A DNA stretch of 64,000 nt, from contig NZ_JAFBBO010000001.1 of NCBI RefSeq assembly GCF_016907235.1, positions 1,116,001 through 1,180,000 of the forward strand. Direction: 5' to 3'. The DNA comes from Oerskovia jenensis. Its GTDB lineage: Bacteria; Actinomycetota; Actinomycetes; Actinomycetales; Cellulomonadaceae. Positions within the stretch are counted from its first letter, which is position 1. Each line of letters begins with the position of its first letter. The notes beneath the pieces were generated by a model. That model had not been told where the DNA came from. It did not search any database and saw nothing but the letters and a program-made list of their open reading frames with translations. This document shows positions 1-64,000 of the stretch, piece by piece. Made by a program: the position numbers and the translations under genes.

Positions 1-1270
1 CCTGGCGGCCGATCTTCTTGCCCAGGTACTCGGGCGTGCGCCCGACCATGAGGCCCGAGACGAAGACCGCGACGATCGCGAGCATGAGCATCCCGTACAG
101 GCCCGAGCCCACGCCGCCCGGCGCGATCTCGCCGAGCATCATGGTGAACATCGTGACGCCGCCGCCCGGCGCGGTCAGGGAGTCGTGCATCGCGTTGACG
201 GCGCCGGTCGAGGTGCCCGTGGTGGACGCGGCGAACAGGGCGCTCGCGGCGAGGCCGAAGCGGGTCTCCTTGCCCTCCATGGCGCCGCCCGCGGCGAGGG
301 GCGCGGCCCCGGGTCCTGCCATCTCGGCCCAGGTGATGAGCGCGACGGAGACGAACCAGAGCGCGCCCATGGCCCCGAGGATCGCCCAGCCCTGGCGCTT
401 GTCGCCGACCATGAGGCCGAACGTGCGGGGCAGGGTGAAGGGGATGACGAGGATGAGGAAGATCTCGAACAGGTTGGAGAACGGGCTGGGGTTCTCGAGG
501 GGGTGCGCCGAGTTGGCGTTGAAGAACCCGCCGCCGTTGGTGCCGAGCTCCTTGATGACCTCCTGCGACGCGACCGGGCCGCCGAGCACGTGCTGCGTGC
601 CTCCCGCGACGGTGTCGATCGCGGTGTGTGCGTCGAAGTTCTGGATGACGCCCGTGGCGAGCAGCACGAGCGCCCCGACGAACGCCAGGGGCAGCAGGAT
701 GCGCACGCACGTGCGGGTCAGGTCGGACCAGAAGTTGCCGACGCGTCCGTCGGTGCCCGAGCGCATGAAGCCGCGGATCAGTGCGACCGCGACGGAGATG
801 CCGACGGCCGCGGACACGAAGTTCTGCACCGCGAGCCCGCTCATCTGCAGCAGGTGCCCCGCGGCGGCCTCGCCCGAGTACCACTGCCAGTTGGTGTTGG
901 CCACGAACGAGACGGCGGTGTTCCAGGCTCCGGCCGGGTCGAACGCCGAGAACCCGAGGTTCATGGGCAGGTGCTGCTGGAGCCGGGCGAGCCCGTAGAG
1001 GAGCAGGAGCGAGGCCATCGAGAAGCCGAGGAGCGAGAGCAGGTAGGTGCTCCACTTCTGCTCGGCGTCGGGGTCGACGCGCATGATCCGATAGCCGGCC
1101 TTCTCGACGCGCAGGTGGCGCGGCGAGGTGAAGACGCGCGCCATGTAGGCGCCGAGCGGTGCGTGCACCGCGGCGAGCGCGAGGAGCAGCAGGACGAGCT
1201 GCCCGACGGCGAGCCACACGCTGGGAGCGGCGAGGCCCGCTCCGGTCTGGGTCAGCACGGTCGCGCTCAC
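1..1270 (-). CDS. kdpA: KdpA, potassium-binding and translocating subunit of K+-transporting ATPase (partial, C-terminus off window)
   Basis: KdpA forms the K+ channel-like subunit of the high-affinity KdpFABC P-type ATPase in the cytoplasmic membrane. Reading the minus strand from a GTG at 1270 gives about 423 residues of the roughly 555 usual for the family; the rest lies beyond base 1. Hydrophobic segments alternate with selectivity-filter-like loops, including [15 protein letters not shown] and [14 protein letters not shown], which are hallmarks of the superfamily of K+ transporters repeats. The GTG overlaps the kdpF stop codon (GTGA), so the two are translationally coupled. kdpB, kdpC and kdpDE would be expected next, outside the window. 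The family assignment is secure. Confidence 0.97.
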
Positions 1271-1359
1271 CGGACCTTGTCGCTGCGGAGCAGGGCGACG
1301 AACAGGTAGCCGAGGAGCACCACGACGGTGCCGAGCCCGACCCAGTCGAGGACCGTCAT
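1267..1359 (-). CDS. kdpF: KdpF, small stabilising subunit of the Kdp ATPase
   Basis: This 30-residue protein is a single transmembrane helix ([19 protein letters not shown]) followed by the short basic tail RSDKVR, the typical KdpF architecture. In known systems KdpF stabilises the KdpABC complex in the membrane. Its ATG overlaps the stop of the preceding 32-codon ORF (ATGA) and its stop overlaps the kdpA start, so three genes are chained by four-base overlaps. It is shorter than most gene callers accept, but position, length and composition make it convincing. Confidence 0.92.
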
Positions 1360-1454
1360 GACGAGGACCCCCCGGAGGAGCCGTGGCGGCGTGCCACGAG
1401 GCCGACGGCGGTGAAGAACACCACGGTCAGCAGGATGTAGGCCAGGTCGGCCAT
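1356..1454 (-). CDS. 32-aa single-helix membrane peptide leading the kdp operon
   Basis: An ATG at 1454 opens a 32-codon ORF: a hydrophobic stretch (about residues 4-20, [17 protein letters not shown]) followed by ARRHG and a Ser/Gly-rich tail. Its stop overlaps the kdpF start by four bases, implying coupled translation and expression from the same promoter. Small single-helix ORFs are known in front of kdpF in other bacteria, usually unannotated, and no function is established that I can cite. It could be an extra Kdp accessory subunit or simply a coupling peptide. The overlap chain is the main evidence that it is translated. Confidence 0.7.
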
Positions 1455-1600
1455 CTGAGCTCTGCCTTCGAACGTCGTGCGGCGGGCGTCTGCGGGGATC
1501 GCGAGCGGTGCTCGTGGTCGACGCGGTGACGCGGTGCCGGTGCGCAGCTCCTGCGCACACCCCCAGGTCTATTGCGTCGTGGGTGGTGCGGGCCGCGGCG

Positions 1601-1650
1601 TTGACGGGTTCTTGACGGGGGCCGGTCGCGTGTTGACGCAACCCTGACGG
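1601..1650. promoter_or_regulatory. Helically phased TGACGG direct repeats upstream of kdp
   Basis: On the plus strand TGACG(G/C) recurs at 1602, 1613, 1634 and 1645, with spacings of 11, 21 and 11 bases, or one, two and one helical turns. The block lies 150-200 bases upstream of the first kdp ORF. OmpR/PhoB-type response regulators bind direct repeats spaced by about 11 bp, and KdpE belongs to that family, so this is a candidate KdpE site. The assignment is an inference. Confidence 0.5.
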
Positions 1651-1668
1651 CAGGGGGTGAGCGGCGGG

Positions 1669-2037
1669 TCAGTCGGCGTCGAGGCGCTCGCGCAGCTCCT
1701 CGGCCAGGTGCAGGTCGTCGTCGAGGGCCGCGAGGGCGTCCGCGAGCAGGGGCAGCGACTCGGCGCCCGCGAGGAACCGGGCGGCTGCGGCGTCGTCGTG
1801 CAGCTGGAGCGCGAGGTCCGCCCGCAGGACGAGGGCCCGGAAGCGCAGGCGTTCGGACACGGTCCGGGTCCGGACTCCCTCGGCGTCGAAGGCCCGGTCG
1901 AGGATGCGGGCCGCGCCCGTGGGGTCGCCCGCTCCGCGCAGGATGCGCGCGTGCTCGACGGCGCGGGCGATGTCGGACGGGGCGTCGACGGTGCGTCGCG
2001 GGAGGCGCCCCAGCGGCACCTCACCACGCTGCGCCAC
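1669..2037 (-). CDS. Hypothetical helical protein
   Basis: The GTG at 2037 is preceded by a strong AAGGAGG ribosome binding site five bases upstream, which fixes the start; the product is 122 residues. It is Ala/Leu/Arg-rich, without membrane segments or signal peptide, and predicted-looking helices (SDIARAVEHARILRGAGDPTG, then LRADLALQLHDDAAAARFLAG) suggest one or two TPR-like helical hairpins. I do not recognise a named family. It lies upstream of kdp on the same strand but is separated by more than 200 bases that contain the phased repeats, so it is probably a separate transcription unit. Confidence 0.75.
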   Translation of the reverse strand: MAQRGEVPLGRLPRRTVDAPSDIARAVEHARILRGAGDPTGAARILDRAFDAEGVRTRTVSERLRFRALVLRADLALQLHDDAAAARFLAGAESLPLLADALAALDDDLHLAEELRERLDAD

Positions 2038-2227
2038 GTGAGCCTCCTTGCGCCCGTCGGTCCACGTGAGCCACGTGCTCCGCCGACAGGCTGTGTCCGA
2101 TCTGTCCGTCCTCGTCCACCCTAGCCGCGACCCCCGGGGAGCGCTCGGGATACCGCCCGGCGTGCCGCCGAGATCCACCCGCCCGCCGGAGGTCGGACGA
2201 CGGCCGGTCGCGAACCGTCCCGAGACG

Positions 2228-2270
2228 CGGCGAACGGGGGCCCGGAACGTTCCCGGACCCCCGTTCGCCG
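2228..2270 (-). terminator. Hairpin downstream of eda-kdgK
   Basis: A perfect 13-bp inverted repeat (cggcgaacggggg at 2228-2240 and its complement at 2258-2270) encloses a further self-complementary core. It sits 17 bases beyond the kdgK stop. There is no clear T-tract, so it may terminate weakly or just stabilise the mRNA 3' end. Confidence 0.55.
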
Positions 2271-2286
2271 CCTCTCGACGAGCACC

Positions 2287-3402
2287 TCAGCGCTGGACGC
2301 GCGCGCTCCCGCCCGCGGCGAGCTTGCGGACCTCGGCGAGCGACGCCGTCGACGTGTCGCCGGGCGTGGTCATCGCGAGGGCGCCGTGCGCGGCGCCGTA
2401 CTCGACGGCCTCCTGGATCGAGCCGAGCTCCATGAGGCCGTACGCGAGGCCCGAGGCGAACGAGTCGCCGCCGCCCACGCGGTCGAGGATCTCGAGGTCC
2501 GCGCGGTGCGTGGCCTCGGCGAACCCCTGGACGCGGGACCACGCGATGGCGCCCCAGTCGTTGCGGGTCGCGGAGTGCACGGCGCGCAGCGTGGTGCCGA
2601 TGACCTGGAAGTTCGGGTACGCGGCCGCGGCGGTCTCGATCATGGCGCGGAACGCCGCGGTGTCGAGGTCGGTCAAGTTCTCGTCGACGCCCTCGATCTC
2701 GAACCCGAGGCTCGCGGTGAAGTCCTCCTCGTTGCCGATCATGACGTCGACGTACTGCGCGAGGTGACGGTTGACCTCCTGCGCGCGCGCCGGGCCGCCG
2801 ATGCCCTGCCACAGCGACGGCCGGTAGTTGAGGTCGTAGGACACGATCGTGCCGTGCTTGCGCGCGGCCTTCATCGCGGCCTCCGCGACGTCCGCGGACG
2901 ACTCCGACAGGGCCGCGAAGATCCCGCCCGTGTGCAACCAGCGCACGCCGCGACCGAACAGCTCGTCCCAGTCGACGTCGTCCGGCCGCATCTGCGCGAT
3001 CGCGGTGTTGCCGCGGTCGCTCACGCCCACCGCGCCCCGTACGCCGTAGCCGCGCTCGGTGAAGTTGAGACCGTTGCGGACCGTGCGGCCGATGCCGTCG
3101 TACGGCACCCACTGCACGTAGCTCGTGTCGAGGCCGCCCGTGAGCATGAGGTCCTCGACCAGCCGGCCGACCTCGTTGTCCGCGAGCGCCGTGACGATCG
3201 CTCCGCGCAGGCCGAAGCAGCGGCGCAGGCCGCGTGCGACGTTGTACTCGCCGCCGCCCTCCCAGGCGTCGAACGAGCGCGTGGTCTTGATGCGTCGCTC
3301 GCCCGGGTCGAGGCGGAGCATGACCTCGCCGAGGGAGACGACGTCGTAGGTGCAGGCCGCGGCCGGCCGGAGGTCCAGGGGTGCCTGGGTGCTGTCGGTC
3401 AT
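2287..3402 (-). CDS. kdgK: PfkB-family sugar kinase, probably 2-dehydro-3-deoxygluconokinase
   Basis: The 371-residue protein has the ribokinase/PfkB fold signature at both ends: an N-terminal VVSLGEVMLRLDP strand-turn and GGGEYNVARGL (about residues 50-60), and the C-terminal DRVGGGDSFASG motif with catalytic Asp313. KDG kinases phosphorylate 2-keto-3-deoxygluconate to KDPG. The assignment to KDG rather than fructose or ribose rests on the partner gene: eda lies 6 bases upstream in the same direction, and the pair is divergent from an IclR regulator. Together they would convert hexuronate- or pectin-derived KDG into pyruvate and glyceraldehyde-3-phosphate. The N-terminus is about 20 residues longer than usual. 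Confidence 0.88.
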   Translation of the reverse strand: MTDSTQAPLDLRPAAACTYDVVSLGEVMLRLDPGERRIKTTRSFDAWEGGGEYNVARGLRRCFGLRGAIVTALADNEVGRLVEDLMLTGGLDTSYVQWVPYDGIGRTVRNGLNFTERGYGVRGAVGVSDRGNTAIAQMRPDDVDWDELFGRGVRWLHTGGIFAALSESSADVAEAAMKAARKHGTIVSYDLNYRPSLWQGIGGPARAQEVNRHLAQYVDVMIGNEEDFTASLGFEIEGVDENLTDLDTAAFRAMIETAAAAYPNFQVIGTTLRAVHSATRNDWGAIAWSRVQGFAEATHRADLEILDRVGGGDSFASGLAYGLMELGSIQEAVEYGAAHGALAMTTPGDTSTASLAEVRKLAAGGSARVQR

Positions 3403-3408
3403 GTCAGC

Positions 3409-4101
3409 TCACTTCCCTGCGGCAGCGGAGGCGGCGGCGGGCACTGCGGTCCCGGTGGACGCCGCGAGCTCGACGGCCTGCGCGGAGCGGCGCGTGATCT
3501 CCGCGAAGTCACCGGCCTCGACGAGAGCCTTGTCGACCATCCACGAGCCGCCCACCGCGAGGACGGAGGGCACCGAGAGGTACTCGGTCGCGTTGCCGGC
3601 GCTCACGCCGCCCGTGGGGACGAAGCGCAGGCCGGGGAACGGCGCCGACAGGGCCGTGATCGCCGGCACTCCCCCGTTGATCCCGGCGGGGAAGAACTTC
3701 ACGACGTCGAGACCCAGGGCGAGGGCGGCCATGATGTCCGACGGCGTCGCGACCCCCGGGAAGATCGGCAGGCCGTGGTGCTGGGCGCGGCGCACGACGT
3801 CGGCGCTCAGTCCGGGCGAGACGACGAAGCGGGCGCCGGCGTCGACGGCCTGGTCGACCTGGGCGGCGTTGATCACGGTCCCTGCCCCGGTCACGAGCTC
3901 GGGGAGCTCGCGCGTGACGGCCGCGATGGCGGCGCGAGCGCCTGGGGTGCGGAAGGTGATCTCGGCGAGGGGCAGTCCGCCGTCCAGGAGGGCGGCACCG
4001 AGGGCGAGCGCCTGGGCCTCGTCCTCCACGACGACCACGGGGACGACCCGGACCCTGGCGAAGAGCTCGTGCAGGTCGGTCGGGGGCGCAGCGGGTGACA
4101 T
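3409..4101 (-). CDS. eda: KDPG/KHG aldolase
   Basis: This 230-residue class I aldolase cleaves 2-keto-3-deoxy-6-phosphogluconate to pyruvate and glyceraldehyde-3-phosphate. The expected TIM-barrel residues are visible: the catalytic Glu47 in LAEITFRT, the Schiff-base Lys135 in VVKFFPA, and the phosphate-binding PTGGV. The ATG at 4101 is chosen because longer readings run through the palindromic operator region. It is the first gene of an eda-kdgK operon. About 15 extra Ala-rich residues follow the barrel at the C-terminus. The family is secure; the physiological substrate source (uronates or gluconate) is inferred. Confidence 0.93.
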   Translation of the reverse strand: MSPAAPPTDLHELFARVRVVPVVVVEDEAQALALGAALLDGGLPLAEITFRTPGARAAIAAVTRELPELVTGAGTVINAAQVDQAVDAGARFVVSPGLSADVVRRAQHHGLPIFPGVATPSDIMAALALGLDVVKFFPAGINGGVPAITALSAPFPGLRFVPTGGVSAGNATEYLSVPSVLAVGGSWMVDKALVEAGDFAEITRRSAQAVELAASTGTAVPAAASAAAGK

Positions 4102-4112
4102 GAGGCCTCGCG

Positions 4113-4148
4113 TTTCGTTATAGTGAACGGATGTTCTGGATTGCGAAA
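4113..4148. promoter_or_regulatory. Palindromic operator between eda and the IclR gene
   Basis: Two nested inverted repeats share one centre at 4130.5: outer TTTCG (4113-4117) with CGAAA (4144-4148), and inner GAAC (4125-4128) with GTTC (4133-4136). The site lies in the 73-base divergent promoter region, just upstream of the eda start. A coaxial, AT-containing palindrome beside an IclR gene is what an IclR dimer or tetramer operator would look like. Confidence 0.65.
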
Positions 4149-4174
4149 TCACTCTACGCGAACGGCCCCAGCCC

Positions 4175-4999
4175 GTGGTAGTCCTGCCCGGCACCGAGAC
4201 GGACGCCCCCGGGGTCGGCCCTGCCCCGAGCCCGCTCGGCTCGGTCGACAAGGCGCTGCTCGCGCTCGAGCACCTCGCCGCCGCGGGCCCGCGCGGCGTT
4301 CCGCTGGGGACCCTCGCGGCCGACCTCGGACTGAACAAGACCTCGCTGCACCGCACGCTCGCCGCGCTGCGCTTCCGCGGCTACGCCGAGCAGGACCCGG
4401 CGACCGGCAGCTACCGCCTCGGGCCTGCCGCGACCGCGCTCGGGAACGTCTTCCTCGGCGAGGAGCACCTGCCCGCCCTGCTGACCCCCGCTCTCACCGC
4501 GGTGTGCGAGGCGACGGGCGAGCTCACCCACCTGGGCGTGCTGTCCGGGCCGGAGATCGTCTACCTCGACAAGGTCGAGCCCGCGCGAGCCGTCCGCGTG
4601 TGGTCCGCGATCGGACGCCGCCGCCCGGCCGCCACCACGGCCCTCGGGCGGGCCCTGCTCGCACACCGCGCGACCGACCGCTCCGCGATGGGCTGGTACA
4701 CGGCCGCGGCGAGCGACACCAGCCCCGGGGCGCAGGACTCGCTGTGGGAGACCCTGCGCACGACGCGCGCCCGCGGGTACGCGACCGAGACCGAGGAGAA
4801 CGAACCGGGCATCAGCTGCTTGGCCGTCCCGCTGCTGCGCGCAGGCCAGGCCGTGGCGGCGCTCTCGGTGACCGCCCCGGCGGACCGCATGGACGAGACC
4901 CGGCACGTCGAGCTCGCCCGGACGATCGACACCGTCGCCCGCCCGCTGCTCCCCGCGTCGCTGACCCTGCCCGCCGAGATCGCGTCCCCGGGCCGCTGA
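4175..4999 (+). CDS. IclR-family transcriptional regulator of the eda-kdgK operon
   Basis: The 274-residue protein has an N-terminal winged helix-turn-helix (about residues 22-75, SVDKALLALEHLAAAG through LGLNKTSLHRTLAALRFRGYAE) and a C-terminal IclR effector domain with the typical GRALLAH and GYATETEENEPGISCLAVPL segments. IclR proteins bind small organic acids or sugar acids. It is divergent from eda-kdgK, with the palindrome at 4113-4148 between them, so it most likely represses that operon until a KDG-type ligand appears. The GTG at 4175 is used; the ribosome binding site is weak, and a start slightly downstream is possible because the first 20 residues are low-complexity. Confidence 0.9.
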   Translation: MVVLPGTETDAPGVGPAPSPLGSVDKALLALEHLAAAGPRGVPLGTLAADLGLNKTSLHRTLAALRFRGYAEQDPATGSYRLGPAATALGNVFLGEEHLPALLTPALTAVCEATGELTHLGVLSGPEIVYLDKVEPARAVRVWSAIGRRRPAATTALGRALLAHRATDRSAMGWYTAAASDTSPGAQDSLWETLRTTRARGYATETEENEPGISCLAVPLLRAGQAVAALSVTAPADRMDETRHVELARTIDTVARPLLPASLTLPAEIASPGR

Positions 5000-5226
5000 C
5001 CCGTGAGAGCGCGCCCGACGCGCACGCCGTCCGCACCAGGCGCCGGTCTCGCCGCGGGGCCGCAGACCGGGCCGAGCCCGGGCGCGAGGGGTGAGCGCCG
5101 CCGTCGGGCACGGGCCCGCGACGCGCTCCCCCGTTCGCTGCACAGCCACCTGCGGTGTGAGAGAGTTCAGAACACACGCGATCTGCCCACCCCGAGCGGG
5201 CACGACGAACGAGGAGCACCGCGGCG

Positions 5227-5622
5227 ATGACCGTACTTGTGGCCTACAACGACTCGCCACAGGGTGAGGCGGCACTGCGAGCCGGAGCCGCCGAGGCGCT
5301 CCGCCGAGCACTTCCCCTCGCCGTCTTCGTGCTCACCCCGCTCGAAGGCCCGCCGCAGGACGACCCGCCCCTCCCGCCGGACCTCGCGCACCTGCTCGAC
5401 GCCCTGCCCGCAGGCACCCCGGTCGCGACCGTGACCTACCGCGAGGCTCGGGTCGACCCGCCCGTCGCGATCCTCGACGAGGCCGAGCGCCTCGCCGCGA
5501 GCCTCGTCGTGATCGGCTCGCGCAAACGCTCCCCCGTCGGCAAGTTCCTGCTCGGCAGCACCACCCAGCGCGTCCTGCTCGATGCACACGCTCCTGTGCT
5601 CGTCATCAAGGCCAAGCACTAG
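5227..5622 (+). CDS. Universal stress protein (UspA family)
   Basis: The 131-residue single-domain protein begins with MTVLVAYNDSPQGEAALR and carries the nucleotide-binding signature G97-SRKRSPV-G105-KFLL-G110-S111 of ATP-binding Usp proteins, followed by the conserved HAPVLVIKAKH ending. Usp proteins are cytoplasmic ATP-binding regulators of stress survival, and their exact targets are usually unknown. A GAGGAGC ribosome binding site precedes the ATG. The next gene, a membrane protein, starts 24 bases after its stop with its own strong ribosome binding site, so the two probably form an operon. Confidence 0.93.
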   Translation: MTVLVAYNDSPQGEAALRAGAAEALRRALPLAVFVLTPLEGPPQDDPPLPPDLAHLLDALPAGTPVATVTYREARVDPPVAILDEAERLAASLVVIGSRKRSPVGKFLLGSTTQRVLLDAHAPVLVIKAKH

Positions 5623-5646
5623 CCCACCTCACGCCAGGAGGTCCTC

Positions 5647-6246
5647 ATGGACCCGGTCGTCGCTGGTCTCGTCATCGTCGCCGTCGGGTTGCTCCTGTGC
5701 TTCCTGGGCGTCGGCTCGGTCCACCTCGCGGTCATCGCGTCCGGTTTCGGTCTCGGCTGGATGCTGGGCGACCTGTTCGGCGCGAGCCAGTCGACCGCGC
5801 TGCTGGTCGGCGTCCTGGGGGCGCTCGTCGCGTGGATCGCCGTGGCGTTCGTGTTCAAGCTCGCGGCGTTCTTCATCGGGATCGTGACCGGTGCGGTCAT
5901 CGGGGCCAAGCTCTACGGCACGGTCTCGGGCGACTCGGGGAACTGGGTCCTCGCGGCGATCATCGTCATCGCGGTCGCGGCGGCCTGCGGCTTCCTCGCG
6001 GACAGGTACCGGCGCCGGGCCCTGCTGTGGCTCACGACGATCGGCGGTGCGGGCATCGTGCTCGGCGGGCTCGCGCGCGTGGCCCCCGACCCCCTGGGTT
6101 TCCTGCGCGACCCGTCGCCGGGCTGGGAGCAGGTCGTGTCGTTCCTCGCGTGGGCCGCGCTGGCCCTCGCCGGCTGGCTCGTCCAGCGACGGCTGTTCGC
6201 CAAGCGCCTGGGCATCGAGCGCGACGAGCAGCCCTCGACGCGCTGA
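5647..6246 (+). CDS. Multi-spanning membrane protein, DUF4203-like
   Basis: The 199-residue protein shows about seven hydrophobic segments with few charges between them, resembling the TMEM198/DUF4203 group of small membrane proteins. No catalytic motif is visible. CAGGAGG precedes the ATG at a good distance. It follows the universal stress gene by 24 bases. Its last codons lie inside the first arm of a 17-bp inverted repeat (6241-6303), which can serve as the terminator. The family call is from the membrane pattern only; function is unknown. Confidence 0.8.
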   Translation: MDPVVAGLVIVAVGLLLCFLGVGSVHLAVIASGFGLGWMLGDLFGASQSTALLVGVLGALVAWIAVAFVFKLAAFFIGIVTGAVIGAKLYGTVSGDSGNWVLAAIIVIAVAAACGFLADRYRRRALLWLTTIGGAGIVLGGLARVAPDPLGFLRDPSPGWEQVVSFLAWAALALAGWLVQRRLFAKRLGIERDEQPSTR

Positions 6247-6303
6247 GTGCGGAGCAGCTGTCGCCCGGACGGACTCGGCACGACGACTGCTCCGCACTCA
6301 GCG
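6241..6303. repeat. Palindromic intergenic repeat, copy 1
   Basis: A perfect 17-bp inverted repeat: cgctgagtgcggagcag at 6241-6257 and its complement at 6287-6303, with a 29-base loop. It sits between two convergent genes and starts inside the stop region of the membrane-protein gene. The CGCTGAGTGCG core recurs at 7413, and a degenerate form at about 8937. It may act as a bidirectional terminator. Confidence 0.8.
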
Positions 6304-6319
6304 GTCGAGGCTGGGCGGC

Positions 6320-7288
6320 CTAGCGCACCGCGACCTCGATGAGGTTCTTCCACGGGTCGTCGAAGCGCAGGGTCGCGCCGTCGTGACGCATCTGGATCCC
6401 GCGCCGGGACAGGCGGTCGGCCAGCGCCGTGACGTCGTCCTCGGAAGGCACCGAGATGGCCACCTGCCCCAGGCCCAGCGTCGAGGCGCGCGGACCGGCC
6501 CCCTGGCTGTTCCACGTGTTCATGGCCATGTGGTGGTGGTACCCGCCCGCCGAGACGAACAGTGCGCTGGGCAGCGAGGCCGTGGCCTCGAAACCCAGGG
6601 TGTCGACGTAGAACGCGCGGGCCGTGGGGATGTCGCCCACCTGGAGGTGCACGTGCCCCACGACCGTGTCGTCGGGTCCGACGACGTCGGTCGAGAGCGC
6701 ACGCTCGAGCGCCGCGTCCGTGAGGTGCTGCTGCATGAACGCGTTGGGGTCGATGTAGAGCGTGTCCATCGCGACCTGGCCGTCCTGCCAGCTCCAGGTC
6801 TCGCGCGGGCGGTCGTGGTAGAGCTCGACGCCGTTGCCCTCGGGGTCGGTGAAGTAGAACGCCTCGGACACCAGGTGGTCGCCGCTGCCGACGAACGTGC
6901 TGGGAGCGGTGCGCGCGACCGACGCGACGGCCGCGGCGAGCGCGGGGGCGTCGTCGAACAGCAGGGCCGTGTGGAACAGGCCGGCCTCGCCGCGGCGGGC
7001 ACGCGGCAGGTCCTTGCCGCGGCGCAGGACGACGAGCGGGGTCGCGCCGCGCCCGAGGACCACGGTCTCGTCGCGCGAGCCGGTCCCGGCGCCGGGGATC
7101 GCCGCGAGCAGGGCGTCCGACGGCGTCAGCACGGCCAGGGAGAGCGCGTCGCGGTAGTAGCGGGTCATCAGGTCGAGGTCGGCGACGTGCAGCGTCACGG
7201 CGTCCATCGAGGTGTCGGCCGAGAGCAGGTCCTTGGTCGCGAGGCCGGTGGCGTCGGAGCCGGGAACCTTCATCGTGCGGTCAGTCAT
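6320..7288 (-). CDS. Two-domain VOC protein, catechol/hydroquinone 2,3-dioxygenase-like (CatE/MhqA type)
   Basis: The 322-residue protein contains two vicinal-oxygen-chelate modules. The first begins TLHVADLDLMTRYYRDALSL and contains FHTALLF and FYFTDPEGNGVELYHDRP. The second contains HVHLQVGDIPTARAFYVDTLGF and the HHHMAMNTW metal-site segment typical of extradiol dioxygenases. Such CatE/MhqA-like proteins are implicated in ring cleavage or detoxification of quinols. GGAGG precedes the ATG at 7288. Upstream lies a palindrome (7334-7351), and a quinone reductase gene follows upstream on the same strand, which supports a quinone or electrophile-stress role. The exact substrate cannot be told. 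Confidence 0.88.
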   Translation of the reverse strand: MTDRTMKVPGSDATGLATKDLLSADTSMDAVTLHVADLDLMTRYYRDALSLAVLTPSDALLAAIPGAGTGSRDETVVLGRGATPLVVLRRGKDLPRARRGEAGLFHTALLFDDAPALAAAVASVARTAPSTFVGSGDHLVSEAFYFTDPEGNGVELYHDRPRETWSWQDGQVAMDTLYIDPNAFMQQHLTDAALERALSTDVVGPDDTVVGHVHLQVGDIPTARAFYVDTLGFEATASLPSALFVSAGGYHHHMAMNTWNSQGAGPRASTLGLGQVAISVPSEDDVTALADRLSRRGIQMRHDGATLRFDDPWKNLIEVAVR

Positions 7289-7333
7289 GGTGTCCTCCGT
7301 CCAGGGTCGGGTCCCGACCTCTGCCGACCAGAA

Positions 7334-7351
7334 TAGTTGATGCTTCAACTA
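7334..7351. promoter_or_regulatory. MarR-type operator palindrome upstream of the VOC gene
   Basis: TAGTTGA (7334-7340) and TCAACTA (7345-7351) form a perfect 7-bp inverted repeat with a 4-base spacer. It lies 46 bases upstream of the VOC start. The arrangement is typical for MarR dimers, and the half-site recurs in the MarR/oxidoreductase intergenic region at 22396-22422. Confidence 0.6.
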
Positions 7352-7412
7352 AAAGGAAGCCCGGGCGGTCCCGGCACCGGTCGGCCGACCGGCCGGCCGA
7401 CCGACCAGCGGA

Positions 7413-7477
7413 CGCTGAGTGCGTGATTCCGCTGCGACACACCGGGCGTGTTTCGCGGCGGAATCACGCACTCAGCG
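7413..7477. repeat. Palindromic intergenic repeat, copy 2
   Basis: A perfect 20-bp inverted repeat: cgctgagtgcgtgattccgc at 7413-7432, complement at 7458-7477. The loop carries TGCGACACACCGGGCGTG. It lies just downstream of the quinone reductase stop and is related to copies 1 and 3. Confidence 0.82.
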
Positions 7478-7491
7478 CCGGGTCGAGCTCG

Positions 7492-8373
7492 TCACGCGGC
7501 CGACGTCACGCCCACCGCCGCCCGCAGGCCCTCGGCGAGCGGCGTCGTCGGGCGGCCGATGAGGCGCGACAGCTCGTCCGACGTCGCGGCGAGCAGACCG
7601 TCACGCGTGTTGCCGTCGAGCGCGACCACGAAGCCTGCGGTCCCCTCGTCGAGGCCCGCGTCGAGGAGGACCTGGGTGTGCACCTCGGGGGTCACGTCCT
7701 GGTAGACGACCTCGCGACCGACGATCTCCGCGATGGTCGCGGCGAGGAACGGGTGGTCCCACGCGACGTCGCCCGAGAGCTCGCGGACGCCACCCTCGAA
7801 CGAGGGGTCGACGTCGGCTGCCGCGAGGACGACGGCAGCGGCCTCGGCGTAGTCCCTGCGGCTCGCCGACGCGACGAGACCCTCGCCGACGCTGCCGAGC
7901 ACGACGCCGGTCTCGCGCGCCTGCTCGACCACTCCGAGGTAGTTCTCGGTGTACCAGCCGTTGCGCAGGATCGTGGCGGGCAGCCCCGAGGCCGCGATGA
8001 GCTCCTCGGTGGCCTTGTGCTCGGGGGCGAGGACCAGTGCGGACGTGGTGGCCTGCGGCGCGCTCGTGTAGACGAGGTGGCGGACGCCGGCGGCACGGGC
8101 GGCCTCGACCACGTTGGCGTGCTGCTGGACACGCTGCCCGACCTCGGAGCCGGAGACCAGCAGGAGCACGTCGACCCCGTCGAGCGCCGTCGCCAAGGTC
8201 TCGGGGCGCGAGTAGTCGGCCTCGCGGACGACGACGCCGCGCTCGGCGAGGTCGACGGCCTTGGCCGGGGTGCGGACGGCGGCGACGATCCGCTCGGGGG
8301 CGACACCGCGCTCGAGGAGCGAGTCGACGACGAGGTGTCCGAGGTGTCCGGTGGCGGCGGTGACGGCGATCAT
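7492..8373 (-). CDS. NAD(P)H:quinone oxidoreductase / NmrA-like reductase (QorB/Qor2 type)
   Basis: The 293-residue protein opens with the Rossmann motif MIAVTAATGHLGHLVV (TGxxG) and has the atypical-SDR/NmrA layout: VYTSAPQA, ILRNGWYTENYL and the ISGD-like ELSGDVAWDH segment. QorB and Qor2 proteins reduce quinones with NADPH. AGGAGG precedes the ATG at 8373. It is divergent from an HxlR regulator gene, the same arrangement as the redox-sensing QorR with qor2 of Corynebacterium glutamicum (recalled from the literature). The adjacent VOC gene suggests a small quinone-detoxification region. An alternative would be a generic NAD(P)-dependent oxidoreductase. Confidence 0.9.
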   Translation of the reverse strand: MIAVTAATGHLGHLVVDSLLERGVAPERIVAAVRTPAKAVDLAERGVVVREADYSRPETLATALDGVDVLLLVSGSEVGQRVQQHANVVEAARAAGVRHLVYTSAPQATTSALVLAPEHKATEELIAASGLPATILRNGWYTENYLGVVEQARETGVVLGSVGEGLVASASRRDYAEAAAVVLAAADVDPSFEGGVRELSGDVAWDHPFLAATIAEIVGREVVYQDVTPEVHTQVLLDAGLDEGTAGFVVALDGNTRDGLLAATSDELSRLIGRPTTPLAEGLRAAVGVTSAA

Positions 8374-8411
8374 GGGGTCCTCCTGGGGGTGGTGGGTACC
8401 GCGACAGCCTG

Positions 8412-8432
8412 GCACTAACTTTTCGTCAGTGC
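8412..8432. promoter_or_regulatory. Imperfect palindrome in the qor/HxlR divergent promoter
   Basis: GCACTAAC (8412-8419) and GTCAGTGC (8425-8432) are inverted repeats with one mismatch and a 5-base spacer. The element lies 38 bases upstream of the qor start, in the intergenic region shared with the HxlR gene, and is a good candidate for the HxlR operator. Confidence 0.55.
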
Positions 8433-8497
8433 AATCCATTCTGCAGTGCGGCATACATCACAGTGCTCGCGATCGGCCTGCACGCTAGGCTGGCGTC

Positions 8498-8908
8498 GTG
8501 ACCGACCTCTCCGCCGCCCTCGACGCCACGGGACCGTCCGACGAGATGATCGCCGACGTGTTCCAGCGCGGCTGCACGTCCCGCCACGCGCTCGAGACCG
8601 TGACCGGCCGCTGGGGAGTCCTGACCGTCGCGGGCCTGCGCGACGGGGCCGTCCGCTTCAACGCCCTGCGCCGACGCATCGACGGCGTGAGCGAGAAGAT
8701 GCTCGCCCAGACGCTCCAGGGACTCGAACGCGACGGACTGGTCGTGCGCGAGGTCCGCGCGACCATCCCCCCGCACGTCGAGTACTCGCTCACCGAGCTC
8801 GGGCAGGTCGTGGCCGACAAGCTCGTCGGCCTCCTGGACGTGCTCGAAGCGGCGGTCCCCCAGGTCGCCGCCGCCCAGGAGGCGTACGACGCACGCGCTG
8901 CACGCTGA
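8498..8908 (+). CDS. HxlR (DUF24) family redox/quinone-responsive regulator, QorR-like
   Basis: The 136-residue protein has the HxlR winged helix: C26 in RGCTSRHALETVTGRWGVLTV, then GAVRFNALRRRIDGVSEKML and LERDGLVVREV. HxlR regulators such as YodB, CatR and QorR sense quinones or diamide through the N-terminal cysteine; Cys26 is in that position and is the only Cys in this protein. It is divergent from the quinone reductase gene and presumably represses it. A TAGGCT -10-like hexamer ends six bases before the GTG, so the mRNA may be leaderless. Family is secure; the target is inferred from position. Confidence 0.92.
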   Translation: MTDLSAALDATGPSDEMIADVFQRGCTSRHALETVTGRWGVLTVAGLRDGAVRFNALRRRIDGVSEKMLAQTLQGLERDGLVVREVRATIPPHVEYSLTELGQVVADKLVGLLDVLEAAVPQVAAAQEAYDARAAR

Positions 8909-8936
8909 CCCGTGCCAGGGTCCGTCGGGGCCGTCG

Positions 8937-9000
8937 CCGAGTGCATGAGGGCGCTGCGACACGCCCGGCGCGTCGCAGCCGAACCACGCACTCGCCGCTG
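8937..9000. repeat. Palindromic intergenic repeat, copy 3 (degenerate)
   Basis: Related to the copy at 7413-7477: it keeps GAGTGC near 8939, a GCTGCGAC/GTCGCAGC inverted pair in the middle and CACGCACTC near 8987-8995, but the outer arms have several mismatches. It lies between the HxlR gene and moaA. Confidence 0.6.
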
Positions 9001-9044
9001 GGCCGCCCCCGCCCCGGCGGCCCACGCTGCGTAGACTCGCGAGC

Positions 9045-10211
9045 ATGACCGCCGTCGCCCTCGGGCTCCCGCGCGTGCGCCCGACCGGGGCGCCGAGCAC
9101 CCTGGGGCGCCCGGACACCGAGGCGCTCGTCGACCGCTACGGGCGCGTCGCCCACGACCTGCGCGTGTCCGTCACGGAGAAGTGCTCGCTGCGCTGCACG
9201 TACTGCATGCCCGCCGAGGGGCTCCCCGCCATCCCGCGCGACGACCTCCTGACGCCGGCCGAGATCGGGCGGCTCGTCGGGATCGGCTACCGGCTCGGGA
9301 TCCGCGACGTGCGCTTCACGGGCGGCGAGCCGCTCATGCGCCCCGACCTCGCCGAGATCTTCCGGCGCACGCGCGCGGCGGCCCCCGGCGTCCGGATCTC
9401 GATGACGACCAACGCGATCGGTCTCGACAAGCGCGTCGGCGAGCTCGTCGAGGCCGGGCTCGACCGGGTCAACGTCTCGCTCGACACGGTCGACCGCACG
9501 CACTTCGCCGAGCTCACGCGCCGCGACCGGCTCCCCCAGGTCCTCGCGGGCATCCGGGCCGCGCTCGACGCGGGCCTGTCCCCCGTCAAGCTCAACGCGG
9601 TCCTCATGCCCGAGACCCTCGCGGGAGCGACGGACCTGCTCGCGTGGGCCGTCGAGCACGGGTGCCGGCTGCGCTTCATCGAGCAGATGCCCCTCGACGC
9701 GGACCAGAACTGGGCCCGCGACCAGCTCGTCTCGGCCGAGCGGCTGCTCGACGTCCTGGGCGAGCGCTTCGTCCTGGCTCCCGTGGGCCGTGAGGACCCG
9801 TCGGCCCCGGCCGAGGAGTGGGCCGTCGACGGCGGCCCCGCCACGGTCGGGATCATCGCCTCGGTCACGCGTTCGTTCTGCGGCGACTGCGACCGCACCC
9901 GGCTGACCGCCGAGGGCACCGTGCGCTCGTGCCTGTTCGGGAACGAGGAGGTGGACCTGCGCTCGCTGCTGCGGTCCGGTCACGCCGCCGGCCCGCCCGG
10001 CGAGGCGCGCGGCGACACGACCGACGACGCAGCACGCGTCGCCGCCACGGACGCCGCGATCGTCGCGGCCTGGCAGGGCGCCATGTGGGCCAAGCCGTAC
10101 GCGCACGGCCTCGACCGTGGCGCCCCCGACACGGGGGCGATCGGCGGTCGAGCCGCCGACCCGGGGGCCTTCGCCAGGACCGAGCGCAGCATGGGGGCCA
10201 TCGGGGGCTGA
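9045..10211 (+). CDS. moaA: GTP 3',8-cyclase MoaA, molybdenum cofactor biosynthesis
   Basis: MoaA is a radical-SAM enzyme that converts GTP to 3',8-cyclo-dihydro-GTP, the first step of molybdopterin synthesis. The 388-residue protein has the SAM-cluster motif C47-SLR-C51-TY-C54, the FTGGEPLMR segment, and the second 4Fe-4S motif C279-GD-C282 followed after 13 residues by C296, with the conserved R-TRLTAEG between them. The C-terminus ends in GG, which is essential in this family. It carries a longer Ala/Gly-rich insert before the tail than E. coli MoaA. A TAGACT box ends seven bases before the ATG, suggesting a leaderless message. moaE and moeA lie just downstream on the other strand. Confidence 0.97.
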
Positions 10212-10248
10212 CCGGCCCGGCCGCGACCGGTCGTCCGGTCGTCGGCCC

Positions 10249-10292
10249 ACCCGCGGAGCAACCCGCGGAGCAGCCCGCGGAGCAGCCCACGG
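10249..10292. repeat. 12-bp tandem repeat
   Basis: Three full copies of (a/g)cccgcggagca at 10249-10260, 10261-10272 and 10273-10284 plus a partial fourth. It is non-coding sequence after moaA, and probably a simple slippage product. Confidence 0.75.
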
Positions 10293-10375
10293 ACGTGTCC
10301 AAGATCATCGTCCACCCGGCCCCGTCAGCCGCAGGATCTCGGGCCTCAGAGCCCCTCGGGACCTACCATGGACGA

Positions 10376-10612
10376 GTGGCCCTCCTCGACCTTCCCCGCG
10401 ACACCCGTCCCTCCGACCCGCCCGCTCCACGGACCGACGCACTCCCCGTCCACCGGCCCGGGCCGAGCCGCCTGACCGCCGGCCCGAGCACCGTCCTGGG
10501 CACCCTGATCGGTGTCACCGTGGGCACGTCCCTGCTCGCCGGCCCCGGCCTGATCCTGGGCGCGCTCGTCGGCATCGGGTTCGGCCTCCTCAAGGACAAC
10601 CCGCGCGACTGA
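10376..10612 (+). CDS. Small putative membrane protein
   Basis: A GTG at 10376 opens a 78-codon frame. The first 40 residues are Pro/Arg-rich; the last 40 form a hydrophobic hairpin (STVLGTLIGVTVGTSLLAGP then LILGALVGIGFGLL) ending in KDNPRD, which resembles a two-helix glycine-zipper-like membrane peptide. No good ribosome binding site is visible, and another frame opens with an ATG at 10368, so this is supported only by the plausible membrane hairpin. No family recognised. Confidence 0.45.
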   Translation: MALLDLPRDTRPSDPPAPRTDALPVHRPGPSRLTAGPSTVLGTLIGVTVGTSLLAGPGLILGALVGIGFGLLKDNPRD

Positions 10613-10673
10613 CACACCCGCCGACGTCGCGGGTCGGTGCGTGGGCACAGGCGCCCCCGCCGCAGCGCCGCCG

Positions 10674-11159
10674 CTACAGCCCGACCCACTCCGAGTCGCC
10701 GTCGGTGAAGTGCTGCCGCTTCCAGATCGGCACCTCGGCCTTGATGCGCTCGACGAGCAGCGAGCACACCGCGAACGCCTCGGCCCGGTGTCCCGAGGCG
10801 ACGCTCGCGACGAGCGCCACGTCCCCGATCGTCAGCACGCCGTACCGGTGGACCGCCGCGACGCGCAGTCCCGTCTCGGCGGACACCGCAGCGCAGCAGC
10901 GCCGGAGCACCTGGGTCGCGTCGGGGTGCGCCTCGTAGTCGAGGCCCGTGACGTCGCGCCCGCCGTCGACGTCACGCACGACCCCGCGGAAGGTCACGAC
11001 GGCGCCGCACTCTCGCGAGGACACCGCCCCCTCCACGGACCGCACCACGGCGTCGTCGAGCACGTCGCTCGTCACGCGGGACACGTCGCCCGGCGCGGGC
11101 GCACCGTGGGGGTCGCCGGCCGTCGTCTTGCCGTCCTCGGCTCTCGGAGTGCCGCTCAC
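10674..11159 (-). CDS. moaE: Molybdopterin synthase catalytic subunit MoaE
   Basis: MoaE pairs with MoaD to transfer sulfur to precursor Z, making molybdopterin. The 161-residue protein carries the family signature in order: GAVVTFRGVVRDVDGG, LDYEAHPDA, VHRYGVLTIGDVALVASVAS, HRAEAFAVC and the active-site ERIKAEVPIWKRQHFTDG with its lysines. The GTG at 11159 overlaps the moeA stop codon (GTGA), so translation is coupled to moeA. About 25 extra residues precede the conserved domain. No moaD or moaC is in the window. Confidence 0.95.
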   Translation of the reverse strand: MSGTPRAEDGKTTAGDPHGAPAPGDVSRVTSDVLDDAVVRSVEGAVSSRECGAVVTFRGVVRDVDGGRDVTGLDYEAHPDATQVLRRCCAAVSAETGLRVAAVHRYGVLTIGDVALVASVASGHRAEAFAVCSLLVERIKAEVPIWKRQHFTDGDSEWVGL

Positions 11160-12505
11160 AGCCGCACCACCCGCACGCTCTCGCCCTCCTCGACCCTGGC
11201 CACGCCCTCGGGCACCTCGATCAGCACGTCGGCGGCCGCCATGGTCGCCACGAGGTGCGACCCCGCGCCGCCCACGACCTCGACCGTGCCACCGGGCCCC
11301 AGCCGTCCACGGAGCATCTGGGCCTTGGCGGGCGGAGAGTCGATCGCACCGGCCAGGCGGCGCCACTCGACCTCACGCTCGGGCCGTCCCGCGGCACGTT
11401 CGAGGGCCGGCCGCGCGAAGACCGCGAACGAGACCTGGGCGCTCACGGGGTTCCCGGGGAAGGTGAGGACCGGGGTGCCGTGACGGGTCCCGAACCCTTG
11501 CGGCCCACCGGGCTGCATCGCGACCGACCGGAACACGACGTCCTCCCCCAGGGTGTCCTTGACGACCTCGTAGGCACCCTGGCTCACTCCACCCGACGTG
11601 AGCACCACGTCGGCCTCCTCGGCGGCCCGAGCCAGCAGGGCCGCCAGGTCGCGCGGGTCGTCGCCCGTCCGTCCGGTGAGCACGACGTCGGCCCCGGCCC
11701 GGCGGGCGGCCGCCGCGAGCCCGTGCAGGTTCGCGTCGTAGACCTGACCGATGGCGGCGACCTGGCCGGGCTCGACGACCTCCGTGCCGGTCGAGACCAC
11801 CGCGACCCGCACGCGCGCCCGGACGTCCAGCGCAGGCACACCGCACGACGCGGCGGCGGCCAGGTGCTGCGGCCCGAGCAGCGTCCCGGCCGCCAGCACC
11901 GGCCCACCGCCGCGCACGTCCGTCCCGACGTCCCGCACGAACTCCCCCGTGCCACGCGGCGCCAGCACCCCGACCTCCGTCCCGACCGACCCGCGCACGG
12001 CACCGGTCGCGGGCGCACCGAAGCGGACGGCGTCGGTGTCCTCCACGGGCACGACGGCGTCGCTCCCCTCGGGCACGACGGCGCCCGTCATGATCCGGGC
12101 CGCCGTCCCTGGGGCGAGCACCGCCGGCGTGCCGGGGCCCGCGGGGATCTCGGCCACGACGGGCAGCACCACGGGCGACCCGTCCGAGGCCCCGGCGACG
12201 TCCGCCGACCGCACCGCGTAGCCGTCCATCTGCGAGCTGCGGAACGCGGGCAGGTCGACCGGCGCGAGCAGGTCCGCCGCGAGCACCCGGTCGAGCGCGT
12301 CGACCAGCGCCACGTGCTCGACGCGCCTGTCCGCGAGCGCCGGACCGAGCAGCGCCTCGACCTCGCGGCGGTGCTGCTCGACGCTCACGCGGCGGGCCGT
12401 CGCTGCCTGCTGGTGCTGCGCCCCGGGTGCGGTCGGCGCGGCGGTGGGCGGCGCCGTCGGGCCGCTCCTCGCCTCTGCGTTCGGCACTGCCTGCTCTGCC
12501 GTCAC
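11156..12505 (-). CDS. moeA: Molybdopterin molybdenumtransferase MoeA
   Basis: MoeA inserts molybdate into adenylylated molybdopterin. The 449-residue protein shows the four-domain MoeA layout: FRSSQMDGYAVRSAD near residue 90, IMTGAVVPEGSDAVVPVEDT, then the MPT-binding domain with VAVVSTGTEVVEPG and LTSGGVSQGAYEVVKDTL, TFPGNPVSAQVSF, and a C-terminal beta-barrel domain. An Ala/Pro-rich extension of about 37 residues precedes the usual start; the ATG at 12505 was kept as the only clear candidate. It heads the moeA-moaE pair. Confidence 0.96.
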   Translation of the reverse strand: MTAEQAVPNAEARSGPTAPPTAAPTAPGAQHQQAATARRVSVEQHRREVEALLGPALADRRVEHVALVDALDRVLAADLLAPVDLPAFRSSQMDGYAVRSADVAGASDGSPVVLPVVAEIPAGPGTPAVLAPGTAARIMTGAVVPEGSDAVVPVEDTDAVRFGAPATGAVRGSVGTEVGVLAPRGTGEFVRDVGTDVRGGGPVLAAGTLLGPQHLAAAASCGVPALDVRARVRVAVVSTGTEVVEPGQVAAIGQVYDANLHGLAAAARRAGADVVLTGRTGDDPRDLAALLARAAEEADVVLTSGGVSQGAYEVVKDTLGEDVVFRSVAMQPGGPQGFGTRHGTPVLTFPGNPVSAQVSFAVFARPALERAAGRPEREVEWRRLAGAIDSPPAKAQMLRGRLGPGGTVEVVGGAGSHLVATMAAADVLIEVPEGVARVEEGESVRVVRL

Positions 12506-12636
12506 TTCTGCTCCTCACGACGCCCGGGGCGGACCACCCGCCGGCGGCCACGGGACCCAGCCTGTCACGATCCGCGGGTCACGAGCGTGCCGGTCCGACG
12601 GTTGCGCCGCGCGTCGCGCGCTGCGACCTTGGAGCG

Positions 12637-14085
12637 GTGACGTCCACTCCCCCGGTCCCGCCGGCGCAGCCCGGCGGGCGTCCGCTCCTCCCGACGCTCG
12701 ACCAGCGACCGGGACCACCGCTGCGCTTCCCCGTGAGACCGGTCGCGCCCGCGGTCCGGCAGTTCCTCGCGACCGAGGCGGGCGGCGCGGTCCTGCTGCT
12801 CGCCGCGACGGTGATCGCGCTCGTCTGGGCGAACTCGGCGTGGTCGGCCGCGTACGACGACCTGTGGGCCACCACGGCCGGGATCCACCTGGGCGACTGG
12901 TCGCTCGACATGGACCTGCACCACTGGGTCAACGACGCCGCGATGGCCGTCTTCTTCCTCGTGATCGGGCTCGAGATCAACCGTGAGGTCACGAGCGGCG
13001 AGCTCCGCAACCGGCGGACCGTCGCGGTGCCCGCGCTCGGCGCGCTGGGCGGGCTGCTCGTCCCCGCGCTCGTCTATCTCGCGTTCAACGCGGGCACCGA
13101 CGCGCAGCACGGCTGGGGCGTGGTCATGTCGACCGACACGGCGTTCCTCGTGGGGGTCCTCGCGCTGTTCGGCCCGCGCTGCCCCGACCGGCTGCGGCTG
13201 TTCCTGCTGACCCTCGCGGTCGTCGACGACATCGGCGCCATCACGGTCATGGCCGTCTTCTACAACGACGGTGTGTGGCTGCCCGGCCTCGCGATCGCGG
13301 GCGCCCTCGTCGCGGGCATGCTCGTGATGCGCTGGCTCGGGGTCTGGCGCCTCGCGCCCTACGTGGGCGTGGGCATCGCGCTGTGGCTCGCGGTGTACGC
13401 CTCGGGCGTCCACGCGACGCTCGCGGGCGTCCTGGTCGGGCTGCTCGTCCCCTCGCGCCGGGCCCGCCCGGACCAGGTCGACGACGTCCCGGGGTACGCC
13501 CAGCGCCTGCGTGAGGAGACGACGGCGGAGCGCGAGCACCTGACCGAGCTCGCCGCACGCGCGGCCGTGCCCGCGAGCGACCGGCTCCAGCGCGTCCTGC
13601 ACCCGTGGAGCGCCTACGTCGTGGTGCCCGTGTTCGGGCTGGCGAACGCGGGCGTGCAGCTCGACGCCGAGTCGCTGTCGGCCGCGATGACGTCGCGGCT
13701 GACGATCGGGGTCGCGGTCGCGCTCGTGGTGGGCAACGCCGTCGGGATCTTCGGTGCCTCGGCCCTGGCCCTGCGGCTGAACCTGGGCGACCTGCCCGGC
13801 CGGGTGCGCTACTCGCACCTGCTGGGCGGCGCGATGCTCGCGGGGATCGGGTTCACCATCTCGTTGTTCATCGCCGAGCTCGCGTTCGACGACGAGGCGC
13901 TCATCGAGCAGGCAAAGATCGGGATCCTCGCGGGGTCGCTCGTCGCGGCCGTCGCCGGGTCCGTGACGCTGCGCATCCTGGGCGAACGCCTGCCCCTGTG
14001 CTCGCCCGAGTCCCCCGGGCCGCCGCCCGGGCTGCCACCCCGGCCGTGGCGCGCACCCGAGGCGATCGAGGACGGCGGGGTGTAG
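12637..14085 (+). CDS. nhaA: Na+/H+ antiporter NhaA
   Basis: NhaA exchanges internal Na+ or Li+ for external protons and controls pH and salt tolerance. The 482-residue protein has about 12 membrane segments and the diagnostic ion-binding motif VVDDIGAI with Asp197 and Asp198, plus Asp167 in VVMSTDTAFLVG, and VFGLANAGV and GIGFTISLFIAELAF. The GTG at 12637 was chosen because it follows GGAGCG and begins just before the divergent moeA promoter; a GACCTT box ends six bases before it, so a leaderless start is also possible. The C-terminal tail is Pro-rich and lacks the thioredoxin domain sometimes fused to actinobacterial NhaA. Confidence 0.95.
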   Translation: MTSTPPVPPAQPGGRPLLPTLDQRPGPPLRFPVRPVAPAVRQFLATEAGGAVLLLAATVIALVWANSAWSAAYDDLWATTAGIHLGDWSLDMDLHHWVNDAAMAVFFLVIGLEINREVTSGELRNRRTVAVPALGALGGLLVPALVYLAFNAGTDAQHGWGVVMSTDTAFLVGVLALFGPRCPDRLRLFLLTLAVVDDIGAITVMAVFYNDGVWLPGLAIAGALVAGMLVMRWLGVWRLAPYVGVGIALWLAVYASGVHATLAGVLVGLLVPSRRARPDQVDDVPGYAQRLREETTAEREHLTELAARAAVPASDRLQRVLHPWSAYVVVPVFGLANAGVQLDAESLSAAMTSRLTIGVAVALVVGNAVGIFGASALALRLNLGDLPGRVRYSHLLGGAMLAGIGFTISLFIAELAFDDEALIEQAKIGILAGSLVAAVAGSVTLRILGERLPLCSPESPGPPPGLPPRPWRAPEAIEDGGV

Positions 14086-14244
14086 GCCCCTCGCGCGCAG
14101 GTCCTCGTGCGGTGGCTCCGCCGTGCGGTGGCCCGTCCGCCCCTCGGGCGACACACTGAGACTCACGGCGGGCCGACGACGACCCGCCGCCGCGACGCAG
14201 ACGACCGGGGGCGACCATGGGCTCGTGCAGCACCGGAGCAGGCC

Positions 14245-15885
14245 GTGGCTCGTACCGCTGAGCGCGCCACGGGAATCGTCCTGCTGACGCTCGCCTCGGG
14301 CCAGTTCGTCATGACGCTCGACAGCTCGGTCATGAACGTGTCGATCGCCCAGGTCGCGCAGGACGTGGGCACCACGGTCACGGGCATCCAGACCGCCATC
14401 ACGCTCTACACGCTCGTCATGGCCACGCTCATGATCCCGGGCGGCAAGGTCGGCGGGCTGATCGGGCGCCGTCGGGCGTTCGTGCTCGGGTGCATCATCT
14501 ACGCGTGCGGGTCCTTCACGACCGCCCTCGCGCCGAACCTCGGGGTGCTGATCCTCGGCTGGTCCGTGCTCGAGGGGATCGGCGCGGCGCTCATCATGCC
14601 CGCGATCGTCGCGCTCGTCGCCTCCAACTTCGCGGCCCCCGACCGGCCGCGCGCCTACGGGCTGGTCGCGTCCGCGGGGGCCATCGCGGTGGCCGCCGGG
14701 CCGCTCGTGGGCGGGCTCGTCACGACGTACTGGACGTGGCGCTACGTGTTCGTCGGCGAGGTCGTGATCGTCGCCGTGATCCTGCTGCTCACGCGCCGGA
14801 TCGCCGACGCGCCGCTCGGGCCGCGGTTCCGGCTCGACCTGGTCGGCGCGGCGCTGTCCGCGGTCGGGCTCGGCATCGCGGTGTTCGGCGTGCTGCGCTC
14901 GGGCGAGTGGGGCTGGGTCCAGACCCGGCCGGGCGGGCCGTCGTGGCTCGGCCTGTCCCCGACCATCTGGCTGATCCTGGCCGGGATGCTGATCGTGCGA
15001 CTGTTCTTCGCGTGGGAGCACCGCGTCGTCGCAGCGGGCAAGGAACCGCTCGTGCGGCCCGACATGCTGCGCAACGCCCAGCTCAACGGCGGGCTGACGA
15101 TGTTCTTCTTCCAGTTCATGCTCCAGGCGGGGCTGTTCTTCACGGTCCCCCTGTACCTGTCGGTCGCCCTCGGGCTCTCCGCGCTGGACACCGGCATCCG
15201 GCTCCTGCCCCTGTCCGTGACGCTCCTGCTCGCGGCGGTGGGGATCCCCCGCTTCTTCCCGCGCGCCTCGCCCCGCACGGTCGTGCGGTGGGGCGTGGCA
15301 GCCCTGCTCGCCGGGATCGTGAGCCTGCTCGCCGGGCTCGAGGTCGGTGCCGGGCCCGAGGTCGTCACGGTCCCGCTCGCCCTCGCGGGGCTCGGGGTCG
15401 GGGCGCTGGCCTCGCAGCTCGGGGCCGTGACCGTCTCGGCCGTGCCCGACGAGGAGAGCGGCGACGTCGGCGGCCTGCAGAACACCCTGACCAACCTGGG
15501 GGCGTCGCTCGGGACGGCGCTCGCCGGGTCCGTCCTCATCGCGGGCCTCACGGCGACCTTCCTCACCGGGGTCGCGAACAACCCCGCGGTGCGGACCGAG
15601 ATCGCCGCGACGGCCCAGGTCGAGCTCGCGGGCGGCGTCCCGTTCATCTCCGACGCGCAGGTCGAGGAGGCGCTCACGAGCGCAGGGCTCCCGCCCGAGG
15701 AGGTCACCGCCCTGACCGAGGAGAACGAGACCGCACGCATCACGGGCCTGCGGACGAGCCTCGCGGTGCTCGCCCTCGTGGCACTGACGGCGCTGTTCTT
15801 CGCGCGGCTGATCCCGACCGTGCCCGTGGGTGGCCCGGCAGCCCCGAGGAAGGACTCGGACGCCCCTTCGGCTCAGGCGCCCTGA
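14245..15885 (+). CDS. MFS drug/multidrug exporter, DHA2 (14-TM) family
   Basis: The 546-residue protein begins with the DHA2 pattern FVMTLDSSVMNVSIAQVAQD and has motif A-like GKVGGLIGRRRAF and motif C-like AGPLVGGLVTTYWTWRYVF, then a second half with RPDMLRNAQLNGGL and GGLQNTLTNLGASLGTA. About 14 membrane segments are expected, acting as proton-coupled efflux in the cytoplasmic membrane. The GTG at 14245 is preferred over longer Arg-rich readings. The last 13 bases overlap the convergent thioredoxin-fold gene. Substrate cannot be assigned. Confidence 0.92.
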   Translation: MARTAERATGIVLLTLASGQFVMTLDSSVMNVSIAQVAQDVGTTVTGIQTAITLYTLVMATLMIPGGKVGGLIGRRRAFVLGCIIYACGSFTTALAPNLGVLILGWSVLEGIGAALIMPAIVALVASNFAAPDRPRAYGLVASAGAIAVAAGPLVGGLVTTYWTWRYVFVGEVVIVAVILLLTRRIADAPLGPRFRLDLVGAALSAVGLGIAVFGVLRSGEWGWVQTRPGGPSWLGLSPTIWLILAGMLIVRLFFAWEHRVVAAGKEPLVRPDMLRNAQLNGGLTMFFFQFMLQAGLFFTVPLYLSVALGLSALDTGIRLLPLSVTLLLAAVGIPRFFPRASPRTVVRWGVAALLAGIVSLLAGLEVGAGPEVVTVPLALAGLGVGALASQLGAVTVSAVPDEESGDVGGLQNTLTNLGASLGTALAGSVLIAGLTATFLTGVANNPAVRTEIAATAQVELAGGVPFISDAQVEEALTSAGLPPEEVTALTEENETARITGLRTSLAVLALVALTALFFARLIPTVPVGGPAAPRKDSDAPSAQAP

Positions 15886-16481
15886 CCGGTCGCCGAACCC
15901 GCCGCCCGTCCCGCGTCCGCGAGCGCGGCGGCGACCGCCGCCCGGACGCCGTCCTCGGTGACCCGGCCGCGGTACCGCTCGCCGTCGACGTACACCGTCG
16001 GGGTCCCGCGCACTCCCAGCGCGCCCCCCGCCAGGTAGTCGCGCTCGACCACGTCACCGTGCTGCTGGGCCGCGTCGCCGACGACGCTCGCGCCGTCCAG
16101 CCCCAGCTTCTGCGCCCAGTGCGCGAGCCCAACGTCGTCGAGCCGGTCCTGGTGCGCGAACAGGAGGTCGTGCATGTCCCAGAACCTGCCCTGCGCACCG
16201 GCTGCCTCGGCCGCGAGCGCCGCCGTGAGCGCGTAGGGGTGGACCTCGAACAGCGGGAAGTGGCGGAAGACGAGCCGGACCTGGCCGCCGGACTCCTCGA
16301 CGACCGTCCGCAGGACGGGGGCCGCGTCGTGGCAGTAGGGGCACTCGAAGTCGCCGAACTCGACGATCGTCACGGGGGCGTCGGGGTCACCGAAGACGTG
16401 CGCGTCGGGCGGGACGAGCTCTGCTCCGGGGCGGGTCGTCGGATCAGGACGTTCTGCGGGCGAGGTCATGTCCCCCAGCAT
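15873..16481 (-). CDS. DsbA-family thioredoxin-fold oxidoreductase
   Basis: The 202-residue protein contains a redox-active C47-PY-C50 in EFGDFECPYCHDAAP, helical insert residues typical of DsbA-like proteins, and the cis-proline loop RGTPTVYVDGERYRG. There is no signal peptide, so it is probably cytoplasmic, unlike classical DsbA. The ATG at 16481 overlaps the acylphosphatase stop (ATGA); a second ATG at 16469 is possible. Similar domains are fused to or placed near NhaA in actinobacteria, which fits the nhaA gene nearby. It ends in a 13-base convergent overlap with the exporter gene. Confidence 0.92.
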   Translation of the reverse strand: MLGDMTSPAERPDPTTRPGAELVPPDAHVFGDPDAPVTIVEFGDFECPYCHDAAPVLRTVVEESGGQVRLVFRHFPLFEVHPYALTAALAAEAAGAQGRFWDMHDLLFAHQDRLDDVGLAHWAQKLGLDGASVVGDAAQQHGDVVERDYLAGGALGVRGTPTVYVDGERYRGRVTEDGVRAAVAAALADAGRAAGSATGQGA

Positions 16482-16816
16482 CACACCGGGTCCTCGTCGA
16501 TGCGCGTCACCTCTCCGGGCGTCCGGCCGCCGCGGAGCCAGTCCCGCAGCGTCGCGACGGCAGCGGCCTCGCCGCGCGCCGTCACGAGCACGGTCCCGTC
16601 GGGAAGGTTCTGCGCGTCGCACGCCAGCCCCAGCGCGGCGGCCTGGCGGGTCGTCGCCCACCGGAAGCCGACGCCCTGGACGTGCCCGTGCACGATCGCG
16701 CGGAACCCGGCCTCCTCGGGTCGGGCGGGTGCCGCGTCGTGTGCTTCCGCTGCGTGGGCGGCCACCTCCTCGCCCGTGGTCCGGTCACCCGTGGCCTGCT
16801 CGTCGGTGCCCGCCAC
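16481..16816 (-). CDS. acyP: Acylphosphatase
   Basis: Acylphosphatase hydrolyses carboxyl-phosphate bonds such as those of acetyl-phosphate. The 111-residue protein has the signature IVHGHVQGVGFRWATTRQA with catalytic Arg52, and Asn70 in AQNLPDGTVLV. The core is about 75 residues, preceded by a 37-residue Ala/Glu-rich extension if the GTG at 16816 is used; a start closer to the domain cannot be excluded. It sits 2 bases after the DUF1761 gene and overlaps the thioredoxin-fold gene, forming a three-gene operon. Confidence 0.93.
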   Translation of the reverse strand: MAGTDEQATGDRTTGEEVAAHAAEAHDAAPARPEEAGFRAIVHGHVQGVGFRWATTRQAAALGLACDAQNLPDGTVLVTARGEAAAVATLRDWLRGGRTPGEVTRIDEDPV

Positions 16817-16818
16817 GC

Positions 16819-17244
16819 CTACTGCCACAGCCCCAGGATCGCGCCCATGACCGCGAGCGCGACCACGTCGTGCAAGCCGTCGATCAGGGTCAGCCGCGCG
16901 GGCAGGCGCGCGAACCCGTTGTGGATCACGTGGGCCCCGGCGCGGAACACCACGCCGACCACCGCGCCGAACAGCAGTCCTTCCCACAGCCCGTCGAGGC
17001 CGGTCGCGAGGATCAGCGCCCCCAGCAGGATCGCCGTGAGGAGCGAGGCGACGCCCGTGGCGGCGAACCGCGGTCCGGCGCCCGCGCTGCTGTTCATCTC
17101 CTCCTCGGTCAGCCCGACGAGGCTCGCCCACTGCCAGCCCAGCGCCCCGGTCGAGTAGAACAGGAACCCGACGACGAACGTCGAGAGCGTGGCCACGAGC
17201 ACGGCCCACCAGTTGAGGTCTCCGATCGCGTCCAGCCATGCCAT
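16819..17244 (-). CDS. DUF1761 family membrane protein
   Basis: The 141-residue protein has four hydrophobic segments in the DUF1761 pattern: NWWAVLVATLSTFVVGFLFYS, a TEEEM loop, then LLTAILLGALILATGL, LLFGAVVGVVFRAGAHVIHNGF and LHDVVALAVMGAILGLWQ. DUF1761 proteins are integral membrane proteins of unknown role. The ATG at 17244 follows GAAGGAGCG, a good ribosome binding site, which rules out longer readings. First gene of the operon with acyP and the thioredoxin-fold gene. Confidence 0.9.
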   Translation of the reverse strand: MAWLDAIGDLNWWAVLVATLSTFVVGFLFYSTGALGWQWASLVGLTEEEMNSSAGAGPRFAATGVASLLTAILLGALILATGLDGLWEGLLFGAVVGVVFRAGAHVIHNGFARLPARLTLIDGLHDVVALAVMGAILGLWQ

Positions 17245-17344
17245 GTCTCGCTCCTTCCGCGAGCGCCCCGTGGGGCGACGACGACCGGCGGCGCGACGCG
17301 TCACCGTCTCCAGGCTGACCCGGCAGTGCTGCACGCGCCACCCG

Positions 17345-18484
17345 TCAGGTCAGCACGAGCCGCCGGGGGACGTCCGTGAGCGTCGGCACGGGCTCGACGG
17401 CGAGGTCGCCGCCCGCCGCCTCCTTCCACCAGGCGATGTTCACGGCGTGCTCCGCGTAGGTGGACGTGGGGTCGGCGCTGAGCGCGAGGGCGAAGTCGGA
17501 GATCCGCACGTCGTCGACGTAGCCCGCCGCGAGGGGGACGCCGGCGAGCAGTCGGCGGGTCCCCCTGAACCGGGGGCGGTGCTTCCATCGCTTGGCGGTG
17601 TTGAGCAGGCGGTACACCGTCCGTGGCGTGAAGCTGCCGACGAGCTCGGAGTCGTCGCCGAGCTGCGCGAGGACCCGGTCGGGGTAGAACGTGAGCCCGC
17701 ACGCCGCGGCCTCGCCCATCATCCACAGGAGCGCGACGTCGGACAGCCCGGGCGAGGCGTTCCCACCACCCACGTCGCTGTGCGCGCCCGGGAACCAGAC
17801 CTGCTTGACGCCGCCCGGCCGGTCGTCGTCGGCCGGGACGTCCCACAGGCACGGCTCGAACGTGAGCCGCCGTTCGTCGATGGCCAGCGCCTGACGCGCG
17901 CACTGCACCATGCTCGACAGGCGCACGTCGTGGAACCGGCTCTTGCGGCGGGTGATCCCCGGGACACCGAGGGCACCGACCGTGTCGAAGACCCCGAGGA
18001 ACGTGATGGGCACCTGGGGGTAGCAGTACTTCTCGCGGAACTGCGAGACCCGGGCACGCCTGCCGGGCGAGTGGTCGCGATACAGCGACTCGGCGTCCGC
18101 CAGCAGGTTGCCCGCGCCGCGGTCGGCGAGGGCGTCCGCGGTGAGCAGGCCGACGCTCGCGATCATCCCGGCGACGCTGCGGGCCGTGTACGCACCGCGG
18201 CTGAACCCGAAGACGTAGACCTCGTCGTCGGGCTCGTAGTTCAGTGCGAGGTCGCGGTAGCTCGCGACGACGTTCCGGGTGAGCCCGTAGCCGAACGCCC
18301 CGCCCAGCAGCGCGTCGACCCGGTAGCCCCGGGCACCGACGCCCTCGACCGAGAACACCATCTGCTGGACCCCGTCGGGCCCGATCCCCGTGTGGACCGA
18401 CCGGGCGATCTTCTCGATGTTCGACACGCTCGCGCGGACGGGCGAGTTCCACGTGCCGTCGCAGCAGAGCACCAGGCGCTTCAT
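17345..18484 (-). CDS. DUF2235 alpha/beta-hydrolase
   Basis: The 379-residue protein begins MKRLVLCCDGTWNSP, the hallmark of DUF2235, and has the complete hydrolase triad pattern: Ser95 in the elbow GFSRGAYTA, Asp167 in LGVFDTVGALGVPG and His235 in WFPGAHSDVGGG. DUF2235 is the domain of the Tle1 phospholipases of type VI secretion, but stand-alone soluble versions are common in actinobacteria. No signal peptide or secretion partner is seen here, so a cytoplasmic esterase or lipase of unknown substrate is the cautious call. Confidence 0.9.
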   Translation of the reverse strand: MKRLVLCCDGTWNSPVRASVSNIEKIARSVHTGIGPDGVQQMVFSVEGVGARGYRVDALLGGAFGYGLTRNVVASYRDLALNYEPDDEVYVFGFSRGAYTARSVAGMIASVGLLTADALADRGAGNLLADAESLYRDHSPGRRARVSQFREKYCYPQVPITFLGVFDTVGALGVPGITRRKSRFHDVRLSSMVQCARQALAIDERRLTFEPCLWDVPADDDRPGGVKQVWFPGAHSDVGGGNASPGLSDVALLWMMGEAAACGLTFYPDRVLAQLGDDSELVGSFTPRTVYRLLNTAKRWKHRPRFRGTRRLLAGVPLAAGYVDDVRISDFALALSADPTSTYAEHAVNIAWWKEAAGGDLAVEPVPTLTDVPRRLVLT

Positions 18485-18605
18485 GGTTCCTCCTCGAACC
18501 CTCCCGTCGCCGTCGGCGGGCCTACCTGGAGGGAGCGCGCAGCGGCCCCGCTGATGCGAGGTCGCGGGACGCAGGGCCGGGGGCGACGGCCCGAGGACTG
18601 CGCGC

Positions 18606-19091
18606 TCAGTGGTGCACGTGCGCGGGTACTCCCGTCGACCCCTCGATCTCCGTCTCCGCGATGCCGAGCAACCGGTCCGCGAGCGCGCGCAGCGCGCGGG
18701 CCGCGGCGACGTGGTCGCCGATGGCCTCGATCTCGACGTCCCCGGGGTCCTTGCGGGCCCTGCCCACGGCGTGGAGCTCGGACGGGACGTCGCCGACCAG
18801 GATGGCCTCCGCCGTCGTGCGTCCTTCGCTCTCGACGAGGCTCACCTGGACGTGCCAGGACTTCGCGTGCACCGGGACGGCGACCTCGTGCGCCTCGGCG
18901 CCCTCGACGGGGGCGCGGACCATGGTGTCGGGGCCCGGGTAGACGAGCGTCCGTTCGCCCGTGTCGGCCCACTCGACCAGGTAGGGCGGTGAGCCGTCCT
19001 CGTGCTGGACCTCGACGACCATGCCGTCGCGGACCGCACCGCCGACGACCCCCGAGGCCCGGATGATCCTGTCTCCGACCGCTGCCAACAT
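18606..19091 (-). CDS. DUF1918-DUF1876 two-domain protein
   Basis: The 161-residue protein joins two small actinobacterial domains. The N-terminal DUF1918 (about residues 4-60) is SH3-like, with VGDRIIRASGVVGGAVRDG and PPYLVEWADTGERTLVYPGPD. The C-terminal DUF1876 (about residues 78-150) contains KSWHVQVSLVESEGRTTAEAIL and LRALADRLL. Both are dsRBD- or SH3-like domains of unknown function, often linked to stress or dormancy regulons. GGGAGG precedes the ATG at 19091. No partner gene is evident. Confidence 0.9.
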   Translation of the reverse strand: MLAAVGDRIIRASGVVGGAVRDGMVVEVQHEDGSPPYLVEWADTGERTLVYPGPDTMVRAPVEGAEAHEVAVPVHAKSWHVQVSLVESEGRTTAEAILVGDVPSELHAVGRARKDPGDVEIEAIGDHVAAARALRALADRLLGIAETEIEGSTGVPAHVHH

Positions 19092-19173
19092 GTCGTGCCT
19101 CCCCGCTGAGGAACCTGCTTCCATGATGCGCGCCGTGCGGCCCGCACGGAAGGGCGGCGTCTCCGCGGCCCGG

Positions 19174-19905
19174 TCAGCGCAACCGGCGCAGGAACTCCCG
19201 GGTCCGTCCGCGCTGCGGGTCGCCCAGGACCTGCTCGGGCGTGCCGCGCTCGTGCACACGGCCCTGGTGCAGGAAGCAGACCTCGTCGGCGACCTCGCGC
19301 GCGAAGCCCATCTCGTGGGTCGCGACGAGCATGGTCACACCCTCGGCGCGCAGGTCCGCGAGCAGGTCCAGGACCTCGCCCACGAGCTCGGGGTCGAGCG
19401 CCGAGGTGACCTCGTCGAGCAGCAGGAGCTCGGGCGAGGACACGAGCGCCCGCGCGATCGCCGCGCGCTGCTGCTCCCCGCCGCTGAGCTGGTCGGGGTA
19501 GGCCGTCATGCGGTGCGCGAGCCCGACGCGGCGCAGCATGACCTCGGCCGCGGCCTCCGCCTCGGCGCGACCCCGCTTGTGCACGAGGCGCGGGGCGAGG
19601 GTCACGTTGTCGATGACCTTCATGTGCGGGAACAGGTTGTACGACTGGAAGACCAGGCCCATGCGCGCCCGGACGGCGTTCGCGTCGAGGCGCGGGTCGG
19701 CGACGTCCTGCCCGTCGAGCAGGATCTCGCCGTCATCGATCTCCTCCAGGAGGTTCACGACGCGCAGCAGCGTCGACTTGCCCGACCCGGACGCCCCGAC
19801 GAGCACGACGCAGCGGTGCTCGTCGACGTCGAGGTCGATCCCGTCGAGCACGAGGCGCTCGCCGTACGTCTTGCGGATCCCGCGCAGGGACAGCAGGTGG
19901 CTCAT
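19174..19905 (-). CDS. Polar amino-acid ABC transporter ATPase (GlnQ type)
   Basis: The 243-residue ATPase powers the importer encoded by the two genes upstream. It has Walker A GASGSGKST (about 38-46), the Q-loop FQSYNLFPH, ABC signature LSGGEQQR (140-147), Walker B LLLLDEVT and the switch His in VATHEMGFA. The Walker B continuation DEVTSALDP is a known variant in this subfamily. Its ATG overlaps the permease stop (ATGA). Substrate class is inferred from the PAAT-type partners. Confidence 0.95.
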   Translation of the reverse strand: MSHLLSLRGIRKTYGERLVLDGIDLDVDEHRCVVLVGASGSGKSTLLRVVNLLEEIDDGEILLDGQDVADPRLDANAVRARMGLVFQSYNLFPHMKVIDNVTLAPRLVHKRGRAEAEAAAEVMLRRVGLAHRMTAYPDQLSGGEQQRAAIARALVSSPELLLLDEVTSALDPELVGEVLDLLADLRAEGVTMLVATHEMGFAREVADEVCFLHQGRVHERGTPEQVLGDPQRGRTREFLRRLR

Positions 19906-20840
19906 CGGATGGCCCCCGCCCCGCTCACGGTCGCGAGCGACCCGCGCCAGCCCTGGCGCGCCGAGTAGACGTCGACGACGCGCGTGAGCGGGATCGAGAC
20001 GAGCAGGAACAGGACGCCCGCCACGACGTAGGGCGTGAAGTTGTAGCTGCCCGACGCCGCGATCTGCGCGGCCCGGATCGCGTCCACGGCGCCCAGGATC
20101 GAGATGAGCCCCGAGTCCTTCTGGAGCGAGACGAGGTTGCTCGCGAGCGGCGCGGTCACGTGGCGCACGGCCTGCGGCAGCACGACCGTGCGGGTCGTCT
20201 GCGCGCGGGTCAGCCCGAGCGAGCGTGCGGCCGAGACCTGGGACGGGTGCACCGACTCGATCCCGGCGCGGAACACCTCGGCGAGGTACGCGGTGTAGGT
20301 GAGGATGATCGCGAGCGCGCCGAGGAACGCCCCCGACGTCGGGAGCCACTCGAGGCGCAGCGCCGGCAGCCCGAACCCGACGAGCAGCAGCACGAGCAGC
20401 AGCGGCACCCCGCGGAACACGTCGACGTACGCGACCGCGAACGCGCGCAGCGGGAACAGCGCCGGGATGCGGCTCGTGCGGATCACGGCGAGCGTCATCC
20501 CCAGCACCATCCCGACGACCGACGCCACGACCCACACCCGCAGGTTGAGCCACAGCCCCTCGGCGATCGCGGGCAGCGAGTCCCACGCGCTGGCCGGGGA
20601 GAAGAACGCGTCGCGCGTGCGCTCCCACCCGGGGGCCGTGGTCACCACGACGTACAGGACCGCGACCACGACCACGGTCGAGACCGTGGACACCCACGCT
20701 GCCCGACGGCGCCGCGCGCGCCGATAGGAGTCCCTCGCCACCGCGAGCGGGGACGGGGTCCAGGCTGCGGTCCCGGGGTGAGCGCCGCCGTCGGGCTTGC
20801 TGTCCTCGGGCGGTGCGACGCCCGACGCGCCCCCGCTCAC
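19902..20840 (-). CDS. Polar amino-acid ABC transporter permease
   Basis: The 312-residue membrane protein has a cytoplasmic N-terminal extension of about 45 residues, then five or so helices with the HisM/GlnP permease pattern: VDVFRGVPLLLVLLLVGFGLP, TAYLAEVFRAGIESV and the EAA loop SAARSLGLTRAQTTRTVVLPQAVR that contacts the ATPase. It starts with a GTG at 20840, one base after the binding-protein stop. Only one permease gene is present, so it likely works as a homodimer. Confidence 0.94.
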   Translation of the reverse strand: MSGGASGVAPPEDSKPDGGAHPGTAAWTPSPLAVARDSYRRARRRRAAWVSTVSTVVVVAVLYVVVTTAPGWERTRDAFFSPASAWDSLPAIAEGLWLNLRVWVVASVVGMVLGMTLAVIRTSRIPALFPLRAFAVAYVDVFRGVPLLLVLLLVGFGLPALRLEWLPTSGAFLGALAIILTYTAYLAEVFRAGIESVHPSQVSAARSLGLTRAQTTRTVVLPQAVRHVTAPLASNLVSLQKDSGLISILGAVDAIRAAQIAASGSYNFTPYVVAGVLFLLVSIPLTRVVDVYSARQGWRGSLATVSGAGAIR

Positions 20841-20841
20841 C

Positions 20842-21696
20842 TCAGCCCAGCTCGGGGATGTCGTCCGACTTGAGCCACGTGGTGCGCAGCTCGGCGAGCG
20901 TGCCGTCCTCCTCGAGCGAGTCGACCGCGGCCGAGACGCAGTCGGTGAGCACCGAGCCCAGGTCCAGGACCAGGCCGTACTGCTCGACCGTGCCCTGGTC
21001 CGGCAGGGTGCCGATGACGACGGAGTCGGGGAAGTACTCGGTCGAGGCCGCGACGCCCTGGTCGACGTCCATGACCATGACGTCGATCGTGCCCGACTGC
21101 AGGGCCGTCATGCCGTCGCCCGCACCGTTGAACGGGACGATGTTCGCGTCGTCGCCGAACGCGGCCTTCGCGAGCGTGAGGCTCGTCTGGGCGGCCGTGA
21201 CGCCGATGCGCAGGTCCTTGAGCTCGTCGAGCGTCGTGGCCGAGGCGTACGGGCCGGCCTCCTGCACGATCACGCCCTGGCGCGTCGTGAGGTAGGGGCT
21301 CGAGAAGTCGACGGCCTTGCGGCGCTCGTCCGAGACGGACGTCTGCCAGGCCGCGAAGTCGAACTCCTTGATGCTGGGGCTGACGATCTGCTCGAACGTC
21401 ACGAGCTCCCACTCGACGTCGTCCGCGGCGTACCCGAGCCGGTCGGCGACCTCGTAGACGAGCGCGGACTCGAAGCCCTCGCCGCTGTCGTGCTCACCGA
21501 TGTACCAGGGCGAGTACGCCTCGCCCGCGGCGACCGTGAGCTTGCCGTCGGTGTGCGTGGGCAGCGCGCCCGGCTCGCACGTGGGCGTCGAGCCGGCCGA
21601 TCCGGCGTCGTTCGAGGAGTCGTCGGCGGAGCAGCCCGCGAGGAGCAGGGCGGTCGAGACGGCTGCGACGGGCAGCACGGCGTTCAGGCGGCGCAT
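20842..21696 (-). CDS. ABC transporter substrate-binding lipoprotein, amino-acid type
   Basis: The 284-residue precursor has a signal peptide ending in the lipobox LLAG-Cys22, so the mature protein is anchored to the outer face of the membrane. The SBP_bac_3 fold is seen in YSPWYIG, FESALVYEVADRLGY, FDFAAWQTSVSDERRKAVDFSSPY, DLRIGVTAAQTS and the QSGTIDVMVMDVDQGV segment. It heads a three-gene operon with the permease and ATPase. The ligand is unknown; the fold takes polar amino acids and related compounds. Confidence 0.95.
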   Translation of the reverse strand: MRRLNAVLPVAAVSTALLLAGCSADDSSNDAGSAGSTPTCEPGALPTHTDGKLTVAAGEAYSPWYIGEHDSGEGFESALVYEVADRLGYAADDVEWELVTFEQIVSPSIKEFDFAAWQTSVSDERRKAVDFSSPYLTTRQGVIVQEAGPYASATTLDELKDLRIGVTAAQTSLTLAKAAFGDDANIVPFNGAGDGMTALQSGTIDVMVMDVDQGVAASTEYFPDSVVIGTLPDQGTVEQYGLVLDLGSVLTDCVSAAVDSLEEDGTLAELRTTWLKSDDIPELG

Positions 21697-21870
21697 GAGG
21701 ACCTTCCGGGGTCAGGAGGGTGACGAGGCGGCTCCGGACGGCCGCGGGTGACGCGTGCTGCCGGGACTCGCCGGAGGTCGACTCTACGCCGGTCCCATGC
21801 GGTGAGACATGGGCGGGACGCAGGGTGAGACGGTGGGGCGCGTCACACCGTCGCAGCGTCGCGCCGACGC

Positions 21871-22365
21871 TCAGTCCTCGGGCAGATGGAGGGCGTCGAG
21901 GCGCCCCTCGGTGTCGAGCGACTCGAGGATCGAGCGCGCGATCTGGTCGAGCTGGTCGACCTGCTCCGGGGTGAGGCGGTCGATGATGTGCTCGCGCACC
22001 GTGTCGACGTGGCCGGGGGCCGTCGCGACGACCTTGTCCCACCCGGCGTCGGTCAGGACCGCGAGCGTGGCCCGGCGGTCCTCGGGGCAGGGCGAGCGCT
22101 CGACGTAGCCGCGACCCTCGAGGCGCTTCACGACGTGCGACAGGCGGGGCAGGGTCGCGTTGGTCTTGAGCGCGAGGTCCGTCATGCGCAGCGTGCGGTC
22201 GGGCGCCTCGGAGAGCATCGCGAGCACGAGGTACTCGAAGTGGGTGAGCTGCGCGTCGCGCTGGAGCTGCGCGTCGAGCACGCCGGGGAGGAGCTCGGAG
22301 ACGGCCTGGAGGCGCATCCAGGTCCGCAGCTCGCGGGGGGAGAGCCATCGCACGTCGTCGGTCAT
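21871..22365 (-). CDS. MarR-family transcriptional regulator
   Basis: The 164-residue protein has the MarR winged helix: LTHFEYLVLAMLSEAPDRTLRMTDLA, recognition helix TNATLPRLSHVVKRLEGRGYVER and the wing PEDRRATLAVLTDAGW. It is divergent from the NADP/F420-type oxidoreductase gene, and the region between holds inverted repeats (22387-22431) likely bound by this protein. A TAGACT hexamer ends exactly six bases before the ATG on the minus strand, consistent with leaderless, autoregulated transcription. Confidence 0.93.
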   Translation of the reverse strand: MTDDVRWLSPRELRTWMRLQAVSELLPGVLDAQLQRDAQLTHFEYLVLAMLSEAPDRTLRMTDLALKTNATLPRLSHVVKRLEGRGYVERSPCPEDRRATLAVLTDAGWDKVVATAPGHVDTVREHIIDRLTPEQVDQLDQIARSILESLDTEGRLDALHLPED

Positions 22366-22386
22366 GGGACCAGTCTACCGACAATG

Positions 22387-22431
22387 GTTGACACGACAAC
22401 TAAGCGGGTCTACGTTAGTTGTATCGACAAC
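22387..22431. promoter_or_regulatory. MarR operator cluster
   Basis: GTTG(22387)...CAAC(22400) is followed by GTTGT-ATCG-ACAAC at 22418-22431, a perfect 5-bp-arm palindrome. In addition ACAACTAA (22396-22403) and TTAGTTGT (22415-22422) are perfect 8-bp inverted repeats. The cluster occupies the 111-base divergent region between the MarR gene and the oxidoreductase gene. Confidence 0.65.
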
Positions 22432-22476
22432 CAATCGCGCCGGTCCGGTACCGGCGTCGCAGCCCCGGAGGACTTC

Positions 22477-23100
22477 ATGACCAGCATCACGATCATCGGC
22501 GCAGGGAACATCGCAGCAGGCGTGGCGCGCATCGGCCTCGACGCCGGCGCACAGGTCCAGGTCCTGGCGCGCGACGCCGAGAAGGCCGCCGCGCTCGGCA
22601 GCGGCGACACGTTCACCTCGGGCGTCGTCGGCGACGAGATCACGGGCGACCTCGTGGTCCTCGCGCTCCCCTACCCGGCCGTTCCCGAGGTCCTCGCGCA
22701 GTACGCCGGCCGGCTCGACGGCAAGGTCCTCGTCGACCCGACCAACCCCGTCGACTTCGCGACGTTCGACTCGCTCGTCGTGCCCGCCGACTCCTCGGCC
22801 GCCGCCCAGATCGCCGCGCTCGCCCCTACCGCCACGGTCGTCAAGGCGTTCAACACGAACTTCGCCTCGACCCTCGCGAGCGGCAAGGTCGCCGACCAGT
22901 CGACCACCGTGCTCGTCGCGGGCGACGACAACGACGCCAAGGCCACGCTCGTCGAGCTCGTCCGCGCGGGCGGCCTCAAGGGCGTCGACGCCGGGTCGCT
23001 CAAGCGCGCCCGCGAGCTCGAGGCCCTCGGCTTCGTCCAGATGACGCTCGCAGGCTCCGGCGCGACCCAGTGGACGACGGGCTTCGCTCTCGCCGACTGA
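22477..23100 (+). CDS. NADPH-dependent F420 reductase-like oxidoreductase
   Basis: The 207-residue protein opens with the Rossmann motif MTSITIIGAGNIAAGVARIG (GxGxxA) and follows the F420H2:NADP oxidoreductase / NAD(P)-binding pattern: ALPYPAVPEVLAQYAG, VDPTNPVD and VVKAFNTNFASTLASG. Such proteins move hydride between NADP and F420 or act on unknown small ketones; the actual cofactor cannot be told. It is divergent from the MarR gene and so likely induced by the MarR ligand. GGAG precedes the ATG at 22477. Confidence 0.88.
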   Translation: MTSITIIGAGNIAAGVARIGLDAGAQVQVLARDAEKAAALGSGDTFTSGVVGDEITGDLVVLALPYPAVPEVLAQYAGRLDGKVLVDPTNPVDFATFDSLVVPADSSAAAQIAALAPTATVVKAFNTNFASTLASGKVADQSTTVLVAGDDNDAKATLVELVRAGGLKGVDAGSLKRARELEALGFVQMTLAGSGATQWTTGFALAD

Positions 23101-23146
23101 CGCGGCCCCGTGCGCCCTGCGCCCTCGGCGTGGTCCCGGGAATGAC

Positions 23147-23184
23147 GAAGGCCCGGTTCAGCATTCCTGCTGAACCGGGCCTTC
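23147..23184 (-). terminator. Terminator hairpin of the distal tRNA-fMet gene
   Basis: A perfect 17-bp stem (23147-23163 with 23168-23184) and a TTCC loop, starting 5 bases past the tRNA 3' end in its transcription direction. Confidence 0.85.
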
Positions 23185-23189
23185 CTTTG

Positions 23190-23263
23190 TAGCGGGGGCA
23201 GGATTTGAACCTGCGACCTCTGGGTTATGAGCCCAGCGAGCTACCGAGCTGCTCCACCCCGCG
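23190..23263 (-). tRNA. Initiator tRNA-Met (CAT anticodon), copy 1
   Basis: The minus strand folds as a 74-nt tRNA beginning CGCGGGGTGGAGCAGC, with anticodon CAT in the loop CTCATAA and the T arm GGTTCAAATCC. Three consecutive G-C pairs in the anticodon stem (GGG/CCC) and an unpaired first acceptor position (C1 against T72) identify it as the formyl-Met initiator rather than the elongator. CCA is not encoded. It is identical in its body to the second copy 299 bases away. Confidence 0.95.
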
Positions 23264-23445
23264 TCGGTGAACACCACTCTACGCGACGTTTCGCCCGAGC
23301 CTTGACCAGGACGCCTGTCGGGCACGTCACACCTGTCCGGGCGGAGCGCCGTCCTGGCAGCCCGGTCCCGTGCCGCTCCGCCTCGCGCGGACCGTCCACC
23401 CGCCTGACCGGCCGGCGTCGGAACAGGCCTCTCCCAGGGAATGAC

Positions 23446-23483
23446 GAAGGCCCGGTTCAGCATTTCTGCTGAACCGGGCCTTC
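23446..23483 (-). terminator. Terminator hairpin of the proximal tRNA-fMet gene
   Basis: The same 17-bp stem as at 23147, at 23446-23462 with 23467-23483 and a TTTC loop. It lies between the two tRNA genes, so each copy has its own terminator. Confidence 0.85.
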
Positions 23484-23488
23484 CCTTG

Positions 23489-23562
23489 TAGCGGGGGCAG
23501 GATTTGAACCTGCGACCTCTGGGTTATGAGCCCAGCGAGCTACCGAGCTGCTCCACCCCGCG
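23489..23562 (-). tRNA. Initiator tRNA-Met (CAT anticodon), copy 2
   Basis: A 74-nt minus-strand tRNA, identical in sequence to the copy at 23190-23263, with the same initiator features (C1 mismatch, GGG/CCC anticodon stem) and no encoded CCA. The tRNA, its terminator and a short 5' flank are repeated as a unit of 299 bases. Confidence 0.95.
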
Positions 23563-23622
23563 TCGGTAAACACAACCTTACGGGACGGGAGCCAGGGCGC
23601 CAAATCGGGCGCCCTGGCGCGG

Positions 23623-24723
23623 TCAGGAGCGGTGCGGAGCGACGATCCCGACCCCGAAACGGAACACGCGCTCCTCCCCCGGCGCGAGGCGCACGTCCTG
23701 CGCGCAGTCCTCGCGGTTGAACGCGTTCGTCAGGCTCTCGACGGGTTCGAGCGCGATCGAGGCGCGCGCCCGCTCGTCGAGCCCGTCGCCCGTGTACACG
23801 TGCATGTTGCCGCGCTCCTGCCACAGCTCGAGGCCCTCGCCGGTCGACGGGTCGAGGACGCGCGTCCTCGCGCGCCCGTCCGCGTCGGTCACGAGGTCGG
23901 TGAAGGCGGTGTCGAGACACGTCCCGGCAAGAGCCACCGGCCCGACGGCGTCACGCACCACCCGGGCCGCCTCACCGTCGAGCGGGAGCAGGCCCGCGTC
24001 GGTCGCGACCGTCGCGCGAGCCGGGACGTACAGCTCCAGGCCGTCGATCGTGTCGTGGCCGGGGACGCGGAAGTAGGGGTGCCATCCGGCCGTGACGGGC
24101 GCCGCGCGCCTCCCGGTGTTGCGGTACGTCCACGTGACGTCGAGCGTGCGCTCGGTCAGCGCGAAGCGGATCCTGGTCTCGAGGTCGAACGGGTAGCCGG
24201 CGACGTCGGCGCCTCGGACCTCGGTCGAGAGGGTCAGGACCACGGGCTCCGCCTCGGTCGCGTCGCCCGGGCTGCGCGCGGCACCGGGGGCGCCTGTCCC
24301 GTCGACGCCATCGGTGCCGTGCGGGGCACCCTCGTCGTCCGGAACGACCTCCCAGTCGAGCACGCGCGCGAACCCGTGCATGGTCTGGATCTCTCCCGGG
24401 GCGACCGGCGGGACGTGGTGCGTGGCGCCGTCGAACACGTAGGTGCCGTCCGCGATGCGGTTCGCGAAGGGGAACATCAGGCCGGACCGCGTCGCGTCCT
24501 GGGCGAGGAGCGCCTGCTCGGTCGCGTAGCCGTCGACGAGGTCGGCGAGGTCGCGCGACGCCGCAGACGACCGGCTCCAGGGGGCCCGCCAGGCGAGGAC
24601 GGTCGCGCCGCGCAGGGCGACCGTGAGCTCCGCTCCGGAGGGGTGGACGAGCGTCACCGTCGGCAGTGCGCCGAGCGTTCCCTCGACGATGTAAGCGTTG
24701 CTGCAAACGGTTGCACTGGTCAT
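23623..24723 (-). CDS. Aldose 1-epimerase family protein
   Basis: The 366-residue protein follows the galactose-mutarotase fold: SGAELTVALRGATVLAWR, FPFANRIADGTY, His in TMHGFARVLDW, GWHPYFRV with the second catalytic His, and the C-terminal Glu in IALEPVESLTNAFNR. These enzymes interconvert alpha and beta anomers of sugars. The start at 24723 has no clear ribosome binding site and lies on top of a LacI-like operator, so the true 5' end could differ. An insert rich in Gly/Asp (about residues 120-150) is longer than in close relatives. Confidence 0.9.
   Translation of the reverse strand: MTSATVCSNAYIVEGTLGALPTVTLVHPSGAELTVALRGATVLAWRAPWSRSSAASRDLADLVDGYATEQALLAQDATRSGLMFPFANRIADGTYVFDGATHHVPPVAPGEIQTMHGFARVLDWEVVPDDEGAPHGTDGVDGTGAPGAARSPGDATEAEPVVLTLSTEVRGADVAGYPFDLETRIRFALTERTLDVTWTYRNTGRRAAPVTAGWHPYFRVPGHDTIDGLELYVPARATVATDAGLLPLDGEAARVVRDAVGPVALAGTCLDTAFTDLVTDADGRARTRVLDPSTGEGLELWQERGNMHVYTGDGLDERARASIALEPVESLTNAFNREDCAQDVRLAPGEERVFRFGVGIVAPHRS
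24702..24715. promoter_or_regulatory. LacI-type operator at the start of the epimerase gene
   Basis: TGCAAACGGTTGCA has perfect 5-bp arms around ACGG and fits the common LacI/GalR-family operator pattern TGCAA-N-CG-N-TTGCA. It lies within the first codons after the presumed ATG, so bound repressor would block initiation or early elongation. No LacI-type gene is in the window. Confidence 0.55.
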
Positions 24724-24821
24724 GAGGACCCATGTTCGTCTGATGTACCAGAAATGACAAGCCGTCGTCGTGGTGGGCGCGCGCAGCGACCCCGGCGAGC
24801 GCGTCTCTCGGCCTCGGCACG

Positions 24822-24896
24822 GACGACGGACGCCGCCCCCGACCCTCAGGTCAGGAGCGGCGTCCGTCGTCTCCTCGCTCACCTCTGGAGGTGAGC
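24822..24896 (-). terminator. Terminator hairpins after the UPF0182 gene
   Basis: Immediately past the UPF0182 stop (minus direction) comes an 8-bp hairpin GCTCACCT/AGGTGAGC (24877-24884 and 24889-24896), then a perfect 15-bp stem (24822-24836 with 24857-24871). Confidence 0.75.
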
Positions 24897-24909
24897 GGTC
24901 ACCCCCGCG

Positions 24910-27900
24910 TCACGGCGTCTCGGTGCCCAGCGACTCCTCGGCGGCGATGGCCGACTCGAGCGCGGTCTGCAGGCGTTCCTGCGACTCGCCGTAGGCGGCG
25001 AAGTCGCCCTCGGCGAGCGCGGCCTGACCGTCCTTGATCGCCTGGTTGGCGGCCTGGAGCGCCTGGTCGAGCTGGGCGCGCGCCTCGGGGTTCTCCGTGA
25101 CGGGCGGCGTGGTGCCCGTCCCGGTGTCGGTGCCGTCCGTGGGCGGCGGCGTCTCGCCGTCGGTCGGGATGACCGGCGCGACCTCACCACCGGCGTCACC
25201 GGCCGAGGCACCCGACTCGCCGCCGAAGACCTGGTTGAGGGCCTCGTCGAGCGTGTCGGCGAAGCCGACCTGGTCGCCGAAGCTGACCAGCACCTTGCGC
25301 AGCAGCGGGAACTTGGTGCCCTCGGACGCCTGCACGTACACGGGCTGCACGTAGAGCAGTCCGCCGCCCACGGGGAGCGTGAGCAGGTTGCCGTGGATCA
25401 CGGTCGAGTTGCCACGGCTGAGGATGTTCAGCTCGTTGGACACCGTCGGGTCCGAGTCGAACGTGTTCTGCACCTGCCCCGGTCCGGGGACCGTGGCGTT
25501 GCGTGGCAGCTCGAGGAGCCTGAGCTTGCCGTACGACTCGGCCTTCACGCCGGCGGTACTCCCTGCCTCGGCATCGACCGCGAGGAACCCGGTGAGGATC
25601 TCTCGGTCGGAGTTGCCACCCGGGATGAACGTCGTCATGAGGGAGAACGCGGGGTTCTCCTGACCGGGCATCTGCAGCGTCAGGTAGTACGGCGGCTGGT
25701 ACGGCTTGGTGCCGGTCCCACGCACCGTGGGGTCGCGCGGGACGTTCCAGAAGTCCTGACCGGAGAAGAACTCGCGGGCGTCGTCGACGTGGTAGCTCGT
25801 GAGCAGCGCACGCTGGACCTTGAACATGTCCTCGGGGTAGCGCAGGTGGCTCATGAGGTCGCCGCTGATCTCGGAGATCGGCTTGAGCGACGTCGGGAAC
25901 ACGTTGTCCCACGCCTGGAGGATGGGGTCCTCGGTGTCCCACGCGTAGAGGTCGACCGAGCCGTCGTAGGCGTCGACCGTGGCCTTGACCGAGTTGCGGA
26001 TGTAGTTGACCTGCTGGGGCGCGAGCGCCGCGACCGACTGCGAGTTGACCGTCAGGGTGTCCTGCGTCGCCTCGTCGAGCGGGCGCGAGGCCGAGTACGG
26101 GTAGGAGTTCGTCGTGGTGTACCCGTCGACGATCCACTTGACCCGGCCGTCCACGACAGCGGGGTAGACCTTGCCGTCGAGCGTCAGGTACGGGGCGACC
26201 TTGGCGACGCGGTCACGCGGCGACCGGTCGTACAGGATCTGGGAGTCGGTCGTCACGCGGTCGGAGAACAGGATCTGCTCGGAGCCGAACTTCAGGGCGT
26301 AGAGCAGCTTGTTGCCGAACGAGCCGACGCTGGGGCCCGCGACGGCCCCGTCCTCCGCGCCGAACGTGTTGTTGACCTGGCCGCCGGCGTCGTCGTCCGG
26401 GTAGTCGAACTCCCAGGGCTTGGTGCCCTCGGGGGCGCCGACGATCGAGTACTGGGTCGAGTCCGGGCTGAAGTAGATGCGCGGCTCGTACTCGGGCAGC
26501 GAACCGACCGAGGGGATGTCGCCCTCGTAGAACGCGGGCTGGCCGCCCGGGCCGATCTGGTTGCCGTACGCGGCCACGACGCCGTACCCGTGCGTGTACA
26601 CCGTGTGGTCGTTGACCCAGTTGCGCTGGCTCGCACCGAGGCCCTCGAGGTTGAGCTCGCGGACCGCGATCACGGTGTCGCGGCTCTGGCCGTCGATCAT
26701 GTACCGGTCGACCGAGAGGGTCTCCTGGAAGTTGTAGTACTGCTTGTTCTGCTGGAGCTGGCGGAACGTCGGGCTGACGATCTGCGGGTCGAGCAGGCGG
26801 ATGGACGCCGTGGTGTCGGCGTCGGCCCGCAGGGCACCGGCCTCCGCCTGGGTCTTCGCGTCGTAGTTGGCCGCCTCGACCCCGTCGAGCCCGAAGGCCG
26901 TCTTGGTCGCGTCGATGTTCCGCTGGATGTACTCGGCCTCGAACTCCTGCGCGTTCGGGTTGACCTGGAAGCGCTGGACGACGGCCGGGTAGATCCCGCC
27001 GATCGCGATCGCGGAGACGACCATGAGTCCCACGCCGATCGCGGGCAGCCGCCAGTTGCCGCGGACCGCGGTCGCCACGAACAGCAGCGCGACGAGGATC
27101 GCGACCCCCGTCAGGATCGCCTTGGACGGGATGACGGCGTTGACGTCGGCGTACGAGGCGCCGTCGAACTTGTCACCGGTCGTGGTCAGGAGCGAGTACC
27201 GGTCGAGCCAGTAGTTGGCACCGATGAGCAGCATGAGCACCGCGGCCGTGACCGAGAGCTGCACGCGCGCCGCCTTGGTCGTGCGCGGGCCGCTGCCCGC
27301 GCCGCCACCGATGCGCAGCCCGCCGTACAGGTAGTGGGTCGCCAGCGCGCCGATACCCGCGATGATGACCGCGGCCATGAGGAAGCCCACGGCGAAGCGC
27401 AGCACGGGCAGCGTGAAGACGAAGAACGAGATGTCCAGGCCCCACTGCGGGTCCTTGGTGCCGAACGGCACCGAGTTGAGGGCCAGGAGCACCGTGCTCC
27501 ACTGCGACGACGCCGCCGCGCCGGCGAAGAAGCCGATGAGTGCGGGGCCCGCGATCGTCACGACCTTGCGCAGCGGCTCGATCGCCTCGCGGTACTGGTC
27601 GAGCGTGGCCTGCTCGGGCGTCGAGGGCGCGTAGATGGGGCGCGACCTGTAGGCGAGCGACAGCGACAGGAAGACGAGTCCACCCATCACCAGGAAGCCG
27701 CCCACGAACAGCGCTGCGCGGGTCCCCCACTCGGTCCACAGGACGTCGGCGAAGCCCAGCTGGGTGAACCAGAGGACCTCGGTCCAGAACTGCGCGAGCA
27801 GGAACAGCAGGAGGACGAGGGCAGCCACGACGGCAACGGCGATGCCGAGCGGGCTGCGTCGTCTGCGGGAGCCGGCCTCGGACCCCGAAGGGCGTCGTGG

Positions 27901-27918
27901 CGCTGCGGCGAATGACAC
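24910..27918 (-). CDS. UPF0182 family membrane protein (COG1615)
   Basis: The 1002-residue protein begins with a basic tail and about seven transmembrane segments (residues 25-310, opening LGIAVAVVAALVLLLFLLAQFW), followed by a large extracytoplasmic region with the family-typical NFQETLSVDRY, ELNLEGLGASQRNWVNDHTVYTHGYGVV, WDTEDPILQAWDNVFP and GGNSDREILTGF blocks. The last 100 residues are Thr/Gly/Pro-rich and end in an Ala/Gln-rich helix. The role is not established; the family is near universal in actinobacteria and is usually next to the PDZ/Lon-like protease gene, as here. Length matches the family. Confidence 0.96.
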   Translation of the reverse strand: MSFAAAPRRPSGSEAGSRRRRSPLGIAVAVVAALVLLLFLLAQFWTEVLWFTQLGFADVLWTEWGTRAALFVGGFLVMGGLVFLSLSLAYRSRPIYAPSTPEQATLDQYREAIEPLRKVVTIAGPALIGFFAGAAASSQWSTVLLALNSVPFGTKDPQWGLDISFFVFTLPVLRFAVGFLMAAVIIAGIGALATHYLYGGLRIGGGAGSGPRTTKAARVQLSVTAAVLMLLIGANYWLDRYSLLTTTGDKFDGASYADVNAVIPSKAILTGVAILVALLFVATAVRGNWRLPAIGVGLMVVSAIAIGGIYPAVVQRFQVNPNAQEFEAEYIQRNIDATKTAFGLDGVEAANYDAKTQAEAGALRADADTTASIRLLDPQIVSPTFRQLQQNKQYYNFQETLSVDRYMIDGQSRDTVIAVRELNLEGLGASQRNWVNDHTVYTHGYGVVAAYGNQIGPGGQPAFYEGDIPSVGSLPEYEPRIYFSPDSTQYSIVGAPEGTKPWEFDYPDDDAGGQVNNTFGAEDGAVAGPSVGSFGNKLLYALKFGSEQILFSDRVTTDSQILYDRSPRDRVAKVAPYLTLDGKVYPAVVDGRVKWIVDGYTTTNSYPYSASRPLDEATQDTLTVNSQSVAALAPQQVNYIRNSVKATVDAYDGSVDLYAWDTEDPILQAWDNVFPTSLKPISEISGDLMSHLRYPEDMFKVQRALLTSYHVDDAREFFSGQDFWNVPRDPTVRGTGTKPYQPPYYLTLQMPGQENPAFSLMTTFIPGGNSDREILTGFLAVDAEAGSTAGVKAESYGKLRLLELPRNATVPGPGQVQNTFDSDPTVSNELNILSRGNSTVIHGNLLTLPVGGGLLYVQPVYVQASEGTKFPLLRKVLVSFGDQVGFADTLDEALNQVFGGESGASAGDAGGEVAPVIPTDGETPPPTDGTDTGTGTTPPVTENPEARAQLDQALQAANQAIKDGQAALAEGDFAAYGESQERLQTALESAIAAEESLGTETP

Positions 27919-28145
27919 GGTGGGCTTACCTCTTTGCGTTCGGTCGAGCGTCAGGTCGTCGGGCGTCGGAACCTGTCCGGGCCGAGCCCACGACCACCCG
28001 ATTCACAGGTGGTCCACGGTCTCGACAGGGTCAGGCCACAGGCCGTCCATCTCGTCAACGGCCCACAGCGGTTCCAGGTTCCCACACGTACCCGACCCGG
28101 ACCCGCCGACTGCGCCGACGCCGTCGGGCCTGCGATGCTGGGCAC

Positions 28146-28775
28146 ATGGCAGACACGACCTCCCCCGCGCCCGACCAGCCCGCCCCGAGCACGTCCCGAT
28201 CCGCCGACGGCGTCCCCGACGACGCCCCCGCCCCCATCGTCCCCCTCGCGCAGCTCGCGCTCGCCGACGCCGTGCGCGACGTCGAGGCGCACGTCGCCGC
28301 CGACGGCTGGGACGCTCCCCCGCGCGTGTTCGCGCTCGTCCGCACGGCCGACGCGATGGCCGCCGACCCCGGCCTGGCCGACCGCCTCCCGCCCGAGGTC
28401 GTGACCGCGGCGCGCGGCATCCCGGACCATCTCGTCTCGGTCGAGCAGGAGGGTCTGCCCGACGTCGAGACGCTCGAGGACCTGCTCGCGGGCATCTCGT
28501 GGCCCGACACGGTCGACGGCGCCGCGATCGTCGCCGAGCGGGTCATCCTGCCGCCGTCGGCCGAGGAGGGGCTGCCCACCGACCCCGCCGCAGCCCTCGC
28601 GTACCTGTCGTCGCACCCGGACCGCCAGGACGTGCGCCTCGCGGTCGGCGTCCTGCGCGACGGCACCCCGTGGTGCGCGGTCCGCACGCGGGCGAACGAC
28701 GACGGCGACGACGTCGCGTTCGGCCCGGACCTGGTGCCGGGCCTCGTCGACGGGCTGCGTGCGACGTTCGAGTAG
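28146..28775 (+). CDS. PPA1309 family protein
   Basis: The 209-residue protein has an Ala/Pro-rich N-terminus (about 35 residues), then a conserved actinobacterial domain of unknown function: ALADAVRDVEAHVAADGWDAPPRVFALVRTA, HLVSVEQEGLPDVETLEDLLAGISWPDTVDGAAIVAERVILP and DRQDVRLAVGVLRDGTPWCAVR. It is soluble with no catalytic motif visible. It is divergent from the UPF0182 gene and convergent with the Lon-like gene, the neighbourhood expected for this family. GATGCT ends six bases before the ATG, so translation may be leaderless. Confidence 0.88.
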   Translation: MADTTSPAPDQPAPSTSRSADGVPDDAPAPIVPLAQLALADAVRDVEAHVAADGWDAPPRVFALVRTADAMAADPGLADRLPPEVVTAARGIPDHLVSVEQEGLPDVETLEDLLAGISWPDTVDGAAIVAERVILPPSAEEGLPTDPAAALAYLSSHPDRQDVRLAVGVLRDGTPWCAVRTRANDDGDDVAFGPDLVPGLVDGLRATFE

Positions 28776-28833
28776 GCGCCCGGCGCCGTGCGCGGGAGCG
28801 CGTGCGGCGCGCGGAGCGTGCACGAGGGAGATG

Positions 28834-28870
28834 CCCGAGGGCCGGACGACGTGGTCGTCCGGCCCTCGGG
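28834..28870. terminator. Bidirectional terminator
   Basis: A perfect 17-bp inverted repeat (cccgagggccggacgac at 28834-28850 and its complement at 28854-28870) with a 3-base loop, lying between the convergent PPA1309 and Lon-like genes. Confidence 0.85.
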
Positions 28871-28968
28871 TCGTGCAGCGTCGTGAGGTGGTCGCGGGGT
28901 CGGTCGCCCGGTGGTCCGGGGCCGGGCTCAGCGCCCGGGCGCACCCCGGCGGACCGGCGACCGCCGCG

Positions 28969-30105
28969 TCACGAGCACGTCGGCAGGCTCTCGCCCTCGC
29001 CCGCACCGATCGCGACCATCGCGTCGCGGGCCTCGGAGAGCGTCGAGACCTTGACGACGTTGAGCCCCTCGGGCACGTTGCCCACGACCTCGTCGCAGTT
29101 CGCCGCGGGCGCGAGGAACCACGTGGCCTTGTCGCGCACGGCGCCGTAGAGCTTCTGCTGGATGCCGCCGATGGGACCCACGTTCCCCTCGACGCTCATG
29201 GTCCCGGTCCCCGCGATCACGGTGCCGTCGGCCTCGTCCTCGGGCGTGAGCCGGTCGATGATCCCGAGCGCGAACATGGTCCCCGCGCTGGGACCACCGA
29301 TGTCCTCGATCTGGATCGTGACGTCGATCGGCAGCTCGAACGCCGGGTCGATGAAGACCCCGAGGACCGCCTTGCCGTCGACGTCCTGCGTGGTGATCGT
29401 GAGGTCCTCGCTCTCGCCGCCCCGCTCGACGCCGAGCACGACGTCGTCCCCCGGCGTCACGGTCGCGAGCTCGTCGATGAGGTCCTGGTACGTCACGACG
29501 TCCTTGCCGTTCACGGTCGTGATGACGTCCCCGGCCTCGACGACCCCCTCGGCGCCCGTGCCCTTCGCGGCGCCCTGGATCGTGAGGGTCGCCGGCACCT
29601 CGTAGCCCAGCTCGGTCAACGCCGCGACAGTCGCCGTCTCCTGCGAGGAGAGCATCTCCTGCTGGCTCTCCTGCTCGCTCTGCTCCTTGGTCACGTCACG
29701 CGGGAACGTCTCCTCGACGGGACGCACCGAACGAGACGTCTCGGCCCACCCCTCGACGACCTGGACGAGGTTCGCCGGGTAGCCGGGTCCGCCCGCGACC
29801 GAGACCGTGGTGAGCAGCAGCTCCCCCGTCGAGTCGTAGGTCTCGGCGCCCTCGATCTGGATGAGGTCCTGGCCCTTCTGCTCGCCGAGCGTGTCCTGCG
29901 TGGGTCCCGGCGAACGCACGACGTACGGCGCGGGCATGACGGCCAGGCCAGCGACCAGGAGGGTCGTGGCCAGCACGGAGATGCCGAGCGTGAGCGAGCG
30001 GCGCGTCACGGGCGGGGGCGTGTAGTCCTCGTCCGGTGCGGGGCCGAACGGGTCGGCTGCGGCCGCAGGCTCGTGCGGGTCTCGGGGCGCGAACGGTTCT
30101 GTCAC
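28969..30105 (-). CDS. PDZ and Lon-like serine protease (YlbL family)
   Basis: The 378-residue protein has a Pro/Asp-rich cytoplasmic tail, one membrane anchor (about residues 38-58), a PDZ domain (about 175-240, with GVVEAGDVITTVNGKDV) and a C-terminal Lon-type proteolytic domain carrying the catalytic dyad Ser273 in IGGPSAGTMFALG and Lys318 in PIGGIQQKLYGA. YlbL relatives are membrane-bound quality-control proteases facing outward. The gene adjoins UPF0182 and PPA1309 as in mycobacteria. The C-terminus ends in Cys-Ser after the AANCDEVV segment; two Cys may form a disulfide. Confidence 0.95.
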   Translation of the reverse strand: MTEPFAPRDPHEPAAAADPFGPAPDEDYTPPPVTRRSLTLGISVLATTLLVAGLAVMPAPYVVRSPGPTQDTLGEQKGQDLIQIEGAETYDSTGELLLTTVSVAGGPGYPANLVQVVEGWAETSRSVRPVEETFPRDVTKEQSEQESQQEMLSSQETATVAALTELGYEVPATLTIQGAAKGTGAEGVVEAGDVITTVNGKDVVTYQDLIDELATVTPGDDVVLGVERGGESEDLTITTQDVDGKAVLGVFIDPAFELPIDVTIQIEDIGGPSAGTMFALGIIDRLTPEDEADGTVIAGTGTMSVEGNVGPIGGIQQKLYGAVRDKATWFLAPAANCDEVVGNVPEGLNVVKVSTLSEARDAMVAIGAGEGESLPTCS

Positions 30106-30254
30106 GTCGCTATCATCCCCGAGAATCCTGGACGTCCGCTGGTTGTCCGTCGGGAGCCCGCGGCCCGACGGCGTCGCTCACCGCGAGCGGCCCGGTCCGC
30201 CTCGCGTGGCGACGTCGCACGGGCGCGGGACGGGACGTCACGACGGACGGTGAC

Positions 30255-31388
30255 TCACCGCCGTCGGGCCTGACGCCAGATCGCCGCGGTGCCCAGCAGC
30301 GCGACCGCGGCTCCCGCGGCCCCGAGCGCGGCCGCGTCGCGGCCGCCCACCCGGCGCCCGACGAGCGCGATCCGCCCCCGGACGCCCTCCATGAGGACGT
30401 CGACGCTCTCGGCGCTCGACCACGTCGGCTTCCACCCGGCGGCGCGCAGGCCGCTGGCCGTGACGGTCCACGGGTGCACCACGTAGGCCAGGTCGCTCGC
30501 CGGGGACGGCAGGACGCCCACCCGGTGCAGGCGCTCGGCGGCGCCGAACGCGGTCGCCGCGGGCAGCGTCACGTTCGCGAGCCCCGTGCGCTCGACGAGC
30601 TCGGCGGGCGTCACGACGTCGGGCTCGCCGTCCGTGAGCGCCCCGACCGTGAACGTCCCGGACAGGCCGCGCGCCTCGACGACCCGGACCGCCGAGGCCA
30701 GGTCGTCCGTGTGCAGGAGCTGCCAGGGGCGGTCGCTGCCCTTGACGGTCAGGAGCCGCGGGGCCTCGAAGTGCCGGGTCAGGATCGTGTCGACACCCGG
30801 ACCGACGACCATCGCGGGCCGCAGCACCGCGAGACGGACCGACGGCGACCCCGCGCTGCGGTGCTCCGCAGACTGGTCGTCGACGGCCGCGGCCAGGGCC
30901 TCCTCGAACGCCACCAGGTCCGCGACGAACCCCGCCGCGTCGGGCGAGACCGGGTCGTCGTCCTCGATGTCGGGACGATCGGCGCTCGCGCCGTGCACCG
31001 TCGCGGACGTGACGGCCACGACCTGCTCGATCCCGTGCCGCACCGCAGCCCGTCCGACGTGCTGCGCCTGCTCGACCAGGTGCGAACGCCTCGTCTCGCC
31101 CTTGGCGGTCCTGACGCCGAACTCCCCGGCGGGCGCGACGACCACGAGCGTCCGGGCCCCCTCGACCCACGGCGCCGACAGGTCGTTGGCCTCGGCGGGC
31201 GCGTTCTCGGGCCCGCGGCCGCCGAGCGCAGCGCGCAGGAGCGCGGCGACGCGCCCCTCGCCGACGACGACGACGGCGCCGGGTGCCGCCTCGCCCGAGC
31301 CTTCCCCGGGTACGTGGCGCTCGACAGGCTCGGTCGGCGTGCGAGCGTCGTCCGCGCTGCGCCGTGAGCGAACCGGGCCCTCCGACAT
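30255..31388 (-). CDS. NAD(P)-binding epimerase-like (SDR) protein with C-terminal membrane anchor
   Basis: The 377-residue protein has an N-terminal Rossmann-like fold (VVVVGEGRVAALLRAAL, where the usual GxxGxxG is degenerate), VAVTSATVHG, AVLRPAMVVGPGVD and HTDDLASAVRVVE, as in extended SDR sugar-nucleotide epimerases. The YxxxK catalytic pair is not evident, so it may be a binding or regulatory protein rather than an active enzyme. The C-terminus (about 350-370) is hydrophobic (AALGAAGAAVALLGTAAI), suggesting a tail anchor. It lies divergent from the DUF2342 gene in the conserved block. Confidence 0.8.
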   Translation of the reverse strand: MSEGPVRSRRSADDARTPTEPVERHVPGEGSGEAAPGAVVVVGEGRVAALLRAALGGRGPENAPAEANDLSAPWVEGARTLVVVAPAGEFGVRTAKGETRRSHLVEQAQHVGRAAVRHGIEQVVAVTSATVHGASADRPDIEDDDPVSPDAAGFVADLVAFEEALAAAVDDQSAEHRSAGSPSVRLAVLRPAMVVGPGVDTILTRHFEAPRLLTVKGSDRPWQLLHTDDLASAVRVVEARGLSGTFTVGALTDGEPDVVTPAELVERTGLANVTLPAATAFGAAERLHRVGVLPSPASDLAYVVHPWTVTASGLRAAGWKPTWSSAESVDVLMEGVRGRIALVGRRVGGRDAAALGAAGAAVALLGTAAIWRQARRR

Positions 31389-31458
31389 GCCTCGACCCCC
31401 CTCGTCCGTCCGCGAATGTGGTTACGGTGATTCCTGACGCTATCCCGAGGAGACCCCG

Positions 31459-32964
31459 ATGAGCAGCCAACCGCCCGACGAGTTCGCCTCCGGCGCGGGC
31501 GACCAGCCCGACGCGCAGTGGGAAGAGCTCCTGCGTTCCATGTTCGGCGCGGACGCCGACGAGGCCCTGCGCGAGCTGCGTGCCCGCGGCCTCGACCCGG
31601 CAGCCCTGGCTGCAGGCAGCGGACTCAGCAACGACCCTGCCACGATGAAGCACGTCCTCGCGCAGGTGCAGCGACTCCTCGCGAGCTCGGGCGACGGCCC
31701 GGTCAACACGGACGTCGCGCACGACATCGCGCGCCAGGTCGCGGTCGCCGAGGGCGACCCGTCGCTGACCCCGGCGCAGGTCCGGTCCGCGACCGAGGCC
31801 CTGTCGGTGGCCGAGCTGTGGCTCGATGCCGTCACCGACCTGCCACCGGCGGGCGGCAAGCGCTACGCGTGGAGCCGCTCCGAGTGGGTCGAGAAGACGC
31901 TCCCGGCGTGGAACGCGCTCGCGGCCCCCGTGGCCGCGTCCGTCGCGGACGCGCTCTCGACCGTGCTGCGCGACCAGCTCCCCGGCGGGGACGAGGGACC
32001 CGGTGCCGGCTTCGGCCTCCCCGGGCTCCCCACGGGTGCGCTCGGGGCGGACTTCGACCCCGCGCAGATGATGCGGCGGCTCGGCTCCGCGGTGTTCGGC
32101 ATGCAGATCGGTCAGGCCACGGGAACCATGTCCCGCGAGGTCTTCGGGGTCACGGACATCGGCCTGCCTCTGCTCGACGAGCCCGCGACGGCCCTCCTGC
32201 CCACGAACGTCGCCGCGTTCGCCGAGGGGCTCGACGCCCCGGTCGAGGAGATCCGGCTCTTCCTCGCGCTGCGCGAGGCGGCCCACGCGCGCCTCTTCAC
32301 GCACGTGAGCTGGCTCCGCGCGCACCTGCTCGGACTCGTCGAGGCGTACGCCCGCGGCATCACGATCGACCTCGACGCGCTCGAGTCGCAGCTCTCCGAC
32401 ATCGACGTGACGGACACGGGAGCACTCCAGCAGGCACTGTCCGGTGGCGTGTTCGGTCTGCAGAACACCGACGAGCAGAAGGCCACCCTGCTGCGGCTCG
32501 AGACCGCGCTCGCCCTGGTCGAGGGGTGGGTCGACGAGGTCAGCGCGCAGGCGGCGCTCCCCCACCTCCCGCACGCCGTGCCGCTGCGCGAGATGCTCCG
32601 CCGCCGACGCGCCGCGGGCGGCCCGGCCGAGCAGATCTTCTCGACGCTCGTGGGGCTGGAGCTGCGGCCGCGGCGCTCGCGCGACGCCGCGACGCTGTGG
32701 GCGCTCATCGCGGCGCAGGGCGGACCCGACGCCCGTGACGGTGTGTGGGACCACCCGGACCTGCTGCCCAGCCCGCTCGACCTCGACGACCCTGCCGGGT
32801 ACCAGACGCGGCGCACCGAGGTCCAGGAGGAGCAGAGCGACCTCGACAAGGCGCTGGCCGACATCTTCAGCGAGGCCGAGGGCTCCCAGGGCCCCGGTCC
32901 GTCGGAGCCGACCGGACCGACGGACGACACGGAGACCGAGCCGGACGGCTCGCCCCGCGACTAG
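31459..32964 (+). CDS. Zinc-dependent metallopeptidase-like protein, DUF2342
   Basis: The 501-residue protein matches the actinobacterial DUF2342 (zincin-like) family: the acidic N-terminus, WLDAVTDLPPAGGKRYAWSRSEWVE, FGMQIGQATGTMSREVFGVTDIGLPL, the metal-site helix EIRLFLALREAAHARLFTHVSWLR, and a C-terminal EGWVDEVSAQAALPHLP segment. Usual relatives have a clear HxxxH-type site; here AAHARLFTH supplies His residues in the same place, so metal binding is likely but activity unproven. CGAGGAG precedes the ATG at 31459. It is divergent from the SDR-like gene, probably sharing a promoter region. Confidence 0.9.
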   Translation: MSSQPPDEFASGAGDQPDAQWEELLRSMFGADADEALRELRARGLDPAALAAGSGLSNDPATMKHVLAQVQRLLASSGDGPVNTDVAHDIARQVAVAEGDPSLTPAQVRSATEALSVAELWLDAVTDLPPAGGKRYAWSRSEWVEKTLPAWNALAAPVAASVADALSTVLRDQLPGGDEGPGAGFGLPGLPTGALGADFDPAQMMRRLGSAVFGMQIGQATGTMSREVFGVTDIGLPLLDEPATALLPTNVAAFAEGLDAPVEEIRLFLALREAAHARLFTHVSWLRAHLLGLVEAYARGITIDLDALESQLSDIDVTDTGALQQALSGGVFGLQNTDEQKATLLRLETALALVEGWVDEVSAQAALPHLPHAVPLREMLRRRRAAGGPAEQIFSTLVGLELRPRRSRDAATLWALIAAQGGPDARDGVWDHPDLLPSPLDLDDPAGYQTRRTEVQEEQSDLDKALADIFSEAEGSQGPGPSEPTGPTDDTETEPDGSPRD

Positions 32965-32968
32965 CGGT

Positions 32969-32989
32969 CCGCCCGCGACTAGCGGGCGG
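32969..32989. terminator. Short hairpin between convergent genes
   Basis: CCGCCCGC (32969-32976) and GCGGGCGG (32982-32989) with a 5-base loop, overlapping the end of the YgjP-type gene and immediately past the DUF2342 stop. A plausible but short bidirectional terminator. Confidence 0.5.
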
Positions 32990-33734
32990 GCTCCCGCTCG
33001 GGCCCCTGCGCGACCCGCCTGGCCGGCACGGCGTGCCGGTCGGGCGCGGGGCTCGCGCCACCCTCCTCGGCGGACGGGGACGGCGCCCCCGGCAGCGTCG
33101 GGTGGGCCTCGATCTCGACGTGCGGCGGGGAGTCCTCGACGTCGTCGGGACTCCCCGGGGCGTCCGGGGCCGCGCCGTCACGGCTGAACGAGACCCCCTC
33201 GAGAAACCCCTTGGCCCGCTCGGTCCGCGGGTACGACTCGAGGAGCGCCCAGAACCCCGGGCCGTGCCCCGCGTGCAGCAGGTGGGCGAGCTCGTGCAGC
33301 AGCACGTAGTCGAGCACCCACTCGGGCATGCCCCGCACCCGCGTCGAGATGCGGATGCTGCCGTCGATCAAGGTGCACGACCCCCAGCGACGACCCTGGT
33401 TGCTCGACCAGCGCACGCTCGTCGGGTGCGCCCTGCCGTCCAGGTACTTCGCGGACAGCTCGGTGGCGCGAGCCACGAGCTCGTCGTCGGAGGGGCGGCG
33501 GCGCCGCTCCTTGTCCGCGAGCCGGTCCAGCATGCGCTGCACCCATTCGCGTTCCTGGGCACGCGTGAACCGCGCGGGGATCGACACGATCGTACGGTCC
33601 CCGTCGCGGTAGGCGCTGACCGTGCTCTTGCGGCGACGGCTCCGGCGCACCTCGACGTACGTCTCGCCGCTCTTCGCGGCGCCTCGCTCGGCTTCGTAGG
33701 CCACGGCACAGACCGTAGTGGCTCCGCCTGACAT
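32979..33734 (-). CDS. YgjP/SprT-like zinc metallopeptidase (M48-type)
   Basis: The 251-residue protein has the YgjP-like metallopeptidase domain: VEVRRSRRRKSTVSAYRDGDRTIV, RWSSNQGRRWGSCTLIDGSIRIS, and the zinc motif H147-E148-LA-H151 followed by H157 in LLHAGHGPGFWALLESY. The C-terminal 70 residues are Pro/Glu/Ala-rich and look disordered. The ATG at 33734 is chosen; a GTG a few codons on is possible. It ends just past the convergent DUF2342 gene. The role is unknown; the fold is usually cytoplasmic. Confidence 0.92.
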   Translation of the reverse strand: MSGGATTVCAVAYEAERGAAKSGETYVEVRRSRRRKSTVSAYRDGDRTIVSIPARFTRAQEREWVQRMLDRLADKERRRRPSDDELVARATELSAKYLDGRAHPTSVRWSSNQGRRWGSCTLIDGSIRISTRVRGMPEWVLDYVLLHELAHLLHAGHGPGFWALLESYPRTERAKGFLEGVSFSRDGAAPDAPGSPDDVEDSPPHVEIEAHPTLPGAPSPSAEEGGASPAPDRHAVPARRVAQGPEREPAR

Positions 33735-33893
33735 GTGCCATAGCCCACGCCGAGAGTTCCCCCGCAAGTCTGCGCAGTATCGTCGAGAACTGGTCAAGTC
33801 TTGGCGAGGAAGACGGTCCTGTGGAGAACCGTGGAAGGCACCTCCTGCGGCCCCAGACTGGTCCCGCAGGACCCGCACCAGCCGAGGAGCCCC

Positions 33894-34988
33894 ATGGACG
33901 ACGCCCCCCTCTTCCCCGTGCGCCTCCGCCCGAGGACCGTCGTGCTCCGTCGAGGACCCGGAGTGCTCCAGTACGGCACCGACGAGCGCTGGAGCGTGCA
34001 CCTGAGCGGTCTCGCCGACCACGAGGTCGCCTGGCTCCTCGACCACCACCGCTCGGGGCGGGCCCTCCTGCACGCGCCGCCTGCCCGGTTCGCCGTCACG
34101 CCCGTGCGACAACTGGAGATCGTGCGCCACCTCCACGAGGCGCTCCTCGTCGTCGGGCCGCCGGACGCAGAATCACCTCACGTCGTCGCGCCCGCCCACG
34201 GCGGAGCGGACGCTCCGACGCTGTCCCTCCTGCGGCCCGACGGGAGCGGACGGACGACCCTCGCCCACCGCGCCCGCGCGAGCGTCGGTGTCGAAGGGCT
34301 CGGGAGGCTGGGCCTGGGGATCGCGGTCGTGCTCGCCACCGCGGGCGTGGGCACGCTCCTGCTCGACGACGCCGCGCCGGTCCAGGCGACGGACGTCGGG
34401 CTCGGCGGCTACCGGTCACGGGACGTCGGGCGGGCGCGAGGAGAAGCAGCCGCGAGGATCCTGACGGACCTCGCCCCCGACGTGCGTGGCCACCTCGTCG
34501 AGGCCGCGCGATGGGTGTCGCCGCACGAGGGACGGCCCGACGTCGTCGTGGTCGTCGAGCACCGGGTGCTGCGCCCCGAGCGGTACGGACAGCTCACGGG
34601 CGACGGGACCGCGCACCTACCGGTCGTGGTGCGGGAAGCGGATGTGGTGGTCGGACCGTTCGTCCGGCCGGGAAGGACGCCGTGCGTCCGGTGCGTCGAG
34701 GGGCATCGCGCCGACCTCGACCCGCAGTGGCCGCAGCTCGCGGACCAGCTACGAGACCCTCAGCGGGAGGTCCTCGACGTCGAGGAGACCACGCTGGCAG
34801 CCGTCGGCGCGGCGATCGCCGCGAGCCAGGTGCTCGCGCACCTCGACGGGCTGACACCCCGCGCAGCCACGGCCTGCATCGAGATCGCTGTTCCCGATGC
34901 CGTGCCGAGGCTGCGCGAGGTGGTGAGCCACCCGCGATGCGGGTGCTCGGACCTGAGAGTCGCGGCGACCATGTCAGGCCGCCGATGA
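33894..34988 (+). CDS. ThiF/E1-like NAD(P)-binding protein (TOMM cyclodehydratase-like)
   Basis: The 364-residue protein resembles the ThiF-like part of azoline-forming (TOMM) cyclodehydratases. An N-terminal wHTH/leader-binding-like region (residues 1-110) is followed by a Rossmann-like core (GRLGLGIAVVLATAGVGTLLLDD), ADVVVGPFVRPGRTPCVRCVEGHRADLDPQWP with a paired-Cys motif, and a final pair of Cys in HPRCGCSDLR. No ATP-grasp or YcaO partner and no precursor peptide are adjacent. A lone version next to whiB7 appears in several actinobacteria as far as I recall, and its function is unknown. GAGGAGC precedes the ATG. It overlaps the whiB7 3' end by 15 bases. Confidence 0.82.
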   Translation: MDDAPLFPVRLRPRTVVLRRGPGVLQYGTDERWSVHLSGLADHEVAWLLDHHRSGRALLHAPPARFAVTPVRQLEIVRHLHEALLVVGPPDAESPHVVAPAHGGADAPTLSLLRPDGSGRTTLAHRARASVGVEGLGRLGLGIAVVLATAGVGTLLLDDAAPVQATDVGLGGYRSRDVGRARGEAAARILTDLAPDVRGHLVEAARWVSPHEGRPDVVVVVEHRVLRPERYGQLTGDGTAHLPVVVREADVVVGPFVRPGRTPCVRCVEGHRADLDPQWPQLADQLRDPQREVLDVEETTLAAVGAAIAASQVLAHLDGLTPRAATACIEIAVPDAVPRLREVVSHPRCGCSDLRVAATMSGRR

Positions 34989-35408
34989 CGCGGAGACGGA
35001 GTCCTGCGACTCGAGAGCGGCGGCACGCGCCGCCTCCTCCGCCTGGCGGGCGAGGACCTCGGCCTTGCTCGGCCGCCCACGCCCACGCTTGCGGGCGACG
35101 ACGGCTCCGTCGACGAAGACCTCGCCGCCCCAGACGCCCCAGGGCTCCTGGCGCTCGATCGCACCCGCCAGGCAACCGGCGACGAGCGGGCAGGCCTGGC
35201 ACAGCGCCTTGGCCTGCTCGACCTGCGTCGACTGCTCGGCGAACCAGAGCTCGGGGTCGTTCGTGCGGCAGGGCAGCAGACCGGCGAGGAGCCGGTCGAA
35301 CTCGGCCGCGTCCGAGGAACCGAGAGGGGTGGTGAGGGGTTGGTGGGGTGTCCAGGGGCCGGATCCGCCCTGGGCAGTGATGTTGTCGAGCAGCGCGGTG
35401 AGCCGCAC
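34974..35408 (-). CDS. whiB7: WhiB7-like iron-sulfur transcriptional regulator
   Basis: WhiB7 proteins bind sigma-70 region 4 and activate intrinsic antibiotic resistance genes. The 144-residue protein has the four cluster cysteines C47, C70, C73 and C79, the G(V/I)WGGE turn (GVWGGE, 91-96) and the AT-hook KRGRGRPSK (residues 107-115), which distinguishes WhiB7 from other WhiB proteins. The GTG at 35408 follows TGGAGGA. It sits downstream of uvrD2, the same position as in mycobacteria. Upstream lies a leader ORF and a terminator hairpin (35533-35563). The Ala-rich C-terminus after the AT-hook is longer than usual. Confidence 0.93.
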   Translation of the reverse strand: MRLTALLDNITAQGGSGPWTPHQPLTTPLGSSDAAEFDRLLAGLLPCRTNDPELWFAEQSTQVEQAKALCQACPLVAGCLAGAIERQEPWGVWGGEVFVDGAVVARKRGRGRPSKAEVLARQAEEAARAAALESQDSVSASSAA

Positions 35409-35532
35409 GATGTCCTCCAGTGATGTCCTGATCTGCGTGTGAACTTCTTTGTCACAGGACCCGCAGGTGGTCGTGGCGTCCGGGGATGGTGGACGGCTGA
35501 CCGGGAAGACGATCGCATTCGGAGAAACACGA

Positions 35533-35563
35533 AGGCCGCGGGTCCAGGTGGACTCCGCGGCCT
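35533..35563 (-). terminator. Attenuator hairpin in the whiB7 leader
   Basis: On the minus strand AGGCCGCGG(A)GTCC pairs with GGACCCGCGGCCT around a 4-base loop, with one bulged base, and is followed by the T-rich run TTCGTGTTTCT. It lies between the leader ORF stop (35583) and the whiB7 GTG (35408), so it would stop transcription before whiB7 unless antagonised. Confidence 0.8.
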
Positions 35564-35582
35564 GAGAAGGGTGCGTCGGTGA

Positions 35583-35708
35583 CTAGACCGGCGACGTCCT
35601 CAGTGCGGAGTCGGGAACGGGGCGGATGACGAGGGATCCGCCGCGCCGTGCGCGGTTGATCGGATCGGCCGACACATGTGTCGGGCTCGCCGTCAGGATC
35701 TGCTTCAC
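35583..35708 (-). CDS. 41-codon leader ORF of whiB7
   Basis: A GTG at 35708, preceded by GGGAGGTGG at a five-base distance, opens a 41-residue ORF beginning VKQILTASPTHVSADPINRA and ending SALRTSPV. Its stop is 19 bases before the attenuator hairpin. Uninterrupted translation would let the terminator form, while ribosome stalling inside the ORF could alter folding. whiB7 genes of mycobacteria and Streptomyces are known to be controlled by upstream ORFs with transcriptional attenuation, so the role is likely; this exact peptide is not one I recognise. A perfect 16-bp palindrome (35669-35684) lies within the ORF and could form a competing RNA hairpin. Confidence 0.75.
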   Translation of the reverse strand: MKQILTASPTHVSADPINRARRGGSLVIRPVPDSALRTSPV

Positions 35709-35776
35709 CAAGCCCACCTCCCATCTCCGTCGAACGCCCGCCTCTCGGCGCGCGTCTCTCCTACAAGGACTCCTGA

Positions 35777-35813
35777 ACCATATGCCGCCCTCGGAAGGAC
35801 GCACAACTTATTT
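35777..35813 (-). promoter_or_regulatory. Predicted whiB7 promoter
   Basis: On the minus strand a -35-like TTGTGC (35801-35806) and a -10-like TATGGT (35777-35782) are separated by 18 bases. Directly upstream of the -35 is the AT-rich AAATAAG (35807-35813). WhiB7 activates promoters with an AT-rich block just upstream of the -35, contacted by its AT-hook, so autoregulation is expected. The leader ORF starts about 70 bases downstream. Confidence 0.6.
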
Positions 35814-35872
35814 GACGAACTTCTTTCGACGAGTTTTCTCGAGCCCCGAAGAAGCCCGTGATCGCACCGGAA

Positions 35873-37894
35873 TCAGCCCGCGGAACGCGCCACGATGTCC
35901 AGCAGCGTCGCACCGTACTTCTCGATCTTGGCCGGCCCGATCCCGTTGATCCTCGCCAGGTCCGGCACCGAGGCGGGCCGGGTCTCGGCGATCGCCGCGA
36001 GCGTGCCGTCGACCAGGATCGTGAACGCCGGCTTGTCCGTCTCGTGCGCGACCGACATCCGCCACTCGCGGAGCTGCTCGAACAGCGCCTGGTCGTACTC
36101 GCCCGTGAGGTGGACCTTGTTCTGGTTCGCGCGGCTACGACGCGGGGAGCGCGACTGCTCGTCGTCGGGCCACAGGCCGTCGAGGAAGCGCGTCCGACGA
36201 CGCGACGCACGCCCACCAGGGTTGCGGGAGCGCCCGAACGACACCTGCAGGTGCTCACGCGCACGCGTGATGCCCACGTACAGCAGGCGACGCTCCTCGG
36301 CGACCGCCTCGTCGGTCTCCGCGAGCGAGATGGGCATGAGGCCCTCGCTCATGCCCGCGAGGAAGACCGCATCCCACTCCAGGCCCTTGGCGGCGTGCAA
36401 CGACGCGAGCGTGACCCCCTCGACCGTGGGCGCGTGCTGGGCCGAGGCGCGCTCGTCGAGCTCCGCGACGAACGAGACCACCGTGGGCGGTGCACCGTCC
36501 GGCGCGACGCGCGCGACGTCGTCGGCCAGGGCGACCAGGGCTTGCATGGACTCCCACCGTTCACGCGCCGCACCACGCGCCGACGGGGGCTCGTTCGCCC
36601 AGCCCGCCGTGATCAGGACGTCCCGGACCGTCTCCGGCATGGGGACCTGCGGGTCCGCGGACCGCGCCGCGCCGCGCAGCAGCACGATCGCGTCACGGAC
36701 CTCCTTGCGCTGGAAGAAACGCTCGCCCCCTCGGACGAGATAGGCGATGCCCGCGTCCGCGAGCGCCTGCTCGAAACCCTCCGACTGGGCGTTGGTGCGG
36801 TACAGGATCGCGATCTCGCTCGCTCGCGTCCCGGCAGCCAGGAGGCGACCGATCTGCGCGGCGATGCCCTTGGCCTCGGCCTCGTCGTCGTCGTACGCGA
36901 CGTACGCCACGGGTGGGCCGGACGGCCGCTGGGCGACGAGCTCGAGCGCCTGGTGCGCTCCCCCGCGACGCCCCGCTCGTGCCAGGAGCTGGTTCGCGAG
37001 CGTCACGACCTGGGGCGTGGACCGGTAGTCGCGGACGAGCCTGACGACCTGGGCGCCCGGGTACTTGGTGGGGAACGTGAGCAGGTGGTGGGGCGTGGCG
37101 CCCGTGAAGGAGTAGATCGTCTGCGACGGGTCGCCGACCACGCACAGCTCCTTGCGCCCGCCCAGCCACTGGTCGAGCACGAACTGCTGGAGCGGCGACA
37201 CGTCCTGGTACTCGTCGACCACGAAGTGGCGGTACTGGCGGCGCACCTCGTCGGCCATGGCTCCCTGCGAGGCCAGCATGTCGCCGAGCATGAGCAGGAC
37301 GTCCTCGAAGTCGATGACCGACCGCTCGGTCTTGACCTCCTCGTAGGAGGCGATGAGCCGCGCGACGGTCTGGTGGTCGTAGCCCGCGGGCGCCGGCCGG
37401 TCGATCGCCGCGCACGCCTTCACGTAGTCGTCGGCCGTGACGAGCGAGACCTTGGACCACTCGACCTCCGAGGACAGGTCGCGGACCGCGATCCGGTCCA
37501 CGCCGAGCCCGAGCCTGCGCGCCGCCTCCCCGACCACCGACGCCTTGTACTCGAGGATGCGCGGCGGGGCGCCACCCACGACCTTGGGCCAGAAGTAGCT
37601 GAGCTGTCGCAGCGCCGCCGCGTGGAAGGTCCGCGCCTGGACGCCCGTCGCGCCCAGCTCGCGCAGTCGCGTGCGCATCTCGCCCGCGGCACGGGCCGTG
37701 AACGTCACGGCCAGGACGCTCGTCGGCGTGTAGGCGCCCGTGCGCACCCCGTACGCGATCCGGTGCGTGATGGCGCGCGTCTTGCCCGTGCCCGCGCCCG
37801 CGAGCACGCAGACGGGACCGTGCAGCGCGAGGGCGACATCACGCTGGTCGGGGTCGAGGGCTTCGAGGATCTGGTCCGCTGACTCGTTCGGCAT
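35873..37894 (-). CDS. uvrD2: ATP-dependent DNA helicase UvrD2 (SF1A, HRDC-containing)
   Basis: The 673-residue helicase has all SF1 motifs: Walker A GAGTGKT (33-39), VTFTARAAGEMRTR (Ia), VDEYQDVSPLQQ (II), VGDPSQTIYSFTGA (III), VRDYRSTPQVV (IV), TLASLHAAKGLEWDAVFL (V) and RLLYVGITRAREHLQVS (VI), and a C-terminal HRDC domain (about 595-673, ending ARINGIGPAKIEKYGATLLDIV). HRDC is characteristic of UvrD2. In mycobacteria UvrD2 is essential and acts in DNA unwinding and repair. The ATG at 37894 is used. It is upstream of whiB7 in the conserved order. Confidence 0.95.
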   Translation of the reverse strand: MPNESADQILEALDPDQRDVALALHGPVCVLAGAGTGKTRAITHRIAYGVRTGAYTPTSVLAVTFTARAAGEMRTRLRELGATGVQARTFHAAALRQLSYFWPKVVGGAPPRILEYKASVVGEAARRLGLGVDRIAVRDLSSEVEWSKVSLVTADDYVKACAAIDRPAPAGYDHQTVARLIASYEEVKTERSVIDFEDVLLMLGDMLASQGAMADEVRRQYRHFVVDEYQDVSPLQQFVLDQWLGGRKELCVVGDPSQTIYSFTGATPHHLLTFPTKYPGAQVVRLVRDYRSTPQVVTLANQLLARAGRRGGAHQALELVAQRPSGPPVAYVAYDDDEAEAKGIAAQIGRLLAAGTRASEIAILYRTNAQSEGFEQALADAGIAYLVRGGERFFQRKEVRDAIVLLRGAARSADPQVPMPETVRDVLITAGWANEPPSARGAARERWESMQALVALADDVARVAPDGAPPTVVSFVAELDERASAQHAPTVEGVTLASLHAAKGLEWDAVFLAGMSEGLMPISLAETDEAVAEERRLLYVGITRAREHLQVSFGRSRNPGGRASRRRTRFLDGLWPDDEQSRSPRRSRANQNKVHLTGEYDQALFEQLREWRMSVAHETDKPAFTILVDGTLAAIAETRPASVPDLARINGIGPAKIEKYGATLLDIVARSAG

Positions 37895-38169
37895 CACGTC
37901 GATTCTCTCAGCCACCGCCGACAACGGGTGCCATTCTCCACAGGGTCGGATGCTCCTCTCGGGGCGGCGGGCGTGGCCGAGCCTGCTCGCGGGCGGTGTC
38001 CCGCCCAGGGGCGGACGACGCCAGGATCCCTGTCCGGCACCTGGCGTCACGCACCGGGAACAACCCGACCCGTGCGGACGTTCCCCACGACGACACCTCC
38101 CGGGTCTCGCACCCCGGGCCGGTCGTCGGCCCGCGCTCTCCGCCGGGTCCCGCGAACGAAGGAGCACCG

Positions 38170-38436
38170 ATGGCCACGGCCCCGACCACCCCCGACGCCG
38201 GATCGATCGTCATGTACTCGACGACCTGGTGCGGCTACTGCCGTCGCCTGAAGACCCAGCTCGACTCCGCGGGCATCGGGTACACCGAGGTGAACATCGA
38301 GGAGCACCCCGAGAGCGCGGCGTACGTCGAGCAGGTCAACGGGGGCAACCAGACGGTCCCGACCGTGGTCTTCCCGGACGGCACCGCGGCGACCAACCCG
38401 TCGCTCGCCCAGGTCAAGGAGCGCCTCGCGGTCTGA
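38170..38436 (+). CDS. Mycoredoxin-like glutaredoxin
   Basis: The 88-residue protein has the mycoredoxin/glutaredoxin fold: VMYSTTWCGYCRRLKTQL with the C21-GY-C24 redox pair, VNIEEHPESAAYVEQVNGG and the cis-Pro loop QTVPTVVFPDGT. Mycoredoxins reduce mycothiol mixed disulfides, replacing glutaredoxin in actinobacteria. AAGGAGC precedes the ATG. It is divergent from uvrD2, as Mrx1 is in mycobacteria, and followed by a terminator hairpin. Confidence 0.93.
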   Translation: MATAPTTPDAGSIVMYSTTWCGYCRRLKTQLDSAGIGYTEVNIEEHPESAAYVEQVNGGNQTVPTVVFPDGTAATNPSLAQVKERLAV

Positions 38437-38486
38437 CCTCCCCTCGCCCCTGACGGACCCCGCACGCACCGCGCGGCACGTCAGCG

Positions 38487-38520
38487 CAGAAGGCCCCGGA
38501 CCGGAGTCCGGGGCCTTCTG
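38487..38520. terminator. Terminator after the mycoredoxin gene
   Basis: A perfect 14-bp inverted repeat (38487-38500 with 38507-38520) and a 6-base loop, between the convergent mycoredoxin and DUF2776-like genes. Confidence 0.85.
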
Positions 38521-38579
38521 CCGTCCTCGGGCCGCGCTCCTCGTCCGACCCGCTCCAGCGCCCAGGTCGTGCCGAACGG

Positions 38580-39623
38580 CTACTTCGAGGTCCCCGCCTC
38601 GAGGATCGACACGATCGAGAAGAGCGTGAAGCAGACCGCACCGAGCCCCACCAGGACGTGCGCGCCGACGAAGAAGCCCGGCTCGGTCAGGGTCGCTTCG
38701 AAGAGGAACGCCGCGAAGAACAGGCACGCGAGCGCCGTGGCCACCGGGATGATGGGTATGCGGTTGGCGAGCGCGAAGACCTGGCGCCACACGAGCGCGA
38801 GCAGCAGCACCTTGGACAGGATGCTGAAGCAGATGAGACCCAGGCCGATCAGCACCGTGCCCGGGGCCAGGCGCGCCGGGTCGTCCGAGCTGAAGAGCAC
38901 CACGAGCCCCAGGGTCACGTTGATGGTCCCCATCGCGACGACCCACCACGCCCAGCGGTAGCGTTCGGCGTCGCCGAACTCGTTGCGGACCTGGCGCACG
39001 ATGCTCGCGACGAGCGCGACGAGTGCGGAACAGATGAGCGACAGGCCGACCATGACGTTGCCCGCGACCAGGGCCGCGTTGCCGCCGCGCGCGTAGAGCG
39101 TCGCCGCCACGACGAGACCGGCCACCGCGAACAGGGCGGGGATCGCGATCAGCAGGGTTCCCGTCCCGCGCGGGTAGGCGCCGTCCGGCGCGCCGCCTCC
39201 GACGGGAAGAGCCGCGCTCTTCTGGATGAGCACGAACTTGGTCGACGCCGTGGCCACGGTGCTCACGCACCCCGTGATGAACCCGATGCCGAGCACCACG
39301 TGCCCGGCCACGACGAACTGCGGCTCGTCGCCCCGGCCGATGATCGTGACGCCCCAGATCATGGTCGCGAGAGCCACCGCGTATCCGAGCACGGGCAGCG
39401 CGACGGCCCAGACGCGACCGTACCGGTGGACGAGCTGGCGGATGATCGTCGCGGCGGTCGTGAACAGCGCGATGCAGATCGCGGTCAGAGCCACGTTGAC
39501 GTGACCTGCGACGAAGTGGTTCGCGTCGTCACCGCCGGACAGGACGTAGAGCCCGAACGCGAGGCACACCGCCCCCATCACCAGCGGGATCGCACGGAAG
39601 AGAATGCTGATCGACGGGTTCAT
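38580..39623 (-). CDS. Multi-pass membrane protein, DUF2776-like
   Basis: The 347-residue protein has about ten transmembrane segments built as repeated pairs (ILFRAIPLVMGAVCLAFGLYVLSGG, then FVAGHVNVALTAICIALFTTAATIIRQLVHRYG), matching the DUF2776 pattern of internal repeats with a conserved GHV segment (GHVNVAL, GHVVLGIG). It is an integral membrane protein of unknown function. The ATG at 39623 has GAGGAG five bases upstream; the GTG at 39629 is too close to it. It is not obviously linked to the neighbouring repair genes. Confidence 0.82.
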   Translation of the reverse strand: MNPSISILFRAIPLVMGAVCLAFGLYVLSGGDDANHFVAGHVNVALTAICIALFTTAATIIRQLVHRYGRVWAVALPVLGYAVALATMIWGVTIIGRGDEPQFVVAGHVVLGIGFITGCVSTVATASTKFVLIQKSAALPVGGGAPDGAYPRGTGTLLIAIPALFAVAGLVVAATLYARGGNAALVAGNVMVGLSLICSALVALVASIVRQVRNEFGDAERYRWAWWVVAMGTINVTLGLVVLFSSDDPARLAPGTVLIGLGLICFSILSKVLLLALVWRQVFALANRIPIIPVATALACLFFAAFLFEATLTEPGFFVGAHVLVGLGAVCFTLFSIVSILEAGTSK

Positions 39624-39716
39624 GCTCACTCCTCAGGGTGGACGAGCCGGTGCGTCCACCGTAGGCAGGGCATCGAGGATCGGCCCGTCGAGCACCCTGG
39701 ACGGGCCCGCGGTCGC

Positions 39717-40751
39717 TCACTCCCCCGTGAGCGGACCGCCGAACCACTCCTCGATGAGCGCCCGAGCGATCGACGAACGGCTCGGCAGCCTCACGTCCCC
39801 GCTCTCCGTCGCCTCGGCGAGCTGCTCCCGGGTGAACCAGCGCGCGTCGGTGACCTCCTCGCCGTCGGGCCGGACGTCCGTCGTGAGCGCCGTGGCCGTG
39901 AAGCCCAGCATGAGCGAGGCCGGGAACGGCCACGGCTGGCTCGCGCGGTAGACGACCTCCCCGACCGTGACGCCGACCTCCTCGGCGACCTCGCGCCGCA
40001 CGGCCTGCTCGAGCCCCTCACCCGGCTCGACGTAGCCCGCGAGCGTCGAGAAGCGGCCCTCCGGCCAGTGCGCCGCGTGGCCCAGCAGGAGCCGGTCCTC
40101 GCCCGGTCCCGCGCCCGGGTCGACGACGGCCATGATGACCGCCGGGTCGGTGCGCGGATAGTGCTCGACGTCCTGTGCGACGCAACGCCGCACCCAGCCC
40201 GCCGCGACGGGCACGGTCGGCTCGCCGCAGCGCGGGCAGCGCTCGTTGGCCGCGTGCCAGGCCGCGAGCGCGACGGCCTCGGTCGCCAGGCCCGTGTCGC
40301 GCGGTCCCAGGCGCGAGGCGAGCTCGCGCAGCCCCGCCCACTCGTGCGCACGCACCAGGACCGACAGCGGCCCCTTGGGGTCCACGCCCTCGATGTCGAG
40401 GTCGAGGTCGTCGGCGTCGTCGGGCAGGAGGAGAGCCAGGAAGGACGTGCCCGACGGCGCATCCTCGCCCAGGAAGACCCAGCGCGGCGTGTTGCCGTGG
40501 TCGCCCGAGGCCGCGTGCGGCTCGGGGACGGCCGCGACCTCCTGCGGCGTCGCGAGCGCGAGGCCCTCCGTGCCCGTCGCGAGGCGACCGCGGTGCAGCA
40601 GCACCACGCGCGTCGACGGGTCGGCGCGGAGCGTCGCGACCAGGCCCTCCTCGGTCCGGCGGTGCGCCGCACGGTCGAGCATCGAGTGCGCGAGCGGGAG
40701 GTGCGCGGCGAAAGGGCTGGGAGAGGCGGCGGGCGAGGTCTGGTCGGTCAC
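39717..40751 (-). CDS. nudC: NAD(H) pyrophosphatase / NAD-cap decapping hydrolase NudC
   Basis: NudC cleaves NADH to NMNH and AMP and removes NAD caps from RNA. The 344-residue protein has an N-terminal domain, a zinc ribbon start C172-PR-C175, C190, then the Nudix box GYVEPGEGLEQAVRREVAEEVG, and the diagnostic SQPWPFPASLMLGF. The fourth zinc Cys (two residues after C190 plus one) is replaced by Gln193, a change I recall in other actinobacterial NudC. The GTG at 40751 is the likeliest start. Divergent from the phosphotransferase gene, it lies between the mycoredoxin and adn genes as in mycobacteria. Confidence 0.94.
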   Translation of the reverse strand: MTDQTSPAASPSPFAAHLPLAHSMLDRAAHRRTEEGLVATLRADPSTRVVLLHRGRLATGTEGLALATPQEVAAVPEPHAASGDHGNTPRWVFLGEDAPSGTSFLALLLPDDADDLDLDIEGVDPKGPLSVLVRAHEWAGLRELASRLGPRDTGLATEAVALAAWHAANERCPRCGEPTVPVAAGWVRRCVAQDVEHYPRTDPAVIMAVVDPGAGPGEDRLLLGHAAHWPEGRFSTLAGYVEPGEGLEQAVRREVAEEVGVTVGEVVYRASQPWPFPASLMLGFTATALTTDVRPDGEEVTDARWFTREQLAEATESGDVRLPSRSSIARALIEEWFGGPLTGE

Positions 40752-40860
40752 CTGTCGACCGTAGGTCACGCGGAGCCGGCACGGCACCCGGCGGGTCCGC
40801 GTGGTGGACACGCTCCGGTCCGGGTGACGCCGCCCGCCCCGCACCGACTACCGTGGACGC

Positions 40861-41781
40861 GTGCCACGCTCACCGCTCAACCTCGCCGCACTCGCGACCG
40901 CGGCCGTCCCCGGCCTCGACGTCCGGTCCGTGCGACCGTCCGAAGCAACGGGCGACGACGACGTCGCGATCGTCACCGACAGCGGCGGCCAGGAGTGGGT
41001 CGTCCGAGCACCGCGGACCCTCGCGGCCGGCGCAGCCCTCGAAGCCGAGACCGCGCTCCTGGACTCGCTGCGCCACTACGTGACGACGGGCGTCCTGTCG
41101 TTCACCGTGCCCGACGTCCTGGGCTATGCGCTGCTGCCCGAGGGCGGGCGCGCCGTCGTGCACCACCGCTACGGCGGGGTGCCGCTCGACCTCGACACCC
41201 TGCGTCCCGGCCCCGGGCTCGCCGCCGACCTGGGTCGCGTGCTCGCCGCGGTGCACGAGCTCCCGCACTCGGTCGTCGAGAACGCGGGCCTGCCCGTCTA
41301 CACGGCCGCCGAGTACCGCGACCGGCGCCTCGCCGAGGTCGACGAGGCCGCCAAGACCGGCCGGGTGCCCGCCCGGCTCCTGCGCCGCTGGGAGGCCGCA
41401 CTCGAGGACGTGTCGCTGTGGAAGTACCAGCCCGTCGTCGTGCACGGCGACCTGGGCACCGAGCAGGTGCTCGTCGCGCGCGGGCGCGTCGTGGCCATCA
41501 CCGACTGGGCCGAGGCGCGCGTCGCGGACCCGGCCGACGACCTCGCGTGGCTGCTCGTCGCGGCGCCTCCCGAGGCGATCGACTCGATCATGGAGGCGTA
41601 CCAGCTCCGCCGCACCGAGCTCACCGACCCGCACCTGACCGACCGGGCGCTGCTCGCGGGCGAGCTGGCGCTGGCCCGCTGGCTGCTGCACGGCGTGCGG
41701 CACCGGCTCCAGGACGTGATCGACGACGCCGTCGACATGCTGATCGACCTCGACGAGGTGACGAGCGGGAACGAGGGGTAG
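40861..41781 (+). CDS. Aminoglycoside/macrolide phosphotransferase-family protein
   Basis: The 306-residue protein has the APH kinase-like layout: VRAPRT and an ATP-binding N-lobe, the catalytic loop VVVHGDLGTEQVLV, and the metal-binding ITDWAEARVADPADDLAWL, ending in GELALARWLLHGVRHRL. It most resembles macrolide 2'-phosphotransferase-type proteins, but substrates of chromosomal relatives are often unknown. The GTG at 40861 follows a TACCGT box by six bases, so a leaderless message is likely. It is divergent from nudC. A resistance role is possible but unproven. Confidence 0.88.
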   Translation: MPRSPLNLAALATAAVPGLDVRSVRPSEATGDDDVAIVTDSGGQEWVVRAPRTLAAGAALEAETALLDSLRHYVTTGVLSFTVPDVLGYALLPEGGRAVVHHRYGGVPLDLDTLRPGPGLAADLGRVLAAVHELPHSVVENAGLPVYTAAEYRDRRLAEVDEAAKTGRVPARLLRRWEAALEDVSLWKYQPVVVHGDLGTEQVLVARGRVVAITDWAEARVADPADDLAWLLVAAPPEAIDSIMEAYQLRRTELTDPHLTDRALLAGELALARWLLHGVRHRLQDVIDDAVDMLIDLDEVTSGNEG

Positions 41782-41838
41782 GAAGCGGCGTCCGACCGTG
41801 GCACGAATCGCACAACCACCCCGATCTACGGTGGCGCC

Positions 41839-42297
41839 ATGGACACTACAGAACGCACGACCCACGTCAACGAGCCCGTCACGATCCTGGGCCGCCACGT
41901 CCGCACCGACCCCGCCCGGTCGGCCGAGGACATCCCCGCGCTGTGGGCCGAGGTGACCTCCGGCGCTCTGCTCGCGAGCGTCCCCGGCCGGTTGTCCGGC
42001 GACGTCTACGCCGTGTACTCCGACCTGGAGCACGCAGGGCGGACGAACGACGGCGCCTTCACCTTCACGATCGGGGCACCGGTCGCGGAGGGCTCCGTAG
42101 CACCGCCCGGTCTCTCGCTCGTCACGATCCCGCGCTCGCGGCGCGTGGTGTTCCCCGCTCCCGAGAACGACCCGTCGCGCATCATCGAGGCGTGGCAGCT
42201 CGCGTGGGCGTCCGACGACGCCGAGAAGACCTTCCTGTGCGAGTACGAGCTGTATGCCGACGACGGCACGGTCGCGGTCCACCTCGGCGTCCGCTGA
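41839..42297 (+). CDS. GyrI-like effector-binding domain protein
   Basis: The 152-residue protein is a stand-alone GyrI/AraC-effector-binding-like domain: VTILGRHVRTDPARSAEDIPALWAEV, VYAVYSDLEHAGRTNDGAFTFTIGAPV and EYELYADDGTVAVHLGVR. Such domains bind hydrophobic drugs or gyrase inhibitors. A TACGGT box ends six bases before the ATG. It precedes an AraC regulator gene with a similar C-terminal domain by 58 bases, and the pair may be co-transcribed or functionally linked. Confidence 0.85.
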   Translation: MDTTERTTHVNEPVTILGRHVRTDPARSAEDIPALWAEVTSGALLASVPGRLSGDVYAVYSDLEHAGRTNDGAFTFTIGAPVAEGSVAPPGLSLVTIPRSRRVVFPAPENDPSRIIEAWQLAWASDDAEKTFLCEYELYADDGTVAVHLGVR

Positions 42298-42355
42298 TCA
42301 CGGGTAGCGTCGTCCTCCAGGCGACGCCGTCGCGGCGGCCTGACAGGGGGACGAC

Positions 42356-43237
42356 GTGCGGGCAGAGCACTGGATCGACTACGAGCAGCGGTTCGACGTC
42401 GTCCTCGCGCACGTCCACGACCACCTCGCCGAGCCGCTCGACCTCGTCGTCCTCGCCCAGGTTGCGGGCCTGTCGCCCCGCCACTTCCACCGCGTGTTCA
42501 CCTCGGCGTTCGACGAGACGCTGGCGGCGCTCGTGCGTCGGCTGCGCATGCAGCGGGCGAGCGACCTCCTCGCGAACTCGACGACGCCGGTCGCGCAGGT
42601 CGCGGCGCTGTGCGGCTACCCCGACGTCTCCTCGTTCACCCGCGCCTTCACCGCGGCCCACGGCGTGCCGCCCGCGCGCTACCGCACGGTCGGGACCCAT
42701 GAGCGCTTCCGGCGCGCGGTCACGCGGCGGGACCCGAGCGCGTTCGACGTCGAGATCCGCGCCGTCGAGCCGATCGCCTGCCTGTCGGTCCGTCACCGAG
42801 GCTCCTACCTCGGGATCGACCAGGCGTTCACCGACCTCGCCGTCTGGTACTCCGCGCACGGGCACCCCAGGTCGGCGCAGCGCCATCTCGGGGTCTTCCA
42901 CACCGACCCCACCGCGACCGCCGTCGAGGACATGCGGTCACGGGCCTGCTTCGAGCGGCCCGGCGAACTCCCTCAGGCAGAGGTGCGACCTCTCGCCGAC
43001 GGCGCGGCCGAGCTCGACGAGTACGTGATCGAGGGTGGGACCTATGCCGTGCTGACGCACCAAGGGCCGTACTCGGACATGCCCGCGAAGTACTCGTGGT
43101 TCTTCGGGTGCTGGGTCCCGCACGCCGGTGTCGCGCTCGCGGACCGGCCCGTCGTCGAGCAGTACCTCGACCTCCCGGCGGGCAGGGCACCCGGCGAGAT
43201 CAGGACCGAGATGTGGCTGCCGATCGAGGGCGGGTAG
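42356..43237 (+). CDS. AraC-family regulator with GyrI-like effector domain
   Basis: The 293-residue protein has a double-helix-turn-helix AraC DNA-binding domain at the N-terminus (residues 10-110: AEPLDLVVLAQVAGLSPRHFHRVF and VAALCGYPDVSSFTRAFTAAHGVPPARYR) and a GyrI-like ligand domain at the C-terminus (VRHRGSYLGIDQAF, AVLTHQGPYSDMPAKYSWFFGCW, AGRAPGEIRTEMWLPI). This Rob/BmrR-like order typically activates drug-efflux or detoxification genes. GGGGG precedes the GTG at 42356. It lies in an accessory patch within the conserved block. Confidence 0.92.
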   Translation: MRAEHWIDYEQRFDVVLAHVHDHLAEPLDLVVLAQVAGLSPRHFHRVFTSAFDETLAALVRRLRMQRASDLLANSTTPVAQVAALCGYPDVSSFTRAFTAAHGVPPARYRTVGTHERFRRAVTRRDPSAFDVEIRAVEPIACLSVRHRGSYLGIDQAFTDLAVWYSAHGHPRSAQRHLGVFHTDPTATAVEDMRSRACFERPGELPQAEVRPLADGAAELDEYVIEGGTYAVLTHQGPYSDMPAKYSWFFGCWVPHAGVALADRPVVEQYLDLPAGRAPGEIRTEMWLPIEGG

Positions 43238-43299
43238 GGCTCCCGCTCCGACCCGATGGCGAGCCCCTGATCGCGCGCCGACTGCGGTCGTCGATGACG

Positions 43300-44018
43300 T
43301 CAGTCGCCCACTCTCCAGCGGAATCGACCGGGTTCCACCGGGGCGTCCGTGCCGTTCGTCCGCAGCAGCTGCCGGACATCGATGGCCGCCCGTTCGTCAC
43401 GGGCGAGCACGACCGTCTGGCGAGGGGCGATGTCGGTGAGGAACCGATGCGAGGCGACGGCAACGTCGCGGCCGAGCAGCCAGTCGGTCCCGCTGTCGAG
43501 ACGGGCCCTCTCCGTCGCACGCTGACCGAGAAGCAGTGGATCGACACCGGGTCATCGCTGAGCGTCGCCGCGTTCCACCACCCGTGGTGCTCACGCCAGA
43601 TCGCGCAGTCCTCCACGAAGCTCTCGACCGAGTCGAAGAGGAGATGGAGCTCGTCCGTCCACGAGCACCTGACCTGCCCGCCTTCCGAGAGGACGATCTG
43701 GCACTGCGCCGTGTCGTGGCGTGCGGCATCGAGCATCGGAGTCCCCTCGCGGGAGCGCCGCACCGTTGGACGTGCTCCGCCACCCAGGAGGATCGATCCC
43801 TCGAGAGGGCCGCCCTCGACCTCGAAGTCGAGTCCCTCGTAGCGCCGGGCGAACCGCCGTGCCGTCGACAGCATGGCCGACCGGTCCGCGTCCCAGCCGA
43901 CGGGCCAGCACGGTTCGATCGCCTCGTCAGCCATCGCCGTCCTCCACGTCAGCTCGCGCACGAATCGAAGCGCCCGGTCCGACAGCCCTCCGGGCAGATC
44001 GTCGGCGGAGGAGGTCAC
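43300..44018 (-). pseudogene. Frameshifted hypothetical gene
   Basis: A minus-strand frame starting at 44018 codes about 155 plausible residues (through DSVESFVEDCAIWREHHGWWNAATL), then degenerates into Arg/Ser/Pro-rich shadow sequence. From about 43555 a different frame gives a convincing 70-residue continuation (DSGTDWLLGRDVAVASHRFL, RQTVVLARDERAAIDVRQLL, ending RFRWRVGD with TGA at 43300-43302). One base change near 43535-43555 would restore a protein of about 235 residues. It is either a genuine frameshift or a sequencing error. No family recognised; the FDSVESFVED segment recalls SMI1/KNR4-type proteins only weakly. Confidence 0.6.
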
Positions 44019-44106
44019 GATCGCATGCCGTGGACCATACGACTGTTCACCTTCTCGTCTCTGTGCATCGGGCCGCGCGCTGCACCGTCCTACGCGCCGC
44101 CCCGTC

Positions 44107-44601
44107 CTAGTCGTAGACGAGCGCAGCCCGGAAGATCGCGGCGACCATGGCCCAGTCGGGGTCCTTCGGAACCGGTCTCTTCATCACGTTCGCGAAGAAG
44201 CCGTCCATCGATCCTGTCCAGCGCCCGGCTGCTTCGATCAAGGACTCCGGGGAGGAGTTCTCCGCGACGACGTCGCCTTCGCGCAGCCTGCCTGCCAGTC
44301 CGATCAGGTGCCGGGCCAGGTCTTGCCTGGTGCGGATCGCGTCGAGCGTCGGGTCGGGCCAGGTCATGGCGTCCGTCCCACGTCCGCGGGCGTCCGCAAG
44401 CCCTGCGCCACGGTCCTGGTCGCCAGTCGACGGTTGAGCATGTTCGACGCCACGCCGGTCCTCGTCCTCCATGGCACGTTCGAGCAGCGACTCGAGCACG
44501 CCCGCGAGAGAGGCCTCACCCTGGGACGAGGCCCAGGCGTGGAGGTCGTCTCGAAGTCTCGCCGACACCGTGATCGTCGTCAGGCCTTCGTGTCCGGTCA
44601 T
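44107..44601 (-). CDS. Ribbon-helix-helix domain joined to a small DUF7660-like domain
   Basis: The 164-residue frame has an N-terminal ribbon-helix-helix-like segment (TTITVSARLRDDLHAWASSQ then SLAGVLESLLERAMEDE), a Gln/Asp/Gly-rich linker, and a C-terminal 85-residue domain (TRQDLARHLIGLAGRLREGD, EAAGRWTGSMDGFFANVMKR, DWAMVAAIFRAALVYD) resembling small DUF7660-type proteins, a recall-based call. An internal ATG at 44367 preceded by GGGACGGA could start the second domain alone. A CATACT hexamer ends six bases before the ATG at 44601. The two parts may be one fusion or two products of one frame. Confidence 0.6.
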   Translation of the reverse strand: MTGHEGLTTITVSARLRDDLHAWASSQGEASLAGVLESLLERAMEDEDRRGVEHAQPSTGDQDRGAGLADARGRGTDAMTWPDPTLDAIRTRQDLARHLIGLAGRLREGDVVAENSSPESLIEAAGRWTGSMDGFFANVMKRPVPKDPDWAMVAAIFRAALVYD

Positions 44602-44650
44602 GTCCGAAGTATGCCCGGCGAGGGTCCCCGTGAGCAGACGGAGGGCGCGA

Positions 44651-47600
44651 TCATGCGCCACTCCCCGCGACCAGCGCCTCCAGCTCGTCCGCGTCCAGCA
44701 GCCGCTCGGGGCGCACGGTCTCGTCCGAGCCCAGGTAGTAGAACGCCGCGTTGACCTTGTCGACCGGCAGCCCGGACCAGCGCGACCACGCGAGCCGGTA
44801 GACCGCGAGCTGGACCTCGCGCGTGCGCCGGGCCTCGGCGTCGCGCGGTGCCTTGCCCGTCTTCCAGTCCACGACCACGACGGCGTCCGTCGCACCTCCC
44901 GCGTGCTCGGGGCCCTCGGGGAAGACCGCGTCGATGCGCGAGCGGAACATGATGCCGCCCACGGGTGTCTCGACGTCGACCTCCACGGCGAGCGGGGTGC
45001 GCCCCGCCCACTCCGAGGCGAGGAACGTCTGCTGGAGCGCGTCGAGGTCCAGGTCCGGCGAGATGTCCTCGTCGTCGGCCCCGGGCAGGTCGTCGACGTC
45101 GAGCAGCGACGACGACGTGAAGTACTGCTCGGCCCACAGGTGGAACTGCGTGCCGCGGCGCGCGTGCACCGTGGGCTGCGCGGGCACGGGACGTCGCAGG
45201 TGCAGCGCGTACTCGTCGCGGTCCGCAGCAAGACGCACGAGCCCCGACGCCGAGATGTGCGCGGGGAACGTGATCTCGCTGCTCCGGGCGTCGCGGCGGT
45301 CGCGTTCCTCGAGCAGGATGCGCGCGAGCTCGCGCAGGTCCGTGCCGGACGCGTCGAGCAGCGGCACACGCCCCTCCGACACCCAGCCGTCTCCCGCACG
45401 GGACACCCGTGCGTCGATCTGCGCCCTGACCCTGTCCGCGGCGGCCCGCACGAGCTCGCGTGCGCGCGGTCCGGCCCCGTCCGGACCGGTCGCCACGGCA
45501 TCGTCGGGGGGCCCGACGGCGTCGGCACCGGACGCTCCACGCTCCGCCCGCGGCCAGAGCGCCTCGTGGACCAGCTCGTCCCGAGGGTTGCTCTCGTCCT
45601 TGTCGGGGATGCCGGCCCAGTCGGCGTCGCTGATGATCCCGGCCTCGGCGAGCTCCACGAGGAACGGCGAGGGTGTGCGCGGCTTGGTCGCGTCACGCCA
45701 CCAGGACCCGGCGAGCAGCAGCTCGGCGCGGGCACGCGTGAACGCGACGTAGGCGAGGCGGCGCTCCTCGTCGACCTGGTGCTCTCCGCTCGCCGCGAGG
45801 AACTCCTTGCGACGGCCGTCGAGGTCCTTGGCGTCCTCGGCGACCTCGTAGCCGAAGACGGGCAGGTCCTCGGCGTCGCCGCGCAACGGGTACGGGAGGT
45901 TGCCCAGGCCCGTGAACCAGCCACTGTCCGTCGGCCCCTTGTCGCCCACGGCCGTGTTGGGGAAGATCCCGTCGACCATGCCGGGCACCGCGACGACGTC
46001 CCACTCCAGCCCCTTGGAGGCGTGCACCGTGATGATCTGCACCGCGTCCGGGTCGGGTTCGCGCACGGGCAGGTCGAGGCCCCGCTCCTGCGAGCCGGCC
46101 GTGCCGAGCCACGCGAGGAACGCGCCGAGAGTCGGCAGGTCCGCGGACTGCGAGAACGTCGCCGCGACGTCCCGGAACGCGTCGAGGTGCGCGCGCCCCC
46201 GGTCGCCGACCTCCTCGCCGAACCCGCCCGCCGCGAGCGTCGCAGCGGTCGCGACCTCGATGTCGAGGCCCAGCGCACGCTCGGCCTGCGTCACGAGCTC
46301 GGGCAACGACAGGTACGTCTGCCCGCGCAGGTCGCGCAGGACCTTCGCGAGCGCGCTCAGCCGCGCGTGCCCCGCCCCGGTCAGCACGCGCCCGTCCCGA
46401 GCGGCGTGCCCGGGGCCGGGCAGGTCGTCGAGCGCGTCGACGATCGACCGGTGGTCGACCACGTCACCCTCGACCACGGTGAGCGTCCCGTCCGCGGCGA
46501 CACCGGGAAGCTCCGCCTCGCCCGCAGTGTCCGCACCCGACGGACCGGCGGAGGCTCCGGCGTCGGGGCCGCCGTCACCCGCCGCGCCCGGCGCGTCCAG
46601 CGACGACGGGCGGCGCGCCGCGTCCCGGCGCGCCAGGTCCGCCGCCCAGCTGCTGAGCGCGTGCAGGTCCGCGGCACCCAGGTTGAGGCGCGGACCCGTG
46701 AGGACGCGCATGAGCGAGTCGCCGCGCGACGGGTCGTGCGCGACCTCCAGGAGCGCGACGAGGTCCACGACCTCGGGCGTCGAGAGCAGGCCGCCCAGGC
46801 CCACGACCTCGACCGGCAACCCCTTGGCGCGCAGCGCGACCTCCATCGCGAGGAACTGCGAGCGAGCGCGGCACAGCACCGCGGCGGTCACGCGTTCCTG
46901 GCGGCGCGTGCGCGGACGCCACCGTTCGGCGACGAAGTCCGCTACCGCGGCGGCCTCCTCCTCGAGCGTCGCCGCGTAGACCCCGGTCACGACGCCGCGG
47001 CCCGCACCGGGCCGCTCGTCGAGCTGCGGCACGGGCACGCGCGTGGCGCCCTCGCGCAGCGGCGCGGCCGTGACGTTGGCCGCGGCCAGGACGGCCCGGT
47101 CGTTGCGCCAGGACGTGCTGAGGTACTGCACGTCCGCGGGCGCGCCCGTGCTGCCCGGTCCCGTCGCGCGGAACCGCTCGGGGAACCGTGCCAGCCCCGA
47201 CGCGCTCGCGCCGCGCCACCCGTAGATCGACTGGTTCGGGTCGCCCACGGCCGTGACGGGGTGCCCGCCGAACAGCGCGCACAGGAGCTCGACCTGCGCG
47301 TACGACGTGTCCTGGTACTCGTCGAGCAGCACCACGCCGTACCGGGCTCGCTCCCCCGCCCCGACCGCAGGGACGTCCCGCGCGAGGCGGGCCGCGATCG
47401 CGACCTGGTCCCCGAAGTCGAGCGAGTCCGACGTCCGTTTGCGCTCCCGGTACGTCTCGACGACGTCGAGCAGCCGGTGGCGTTCCCCGAGCGAGCCGAG
47501 AAGCCGCTTGACCTCGGCGTAGTGCTCGGTGCGCTTGCCACCGAGCGGCGTCGCCAGGATGGTGTCGACGATGCCCGTGATGCCCGCGCGTGCCTCGTCG

Positions 47601-48238
47601 GGGCTCAGCAGGTGCTCGCTCAGCGCACCGGACAGCGACAGTACGGCGCCGACGACCGTCGAGAACGCGGCCTCGGTCTGGAGGTCCCCCGCCCAGCTCT
47701 CGACGACCTCCGCCGCGAGCTGCCACTGGCTCGCCTCCGAGAGCAACCGGGCGCCGGGCTCGATGCCGATGCGCAGCGCGTGGTCCCCCACGAGCGAGGC
47801 CGCGTACGAGTTGTACGTCGAGATCGCGGGACGGTCCAGCATCGACAGCGCGGCGCCGTCCTTGCCCAGCGCCCGGTCGAGCTGCACGAGGCGGGACTGG
47901 ACACGCTCGGCGAGCTCGCCCGCGGCCTTGCGCGTGAAGGTCAGCCCGAGCACGGCCTCCTTGGCGACCCACTCGTTCGCGATGAGCCACACGACGCGCG
48001 CGGCCATGGTCTCGGTCTTGCCCGACCCGGCACCGGCCACGACGAGCAGCGGCGCGAGGGGCGCCTCGATCACGGCGACCTGCTCGTCGGTGGGTCGCGG
48101 ACGCCCCAGCATCTCGGCGATCCGCACCGCGGAGAAACGCGGCTCGGGCAGCCCGTGGGTGCCCGCCGCGGCGCCCGCCCCGGAGGGCAGCCCGACCGCC
48201 CCGAGGGCGACGTCGTCGAACAGCGACTCGGCGCTCAT
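44651..48238 (-). CDS. adnB: AdnB-like helicase-nuclease subunit
   Basis: AdnAB resects DNA double-strand ends for homologous recombination in actinobacteria. The 1195-residue protein is a UvrD-type motor (Walker A GAGSGKT at 69-75, TFTRKAAGELAERV, LLDEYQDTSYAQVELL, VGDPNQSIYGWRGA, IITVHASKGLEWDVVAVPG, RRLAYVAFTRARAELLLAG) with a C-terminal PD-(D/E)xK nuclease, seen in VDVETPVGGIMFRSRIDAVF and VVVDWKTGKAPRD. Its ATG overlaps the upstream adnA stop (ATGA). It is about 100 residues longer than the mycobacterial protein (1095 aa, from memory); low-complexity inserts lie near residue 550-600. Confidence 0.93.
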   Translation of the reverse strand: MSAESLFDDVALGAVGLPSGAGAAAGTHGLPEPRFSAVRIAEMLGRPRPTDEQVAVIEAPLAPLLVVAGAGSGKTETMAARVVWLIANEWVAKEAVLGLTFTRKAAGELAERVQSRLVQLDRALGKDGAALSMLDRPAISTYNSYAASLVGDHALRIGIEPGARLLSEASQWQLAAEVVESWAGDLQTEAAFSTVVGAVLSLSGALSEHLLSPDEARAGITGIVDTILATPLGGKRTEHYAEVKRLLGSLGERHRLLDVVETYRERKRTSDSLDFGDQVAIAARLARDVPAVGAGERARYGVVLLDEYQDTSYAQVELLCALFGGHPVTAVGDPNQSIYGWRGASASGLARFPERFRATGPGSTGAPADVQYLSTSWRNDRAVLAAANVTAAPLREGATRVPVPQLDERPGAGRGVVTGVYAATLEEEAAAVADFVAERWRPRTRRQERVTAAVLCRARSQFLAMEVALRAKGLPVEVVGLGGLLSTPEVVDLVALLEVAHDPSRGDSLMRVLTGPRLNLGAADLHALSSWAADLARRDAARRPSSLDAPGAAGDGGPDAGASAGPSGADTAGEAELPGVAADGTLTVVEGDVVDHRSIVDALDDLPGPGHAARDGRVLTGAGHARLSALAKVLRDLRGQTYLSLPELVTQAERALGLDIEVATAATLAAGGFGEEVGDRGRAHLDAFRDVAATFSQSADLPTLGAFLAWLGTAGSQERGLDLPVREPDPDAVQIITVHASKGLEWDVVAVPGMVDGIFPNTAVGDKGPTDSGWFTGLGNLPYPLRGDAEDLPVFGYEVAEDAKDLDGRRKEFLAASGEHQVDEERRLAYVAFTRARAELLLAGSWWRDATKPRTPSPFLVELAEAGIISDADWAGIPDKDESNPRDELVHEALWPRAERGASGADAVGPPDDAVATGPDGAGPRARELVRAAADRVRAQIDARVSRAGDGWVSEGRVPLLDASGTDLRELARILLEERDRRDARSSEITFPAHISASGLVRLAADRDEYALHLRRPVPAQPTVHARRGTQFHLWAEQYFTSSSLLDVDDLPGADDEDISPDLDLDALQQTFLASEWAGRTPLAVEVDVETPVGGIMFRSRIDAVFPEGPEHAGGATDAVVVVDWKTGKAPRDAEARRTREVQLAVYRLAWSRWSGLPVDKVNAAFYYLGSDETVRPERLLDADELEALVAGSGA

Positions 48239-51200
48239 GCGATCACCTGGCGGCCTTCCGTCATGAGGGGGCAGGAGCGGCGCACGGGGCACACCGAGCA
48301 CAGCTTGTTCTCGCGGGCCGTGAACACCGAGTCGGCCATGGTGTCCGCGACGTCCTCGACGAGCTCGCGCGCCCAGCTCGTGCCGTCGGGCTCGGGCTCG
48401 AGCGCGGGCTGCGTCCGCAGGCCCGCGTCCTTGCCGTCGCCCACGAACACGAGCTGTGCGCCGGCGCTGCGGGTGCCGTCGGGCAGGTCGAGCACCCCGC
48501 CCTCCACCGCGAGCTGGTAGGTGCCGAGCTGAGGGTTGGTCACGGCCTCCGCGACCGACGGCTTGGTCTTGCCCGTCTTGAGGTCCGCGACCCGCACCGC
48601 GCCGTCCCCGGCGTCCTCGACCCGGTCGATGACCCCGCGCAGCACGGCCCGGCCGATCTCGAGCTCGAACGGGGCCTCGACGAGCAGCGGCTCACCCGCG
48701 GCCTGAAGGTACCCGGCGAGTCGGCCGACCATGTCCTCGGCCTTGTGGCGCGTCTGCGTCGCGGGCCACCCGGGCGTGAGCGCGAGCTCGGGCCAGCGGC
48801 GGTCCAGCTCGGCCGCGAGCTCGGAGTGCGTCCCGCGCGGCGCCTCCTGCGCGATCGAGTGGACCAGGTTGCCGAGCGACTGCGCGGTCGCGTCGGGAGC
48901 CGTGCCGCCCGCGCTCTCCACGGCCCAGCGCAGCGCGCACCTGCTCACCGACTCGACCTTGGACGGCGAGATCATGACCGTGTCCTCGGGACCCCACAGG
49001 GGTTCGGTGCTGGAGACCGGGTTGACGCCGTACCAGGACTCGGGCCGTGCCTCCCCGACGCCCGCGAGCGCCAGGTCGGCGAGGAGCTCCGCGAGGTCGT
49101 CGGCGCGCGCGGGGTCCGCAGAGTCCGCGGAGTCGTCGACGCCGCGCCGCCCACCAGGGGCAGCCGACCGCGCGGAAGGTGCGGGCACCTCGGGCGACGC
49201 CTTCACGACCTCCTCGACGAGCAGGCTGCGCGCCGAGGCGACGAGCCCGCGCAGGTCGAGCGGTTGCCCGACCTCGACGCGGCGCGGGTCACGCTCCTCG
49301 TCGGACCCCACGGGCCCGTCCCCGTCGTCGCCGCCGGGCACCGCGCCCGGCCCCTCGTCGGTGTCGTCAGGTCCCGCGGGCGGGCACACGAGGTCGACGA
49401 ACGGCGAGGGGACCTCGTCGACGTCGCTCACGGCCGTGACGAGCAGGCGTCGCGTCGCGCGCGAGGTCGCGACCGCGAAGGACCGCAGCTCGTCCGTGAG
49501 GACGGCGCGCCGCGCGTCCGGACCCAGGCCGTGCGCGTCCTGCGAGCGCCCCGCGAGGAGCTCGACGAGCGCCTCGGAGCCGAGCAAGGAGTCACGCAGC
49601 CGCAGGTCCGGCCACACGCCGTCCTGGACCCCGGCCACGACCACGACGTCCCACTCGCGTCCGGCCGCGCCCGCAGGGGTCAGGGCGGCGACCGAGTCCG
49701 TGCCCGCGGCACGGGCCGCGAGCGAGTCGGCGGGCAGGTCCTGGGACTCGAGGTACTCCACGAACGCCGACGGCGGAGCGCCGGGCATGCGGTCGACGAA
49801 CGTCTCGGCGGCGCGGAAGAGGGCGAGGACCGCATCGAGGTCCCGGTCCGCGCGCGCACCGACCGCTCCCCCGCCCAGAGCGGCGTCGCGCCAGCGGTCC
49901 GAGAGCCGGGTGGCGCTCCAGATCGCCCAGAGCACGGTCTGCGCGGTCGCGTCGGGGGCGCGCGTGGCCTCGCGGCCGGCCGTGATGACGCGAGCGACCG
50001 CCGCGGCGCCGCGGCGCACGCTCGCGGGCAGCGTCGCGGCGCGCGACTCGTCGAGCAGGACCTCGACCAGGAGCGCGTCCGAGGTGCGCCCGCCGCCCGA
50101 GCCGAGCTCCTCGGCGCGCAGGGCGCGACGCAGCCGGCGCAGCGCGACGACGTCCAGCCCGCCCACGGGAGACGTCACGAGGGCTGCGGCGGTCACGGGG
50201 TCGAGCTCGTCGAAGGGCGACGGCTCGTCGGACCGGGCGGGCTCCCGCTCGATCAGCGTCTCGGCAGGGTCACCCACGTCGCGGGTCACGGCGTCGTCGA
50301 TCCCGGCCGCGCCGCGCACGCCGTCGAGGCCGCGCGAACGCCCGGCGGGCGGCAACCCGACCGCGACCCGCATGATCGCGAGCAACGGCGTGACCGCGGG
50401 TTCCTCGCGCAACGGGACGTCCGAGCCGAGGATGCCGACGGGCACCGAGGCCGCGATGAGCGCACGGCGCAGCGTCGCGAGCTGGGCCCCGGCGCGGCAG
50501 ACCACGGCCATGCGCCCCCAGGGGGTGCCGTGCAGCAGGTGCTCGGCACGCAGCTCGCGGGCCACGTACGCGGCTTCCTCTGCGCCGCTGCCGAGCAGCG
50601 CGACCGAGGCACCGCGCGGCGCGCCGTCCTCCGGGGTGGTGACCGGGGACGCCACCGCACCGCGGTGGACGGCACCCGCGACCGTGCCGATCTGGGTCGT
50701 CACGGTCCGCGTGACGTCGCGAAGGTCGCCTTCCTGCCGCCAGGCGGTGCCAAGGACCTCGACCCGGGCGTCGAACTCCCCCGTCGCGGCGCGCCGCCGC
50801 ACCGGGGCCGCTGCCCGCCCGACCAGGGCAGGGCTCGCGCCGCGGAAGGTCTGCACCGCGGTGTCCGGGTCCGCGAGCAGGACGAGGCGCGCGCCGTCGT
50901 CGTGCACCACACGCAAGAAGCGTGCGGTCGCGATCGTGGCCTCCTGGTAGTCGTCCACCACGACCACGTCCCATCCGGGCCGAGGCGCGCCCGTGACCTC
51001 GTCCTCCCAGGCGAGCAGGGCCTCGGCGGCCTCGTCGACCACGACTGCCGGGTCGTAGCGCGAGCCCAGGTCCGGGGTACCCACCCGCAGCGCGGTCACG
51101 TCGAGGTACTCCTGGTAGACCTGCGCGGCGGTCCGCCACTCGGGGCGGTCGTGCTGCGTGCCCAGGTCGTCGAGGTCTGCGGGGGTCAGACCGCGCTCGG

Positions 51201-51732
51201 CCGCACGCATGAGCAGGTCGCGCAGCTCCTGGCGCAGGCCGCGCAGCGCCAGGACCTCCTCCGGCAGGCCGTCGGGCAGGCGCAGCGGCACGCCCTCGCC
51301 GTCGAGGTGACCCGCGAGGAGCTCGGCGAGCAGGAGGTCCTGCTCGGGACCGGAGATCAGGGTCGGAGGCGGTTCGCCGGTCGCCGCAGCCCGCGCCCGC
51401 AGGACCGCGAACGCGGCAGCGGCGGCAGTGCGCACCATGGGCGCGCTGACGGTACGGTCCGCGCGCGCCGACAACCGGTCACGGACCTCAGCCGCGGAGC
51501 GTCGCGACGCGGCGATGACCAGGACACGCGCCGGGTCGACCCCTTCGCTCAGCGCCTGTGCGGCCACCTCGATGGCCACGGTCGTCTTGCCCGTCCCCGG
51601 CGCCCCCACGACGAGCGTCGCGGGCTCGGTGCGCGCCGCGTCGAGCGCGGCCCGCTGGGTCGCGTCGAGCCGGACGGGCGCCGCCGAAGCGGTGTCCGGC
51701 AGGACGAGGCGGAGGTCGGGCAGGTGCAGCAC
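48235..51732 (-). CDS. adnA: AdnA-like helicase-nuclease subunit with Fe-S-type cysteines
   Basis: The 1165-residue partner of AdnB begins with a motor domain (Walker A VGAPGTGKTT at 42-51; Walker B-like VVVDDYQEATIATARFL) and ends with a RecB-type nuclease (VADLKTGKTKPS, then QLAVEGGVLDLPDG). A cluster-type set of four Cys frames the nuclease: SRCALRW and the terminal CSVCPVRRSC, as in AddB/AdnA proteins that hold a 4Fe-4S cluster. The GTG at 51732 is the start. It overlaps adnB by four bases. It is upstream of adnB as in mycobacteria and longer than the roughly 1045 residues there (memory-based). Confidence 0.93.
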   Translation of the reverse strand: MLHLPDLRLVLPDTASAAPVRLDATQRAALDAARTEPATLVVGAPGTGKTTVAIEVAAQALSEGVDPARVLVIAASRRSAAEVRDRLSARADRTVSAPMVRTAAAAAFAVLRARAAATGEPPPTLISGPEQDLLLAELLAGHLDGEGVPLRLPDGLPEEVLALRGLRQELRDLLMRAAERGLTPADLDDLGTQHDRPEWRTAAQVYQEYLDVTALRVGTPDLGSRYDPAVVVDEAAEALLAWEDEVTGAPRPGWDVVVVDDYQEATIATARFLRVVHDDGARLVLLADPDTAVQTFRGASPALVGRAAAPVRRRAATGEFDARVEVLGTAWRQEGDLRDVTRTVTTQIGTVAGAVHRGAVASPVTTPEDGAPRGASVALLGSGAEEAAYVARELRAEHLLHGTPWGRMAVVCRAGAQLATLRRALIAASVPVGILGSDVPLREEPAVTPLLAIMRVAVGLPPAGRSRGLDGVRGAAGIDDAVTRDVGDPAETLIEREPARSDEPSPFDELDPVTAAALVTSPVGGLDVVALRRLRRALRAEELGSGGGRTSDALLVEVLLDESRAATLPASVRRGAAAVARVITAGREATRAPDATAQTVLWAIWSATRLSDRWRDAALGGGAVGARADRDLDAVLALFRAAETFVDRMPGAPPSAFVEYLESQDLPADSLAARAAGTDSVAALTPAGAAGREWDVVVVAGVQDGVWPDLRLRDSLLGSEALVELLAGRSQDAHGLGPDARRAVLTDELRSFAVATSRATRRLLVTAVSDVDEVPSPFVDLVCPPAGPDDTDEGPGAVPGGDDGDGPVGSDEERDPRRVEVGQPLDLRGLVASARSLLVEEVVKASPEVPAPSARSAAPGGRRGVDDSADSADPARADDLAELLADLALAGVGEARPESWYGVNPVSSTEPLWGPEDTVMISPSKVESVSRCALRWAVESAGGTAPDATAQSLGNLVHSIAQEAPRGTHSELAAELDRRWPELALTPGWPATQTRHKAEDMVGRLAGYLQAAGEPLLVEAPFELEIGRAVLRGVIDRVEDAGDGAVRVADLKTGKTKPSVAEAVTNPQLGTYQLAVEGGVLDLPDGTRSAGAQLVFVGDGKDAGLRTQPALEPEPDGTSWARELVEDVADTMADSVFTARENKLCSVCPVRRSCPLMTEGRQVIA

Positions 51733-51790
51733 CCGAAGATCTCACCACGAGGCACCCACAGAGCCGCGCACCGCCACGGGCGCCGCACGG

Positions 51791-52837
51791 CTAGAGGGTC
51801 GGCCACCCGTTCGGCAGGCAGCCCTCGGTCGACATCGACTGCTGGACCATGACGGGCGCGAGCGCACCGGGGGCCGGGCAGCTCACGTGCCGGTGACCCA
51901 GCACGTGCCCGACCTCGTGGTTCACCAGGTACTGCCGGTACAGCGGCAGGTCCGTGCCGAAGTCCGCCGCGCCGTCGACCCAGCGCGAGAAGTTCAGGAT
52001 CGCGGCGCCCGTCACACCGCACGAGTACGTCCCCCCGGTCTGGAGCGGGGCGCACAGCCTGTCGGTGGTCGCCGGGCTCGCCAGGACGACGCGGATGTCC
52101 GCCTCACCACCGGTCCGGGCGAACGTCACCCCGTCCACGGCACTCCAGCCCCGCGGATCGTTGAGCGTCGCGAGCACCGCGGTCGCGAAGGTCTCGCCGT
52201 CGACCGGCAGCCCCTCCTCGACCTCGACGCGCACCCTCTTGACCGTCCCCGCCCCGGGCGCCGGCACCTCGGCCGGCACGATCACCACCGTGCCACCCAG
52301 ATCCGGCACGACCTCCGACCCGACCAGACCGGAGCCCGCCTCGGCGACCCGTTCGAGGGTCAGCGGCAGCGTTCCCGGACCGTCGAGGCCGAGCTGCGGG
52401 TCACGGACCGAACGGCTCGCGGTGTCCTCGGAGCGCACGTCGACCGCGCCGTCCGTCCCCGGGGTCGCGCCTGTGGCGCCAGGACCCGTCGCCTCGGGCG
52501 CGGCCTGCTGCCCGACGGCGTCCCCTCCCCCGCTCTCCGGCGCACCGGAGGCCGCAGGAGCCACGGGCCCCGCCGGGGCACCGGGGACCAGGGAGCCCAC
52601 CCCGAGGACCCCGGCCCCCAGCCCGCCCAGGACACCGACCACGACGAAGGCGGTCGCCGGACCACGCCGCATCCCGCGCCGACGCGCGCTCCCGAGCCGC
52701 GCCCGGGCGCGCGCACCACGCGGCGCACGTGGCGCCGTCGGGCCGGGAAAGGTCGCCTGACCTGCGACTTCACCACGATCCGGACCATCCCCCAGGGGGC
52801 CCCTCCAACCGTCGACGGGCGCTCCTGGTGCATTCAC
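51791..52837 (-). CDS. DUF3152 membrane-anchored zinc metalloprotease-like protein
   Basis: The 348-residue reading has a basic N-terminus, one transmembrane anchor (TAFVVVGVLGGLGAGVLGVGSLV), a low-complexity Gly/Ala/Pro linker of about 60 residues, and the DUF3152 domain with the metzincin-type site HEVGHVLGHRH and the following Met-containing SCPAPGALAPVMVQQSMS. Cys residues in LCAPLQTGGTYSCGV and at the C-terminus likely form disulfides. It is probably exported or extracytoplasmic and membrane-tethered. The start is uncertain: GTG at 52837 gives the positively charged cytoplasmic tail, ATG at 52672 is an alternative. Mycobacterial Rv3207c is a relative. Confidence 0.88.
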   Translation of the reverse strand: MNAPGAPVDGWRGPLGDGPDRGEVAGQATFPGPTAPRAPRGARARARLGSARRRGMRRGPATAFVVVGVLGGLGAGVLGVGSLVPGAPAGPVAPAASGAPESGGGDAVGQQAAPEATGPGATGATPGTDGAVDVRSEDTASRSVRDPQLGLDGPGTLPLTLERVAEAGSGLVGSEVVPDLGGTVVIVPAEVPAPGAGTVKRVRVEVEEGLPVDGETFATAVLATLNDPRGWSAVDGVTFARTGGEADIRVVLASPATTDRLCAPLQTGGTYSCGVTGAAILNFSRWVDGAADFGTDLPLYRQYLVNHEVGHVLGHRHVSCPAPGALAPVMVQQSMSTEGCLPNGWPTL

Positions 52838-52894
52838 GTGTCCATGATCGCATCGCCGGCCACGCCACCTCTCCGCTGCCCGTACTATCGCCGC

Positions 52895-53578
52895 ATGTCG
52901 GGGGTCACAGCGGAGCAGCGAAGCAGCGGGACCGTGCGCGCACGCATGCCCAGGGGCGAACGGCGGGCGCAGCTGCTCACCATCGCCGAACGCCTGTTCT
53001 CCGACCACGGCTACCACCACATCACCATGGACGACATCGCCGACGGCGCCGGGGTCAGCAAGCCCGTCCTCTACCGGCACTTCCCGTCCAAGCTCGACCT
53101 GTACCTCGCGCTCGTCGACCAGCAGGGCGTCGCCCTCGTGGCCTCGGTCCGCACCGTCCTCGCACCGTTCCGCTCCGCGGCGCCGGGCGTCTCCCCCGCG
53201 GACGTCGACGCCCTCGCCGTGGACGGGCTCGCCGTGATCGAGGCCATCGTGCGGGCCTACGTCGACTACGCCCGCACCGCCGGACCGTCCGCGGGTCTCC
53301 TGTTCGAGTCCGACGTCATGCGCGACCCGGGCGTCCGCGCCCGCGTGCTCGAACCCGACGAGGTCAACGCGCGCGAGTTCGCCCTCGTCCTCGGTCGGCT
53401 GACGTCGCTCACCGAGCACGAGGCGATCGTCGTCGCCCGCACCTGCACCGCGATCGCACGCAACGCAGCGGGAGAGGCCGCGCGCACGGGCACCGACGTG
53501 ACCGACGAGGAACTCACCCGGCTCGTGCCTGCGCTCGCGTGGCGCGGGGTCCACGGGATGCTCCGCCGCGACCGCTGA
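52895..53578 (+). CDS. TetR-family transcriptional regulator
   Basis: The 227-residue protein has the TetR helix-turn-helix: RAQLLTIAERLFSDHGYHHITMDDIADGAGVSKPVLYRHFPSKLDLYLALVD (residues 20-70), followed by a helical ligand-binding domain (AIVRAYVDYARTAGPSAGLLFESDVMRD). A TACTAT -10-like box ends six bases before the ATG at 52895, so the message is probably leaderless. It lies between DUF3152 and DUF3107 genes in the same order as the mycobacterial Rv3207c-Rv3208-Rv3208A region. Targets are unknown. Confidence 0.94.
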   Translation: MSGVTAEQRSSGTVRARMPRGERRAQLLTIAERLFSDHGYHHITMDDIADGAGVSKPVLYRHFPSKLDLYLALVDQQGVALVASVRTVLAPFRSAAPGVSPADVDALAVDGLAVIEAIVRAYVDYARTAGPSAGLLFESDVMRDPGVRARVLEPDEVNAREFALVLGRLTSLTEHEAIVVARTCTAIARNAAGEAARTGTDVTDEELTRLVPALAWRGVHGMLRRDR

Positions 53579-53715
53579 CGCCCGCCCGGCCCCCTCCCGC
53601 GCCGCCACCAGCGCGGGAGCACCCAGGGCGCTCGGGAATCTCGTTAGTATCGGAGGAGTTGTCGACAAGTGGCCGGCGGGATCACCCGCGGGCGACGCTC
53701 GCGAAGGAGAATCAC

Positions 53716-53940
53716 GTGGAAGTCACCATCGGTGTGCAGAACCTGGCCCGCGAGCTCGTGATCGAGACGGAGGAGACCACGGAGACCGTGGCCGCCGCCG
53801 TCTCTGCGGCCCTGGCCGGCGGGCCGGCCCTCGAGCTGCTCGACTCGCGCGGACGCCGCGTCATCGTCCCGACGGCGTCGATCGGCTACGTCGAGATCGG
53901 CACCGAGGAGCAGCGTCGGGTGGGCTTCGGCTCGCTCTGA
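53716..53940 (+). CDS. DUF3107 family protein
   Basis: The 74-residue protein is a compact beta-rich domain found throughout actinobacteria: VEVTIGVQNLARELVIETEETTETVAAAVSAAL, ALELLDSRGRRVIVPTASIGYVEIGTEEQRRVGFGSL. Its role is unknown. The GTG at 53716 has GAAGGAGA upstream. A TAGTAT hexamer at 53645-53650 is a likely -10, giving a leader of some 60 bases. It is the third gene of the conserved TetR-DUF3107 neighbourhood and is followed by a strong terminator. Confidence 0.93.
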   Translation: MEVTIGVQNLARELVIETEETTETVAAAVSAALAGGPALELLDSRGRRVIVPTASIGYVEIGTEEQRRVGFGSL

Positions 53941-53955
53941 CGACTCGCGCAGCAC

Positions 53956-54000
53956 ACGAGAGCGGGGCCCTGGCTGAGACAGCCGGGGCCCCGCTCTCGT
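53956..54000. terminator. Terminator between DUF3107 and the ferritin-like gene
   Basis: A perfect 15-bp stem (acgagagcggggccc at 53956-53970 with 53986-54000) with an inner GGCT/AGCC pair. It separates two convergent genes. Confidence 0.85.
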
Positions 54001-54059
54001 CGTCTCACGGGCCGCGAGGCTGCGTGGACCGCTCAGGCCGCGAGGCTCTTCCGAACCGC

Positions 54060-54797
54060 TCAGGCCGCGAGGCCCAACCGACCCATACGGCGCGTGTGCT
54101 CCGCCGTGAGCTGTGAGAAGACCCAGGCCTGGCGGTCCGCTGCGGTGCCCGTCACGTCGGCAGGGCCGGGCGTCCCCGACTCGGTGCGGTGGCCTGCGCC
54201 GTCCGCGAGGAGCCGGCTCAGACCCTCGCGCTCGGCGAGCAGCGTCTGCACGAGCCCGAGCGCCTCGCCCACGAGTCGACGGCCCCACAGCGCGAGGCGC
54301 GACGCGAGCACCGGGTCCGCGGCGGCGGCGTCGGCGATGACGGTGGCCGAGCGCTCCGAGTCGACGCCGTCCGAGAGGATCTCCAGGACCAGGGCGCGCG
54401 ACTGGTCGTCGAGCCCGTCCGCGGCGAGCCGGCAGAAGTCGTCGGCCACACCGTGCCCCACGTACCCCTTGAGGACTCCCTCCCACCACGTGCTCGACGG
54501 GGTGCGGTTCTCGAAGTCGTCGAAGATCCCGTCGAAGGCGCCCATCTCCGCCTCGGGGTCGCCGCCCAGGTCCGCGATGCGCTCCAGGACCCGCTCGTGC
54601 CGGGCCAGCATCTTGCCCGCGTGGCGCGAGAGCTGGTGGCGCTGGGCGAGGGTCGGCGCGTTCGCCGCATCGGCTGCCAGCCGCCCGAACGTCGCGAGCT
54701 CGGTGTACGCGATGAGACCCAGGAGGCCGATCACGTCGCGGTCGGTCGCGAGCCTGGCCGTACCGTCGGACAGGTCGTGGTGCTGAAGCTCGCTCAT
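54060..54797 (-). CDS. Ferritin-like (tRNA hydroxylase MiaE-type fold) protein
   Basis: The 245-residue protein is almost entirely helical, with ferritin-like helices carrying Glu/His pairs: LLGLIAYTELATFGRLAADAANAPTLAQRHQLSRHAGKMLARHERVLERI, WWEGVLKGYVGHGVADDFCRLAADG, and a C-terminal FSQLTAEHTRRMGRLGL. The Rv3210c-like family is described as ferritin-like or MiaE-like from structure or sequence, and a di-iron site is plausible from the spaced Glu and His residues. The ATG at 54797 is used. It is divergent from the RNA helicase gene as in mycobacteria; a role linked to tRNA or RNA modification is only suggested. Confidence 0.85.
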   Translation of the reverse strand: MSELQHHDLSDGTARLATDRDVIGLLGLIAYTELATFGRLAADAANAPTLAQRHQLSRHAGKMLARHERVLERIADLGGDPEAEMGAFDGIFDDFENRTPSSTWWEGVLKGYVGHGVADDFCRLAADGLDDQSRALVLEILSDGVDSERSATVIADAAAADPVLASRLALWGRRLVGEALGLVQTLLAEREGLSRLLADGAGHRTESGTPGPADVTGTAADRQAWVFSQLTAEHTRRMGRLGLAA

Positions 54798-54884
54798 CCG
54801 GCCAGAATAGTCGAGCGGCCTCCACCGGCCACGACATGAAACATGACAAGACGGGTGATGACGGGTCCAGCGGGAGCAGTCCGA

Positions 54885-55216
54885 TACTATGGGTGGGTAC
54901 ATCGGTTGCCCGGTCGTCCGAATCCCCCGGCCCCGGTGGGTGCTGAAGAGCCCCACCCCGTGCCGAAAGACTTGCGAACGACACTGCACGACGCCGACCT
55001 CGGTCGGTGCGCGCGGGCGGAACCGGGGTTCGCGCCTCACGGCCGACGACCCCCGACGACGTCCTCGCGGCGAATACCCACGATCGGCTGCCGGCCACTA
55101 GGCGCGAGAGACCGTACCTGCCTGGGACTTCCCGGAGCATCGTGGACCCGCCGAACCGTCGGGTCGATCACGCACGTGCGGCGCCTCGAGCCAGACATCA
55201 GAACCACGAGGCACCA
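54885..55216 (+). promoter_or_regulatory. Promoter-like box and long 5' leader of the DEAD-box helicase gene
   Basis: A TACTAT -10-like hexamer at 54885-54890 with no clear -35 precedes about 325 bases without a convincing gene before the helicase GTG. Long structured leaders are common for cold-induced RNA helicase mRNAs. A 70-codon frame starting at 54889 inside the leader has poor coding character and overlaps the promoter box, so it is not called. Confidence 0.4.
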
Positions 55217-56932
55217 GTGACCACCACCGAAACTCCCATCGAGCCCACCGAGCTCGACCTCCCCTCTGCCGAGACCCCTGCCGACGAAGCACAGGGCACG
55301 CTCTCCTCGACCATCCAGGCCAAGGACGTCTCCTTCGCGGACTTCGGCGTCCGCCCGGAGATCGTCGAGGCCCTGGCCGATGCGGGCATCACGCACCCGT
55401 TCCCCATCCAGGCCATGACCCTGCCGGTCGCGATGTCGGGGCACGACATCATCGGCCAGGCCAAGACCGGTACCGGCAAGACGCTCGGCTTCGGCGTCCC
55501 GCTCCTGCACCGCGTCGTCGCACCGGGCGAGGAGGGCTTCGACCAGCTCCCCGCGCCGGGCAAGCCGCAGGCCCTCGTCATCGTCCCGACCCGCGAGCTC
55601 GCCGTCCAGGTCGCCGGCGACCTCGAGGCCGCGTCGGCCAAGCGCAGCGTCCGCATCATCCAGCTCTACGGCGGCCGTGCGTACGAGCCGCAGATCGCGA
55701 CGCTCAACGCGGGCGTCGAGGTCGTCGTCGGGACCCCGGGTCGCATGATCGACCTCATGAACCAGGGGCACCTCAACCTCACGCGCGCTCGCTGCGTCGT
55801 GCTCGACGAGGCCGACGAGATGCTCGACCTGGGCTTCCTGCCCGACGTCGAGAAGCTTCTCTCGCGCACGCCCGCCGCCCGCCACACCATGCTGTTCTCG
55901 GCGACCATGCCGGGCGCGGTCGTCTCGATGGCCCGCCGCTACATGACGCAGCCCACCCACATCCGGGCCAACGACCCGGACGACGGCGGCCAGACCGTCA
56001 AGAACATCAAGCAGGTCGTCTACCGCGCGCACGCGCTCGACAAGGTCGAGGTCCTCGCGCGCATCCTCCAGTCGGAGGGCCGCGGCCTGACGATCGTGTT
56101 CGCGCGCACCAAGCGCACGGCCGCCAAGGTGGCCGACGAGCTCGCCGACCGCGGCTTCGCGTCGGGCGCGATCCACGGCGACCTGGGCCAGGGCGCCCGC
56201 GAGCAGGCGCTGCGCGCCTTCCGCTCGGGCAAGATCGACGTCCTCGTCGCGACCGACGTCGCGGCCCGAGGCATCGACGTCGACGACGTCACGCACGTCG
56301 TGAACTACCAGTGCCCCGAGGACGAGAAGACCTACCTGCACCGCACGGGCCGTACGGGCCGCGCGGGCAACAAGGGCACGGCCGTCACGTTCGTCGACTG
56401 GGACGACGTGCCGCGCTGGGGCCTGATCAACAAGGCCCTGGACCTGAACATCCCGGAGCCCGTCGAGACGTACTCGACGTCCCCGCACCTGTACTCGGAC
56501 CTCAACATCCCCCAGGGCACCAAGGGTCGCCTGCCCAAGTCCGCGCAGACGCGCGCGGGCCTGGACGCCGAGAAGCTCGAGGACCTGGGCGAGACCGGCA
56601 AGCGCGGCGGTGCGCCCTCCCGCGGTGGCCGTGACGCAGGCCGCGACGCGGGCCGTTCGGGCTTGAGCGACGCTGGTCGTTCGGGCAGCCGCGACAGCGG
56701 TCGCAGCGGGTCGCGCTCCGGCGGCCGCGAGGGTGGCCGCAGCGGTGAGGGCGCGCAGCGCTCCTCGGCCTCCGCAGGGTCCACCGACGCCACGCAGGCT
56801 CCGCGCGCCGAGGCTCCGTCCGCAGGGGTCTCGGGCGAGGGCGCTCCCGAGCGTCCGCGCCGCCAGCGCAACCGCCGCCGCACGCGCGGTGGGGCGTCGG
56901 ACGCCTCCGGGGCACCGGCTTCGGCGGGATGA
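55217..56932 (+). CDS. ATP-dependent RNA helicase, DEAD-box family (RhlE-like)
   Basis: The 571-residue protein has the DEAD-box core (residues 38-410): Q motif FADFGVRPEIVEAL and PFPIQAMTLP, AKTGTGKT (82-89), PTRELAVQV, VVGTPGRMIDL, LDEADEMLDLGFLPDVE, SATMPGAVV, ATDVAARGIDVDDV and HRTGRTGRAGNKG. The C-terminal 170 residues are rich in Gly, Arg and Ser (RGGRDAGRDAGR repeats), an RGG-like RNA-binding tail. The GTG at 55217 follows CACGAGGCACC. In mycobacteria RhlE (Rv3211) occupies this position. It would act in RNA unwinding and ribosome or mRNA turnover. Confidence 0.94.
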   Translation: MTTTETPIEPTELDLPSAETPADEAQGTLSSTIQAKDVSFADFGVRPEIVEALADAGITHPFPIQAMTLPVAMSGHDIIGQAKTGTGKTLGFGVPLLHRVVAPGEEGFDQLPAPGKPQALVIVPTRELAVQVAGDLEAASAKRSVRIIQLYGGRAYEPQIATLNAGVEVVVGTPGRMIDLMNQGHLNLTRARCVVLDEADEMLDLGFLPDVEKLLSRTPAARHTMLFSATMPGAVVSMARRYMTQPTHIRANDPDDGGQTVKNIKQVVYRAHALDKVEVLARILQSEGRGLTIVFARTKRTAAKVADELADRGFASGAIHGDLGQGAREQALRAFRSGKIDVLVATDVAARGIDVDDVTHVVNYQCPEDEKTYLHRTGRTGRAGNKGTAVTFVDWDDVPRWGLINKALDLNIPEPVETYSTSPHLYSDLNIPQGTKGRLPKSAQTRAGLDAEKLEDLGETGKRGGAPSRGGRDAGRDAGRSGLSDAGRSGSRDSGRSGSRSGGREGGRSGEGAQRSSASAGSTDATQAPRAEAPSAGVSGEGAPERPRRQRNRRRTRGGASDASGAPASAG

Positions 56933-56960
56933 TCCCCGACCACGTCGCCTGACCTGACGA

Positions 56961-56991
56961 CGGGCCGTCGCTCCACGGAGCGGCGGCCCGC
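56961..56991 (+). terminator. Hairpin after the helicase gene
   Basis: CGGGCCGTCGCTCC (56961-56974) and GGAGCGGCGGCCCG (56978-56991) form a 14-bp stem with one mismatch and a 3-base loop. It lies 28 bases past the helicase stop. Confidence 0.6.
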
Positions 56992-57088
56992 CGCCGTCTC
57001 CCGGGGCGGGCGGCGGTGCCGCGGGGTCGGCCCCTCGCCCGCAGACCTCGTCGGGGCACGTCCCGCGGGTCGGGTCTAGCGTGGGTCC

Positions 57089-57571
57089 ATGGAACCTCGC
57101 GTCAGTCTGATCACCCTGGGGGTGCGCGACGTCGCCCGGGCGCGCGCCTTCTACGTCGACGGCCTGGGCTGGGAGCCGGTCAACGAGGTCCCGGACGAGG
57201 TCGTGTTCCTCCAGGTCGGTCACGGCCTGCTGCTCTCGCTGTGGCGCCGCGCCGACCTCCTCGAAGAGGCCGGCCCGGGCGTCCACGAGGCGCACCACGG
57301 CCCCGAGCATTCGCCGGGGCACGTCGCTCCCGTCGCGCTCGCGCACAACGTCGGCTCCCCCGCCGAGGTGGACGACGTCCTGGCGAGCGCGGTCGCCGCA
57401 GGAGGCTCCGTCGTCGTGCATGCGCAGGTACGCGTGTGGGGTGGCTACTCGGGGTACTTCGCGGACCCGGACGGATTCCGCTGGGAGGTCGCGCACAACC
57501 CGGGCCTCGTGGTGTCCGACGACGGTCGGGTCACCTTCACCGCTCCCGAGCCGGACCCGGGTGCCTGGTAG
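57089..57571 (+). CDS. VOC-family (glyoxalase-like) protein
   Basis: The 160-residue single-domain protein reads RVSLITLGVRDVARARAFYVDGLGWEPVNE, VVFLQVGHGLLLSLWRR, VALAHNVGSPAEVDDVLASA and WGGYSGYFADPDGFRWEVAHNPG, the usual beta-alpha-beta-beta-beta repeat of glyoxalase/bleomycin-resistance proteins. The acidic-His spacing fits a metal site, but the reaction is unknown. A TAGCGT box ends six bases before the ATG, implying a leaderless message. Confidence 0.92.
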   Translation: MEPRVSLITLGVRDVARARAFYVDGLGWEPVNEVPDEVVFLQVGHGLLLSLWRRADLLEEAGPGVHEAHHGPEHSPGHVAPVALAHNVGSPAEVDDVLASAVAAGGSVVVHAQVRVWGGYSGYFADPDGFRWEVAHNPGLVVSDDGRVTFTAPEPDPGAW

Positions 57572-57589
57572 GGCCTGGCGTCGGTCTCC

Positions 57590-59371
57590 TCACGGGGTCC
57601 AGTCGACGTCCGAGACCTCGTTCCACCCGATGCCCGCCGCGGTCCAGCGTGGGGACACCTGGACGAGCCGGTCGCGGAAGTCCGGGTAGCTGCGGTCGGC
57701 CTGGTCGGACCACGCGACCTCGGCCGTCGCGGGCAGGCGCGGGAAGAGCATGAAGTCGGCGTACTGGTCGACGGGCACGAACACCTCGGGTCCGGACGGC
57801 GGGCCCGCGAGGCTGTCCGGGTAGGAGCGGTCCGACCAGAGCAGGACCTCGACGCCGGCCATGTCGGACTCGTCGGCCAGGGCACTCTTCCCGTCCGGCG
57901 AGGTGAGCTCGGTCGCGGGGTCCCAGTCGTACGCCTCCTCGAGCGTGATCTGCGCGGCCCACTCCAGGCCGTACGGGGTGTCCTGGTCGTACTTCATGTC
58001 GAGGTAGGTGCGGTCCGCCGGCGACATGATGAGCCGCGCGCCCAGGCCGAGGGCGTCCTGCACGTCGACCAGGTCGGCGTTGGTCGCCTCGCCGCCGATG
58101 ATCGGGCGCAGCCGCTCCCCCACGCCCCAGTACTGGATGAGCGTGCCCGGCGGCAGCGCCTCGGCCGCGCCCCACTGGTGCCAGCCGATCACGGTCTTGC
58201 CGTGACCGGTCGCGATCTCGTTCGCGGCCTCGGCGTAGTTCTCGTACCAGCCGGGAGGGCTCGGTGCCTCGTCGCCGCCCAGGTGCAGGTACGGTCCGGG
58301 GTTCTGCCCCGCGACGGACGCGAGGACGGTCTGGAGGAACGCTTGGACGTTGCCCATGTTCTCGTCGCTCGAGCAGACCACGGGATTGTTGACCTCAGGC
58401 CCCCAGTACTGCGCCGTGGGCACGCCGTCGCACGTCAGCGAACCGAGCGACGCCTGGGCCGCGAGCGTGTGGCCGGGGCCGTCGATCTCCGGGACGACCG
58501 TCATGAACTTCTCGCCCGCGTAGGCGACGATCTCCGCGTACTCCTCGGCGGTGTAGTACCAGCGCTCGCCCTCGCCGCTGCCCGGCTCCCACCACTCCTG
58601 GGTCGTGGAGCCGATCTCGGTGAGCTGGGGCAGGGCGTCGACGGCGATGCGCCAGCCCTGGTCGTCCGTGAGGTGCAGGTGGAGCGCGTTGAGCTTGTAG
58701 GTCGACGCGTGGTCGATGAAGCGCTTGACGGACTCGACCGGGTAGAAGCGGCGGGCCACGTCGAGCATCGCACCCCGGTAGGCGAAGCGGGGCGCGTCGG
58801 TGATCGTGACGGCCGGGGCGGTCCAGCCGCTCGCGGGTGCATCCTGGACGGTGGTCGACTCGATCTCCGGCGGGAAGAGCTGGCGCAGCGTCTGGACGCC
58901 GCGGAACAGGCCGGGGGGCGCGGCCGCCTTCAGGACGACCTGGTCCTCGTCGACCGTGAGCTCGTACGCGTCGACCGCCGGGTCGTCGAGCGCACCGTTC
59001 CGGTCCCAGGCGACCTCGGCATCCGGGACGAGCTCCAGCCGGATCTCGCCCGCCGCGCCGTCGACGGCCGGGCCCAGCGGCAGCTCGAAGCCCGTCGCGG
59101 TGCCCAGGTACTCGGCGAGCTCCTCGCCCACGCCGTAGACCTCGGGCGCCATGACCTCGGGGGTGACCAGGGCGATCGTCGAGTCCGCGGTGAGGGCGAA
59201 TCCCTCGCCCTCGCCGACGCTCACGTCGCTCGGCACGGGGACGAGTCCCAGGCCGAGCGACGGGACCGCGCTCTCCTCGGCCGTGCAGGCCGTGAGCAGC
59301 GTCGCGGCAAGGATCGTGGCGAGGACCCCCGCGGTGAGGGCGGCGGGTCGACGGCGACCTGGCGAGTTCAT
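57590..59371 (-). CDS. GH20 beta-N-acetylhexosaminidase lipoprotein
   Basis: The 593-residue precursor has a twin-Arg-less signal peptide ending in the lipobox LLTA-Cys29, so the enzyme is anchored outside the membrane. The GH20b domain is followed by the catalytic TIM barrel: FAYRGAMLDVARRFYPVESVKRFID, LHLHLTDDQGWRIAVDALPQL, PEIDGPGHTLAAQ, the catalytic Asp367-Glu368 pair in YLHLGGDEAPSPP, and WGVGERLRPIIGG. It removes terminal GlcNAc or GalNAc from chitin oligomers or glycans. GAAGGAG lies five bases before the ATG at 59371, which decides the start over the ATG at 59392. Confidence 0.96.
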   Translation of the reverse strand: MNSPGRRRPAALTAGVLATILAATLLTACTAEESAVPSLGLGLVPVPSDVSVGEGEGFALTADSTIALVTPEVMAPEVYGVGEELAEYLGTATGFELPLGPAVDGAAGEIRLELVPDAEVAWDRNGALDDPAVDAYELTVDEDQVVLKAAAPPGLFRGVQTLRQLFPPEIESTTVQDAPASGWTAPAVTITDAPRFAYRGAMLDVARRFYPVESVKRFIDHASTYKLNALHLHLTDDQGWRIAVDALPQLTEIGSTTQEWWEPGSGEGERWYYTAEEYAEIVAYAGEKFMTVVPEIDGPGHTLAAQASLGSLTCDGVPTAQYWGPEVNNPVVCSSDENMGNVQAFLQTVLASVAGQNPGPYLHLGGDEAPSPPGWYENYAEAANEIATGHGKTVIGWHQWGAAEALPPGTLIQYWGVGERLRPIIGGEATNADLVDVQDALGLGARLIMSPADRTYLDMKYDQDTPYGLEWAAQITLEEAYDWDPATELTSPDGKSALADESDMAGVEVLLWSDRSYPDSLAGPPSGPEVFVPVDQYADFMLFPRLPATAEVAWSDQADRSYPDFRDRLVQVSPRWTAAGIGWNEVSDVDWTP

Positions 59372-59591
59372 CAGCACTCCTTCGTAACTCATGACCGGAG
59401 AAGGCTCGCCCGCTCCTGACGTCCACCCTAGGGGCGACCAGGGGTGCGGCGACGCGGGTCAGCCGTCTCGATGAGGTAACGAATCGGGTGGAATCGGTCT
59501 CACGATGGCCGGCAGGCGAGAGGCCGGGCCCCAGATCTCGACGGAGGCGAGCGACGCCTCGACCCGGCGAGACTCCTCGAAGAAGGCGCCT

Positions 59592-59882
59592 TCATATGCC
59601 GCCTCTCTCGACGTACTCCGCCACCGTGATCCCGACGTTCCACTCGTCAGGCGATCGTTCCGCCTGGTCCACGGTTTGCCACACCACGACGTCGGGGTGC
59701 TGGATCGCCAGCTCGAAAGGCCGCCCGGCCTCTGGCTTTCCGCGCAGGCCAGATGCGTGCATGAGGCGACGCGCCTCGGCGCGAGATGTCGTGAACACCG
59801 CCGCACCGGCCGGGAGAACGTTCGCCTCGGCGCGGTTGGTGGTGATCACCGTCGTCAAGCAGGTGTAGACGCGGTACCTCAC
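59592..59882 (-). CDS. Hypothetical protein downstream of the RHS gene
   Basis: The GTG at 59882 follows AGGAGA and opens a 96-residue ORF (starting VRYRVYTCLTTVITTNRAEAN, with ELAIQHPDVVVWQTVDQAERSPDEWNVGITVAEYVERGGI). It is soluble and moderately acidic, with no recognised domain. Being on the RHS strand some 500 bases past its end, it is a possible second immunity gene or an unrelated accessory gene. The GC content is lower than in neighbouring genes, hinting at transfer. Low functional confidence. Confidence 0.65.
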   Translation of the reverse strand: MRYRVYTCLTTVITTNRAEANVLPAGAAVFTTSRAEARRLMHASGLRGKPEAGRPFELAIQHPDVVVWQTVDQAERSPDEWNVGITVAEYVERGGI

Positions 59883-60109
59883 GCATGTCTCCTGTCGTCA
59901 ATCGTCGGATGCGCGCAGTTCACGAAGGCCAGCAGAGCATTGCGTCAGCACCACGAACGCCGCGGGAGTCGACACGAGCCATCGCCAGAGTGCACTGGAA
60001 GTCCCCCCTCGAGAAAGCGGAACATGTCAAGAGCCGACCCGAGTCAGTCCAGGAAGTGGGTGATCACTCCGACTCATCCGTGCGAACCGCCATAATGCGG
60101 GCCCGCGTA

Positions 60110-60352
60110 TCAGCGCTTTCCTCCGTCAGGGTTGTCGATGACTACGGTAAAGCTAGGCTGAAGTTCATCATCGTCACCCCAAGTCAATTCATATGTAATA
60201 GCAACGACGCTCAAGAGGGGGGGTGCGAGTTTGCGAAGCTCCGCCGCGAGCCGCTCAAGCAACATGGGCAGATCTTTGCTGTCGGGCCCATCGGGCATGG
60301 CCATCGTGAAATGTAGACTTGGGAAAAGATTGAGCTCATAATTGTCATGCAT
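60110..60352 (-). CDS. Candidate immunity protein for the RHS toxin tip
   Basis: An 80-residue ORF starts 23 bases after the RHS stop on the same strand: MHDNYELNLFPSLHFTMAMP, PMLLERLAAELRKLAPPLL, VVAITYELTWGDDDELQPSFTVV. It is acidic and small, as RHS-linked immunity proteins often are. The GC content of this stretch falls well below the window average (28 of 60 bases at 60181-60240). No family recognised, so the immunity role is inferred from position, size and composition only. No strong ribosome binding site; coupling to the RHS stop is possible. Confidence 0.55.
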   Translation of the reverse strand: MHDNYELNLFPSLHFTMAMPDGPDSKDLPMLLERLAAELRKLAPPLLSVVAITYELTWGDDDELQPSFTVVIDNPDGGKR

Positions 60353-60375
60353 GGTTTGCGTCCGCTCGAGAGTAG

Positions 60376-63300
60376 TTACCGGAACAAGTTGCGCGCGCCG
60401 CCGCCAGCCCCCAAACCTCCCAATCCGCCCGCGCCGCCTCGCCCGCTGCCGAAGCCGCCGCCGCGGAACTGCAGGGTGGTTTTGGGTCCATTCTTCCCTC
60501 GTGAGCCCCCTGAACTCTGACTCTTACCTCTTTCGGCCCGCTTTTGGACGTTGGCCGATCCTGAGATTTTGTCATTGTACTTCTTCTTTTGCTTGTAAGC
60601 GGCATAGTCTGAGCGGCTGTAGCTCCCAACCCCCGCGGCCTTAAGCGCTGCCGCTTTTGCTTCTGCGTCGGTGTAGGCGCGGGGCGATGAGCGCTGCTTG
60701 CCGCTCCGGAGTCCAGAAATGTCATTCTTAGAAATTGGGTCTTGCGGGTAGGCGTAGGCGGTGGTGTTGCCACCCTCGACCGGGTCGACGCTCGTGAAGA
60801 GCCCGCTGCCCGGGTTGTAGAGCCGGGCCCCCATGAGGGTCAGCCCAGTGGAGTCGAGAGCTCGCTCCTTGGCACCGAGCCAACCGTAGTTCACGGCCCC
60901 GGTCTGGTTCACGTTCGCGAGCACGTTGCCGTACTCGTCGTAGGCGCCCACGGAGCCGATCTGCAGTGCCTGCCCGGCAGCCGGGATCGCGACCTGCGTC
61001 GCGACCGACCCCAACGGGTCCGCGAGCGTCAAGGAGGCGACATCCCCGGTGATCTCGACCCCCAGGTCACCGCCGAGCGACGCCCCGAACCAGGTCGTGA
61101 CCGGCGTACCCGTGCCTGTGGTCTTGACCGCGTACCCGGGGTTGTCGGACGTGTCGGTGTAGTGCCGCACCAGCGTGCCCGCCCCGGTGCCCGTCGTGGT
61201 GGCGGTCGCCCGCCGACCCGCGGGGTCGAGCGCGTACGTGGTCGTCTGCCCGTTCTGGGTCAGGGACCTCGCGGCGTCGGTGTCGTAGTAGCCGACCGTC
61301 AGGTCACCAGCGCCCACTCCCTGCGGGGAGTCGACTGCGGGCATGTTGGTCTGGCGACCGAGCTGGTCGTAGACGTACCCCGTCCCCGACGCGGCGCCGT
61401 TGACGGTCGCGCCCGACTGGACACGGTCGGCCCGGTCGAACGCCCAGGTCTTGGTCGTCGTCGCGGTGGTTGGCGAGTCGCAGGCCGCGCCACGCGTCGC
61501 GCTGGTCTGGTTCAGGCGGTTGCCGCGCTCGTCGAAACCGTAGGTCCGGGTCGTGCAGGTCGCGTCCGACGTGTCCTCGACCCCGACGAGCCGCTCGGCG
61601 CGGTCGAAGGCGTACTTCTGCACCCGCTCGCGGCCCGACGGCGCGGTGCTCGTCGTGCTCGTGGTCCGCCCCAGGACGTCCGACACGAGGTCCCAGGACA
61701 GGAGCGAGACCTCGGCGCTCCCCACGGGCGAGGTGTAGTCGAGCCCCGTGACCTCACCGGCCCGGTCGTACGTCACGCGCTGCGTGGCGCGACCCAGGAG
61801 GGACTGGCTGACCATCGAGCCGGTCGCGTCGTATGTCGCCGTGAAGGTCCCGGTCCCGGGGATCGTGACCGACGTCGGGAAGCCCCGGTGCTCGGTGTCC
61901 GAGTCGTAGCCGTACTGGACGGTGCGGAGCGGGTCCGCGACCGTGGCCACGCGCCCCGCGGCGTCGAACGTCGTGGTCGTCGTGGCGCCGTCCGCGGCCT
62001 TGTAGGTCGTGCCGCGACCCCACCTGTCGTACCCGGTCTCGATGCGCGCGGTCTCGTTGCCCGCGGCGTCGAGCGACGCCACCGCAGAGGCGAGGCCCGT
62101 GGCCGGATCGTAAACCGTGCGGGTGTCCGCGACGGGCGTCGAACCGGCCAGCCCCGTCGCCGCGGTGCGGGCGAGGGTAGGGCGACCTGCGGCGTCGTAC
62201 TCCGTGGTCGAGGTGCGTGTCGCTCCACCGTGCGTCTCGACGGCCTCGCGCACCGCGAGGTACATCGAGTAGCGGGTCGTGCTCTCGACTGGCAGCGTCG
62301 TGGCGCTCTCCGCGGTGCGCGTCGCGCACGGGAGCCCTGCCCACTCGGGCTTGGCGCCGCACGCAGCGAACACGCCGGTCTGCGCTCCTGCCGTGTAGTA
62401 GCCCGAGAGCTTCGTGCCCGTGTCGCTCCCGTTCGAACCGGGTCGGCGGGCCTCGACGACCTTGCCCTCGGCGTCGTACCGGGTGCTCGCGACGATGTCC
62501 GCCACCCCGGCGCCCATGACGGTCGTCGCGCGCGTGGCCTGCCCGAGGTACCAGCCCGAGGTCGGGTCGGTCGTGGGCTTGCCGTCGATCGCGTCGTACC
62601 CTGCGCTGGCCTGCGACACGACCGGCTCGCCGGTCGCGACCGGGACGGTGACGTCGGCGGATCCCGTGAGGTCACTGGCCTCGGTCACGGTCGTGGTGGT
62701 GGGCAGGCGGTAAGCCAGGCCGGTCTTGGGGTTGACGCCGGAGTTGGGCGCGCCCTCGTCGTAATCAGTGCGCGTGTGCTTGCGCACCAACCCGTTGTTG
62801 GTCTCGCGCGCGGGCTCCCACACGTCGGTCACGAGAGTGCCCGCCGGGGTGAGGACCGTACCCGCGGCGATGGTGCCGCCGTCGTGCGTGATCGCGGCGG
62901 GCGCCGTGATGTCGGCGTTGTAGCGCGTGATGGTCGCGTACGAGTCGACCACCGCGGCCGAGGGGGCGCCCGTGGTCGCGATCGACCGCAGCTGCGCCGT
63001 GGCGCGCTGGTCGAGCTGGTGGATCACCCGGCCGCCCGCGTCGAAGCGGTCGGCGGTGACCTGCCAGTCCCCGGCACCGTGCGCAGCGGTGTTGACCACG
63101 CGGCCGTCGGCGTCGGTGTACTGCAGGTCGGCGAACGGCCAGTCGGCGGCCGCGACGTCACCTGGCGAAGACCCCGCGACCTGCTGGCGGTCGGCCGAGA
63201 ACACGGCCGCACCGTACGTCGGCGCCTTGGGCTGCCCCCAGGCCGCCACGTCGGCGGCCTTGAGCGCGGGCAGCGCGGTGTTCGTCGCACCCGGGTCGAT

Positions 63301-64000
63301 CCCGTAGACGAACCGGGCCAGACGCGTCGCGTTGCCACCGGCCGTGGCCGGTGCCCGGTCCACGGTGAGCAGCGCCGAGGTGTCCTGCGAGGAGGTCCCG
63401 TAGGCGAGCGTGATCGGCGCGAGCCCAGACGGTGTGACCTTGGTCAGGAGAGGCTGGCCCGAGGTCGAGGTACCCGCGTACTCGTATGCGGCACTCAGCC
63501 CGTTGCGCGGGTCGTTCACCTTCGCGAGGCGCTTGGCGGCGTCGTACGCGTAGGTCGCGACGACCACGGAGTCCATGCCCGCTCCCCCGGCCTTGTCCGG
63601 GTTGAACGCCTCGTAGCTCACGGACTTGACCTGACCCGCGACCTCGGGGCCCGCCGTCGTCGTGCCGTAGGAGATCGAGATGGCCCGGCAGCCGGGGTTG
63701 AGCGGGCCCGTCGCTGGGCACGAGACCCCGGGCGGCACGGGCGCGAGGATGCGCGTGATGTTCTTGGTCGCGGCGTCCCGCGTGAACGTCGTCTTCCCGG
63801 CCGCGCCCGGCTCGGTGACCGAGGTCGGCAGCCAGATCCGCTTGCCGCCCACCGCGTCGGAGAACGTGAACGTCGTGACGGTCCCGTCGTCCTGCGTGAA
63901 CGTGAGGGTCGCGGACGACCCGGCGCCGGCCAGCGCCAGCTTGGCGCCGCTCGTGGTGGTGTCCTCGTCGGCGGGCGTGTACTCACCGATCTTCATCGCG
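60376..64000 (-). CDS. RHS/YD-repeat protein with variable C-terminal tip (partial, N-terminus off window)
   Basis: About 1207 residues of a much larger protein are visible, running off the right edge. YD-type repeats abound (YDAAKRLAKVNDPRNG, YDRWGRGTTYKAADG, TFDAAGRVATVADP, FDERGNRL), followed by a core end with GWLGAKERALDSTGLTLMGARLYNPGSGLFTSVDPVEGGNTTAYAYPQDPISKND, the conserved RHS-core junction. After it comes a 111-residue tip (60379-60711) rich in Lys, Ser, Gly and Arg, ending in Gly-rich LGGLGAGGGARNLFR, of unrecognised fold. GC falls sharply in the tip. In known polymorphic toxins the tip is the toxin and is secreted; a secretion signal or N-terminal domain is not visible here. Confidence 0.88.
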   Translation of the reverse strand, partial: AMKIGEYTPADEDTTTSGAKLALAGAGSSATLTFTQDDGTVTTFTFSDAVGGKRIWLPTSVTEPGAAGKTTFTRDAATKNITRILAPVPPGVSCPATGPLNPGCRAISISYGTTTAGPEVAGQVKSVSYEAFNPDKAGGAGMDSVVVATYAYDAAKRLAKVNDPRNGLSAAYEYAGTSTSGQPLLTKVTPSGLAPITLAYGTSSQDTSALLTVDRAPATAGGNATRLARFVYGIDPGATNTALPALKAADVAAWGQPKAPTYGAAVFSADRQQVAGSSPGDVAAADWPFADLQYTDADGRVVNTAAHGAGDWQVTADRFDAGGRVIHQLDQRATAQLRSIATTGAPSAAVVDSYATITRYNADITAPAAITHDGGTIAAGTVLTPAGTLVTDVWEPARETNNGLVRKHTRTDYDEGAPNSGVNPKTGLAYRLPTTTTVTEASDLTGSADVTVPVATGEPVVSQASAGYDAIDGKPTTDPTSGWYLGQATRATTVMGAGVADIVASTRYDAEGKVVEARRPGSNGSDTGTKLSGYYTAGAQTGVFAACGAKPEWAGLPCATRTAESATTLPVESTTRYSMYLAVREAVETHGGATRTSTTEYDAAGRPTLARTAATGLAGSTPVADTRTVYDPATGLASAVASLDAAGNETARIETGYDRWGRGTTYKAADGATTTTTFDAAGRVATVADPLRTVQYGYDSDTEHRGFPTSVTIPGTGTFTATYDATGSMVSQSLLGRATQRVTYDRAGEVTGLDYTSPVGSAEVSLLSWDLVSDVLGRTTSTTSTAPSGRERVQKYAFDRAERLVGVEDTSDATCTTRTYGFDERGNRLNQTSATRGAACDSPTTATTTKTWAFDRADRVQSGATVNGAASGTGYVYDQLGRQTNMPAVDSPQGVGAGDLTVGYYDTDAARSLTQNGQTTTYALDPAGRRATATTTGTGAGTLVRHYTDTSDNPGYAVKTTGTGTPVTTWFGASLGGDLGVEITGDVASLTLADPLGSVATQVAIPAAGQALQIGSVGAYDEYGNVLANVNQTGAVNYGWLGAKERALDSTGLTLMGARLYNPGSGLFTSVDPVEGGNTTAYAYPQDPISKNDISGLRSGKQRSSPRAYTDAEAKAAALKAAGVGSYSRSDYAAYKQKKKYNDKISGSANVQKRAERGKSQSSGGSRGKNGPKTTLQFRGGGFGSGRGGAGGLGGLGAGGGARNLFR

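Follow-up and report, generated by a model that had tools for sequence, protein, structure and literature searches.

The window analysed here, a stretch of 64,000 nucleotides from Oerskovia jenensis (contig NZ_JAFBBO010000001.1, positions 1,116,001 to 1,180,000), carries on its minus strand a whiB7 gene with a leader that contains, in 5' to 3' order, an AT-rich box, a promoter, a Shine-Dalgarno (SD) site, an upstream open reading frame (uORF), a linker, a hairpin and a moderately T-rich tail. These features and the alternative pairing discussed below are as follows, with the basis of each call in brackets:

35807 to 35813, minus strand: AT-rich box AAATAAG, directly 5' of the -35 hexamer (sequence; kept in relatives' leaders)
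35777 to 35806, minus strand: promoter TTGTGC, 18-nt spacer, TATGGT (conservation)
35717 to 35722, minus strand: SD site GGGAGG of the uORF (sequence; strong SD sites 5' of relatives' uORFs)
35583 to 35708, minus strand: uORF of 41 codons from GTG 35708 (42 if TTG 35711), stop TAG at 35585-35583 (uORF test)
35605 to 35612, minus strand: antiterminator 5' side GACTCCGC, within codons for P-D-S-A (comparison and folding)
35597 to 35603, minus strand: CTGAGGA, 5' side of a second antiterminator helix (minimum-energy fold, window only)
35562 to 35568, minus strand: TTCTCAG, 3' side of the second antiterminator helix (minimum-energy fold, window only)
35551 to 35558, minus strand: GCGGAGTC in the terminator 5' arm, common to terminator and antiterminator (comparison and folding)
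35533 to 35563, minus strand: terminator hairpin AGGCCGCGGAGTCCACCTGGACCCGCGGCCT (folding; core hairpin in relatives, see below)
35521 to 35532, minus strand: moderately T-rich tail TCGTGTTTCTCC (sequence and fold)
34974 to 35408, minus strand: whiB7, a WhiB domain followed by an AT-hook-like stretch (profile hits)

The gene starts at GTG 35408, with GGAGG at 35418-35414. Its product scores 57.8 bits against PF02467, above the cut-off of 23.6, and 17.2 bits against the AT_hook profile PF02178, slightly below the cut-off of 17.4, and the motifs G-V-W-G-G and R-G-R-G-R-P were read in it by eye. Judged by these sequence features, the gene is of the WhiB7 type, combining a WhiB domain with an AT-hook. 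No NCBIfam family matched the product at E ≤ 0.1; the best named match is from Oerskovia douganii (95% identity), and the genome holds seven WhiB-family genes. Rfam covariance models run over the whole window at the gathering score returned two tRNAs only and no match to the leader. Inspection by eye suggests a UvrD-type helicase for the neighbour at 35873-38167 (minus strand) and a mycoredoxin/glutaredoxin-like protein for the one at 37996-38436 (plus strand); mycobacteria have a comparable uvrD-whiB7 neighbourhood.

An AT-rich block and promoter-like hexamers had been pointed out ahead of whiB7 by the initial annotation, and both are indeed present on the minus strand and conserved in relatives. 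The -35 hexamer TTGTGC occupies 35806-35801 and TATGGT 35782-35777; the two hexamers and their spacing are identical in 11 of the 15 leaders displayed, among them those of every one of the seven genomes in the window's genus. Passages of PMC7157823 place the published WblC site, GAAAWY, 3 nt 5' of the -35 hexamer; TCAAAT in the window agrees with it at only four of six bases, and the surrounding AT-rich block is conserved. The AT-rich box is probably a site of WhiB7 autoactivation. Generic scans listed no promoter at all and missed the hairpin at 35563-35533; the promoter and terminator calls rest on conservation.

The GTG frame with a strong ribosome-binding site described earlier (35708-35583, encoding the 41-residue peptide VKQILTASPTHVSADPINRARRGGSLVIRPVPDSALRTSPV) is real, as is its SD site, but its length may need correction to 42 codons, since ATG stands at the position of TTG 35711 in two of the seven congeners. 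A linker of 19 nt separates the uORF stop from the hairpin, which folds at -26.4 kcal/mol; the 71-nt segment that includes it has a z-score of -4.44, none of 200 shuffles being equally stable. An intrinsic terminator is thus predicted between the uORF and whiB7, and the hairpin already described there proved stable and conserved, whereas the tail TCGTGTTTC, described as a T-rich run, is only moderately rich in T. The end of the uORF commonly reads CCGGTCTRR (codons P-V-stop), at 35591-35583 in the window and in many relatives, and its GGTCT might base-pair with the AGGCC found at the base of the terminator.

Conservation of the leader among relatives

The family set comprised the primary whiB7 leader from the 116 genomes with a match, out of 121 searched, and a strict uORF was defined by one fixed rule (at least 28 codons, a strong SD site and a stop 0-60 nt 5' of the hairpin). 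The core hairpin was found in 106 of these 116 leaders, window included, and 91 of the 106 also had a strict uORF; leaders resampled by a first-order Markov model, a null that differs from exact dinucleotide shuffling, give 6.3. Both the frame and the hairpin are thus conserved. In a class-wide set from outside the family, made of 60 stretches that we picked among the listed matches (which came from 246 of the 296 genomes), 57 leaders had the core hairpin and 54 a strict uORF; in a named set that partly overlaps the family, the counts were 73 and 61 of 79. The Mycobacterium loci in the set carry hairpins of the same core type. The uORFs were picked automatically and several picks were wrong (e.g., L055, L059, L073, L119 and L123); these five were left out of the peptide-identity and GACTCC-table analyses and kept in the pairing permutation and box-scoring sets.

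Among the 15 family leaders with a core hairpin and no strict uORF, 12 have a uORF with a weaker SD site in looser lists, and L067, L086 and L108 have none by the strict or the looser listing. Ten family leaders lack the core hairpin. For four of them (L111, L112, L116 and L117), the hairpins listed include a related one. In L087, L095, L102, L103, L104 and L109, no hairpin of any kind was recognised among those listed, the listing covering the range L092-L110 in part; four of these six still have an ORF of about 48-52 codons behind an SD site. The attenuator may have been lost or have diverged in these six. Second whiB7-like copies, of which 15 were listed, showed no strict uORF in any of the 14 scored (L124-L137); a loose hairpin rule scored seven of the 14, and the hairpins displayed are unrelated GC-rich ones. 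These copies come mostly from one genus (g7) and lack the GGCCGCGG-type hairpin. Judging from their upstream regions, they possibly lie outside attenuation control.

Alternative pairing and the position of the ribosome

Near the end of the uORF, GACTCCGC (35612-35605) is exactly complementary to GCGGAGTC (35558-35551) in the terminator 5' arm, and in the window the CTGAGGA:TTCTCAG helix is predicted by folding to lengthen this pairing. Across 103 non-redundant leaders, drawn from 153 having both uORF and hairpin, uORF ends paired better with their own terminator arm than with foreign ones (-18.07 versus -16.69, sd 0.17; none of 5000 permutations); in 82 of the 103, the value for the own arm did not exceed the foreign-arm median. 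With 57 class-set leaders added and 39 arm types compared, the values were -11.66 versus -9.29 (sd 0.28; none of 20,000 permutations), these permutations ignoring the tree and several arm types being single or truncated. A control using the preceding stretch of the uORF leaned slightly to the own arm (-9.13 versus -8.71, p 0.05). The matching is strong but falls short of a strict code: the own arm had a median rank of 6 among the 39 and was in the top three for 14 arm types.

The same correspondence can be read in individual motifs. GACTCC stands at the uORF end in 43 of 56 family leaders with a GGAGTC arm and in one of nine with another arm; in the other sets, the counts are 5/5 and 0/85. Other natural pair types are GACTCCAC:GTGGAGTC, GGGTTCCG:CGGAACCC, GTTCGC:GCGAAC and GTCCGTG:CACGGAC. 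By these comparisons, with permutations drawn without the tree, the uORF end and the terminator arm change together across lineages, and the leader has, according to comparison and folding, an antiterminator that overlaps both uORF and terminator. A mutually exclusive hairpin, which the initial annotation had proposed to look for, was thus found, with coordinated change on its two sides. Folding of the window also indicates that the SD region of the uORF can pair strongly with the same bases, as a candidate anti-antiterminator; in relatives, own pairs had no clear advantage over swapped ones (better than the median swap in 39/70 leaders of the family and 46/90 from outside it; controls 40/70 and 47/89), a test with little power because all SD sites are alike.

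Nascent RNA was folded with a ribosome of assumed footprint placed at sampled odd codons. Before the 3' arm of the terminator is made, a ribosome at any sampled codon from 1 to 27 leaves all eight antiterminator pairs in the predicted fold, one at codon 29 leaves four and one at codon 31 or beyond none; 5.8 of the eight pairs still form when no ribosome is present. With the 3' arm present, folding favours the terminator wherever the ribosome stalls (about 12.5 pairs versus 0-0.2). The terminator wins everywhere at equilibrium, and the switch must therefore be kinetic.

We consider the leader to be a ribosome-dependent transcription attenuator of whiB7, with a probability of about 0.88. This reading, already advanced in the initial annotation, is well supported by the conserved promoter, uORF and hairpin and by the coevolving alternative pairing, all of which come from comparison or folding. 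The promoter, probably activated by WhiB7, would yield the leader RNA, with the uORF translated behind the RNA polymerase. By covering 35612-35605, a ribosome that reaches the uORF end would allow the hairpin at 35563-35533 to form and to end transcription. Stalling at the start, or at any point as far as about codon 27, would leave 35612-35605 free to pair with the terminator 5' arm while the 3' arm is still to be synthesised; the terminator would be delayed and whiB7 transcribed. We infer the timing of these steps and the role of the ribosome in Oerskovia, and papers on other actinobacteria suggest by analogy that translation inhibitors or starvation would induce the gene.

The earlier proposal that the peptide itself is the sensor was not supported. 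A leader peptide acting as arrest peptide or drug sensor, which would stall the ribosome through the exit tunnel, could draw on a uORF that looks translated and on a peptide that is nearly invariant in the window's genus. The whole leader is, however, nearly invariant among these seven genomes, and the question of peptide versus RNA cannot be read from Oerskovia alone. Across the family, peptides without their last 14 residues have a median identity of 26% versus 22% when shuffled, and the last 14 residues 21% versus 14% (600 sampled pairs among 65 leaders, five mis-picked ones having been dropped from 70). The peptides are thus slightly more alike than shuffled ones, but outside the last 14 residues they are near random identity, their length ranges from 29 to 134 codons, and the last 14 contain the pairing element, for which each of the three codon frames is used (in 82, 35 and 33 leaders out of 160, with 10 weak; at least three of the 33 are an indexing artefact). 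An arrest peptide is accordingly improbable in our judgement. Since the arm pairing coevolves and the element falls in all three frames, the position of the ribosome looks like a better-supported sensor than the peptide sequence, and what is required of the uORF seems to be a track for the ribosome rather than its product. A motif LAPT...QGTxVS was considered in the uORFs as a pure peptide motif and rejected, as the same bases were found in another codon frame.

The variability of the family peptides also bears on an amino-acid-specific attenuator, in which shortage of one amino acid would halt the ribosome where codons for it form a run: they are too variable to hold one regulatory codon set, and the 41-residue peptide of the window has no run of one amino acid. 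We find this reading very improbable, even though the architecture is that of leader-peptide attenuators and passages of PMC11550727 report induction of whiB7/wblC by starvation. Control exerted mainly on translation or through Rho, by hiding the whiB7 SD site or exposing a Rho site, would have precedent, translation being the controlled step in many known antibiotic-sensing leaders; the conserved intrinsic-terminator hairpin between uORF and gene, with a 5' arm that coevolves with the uORF end, leaves it hardly any weight. Finally, a random ORF next to an unrelated hairpin could be expected in GC-rich DNA, where long chance ORFs are common, and the T-tract is weak; chance is nevertheless close to dismissed by the excess of uORFs over the Markov expectation, the conserved promoter and the coevolving pairing.

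The proposed ribosome-dependent attenuator gives a base-level model of whiB7 control for an Oerskovia-type bacterium, and the whiB7 attenuator is a main control of actinobacterial intrinsic resistance to ribosome-targeting drugs. Selection appears to keep the uORF:terminator pairing in any codon frame, and a stop codon shortly 5' of the hairpin, rather than the peptide. Such a pattern would explain how one switch answers many unrelated translation inhibitors.

A pause-like box in the uORFs of relatives

A box, CAGGGGAnnnCTSTGYCC, was noticed by eye on the sense strand in the 103 leaders and scored afterwards, so that only a held-out set and the strand and background rates serve as tests. It lies inside the uORFs of L072 and 42 other leaders, about 100 nt past the uORF start, and occurs in two codon frames. 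In the 54 held-out leaders (57 minus three near-duplicates), 12 reached at least 10 of 11 matches, whereas 200 shuffles of synonymous codons gave a mean of 2.2 and a maximum of 6; lowering the threshold to 9 weakened the excess (29 versus 16.9, maximum 25). The box is strand-specific: hits numbered 31 sense and 0 antisense in the training uORFs (18.9 kb) and 13 sense and 0 antisense in the class set (13.7 kb), the window background being 0.04 per kb. The window's own uORF scores under 8/11, and the box was for this reason left out of the main claim.

The fuller form of the RNA polymerase pause consensus adds G-11 and T-3. The spacing of the box fits the consensus G-10, Y-1, G+1 given in passages of PMC12288461. 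A simple pause motif is disfavoured in the genus of M. tuberculosis, because the part of PMC10937400 covered found pause sites without a strong consensus there, and the passages covered of the literature on whiB7 pausing name no such site in the whiB7 leader. The 40 nt 5' of the box fold no better than shuffles, giving no sign of a pause hairpin. Tests for pairing of the box with the uORF end, with the linker and terminator or with the SD region showed no signal: of 43 leaders, 21, 23 and 21, respectively, did better than the median swap. GGG is over-represented among the glycine codons of the box (25/30 versus 165/958), but this was discarded as circular, since the box score itself asks for those G. 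Tentatively, and with more doubt than confidence, the box might be a pause signal at which the polymerase, having gone about 100 nt into the uORF, waits for a ribosome to load; together with the frame-independent antiterminator, it would make the whiB7 leader of many actinomycetes, although not that of the window, a peptide-blind sensor of coupling. If so, the leader would report whether a ribosome keeps up with the polymerase, and not what is translated.

Comparison with known systems

Control of actinobacterial whiB7/wblC by a uORF, a terminator and an antiterminator is already published, and the leader in the window is assigned to this kind. In the parts covered, the mechanism is described for whiB7/wblC (PMC10727445) and for wblC with amino-acid starvation in addition (PMC11550727), whiB7 attenuation is described in M. 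bovis and M. marinum (PMC4128351), and linezolid is reported to cause a loss of elongation from which whiB7 is exempt (PMC10937400). Beyond these papers, the literature on whiB7 antiterminators that was covered consists of reviews and papers on other topics; our results on coevolution and frame-independence, and the pairing itself, may already be contained in the primary Streptomyces paper (Lee et al., 2022).

As in whiB7/wblC of Mycobacterium and Streptomyces, according to the passages covered, the window has an SD-led uORF followed by an intrinsic terminator before the gene, an antiterminator overlapping uORF and terminator, and an AT-rich box at the -35 (PMC10727445; PMC11550727; PMC4128351; PMC7157823), whereas its uORF peptide and exact pairing bases differ. 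In ilvB1 of Mycobacterium tuberculosis, the position of the ribosome similarly selects terminator or antiterminator, as described in part of PMC13236596, but ilvB1 has regulatory LVVI codons and the peptide of the window is without such a run. The ABC-F leaders vmlR, tiaA and are5sc also combine a short uORF with a terminator and an antiterminator that answer ribosome-targeting drugs (passages of PMC12421871), a response that would apply here by analogy. The tiaAL and are5scL1 uORFs are very short (MVGDDDISG and MLV) and stall at the start codon (PMC12421871, in the same passages), whereas the uORF of the window has about 41 codons and a broad predicted stall range.
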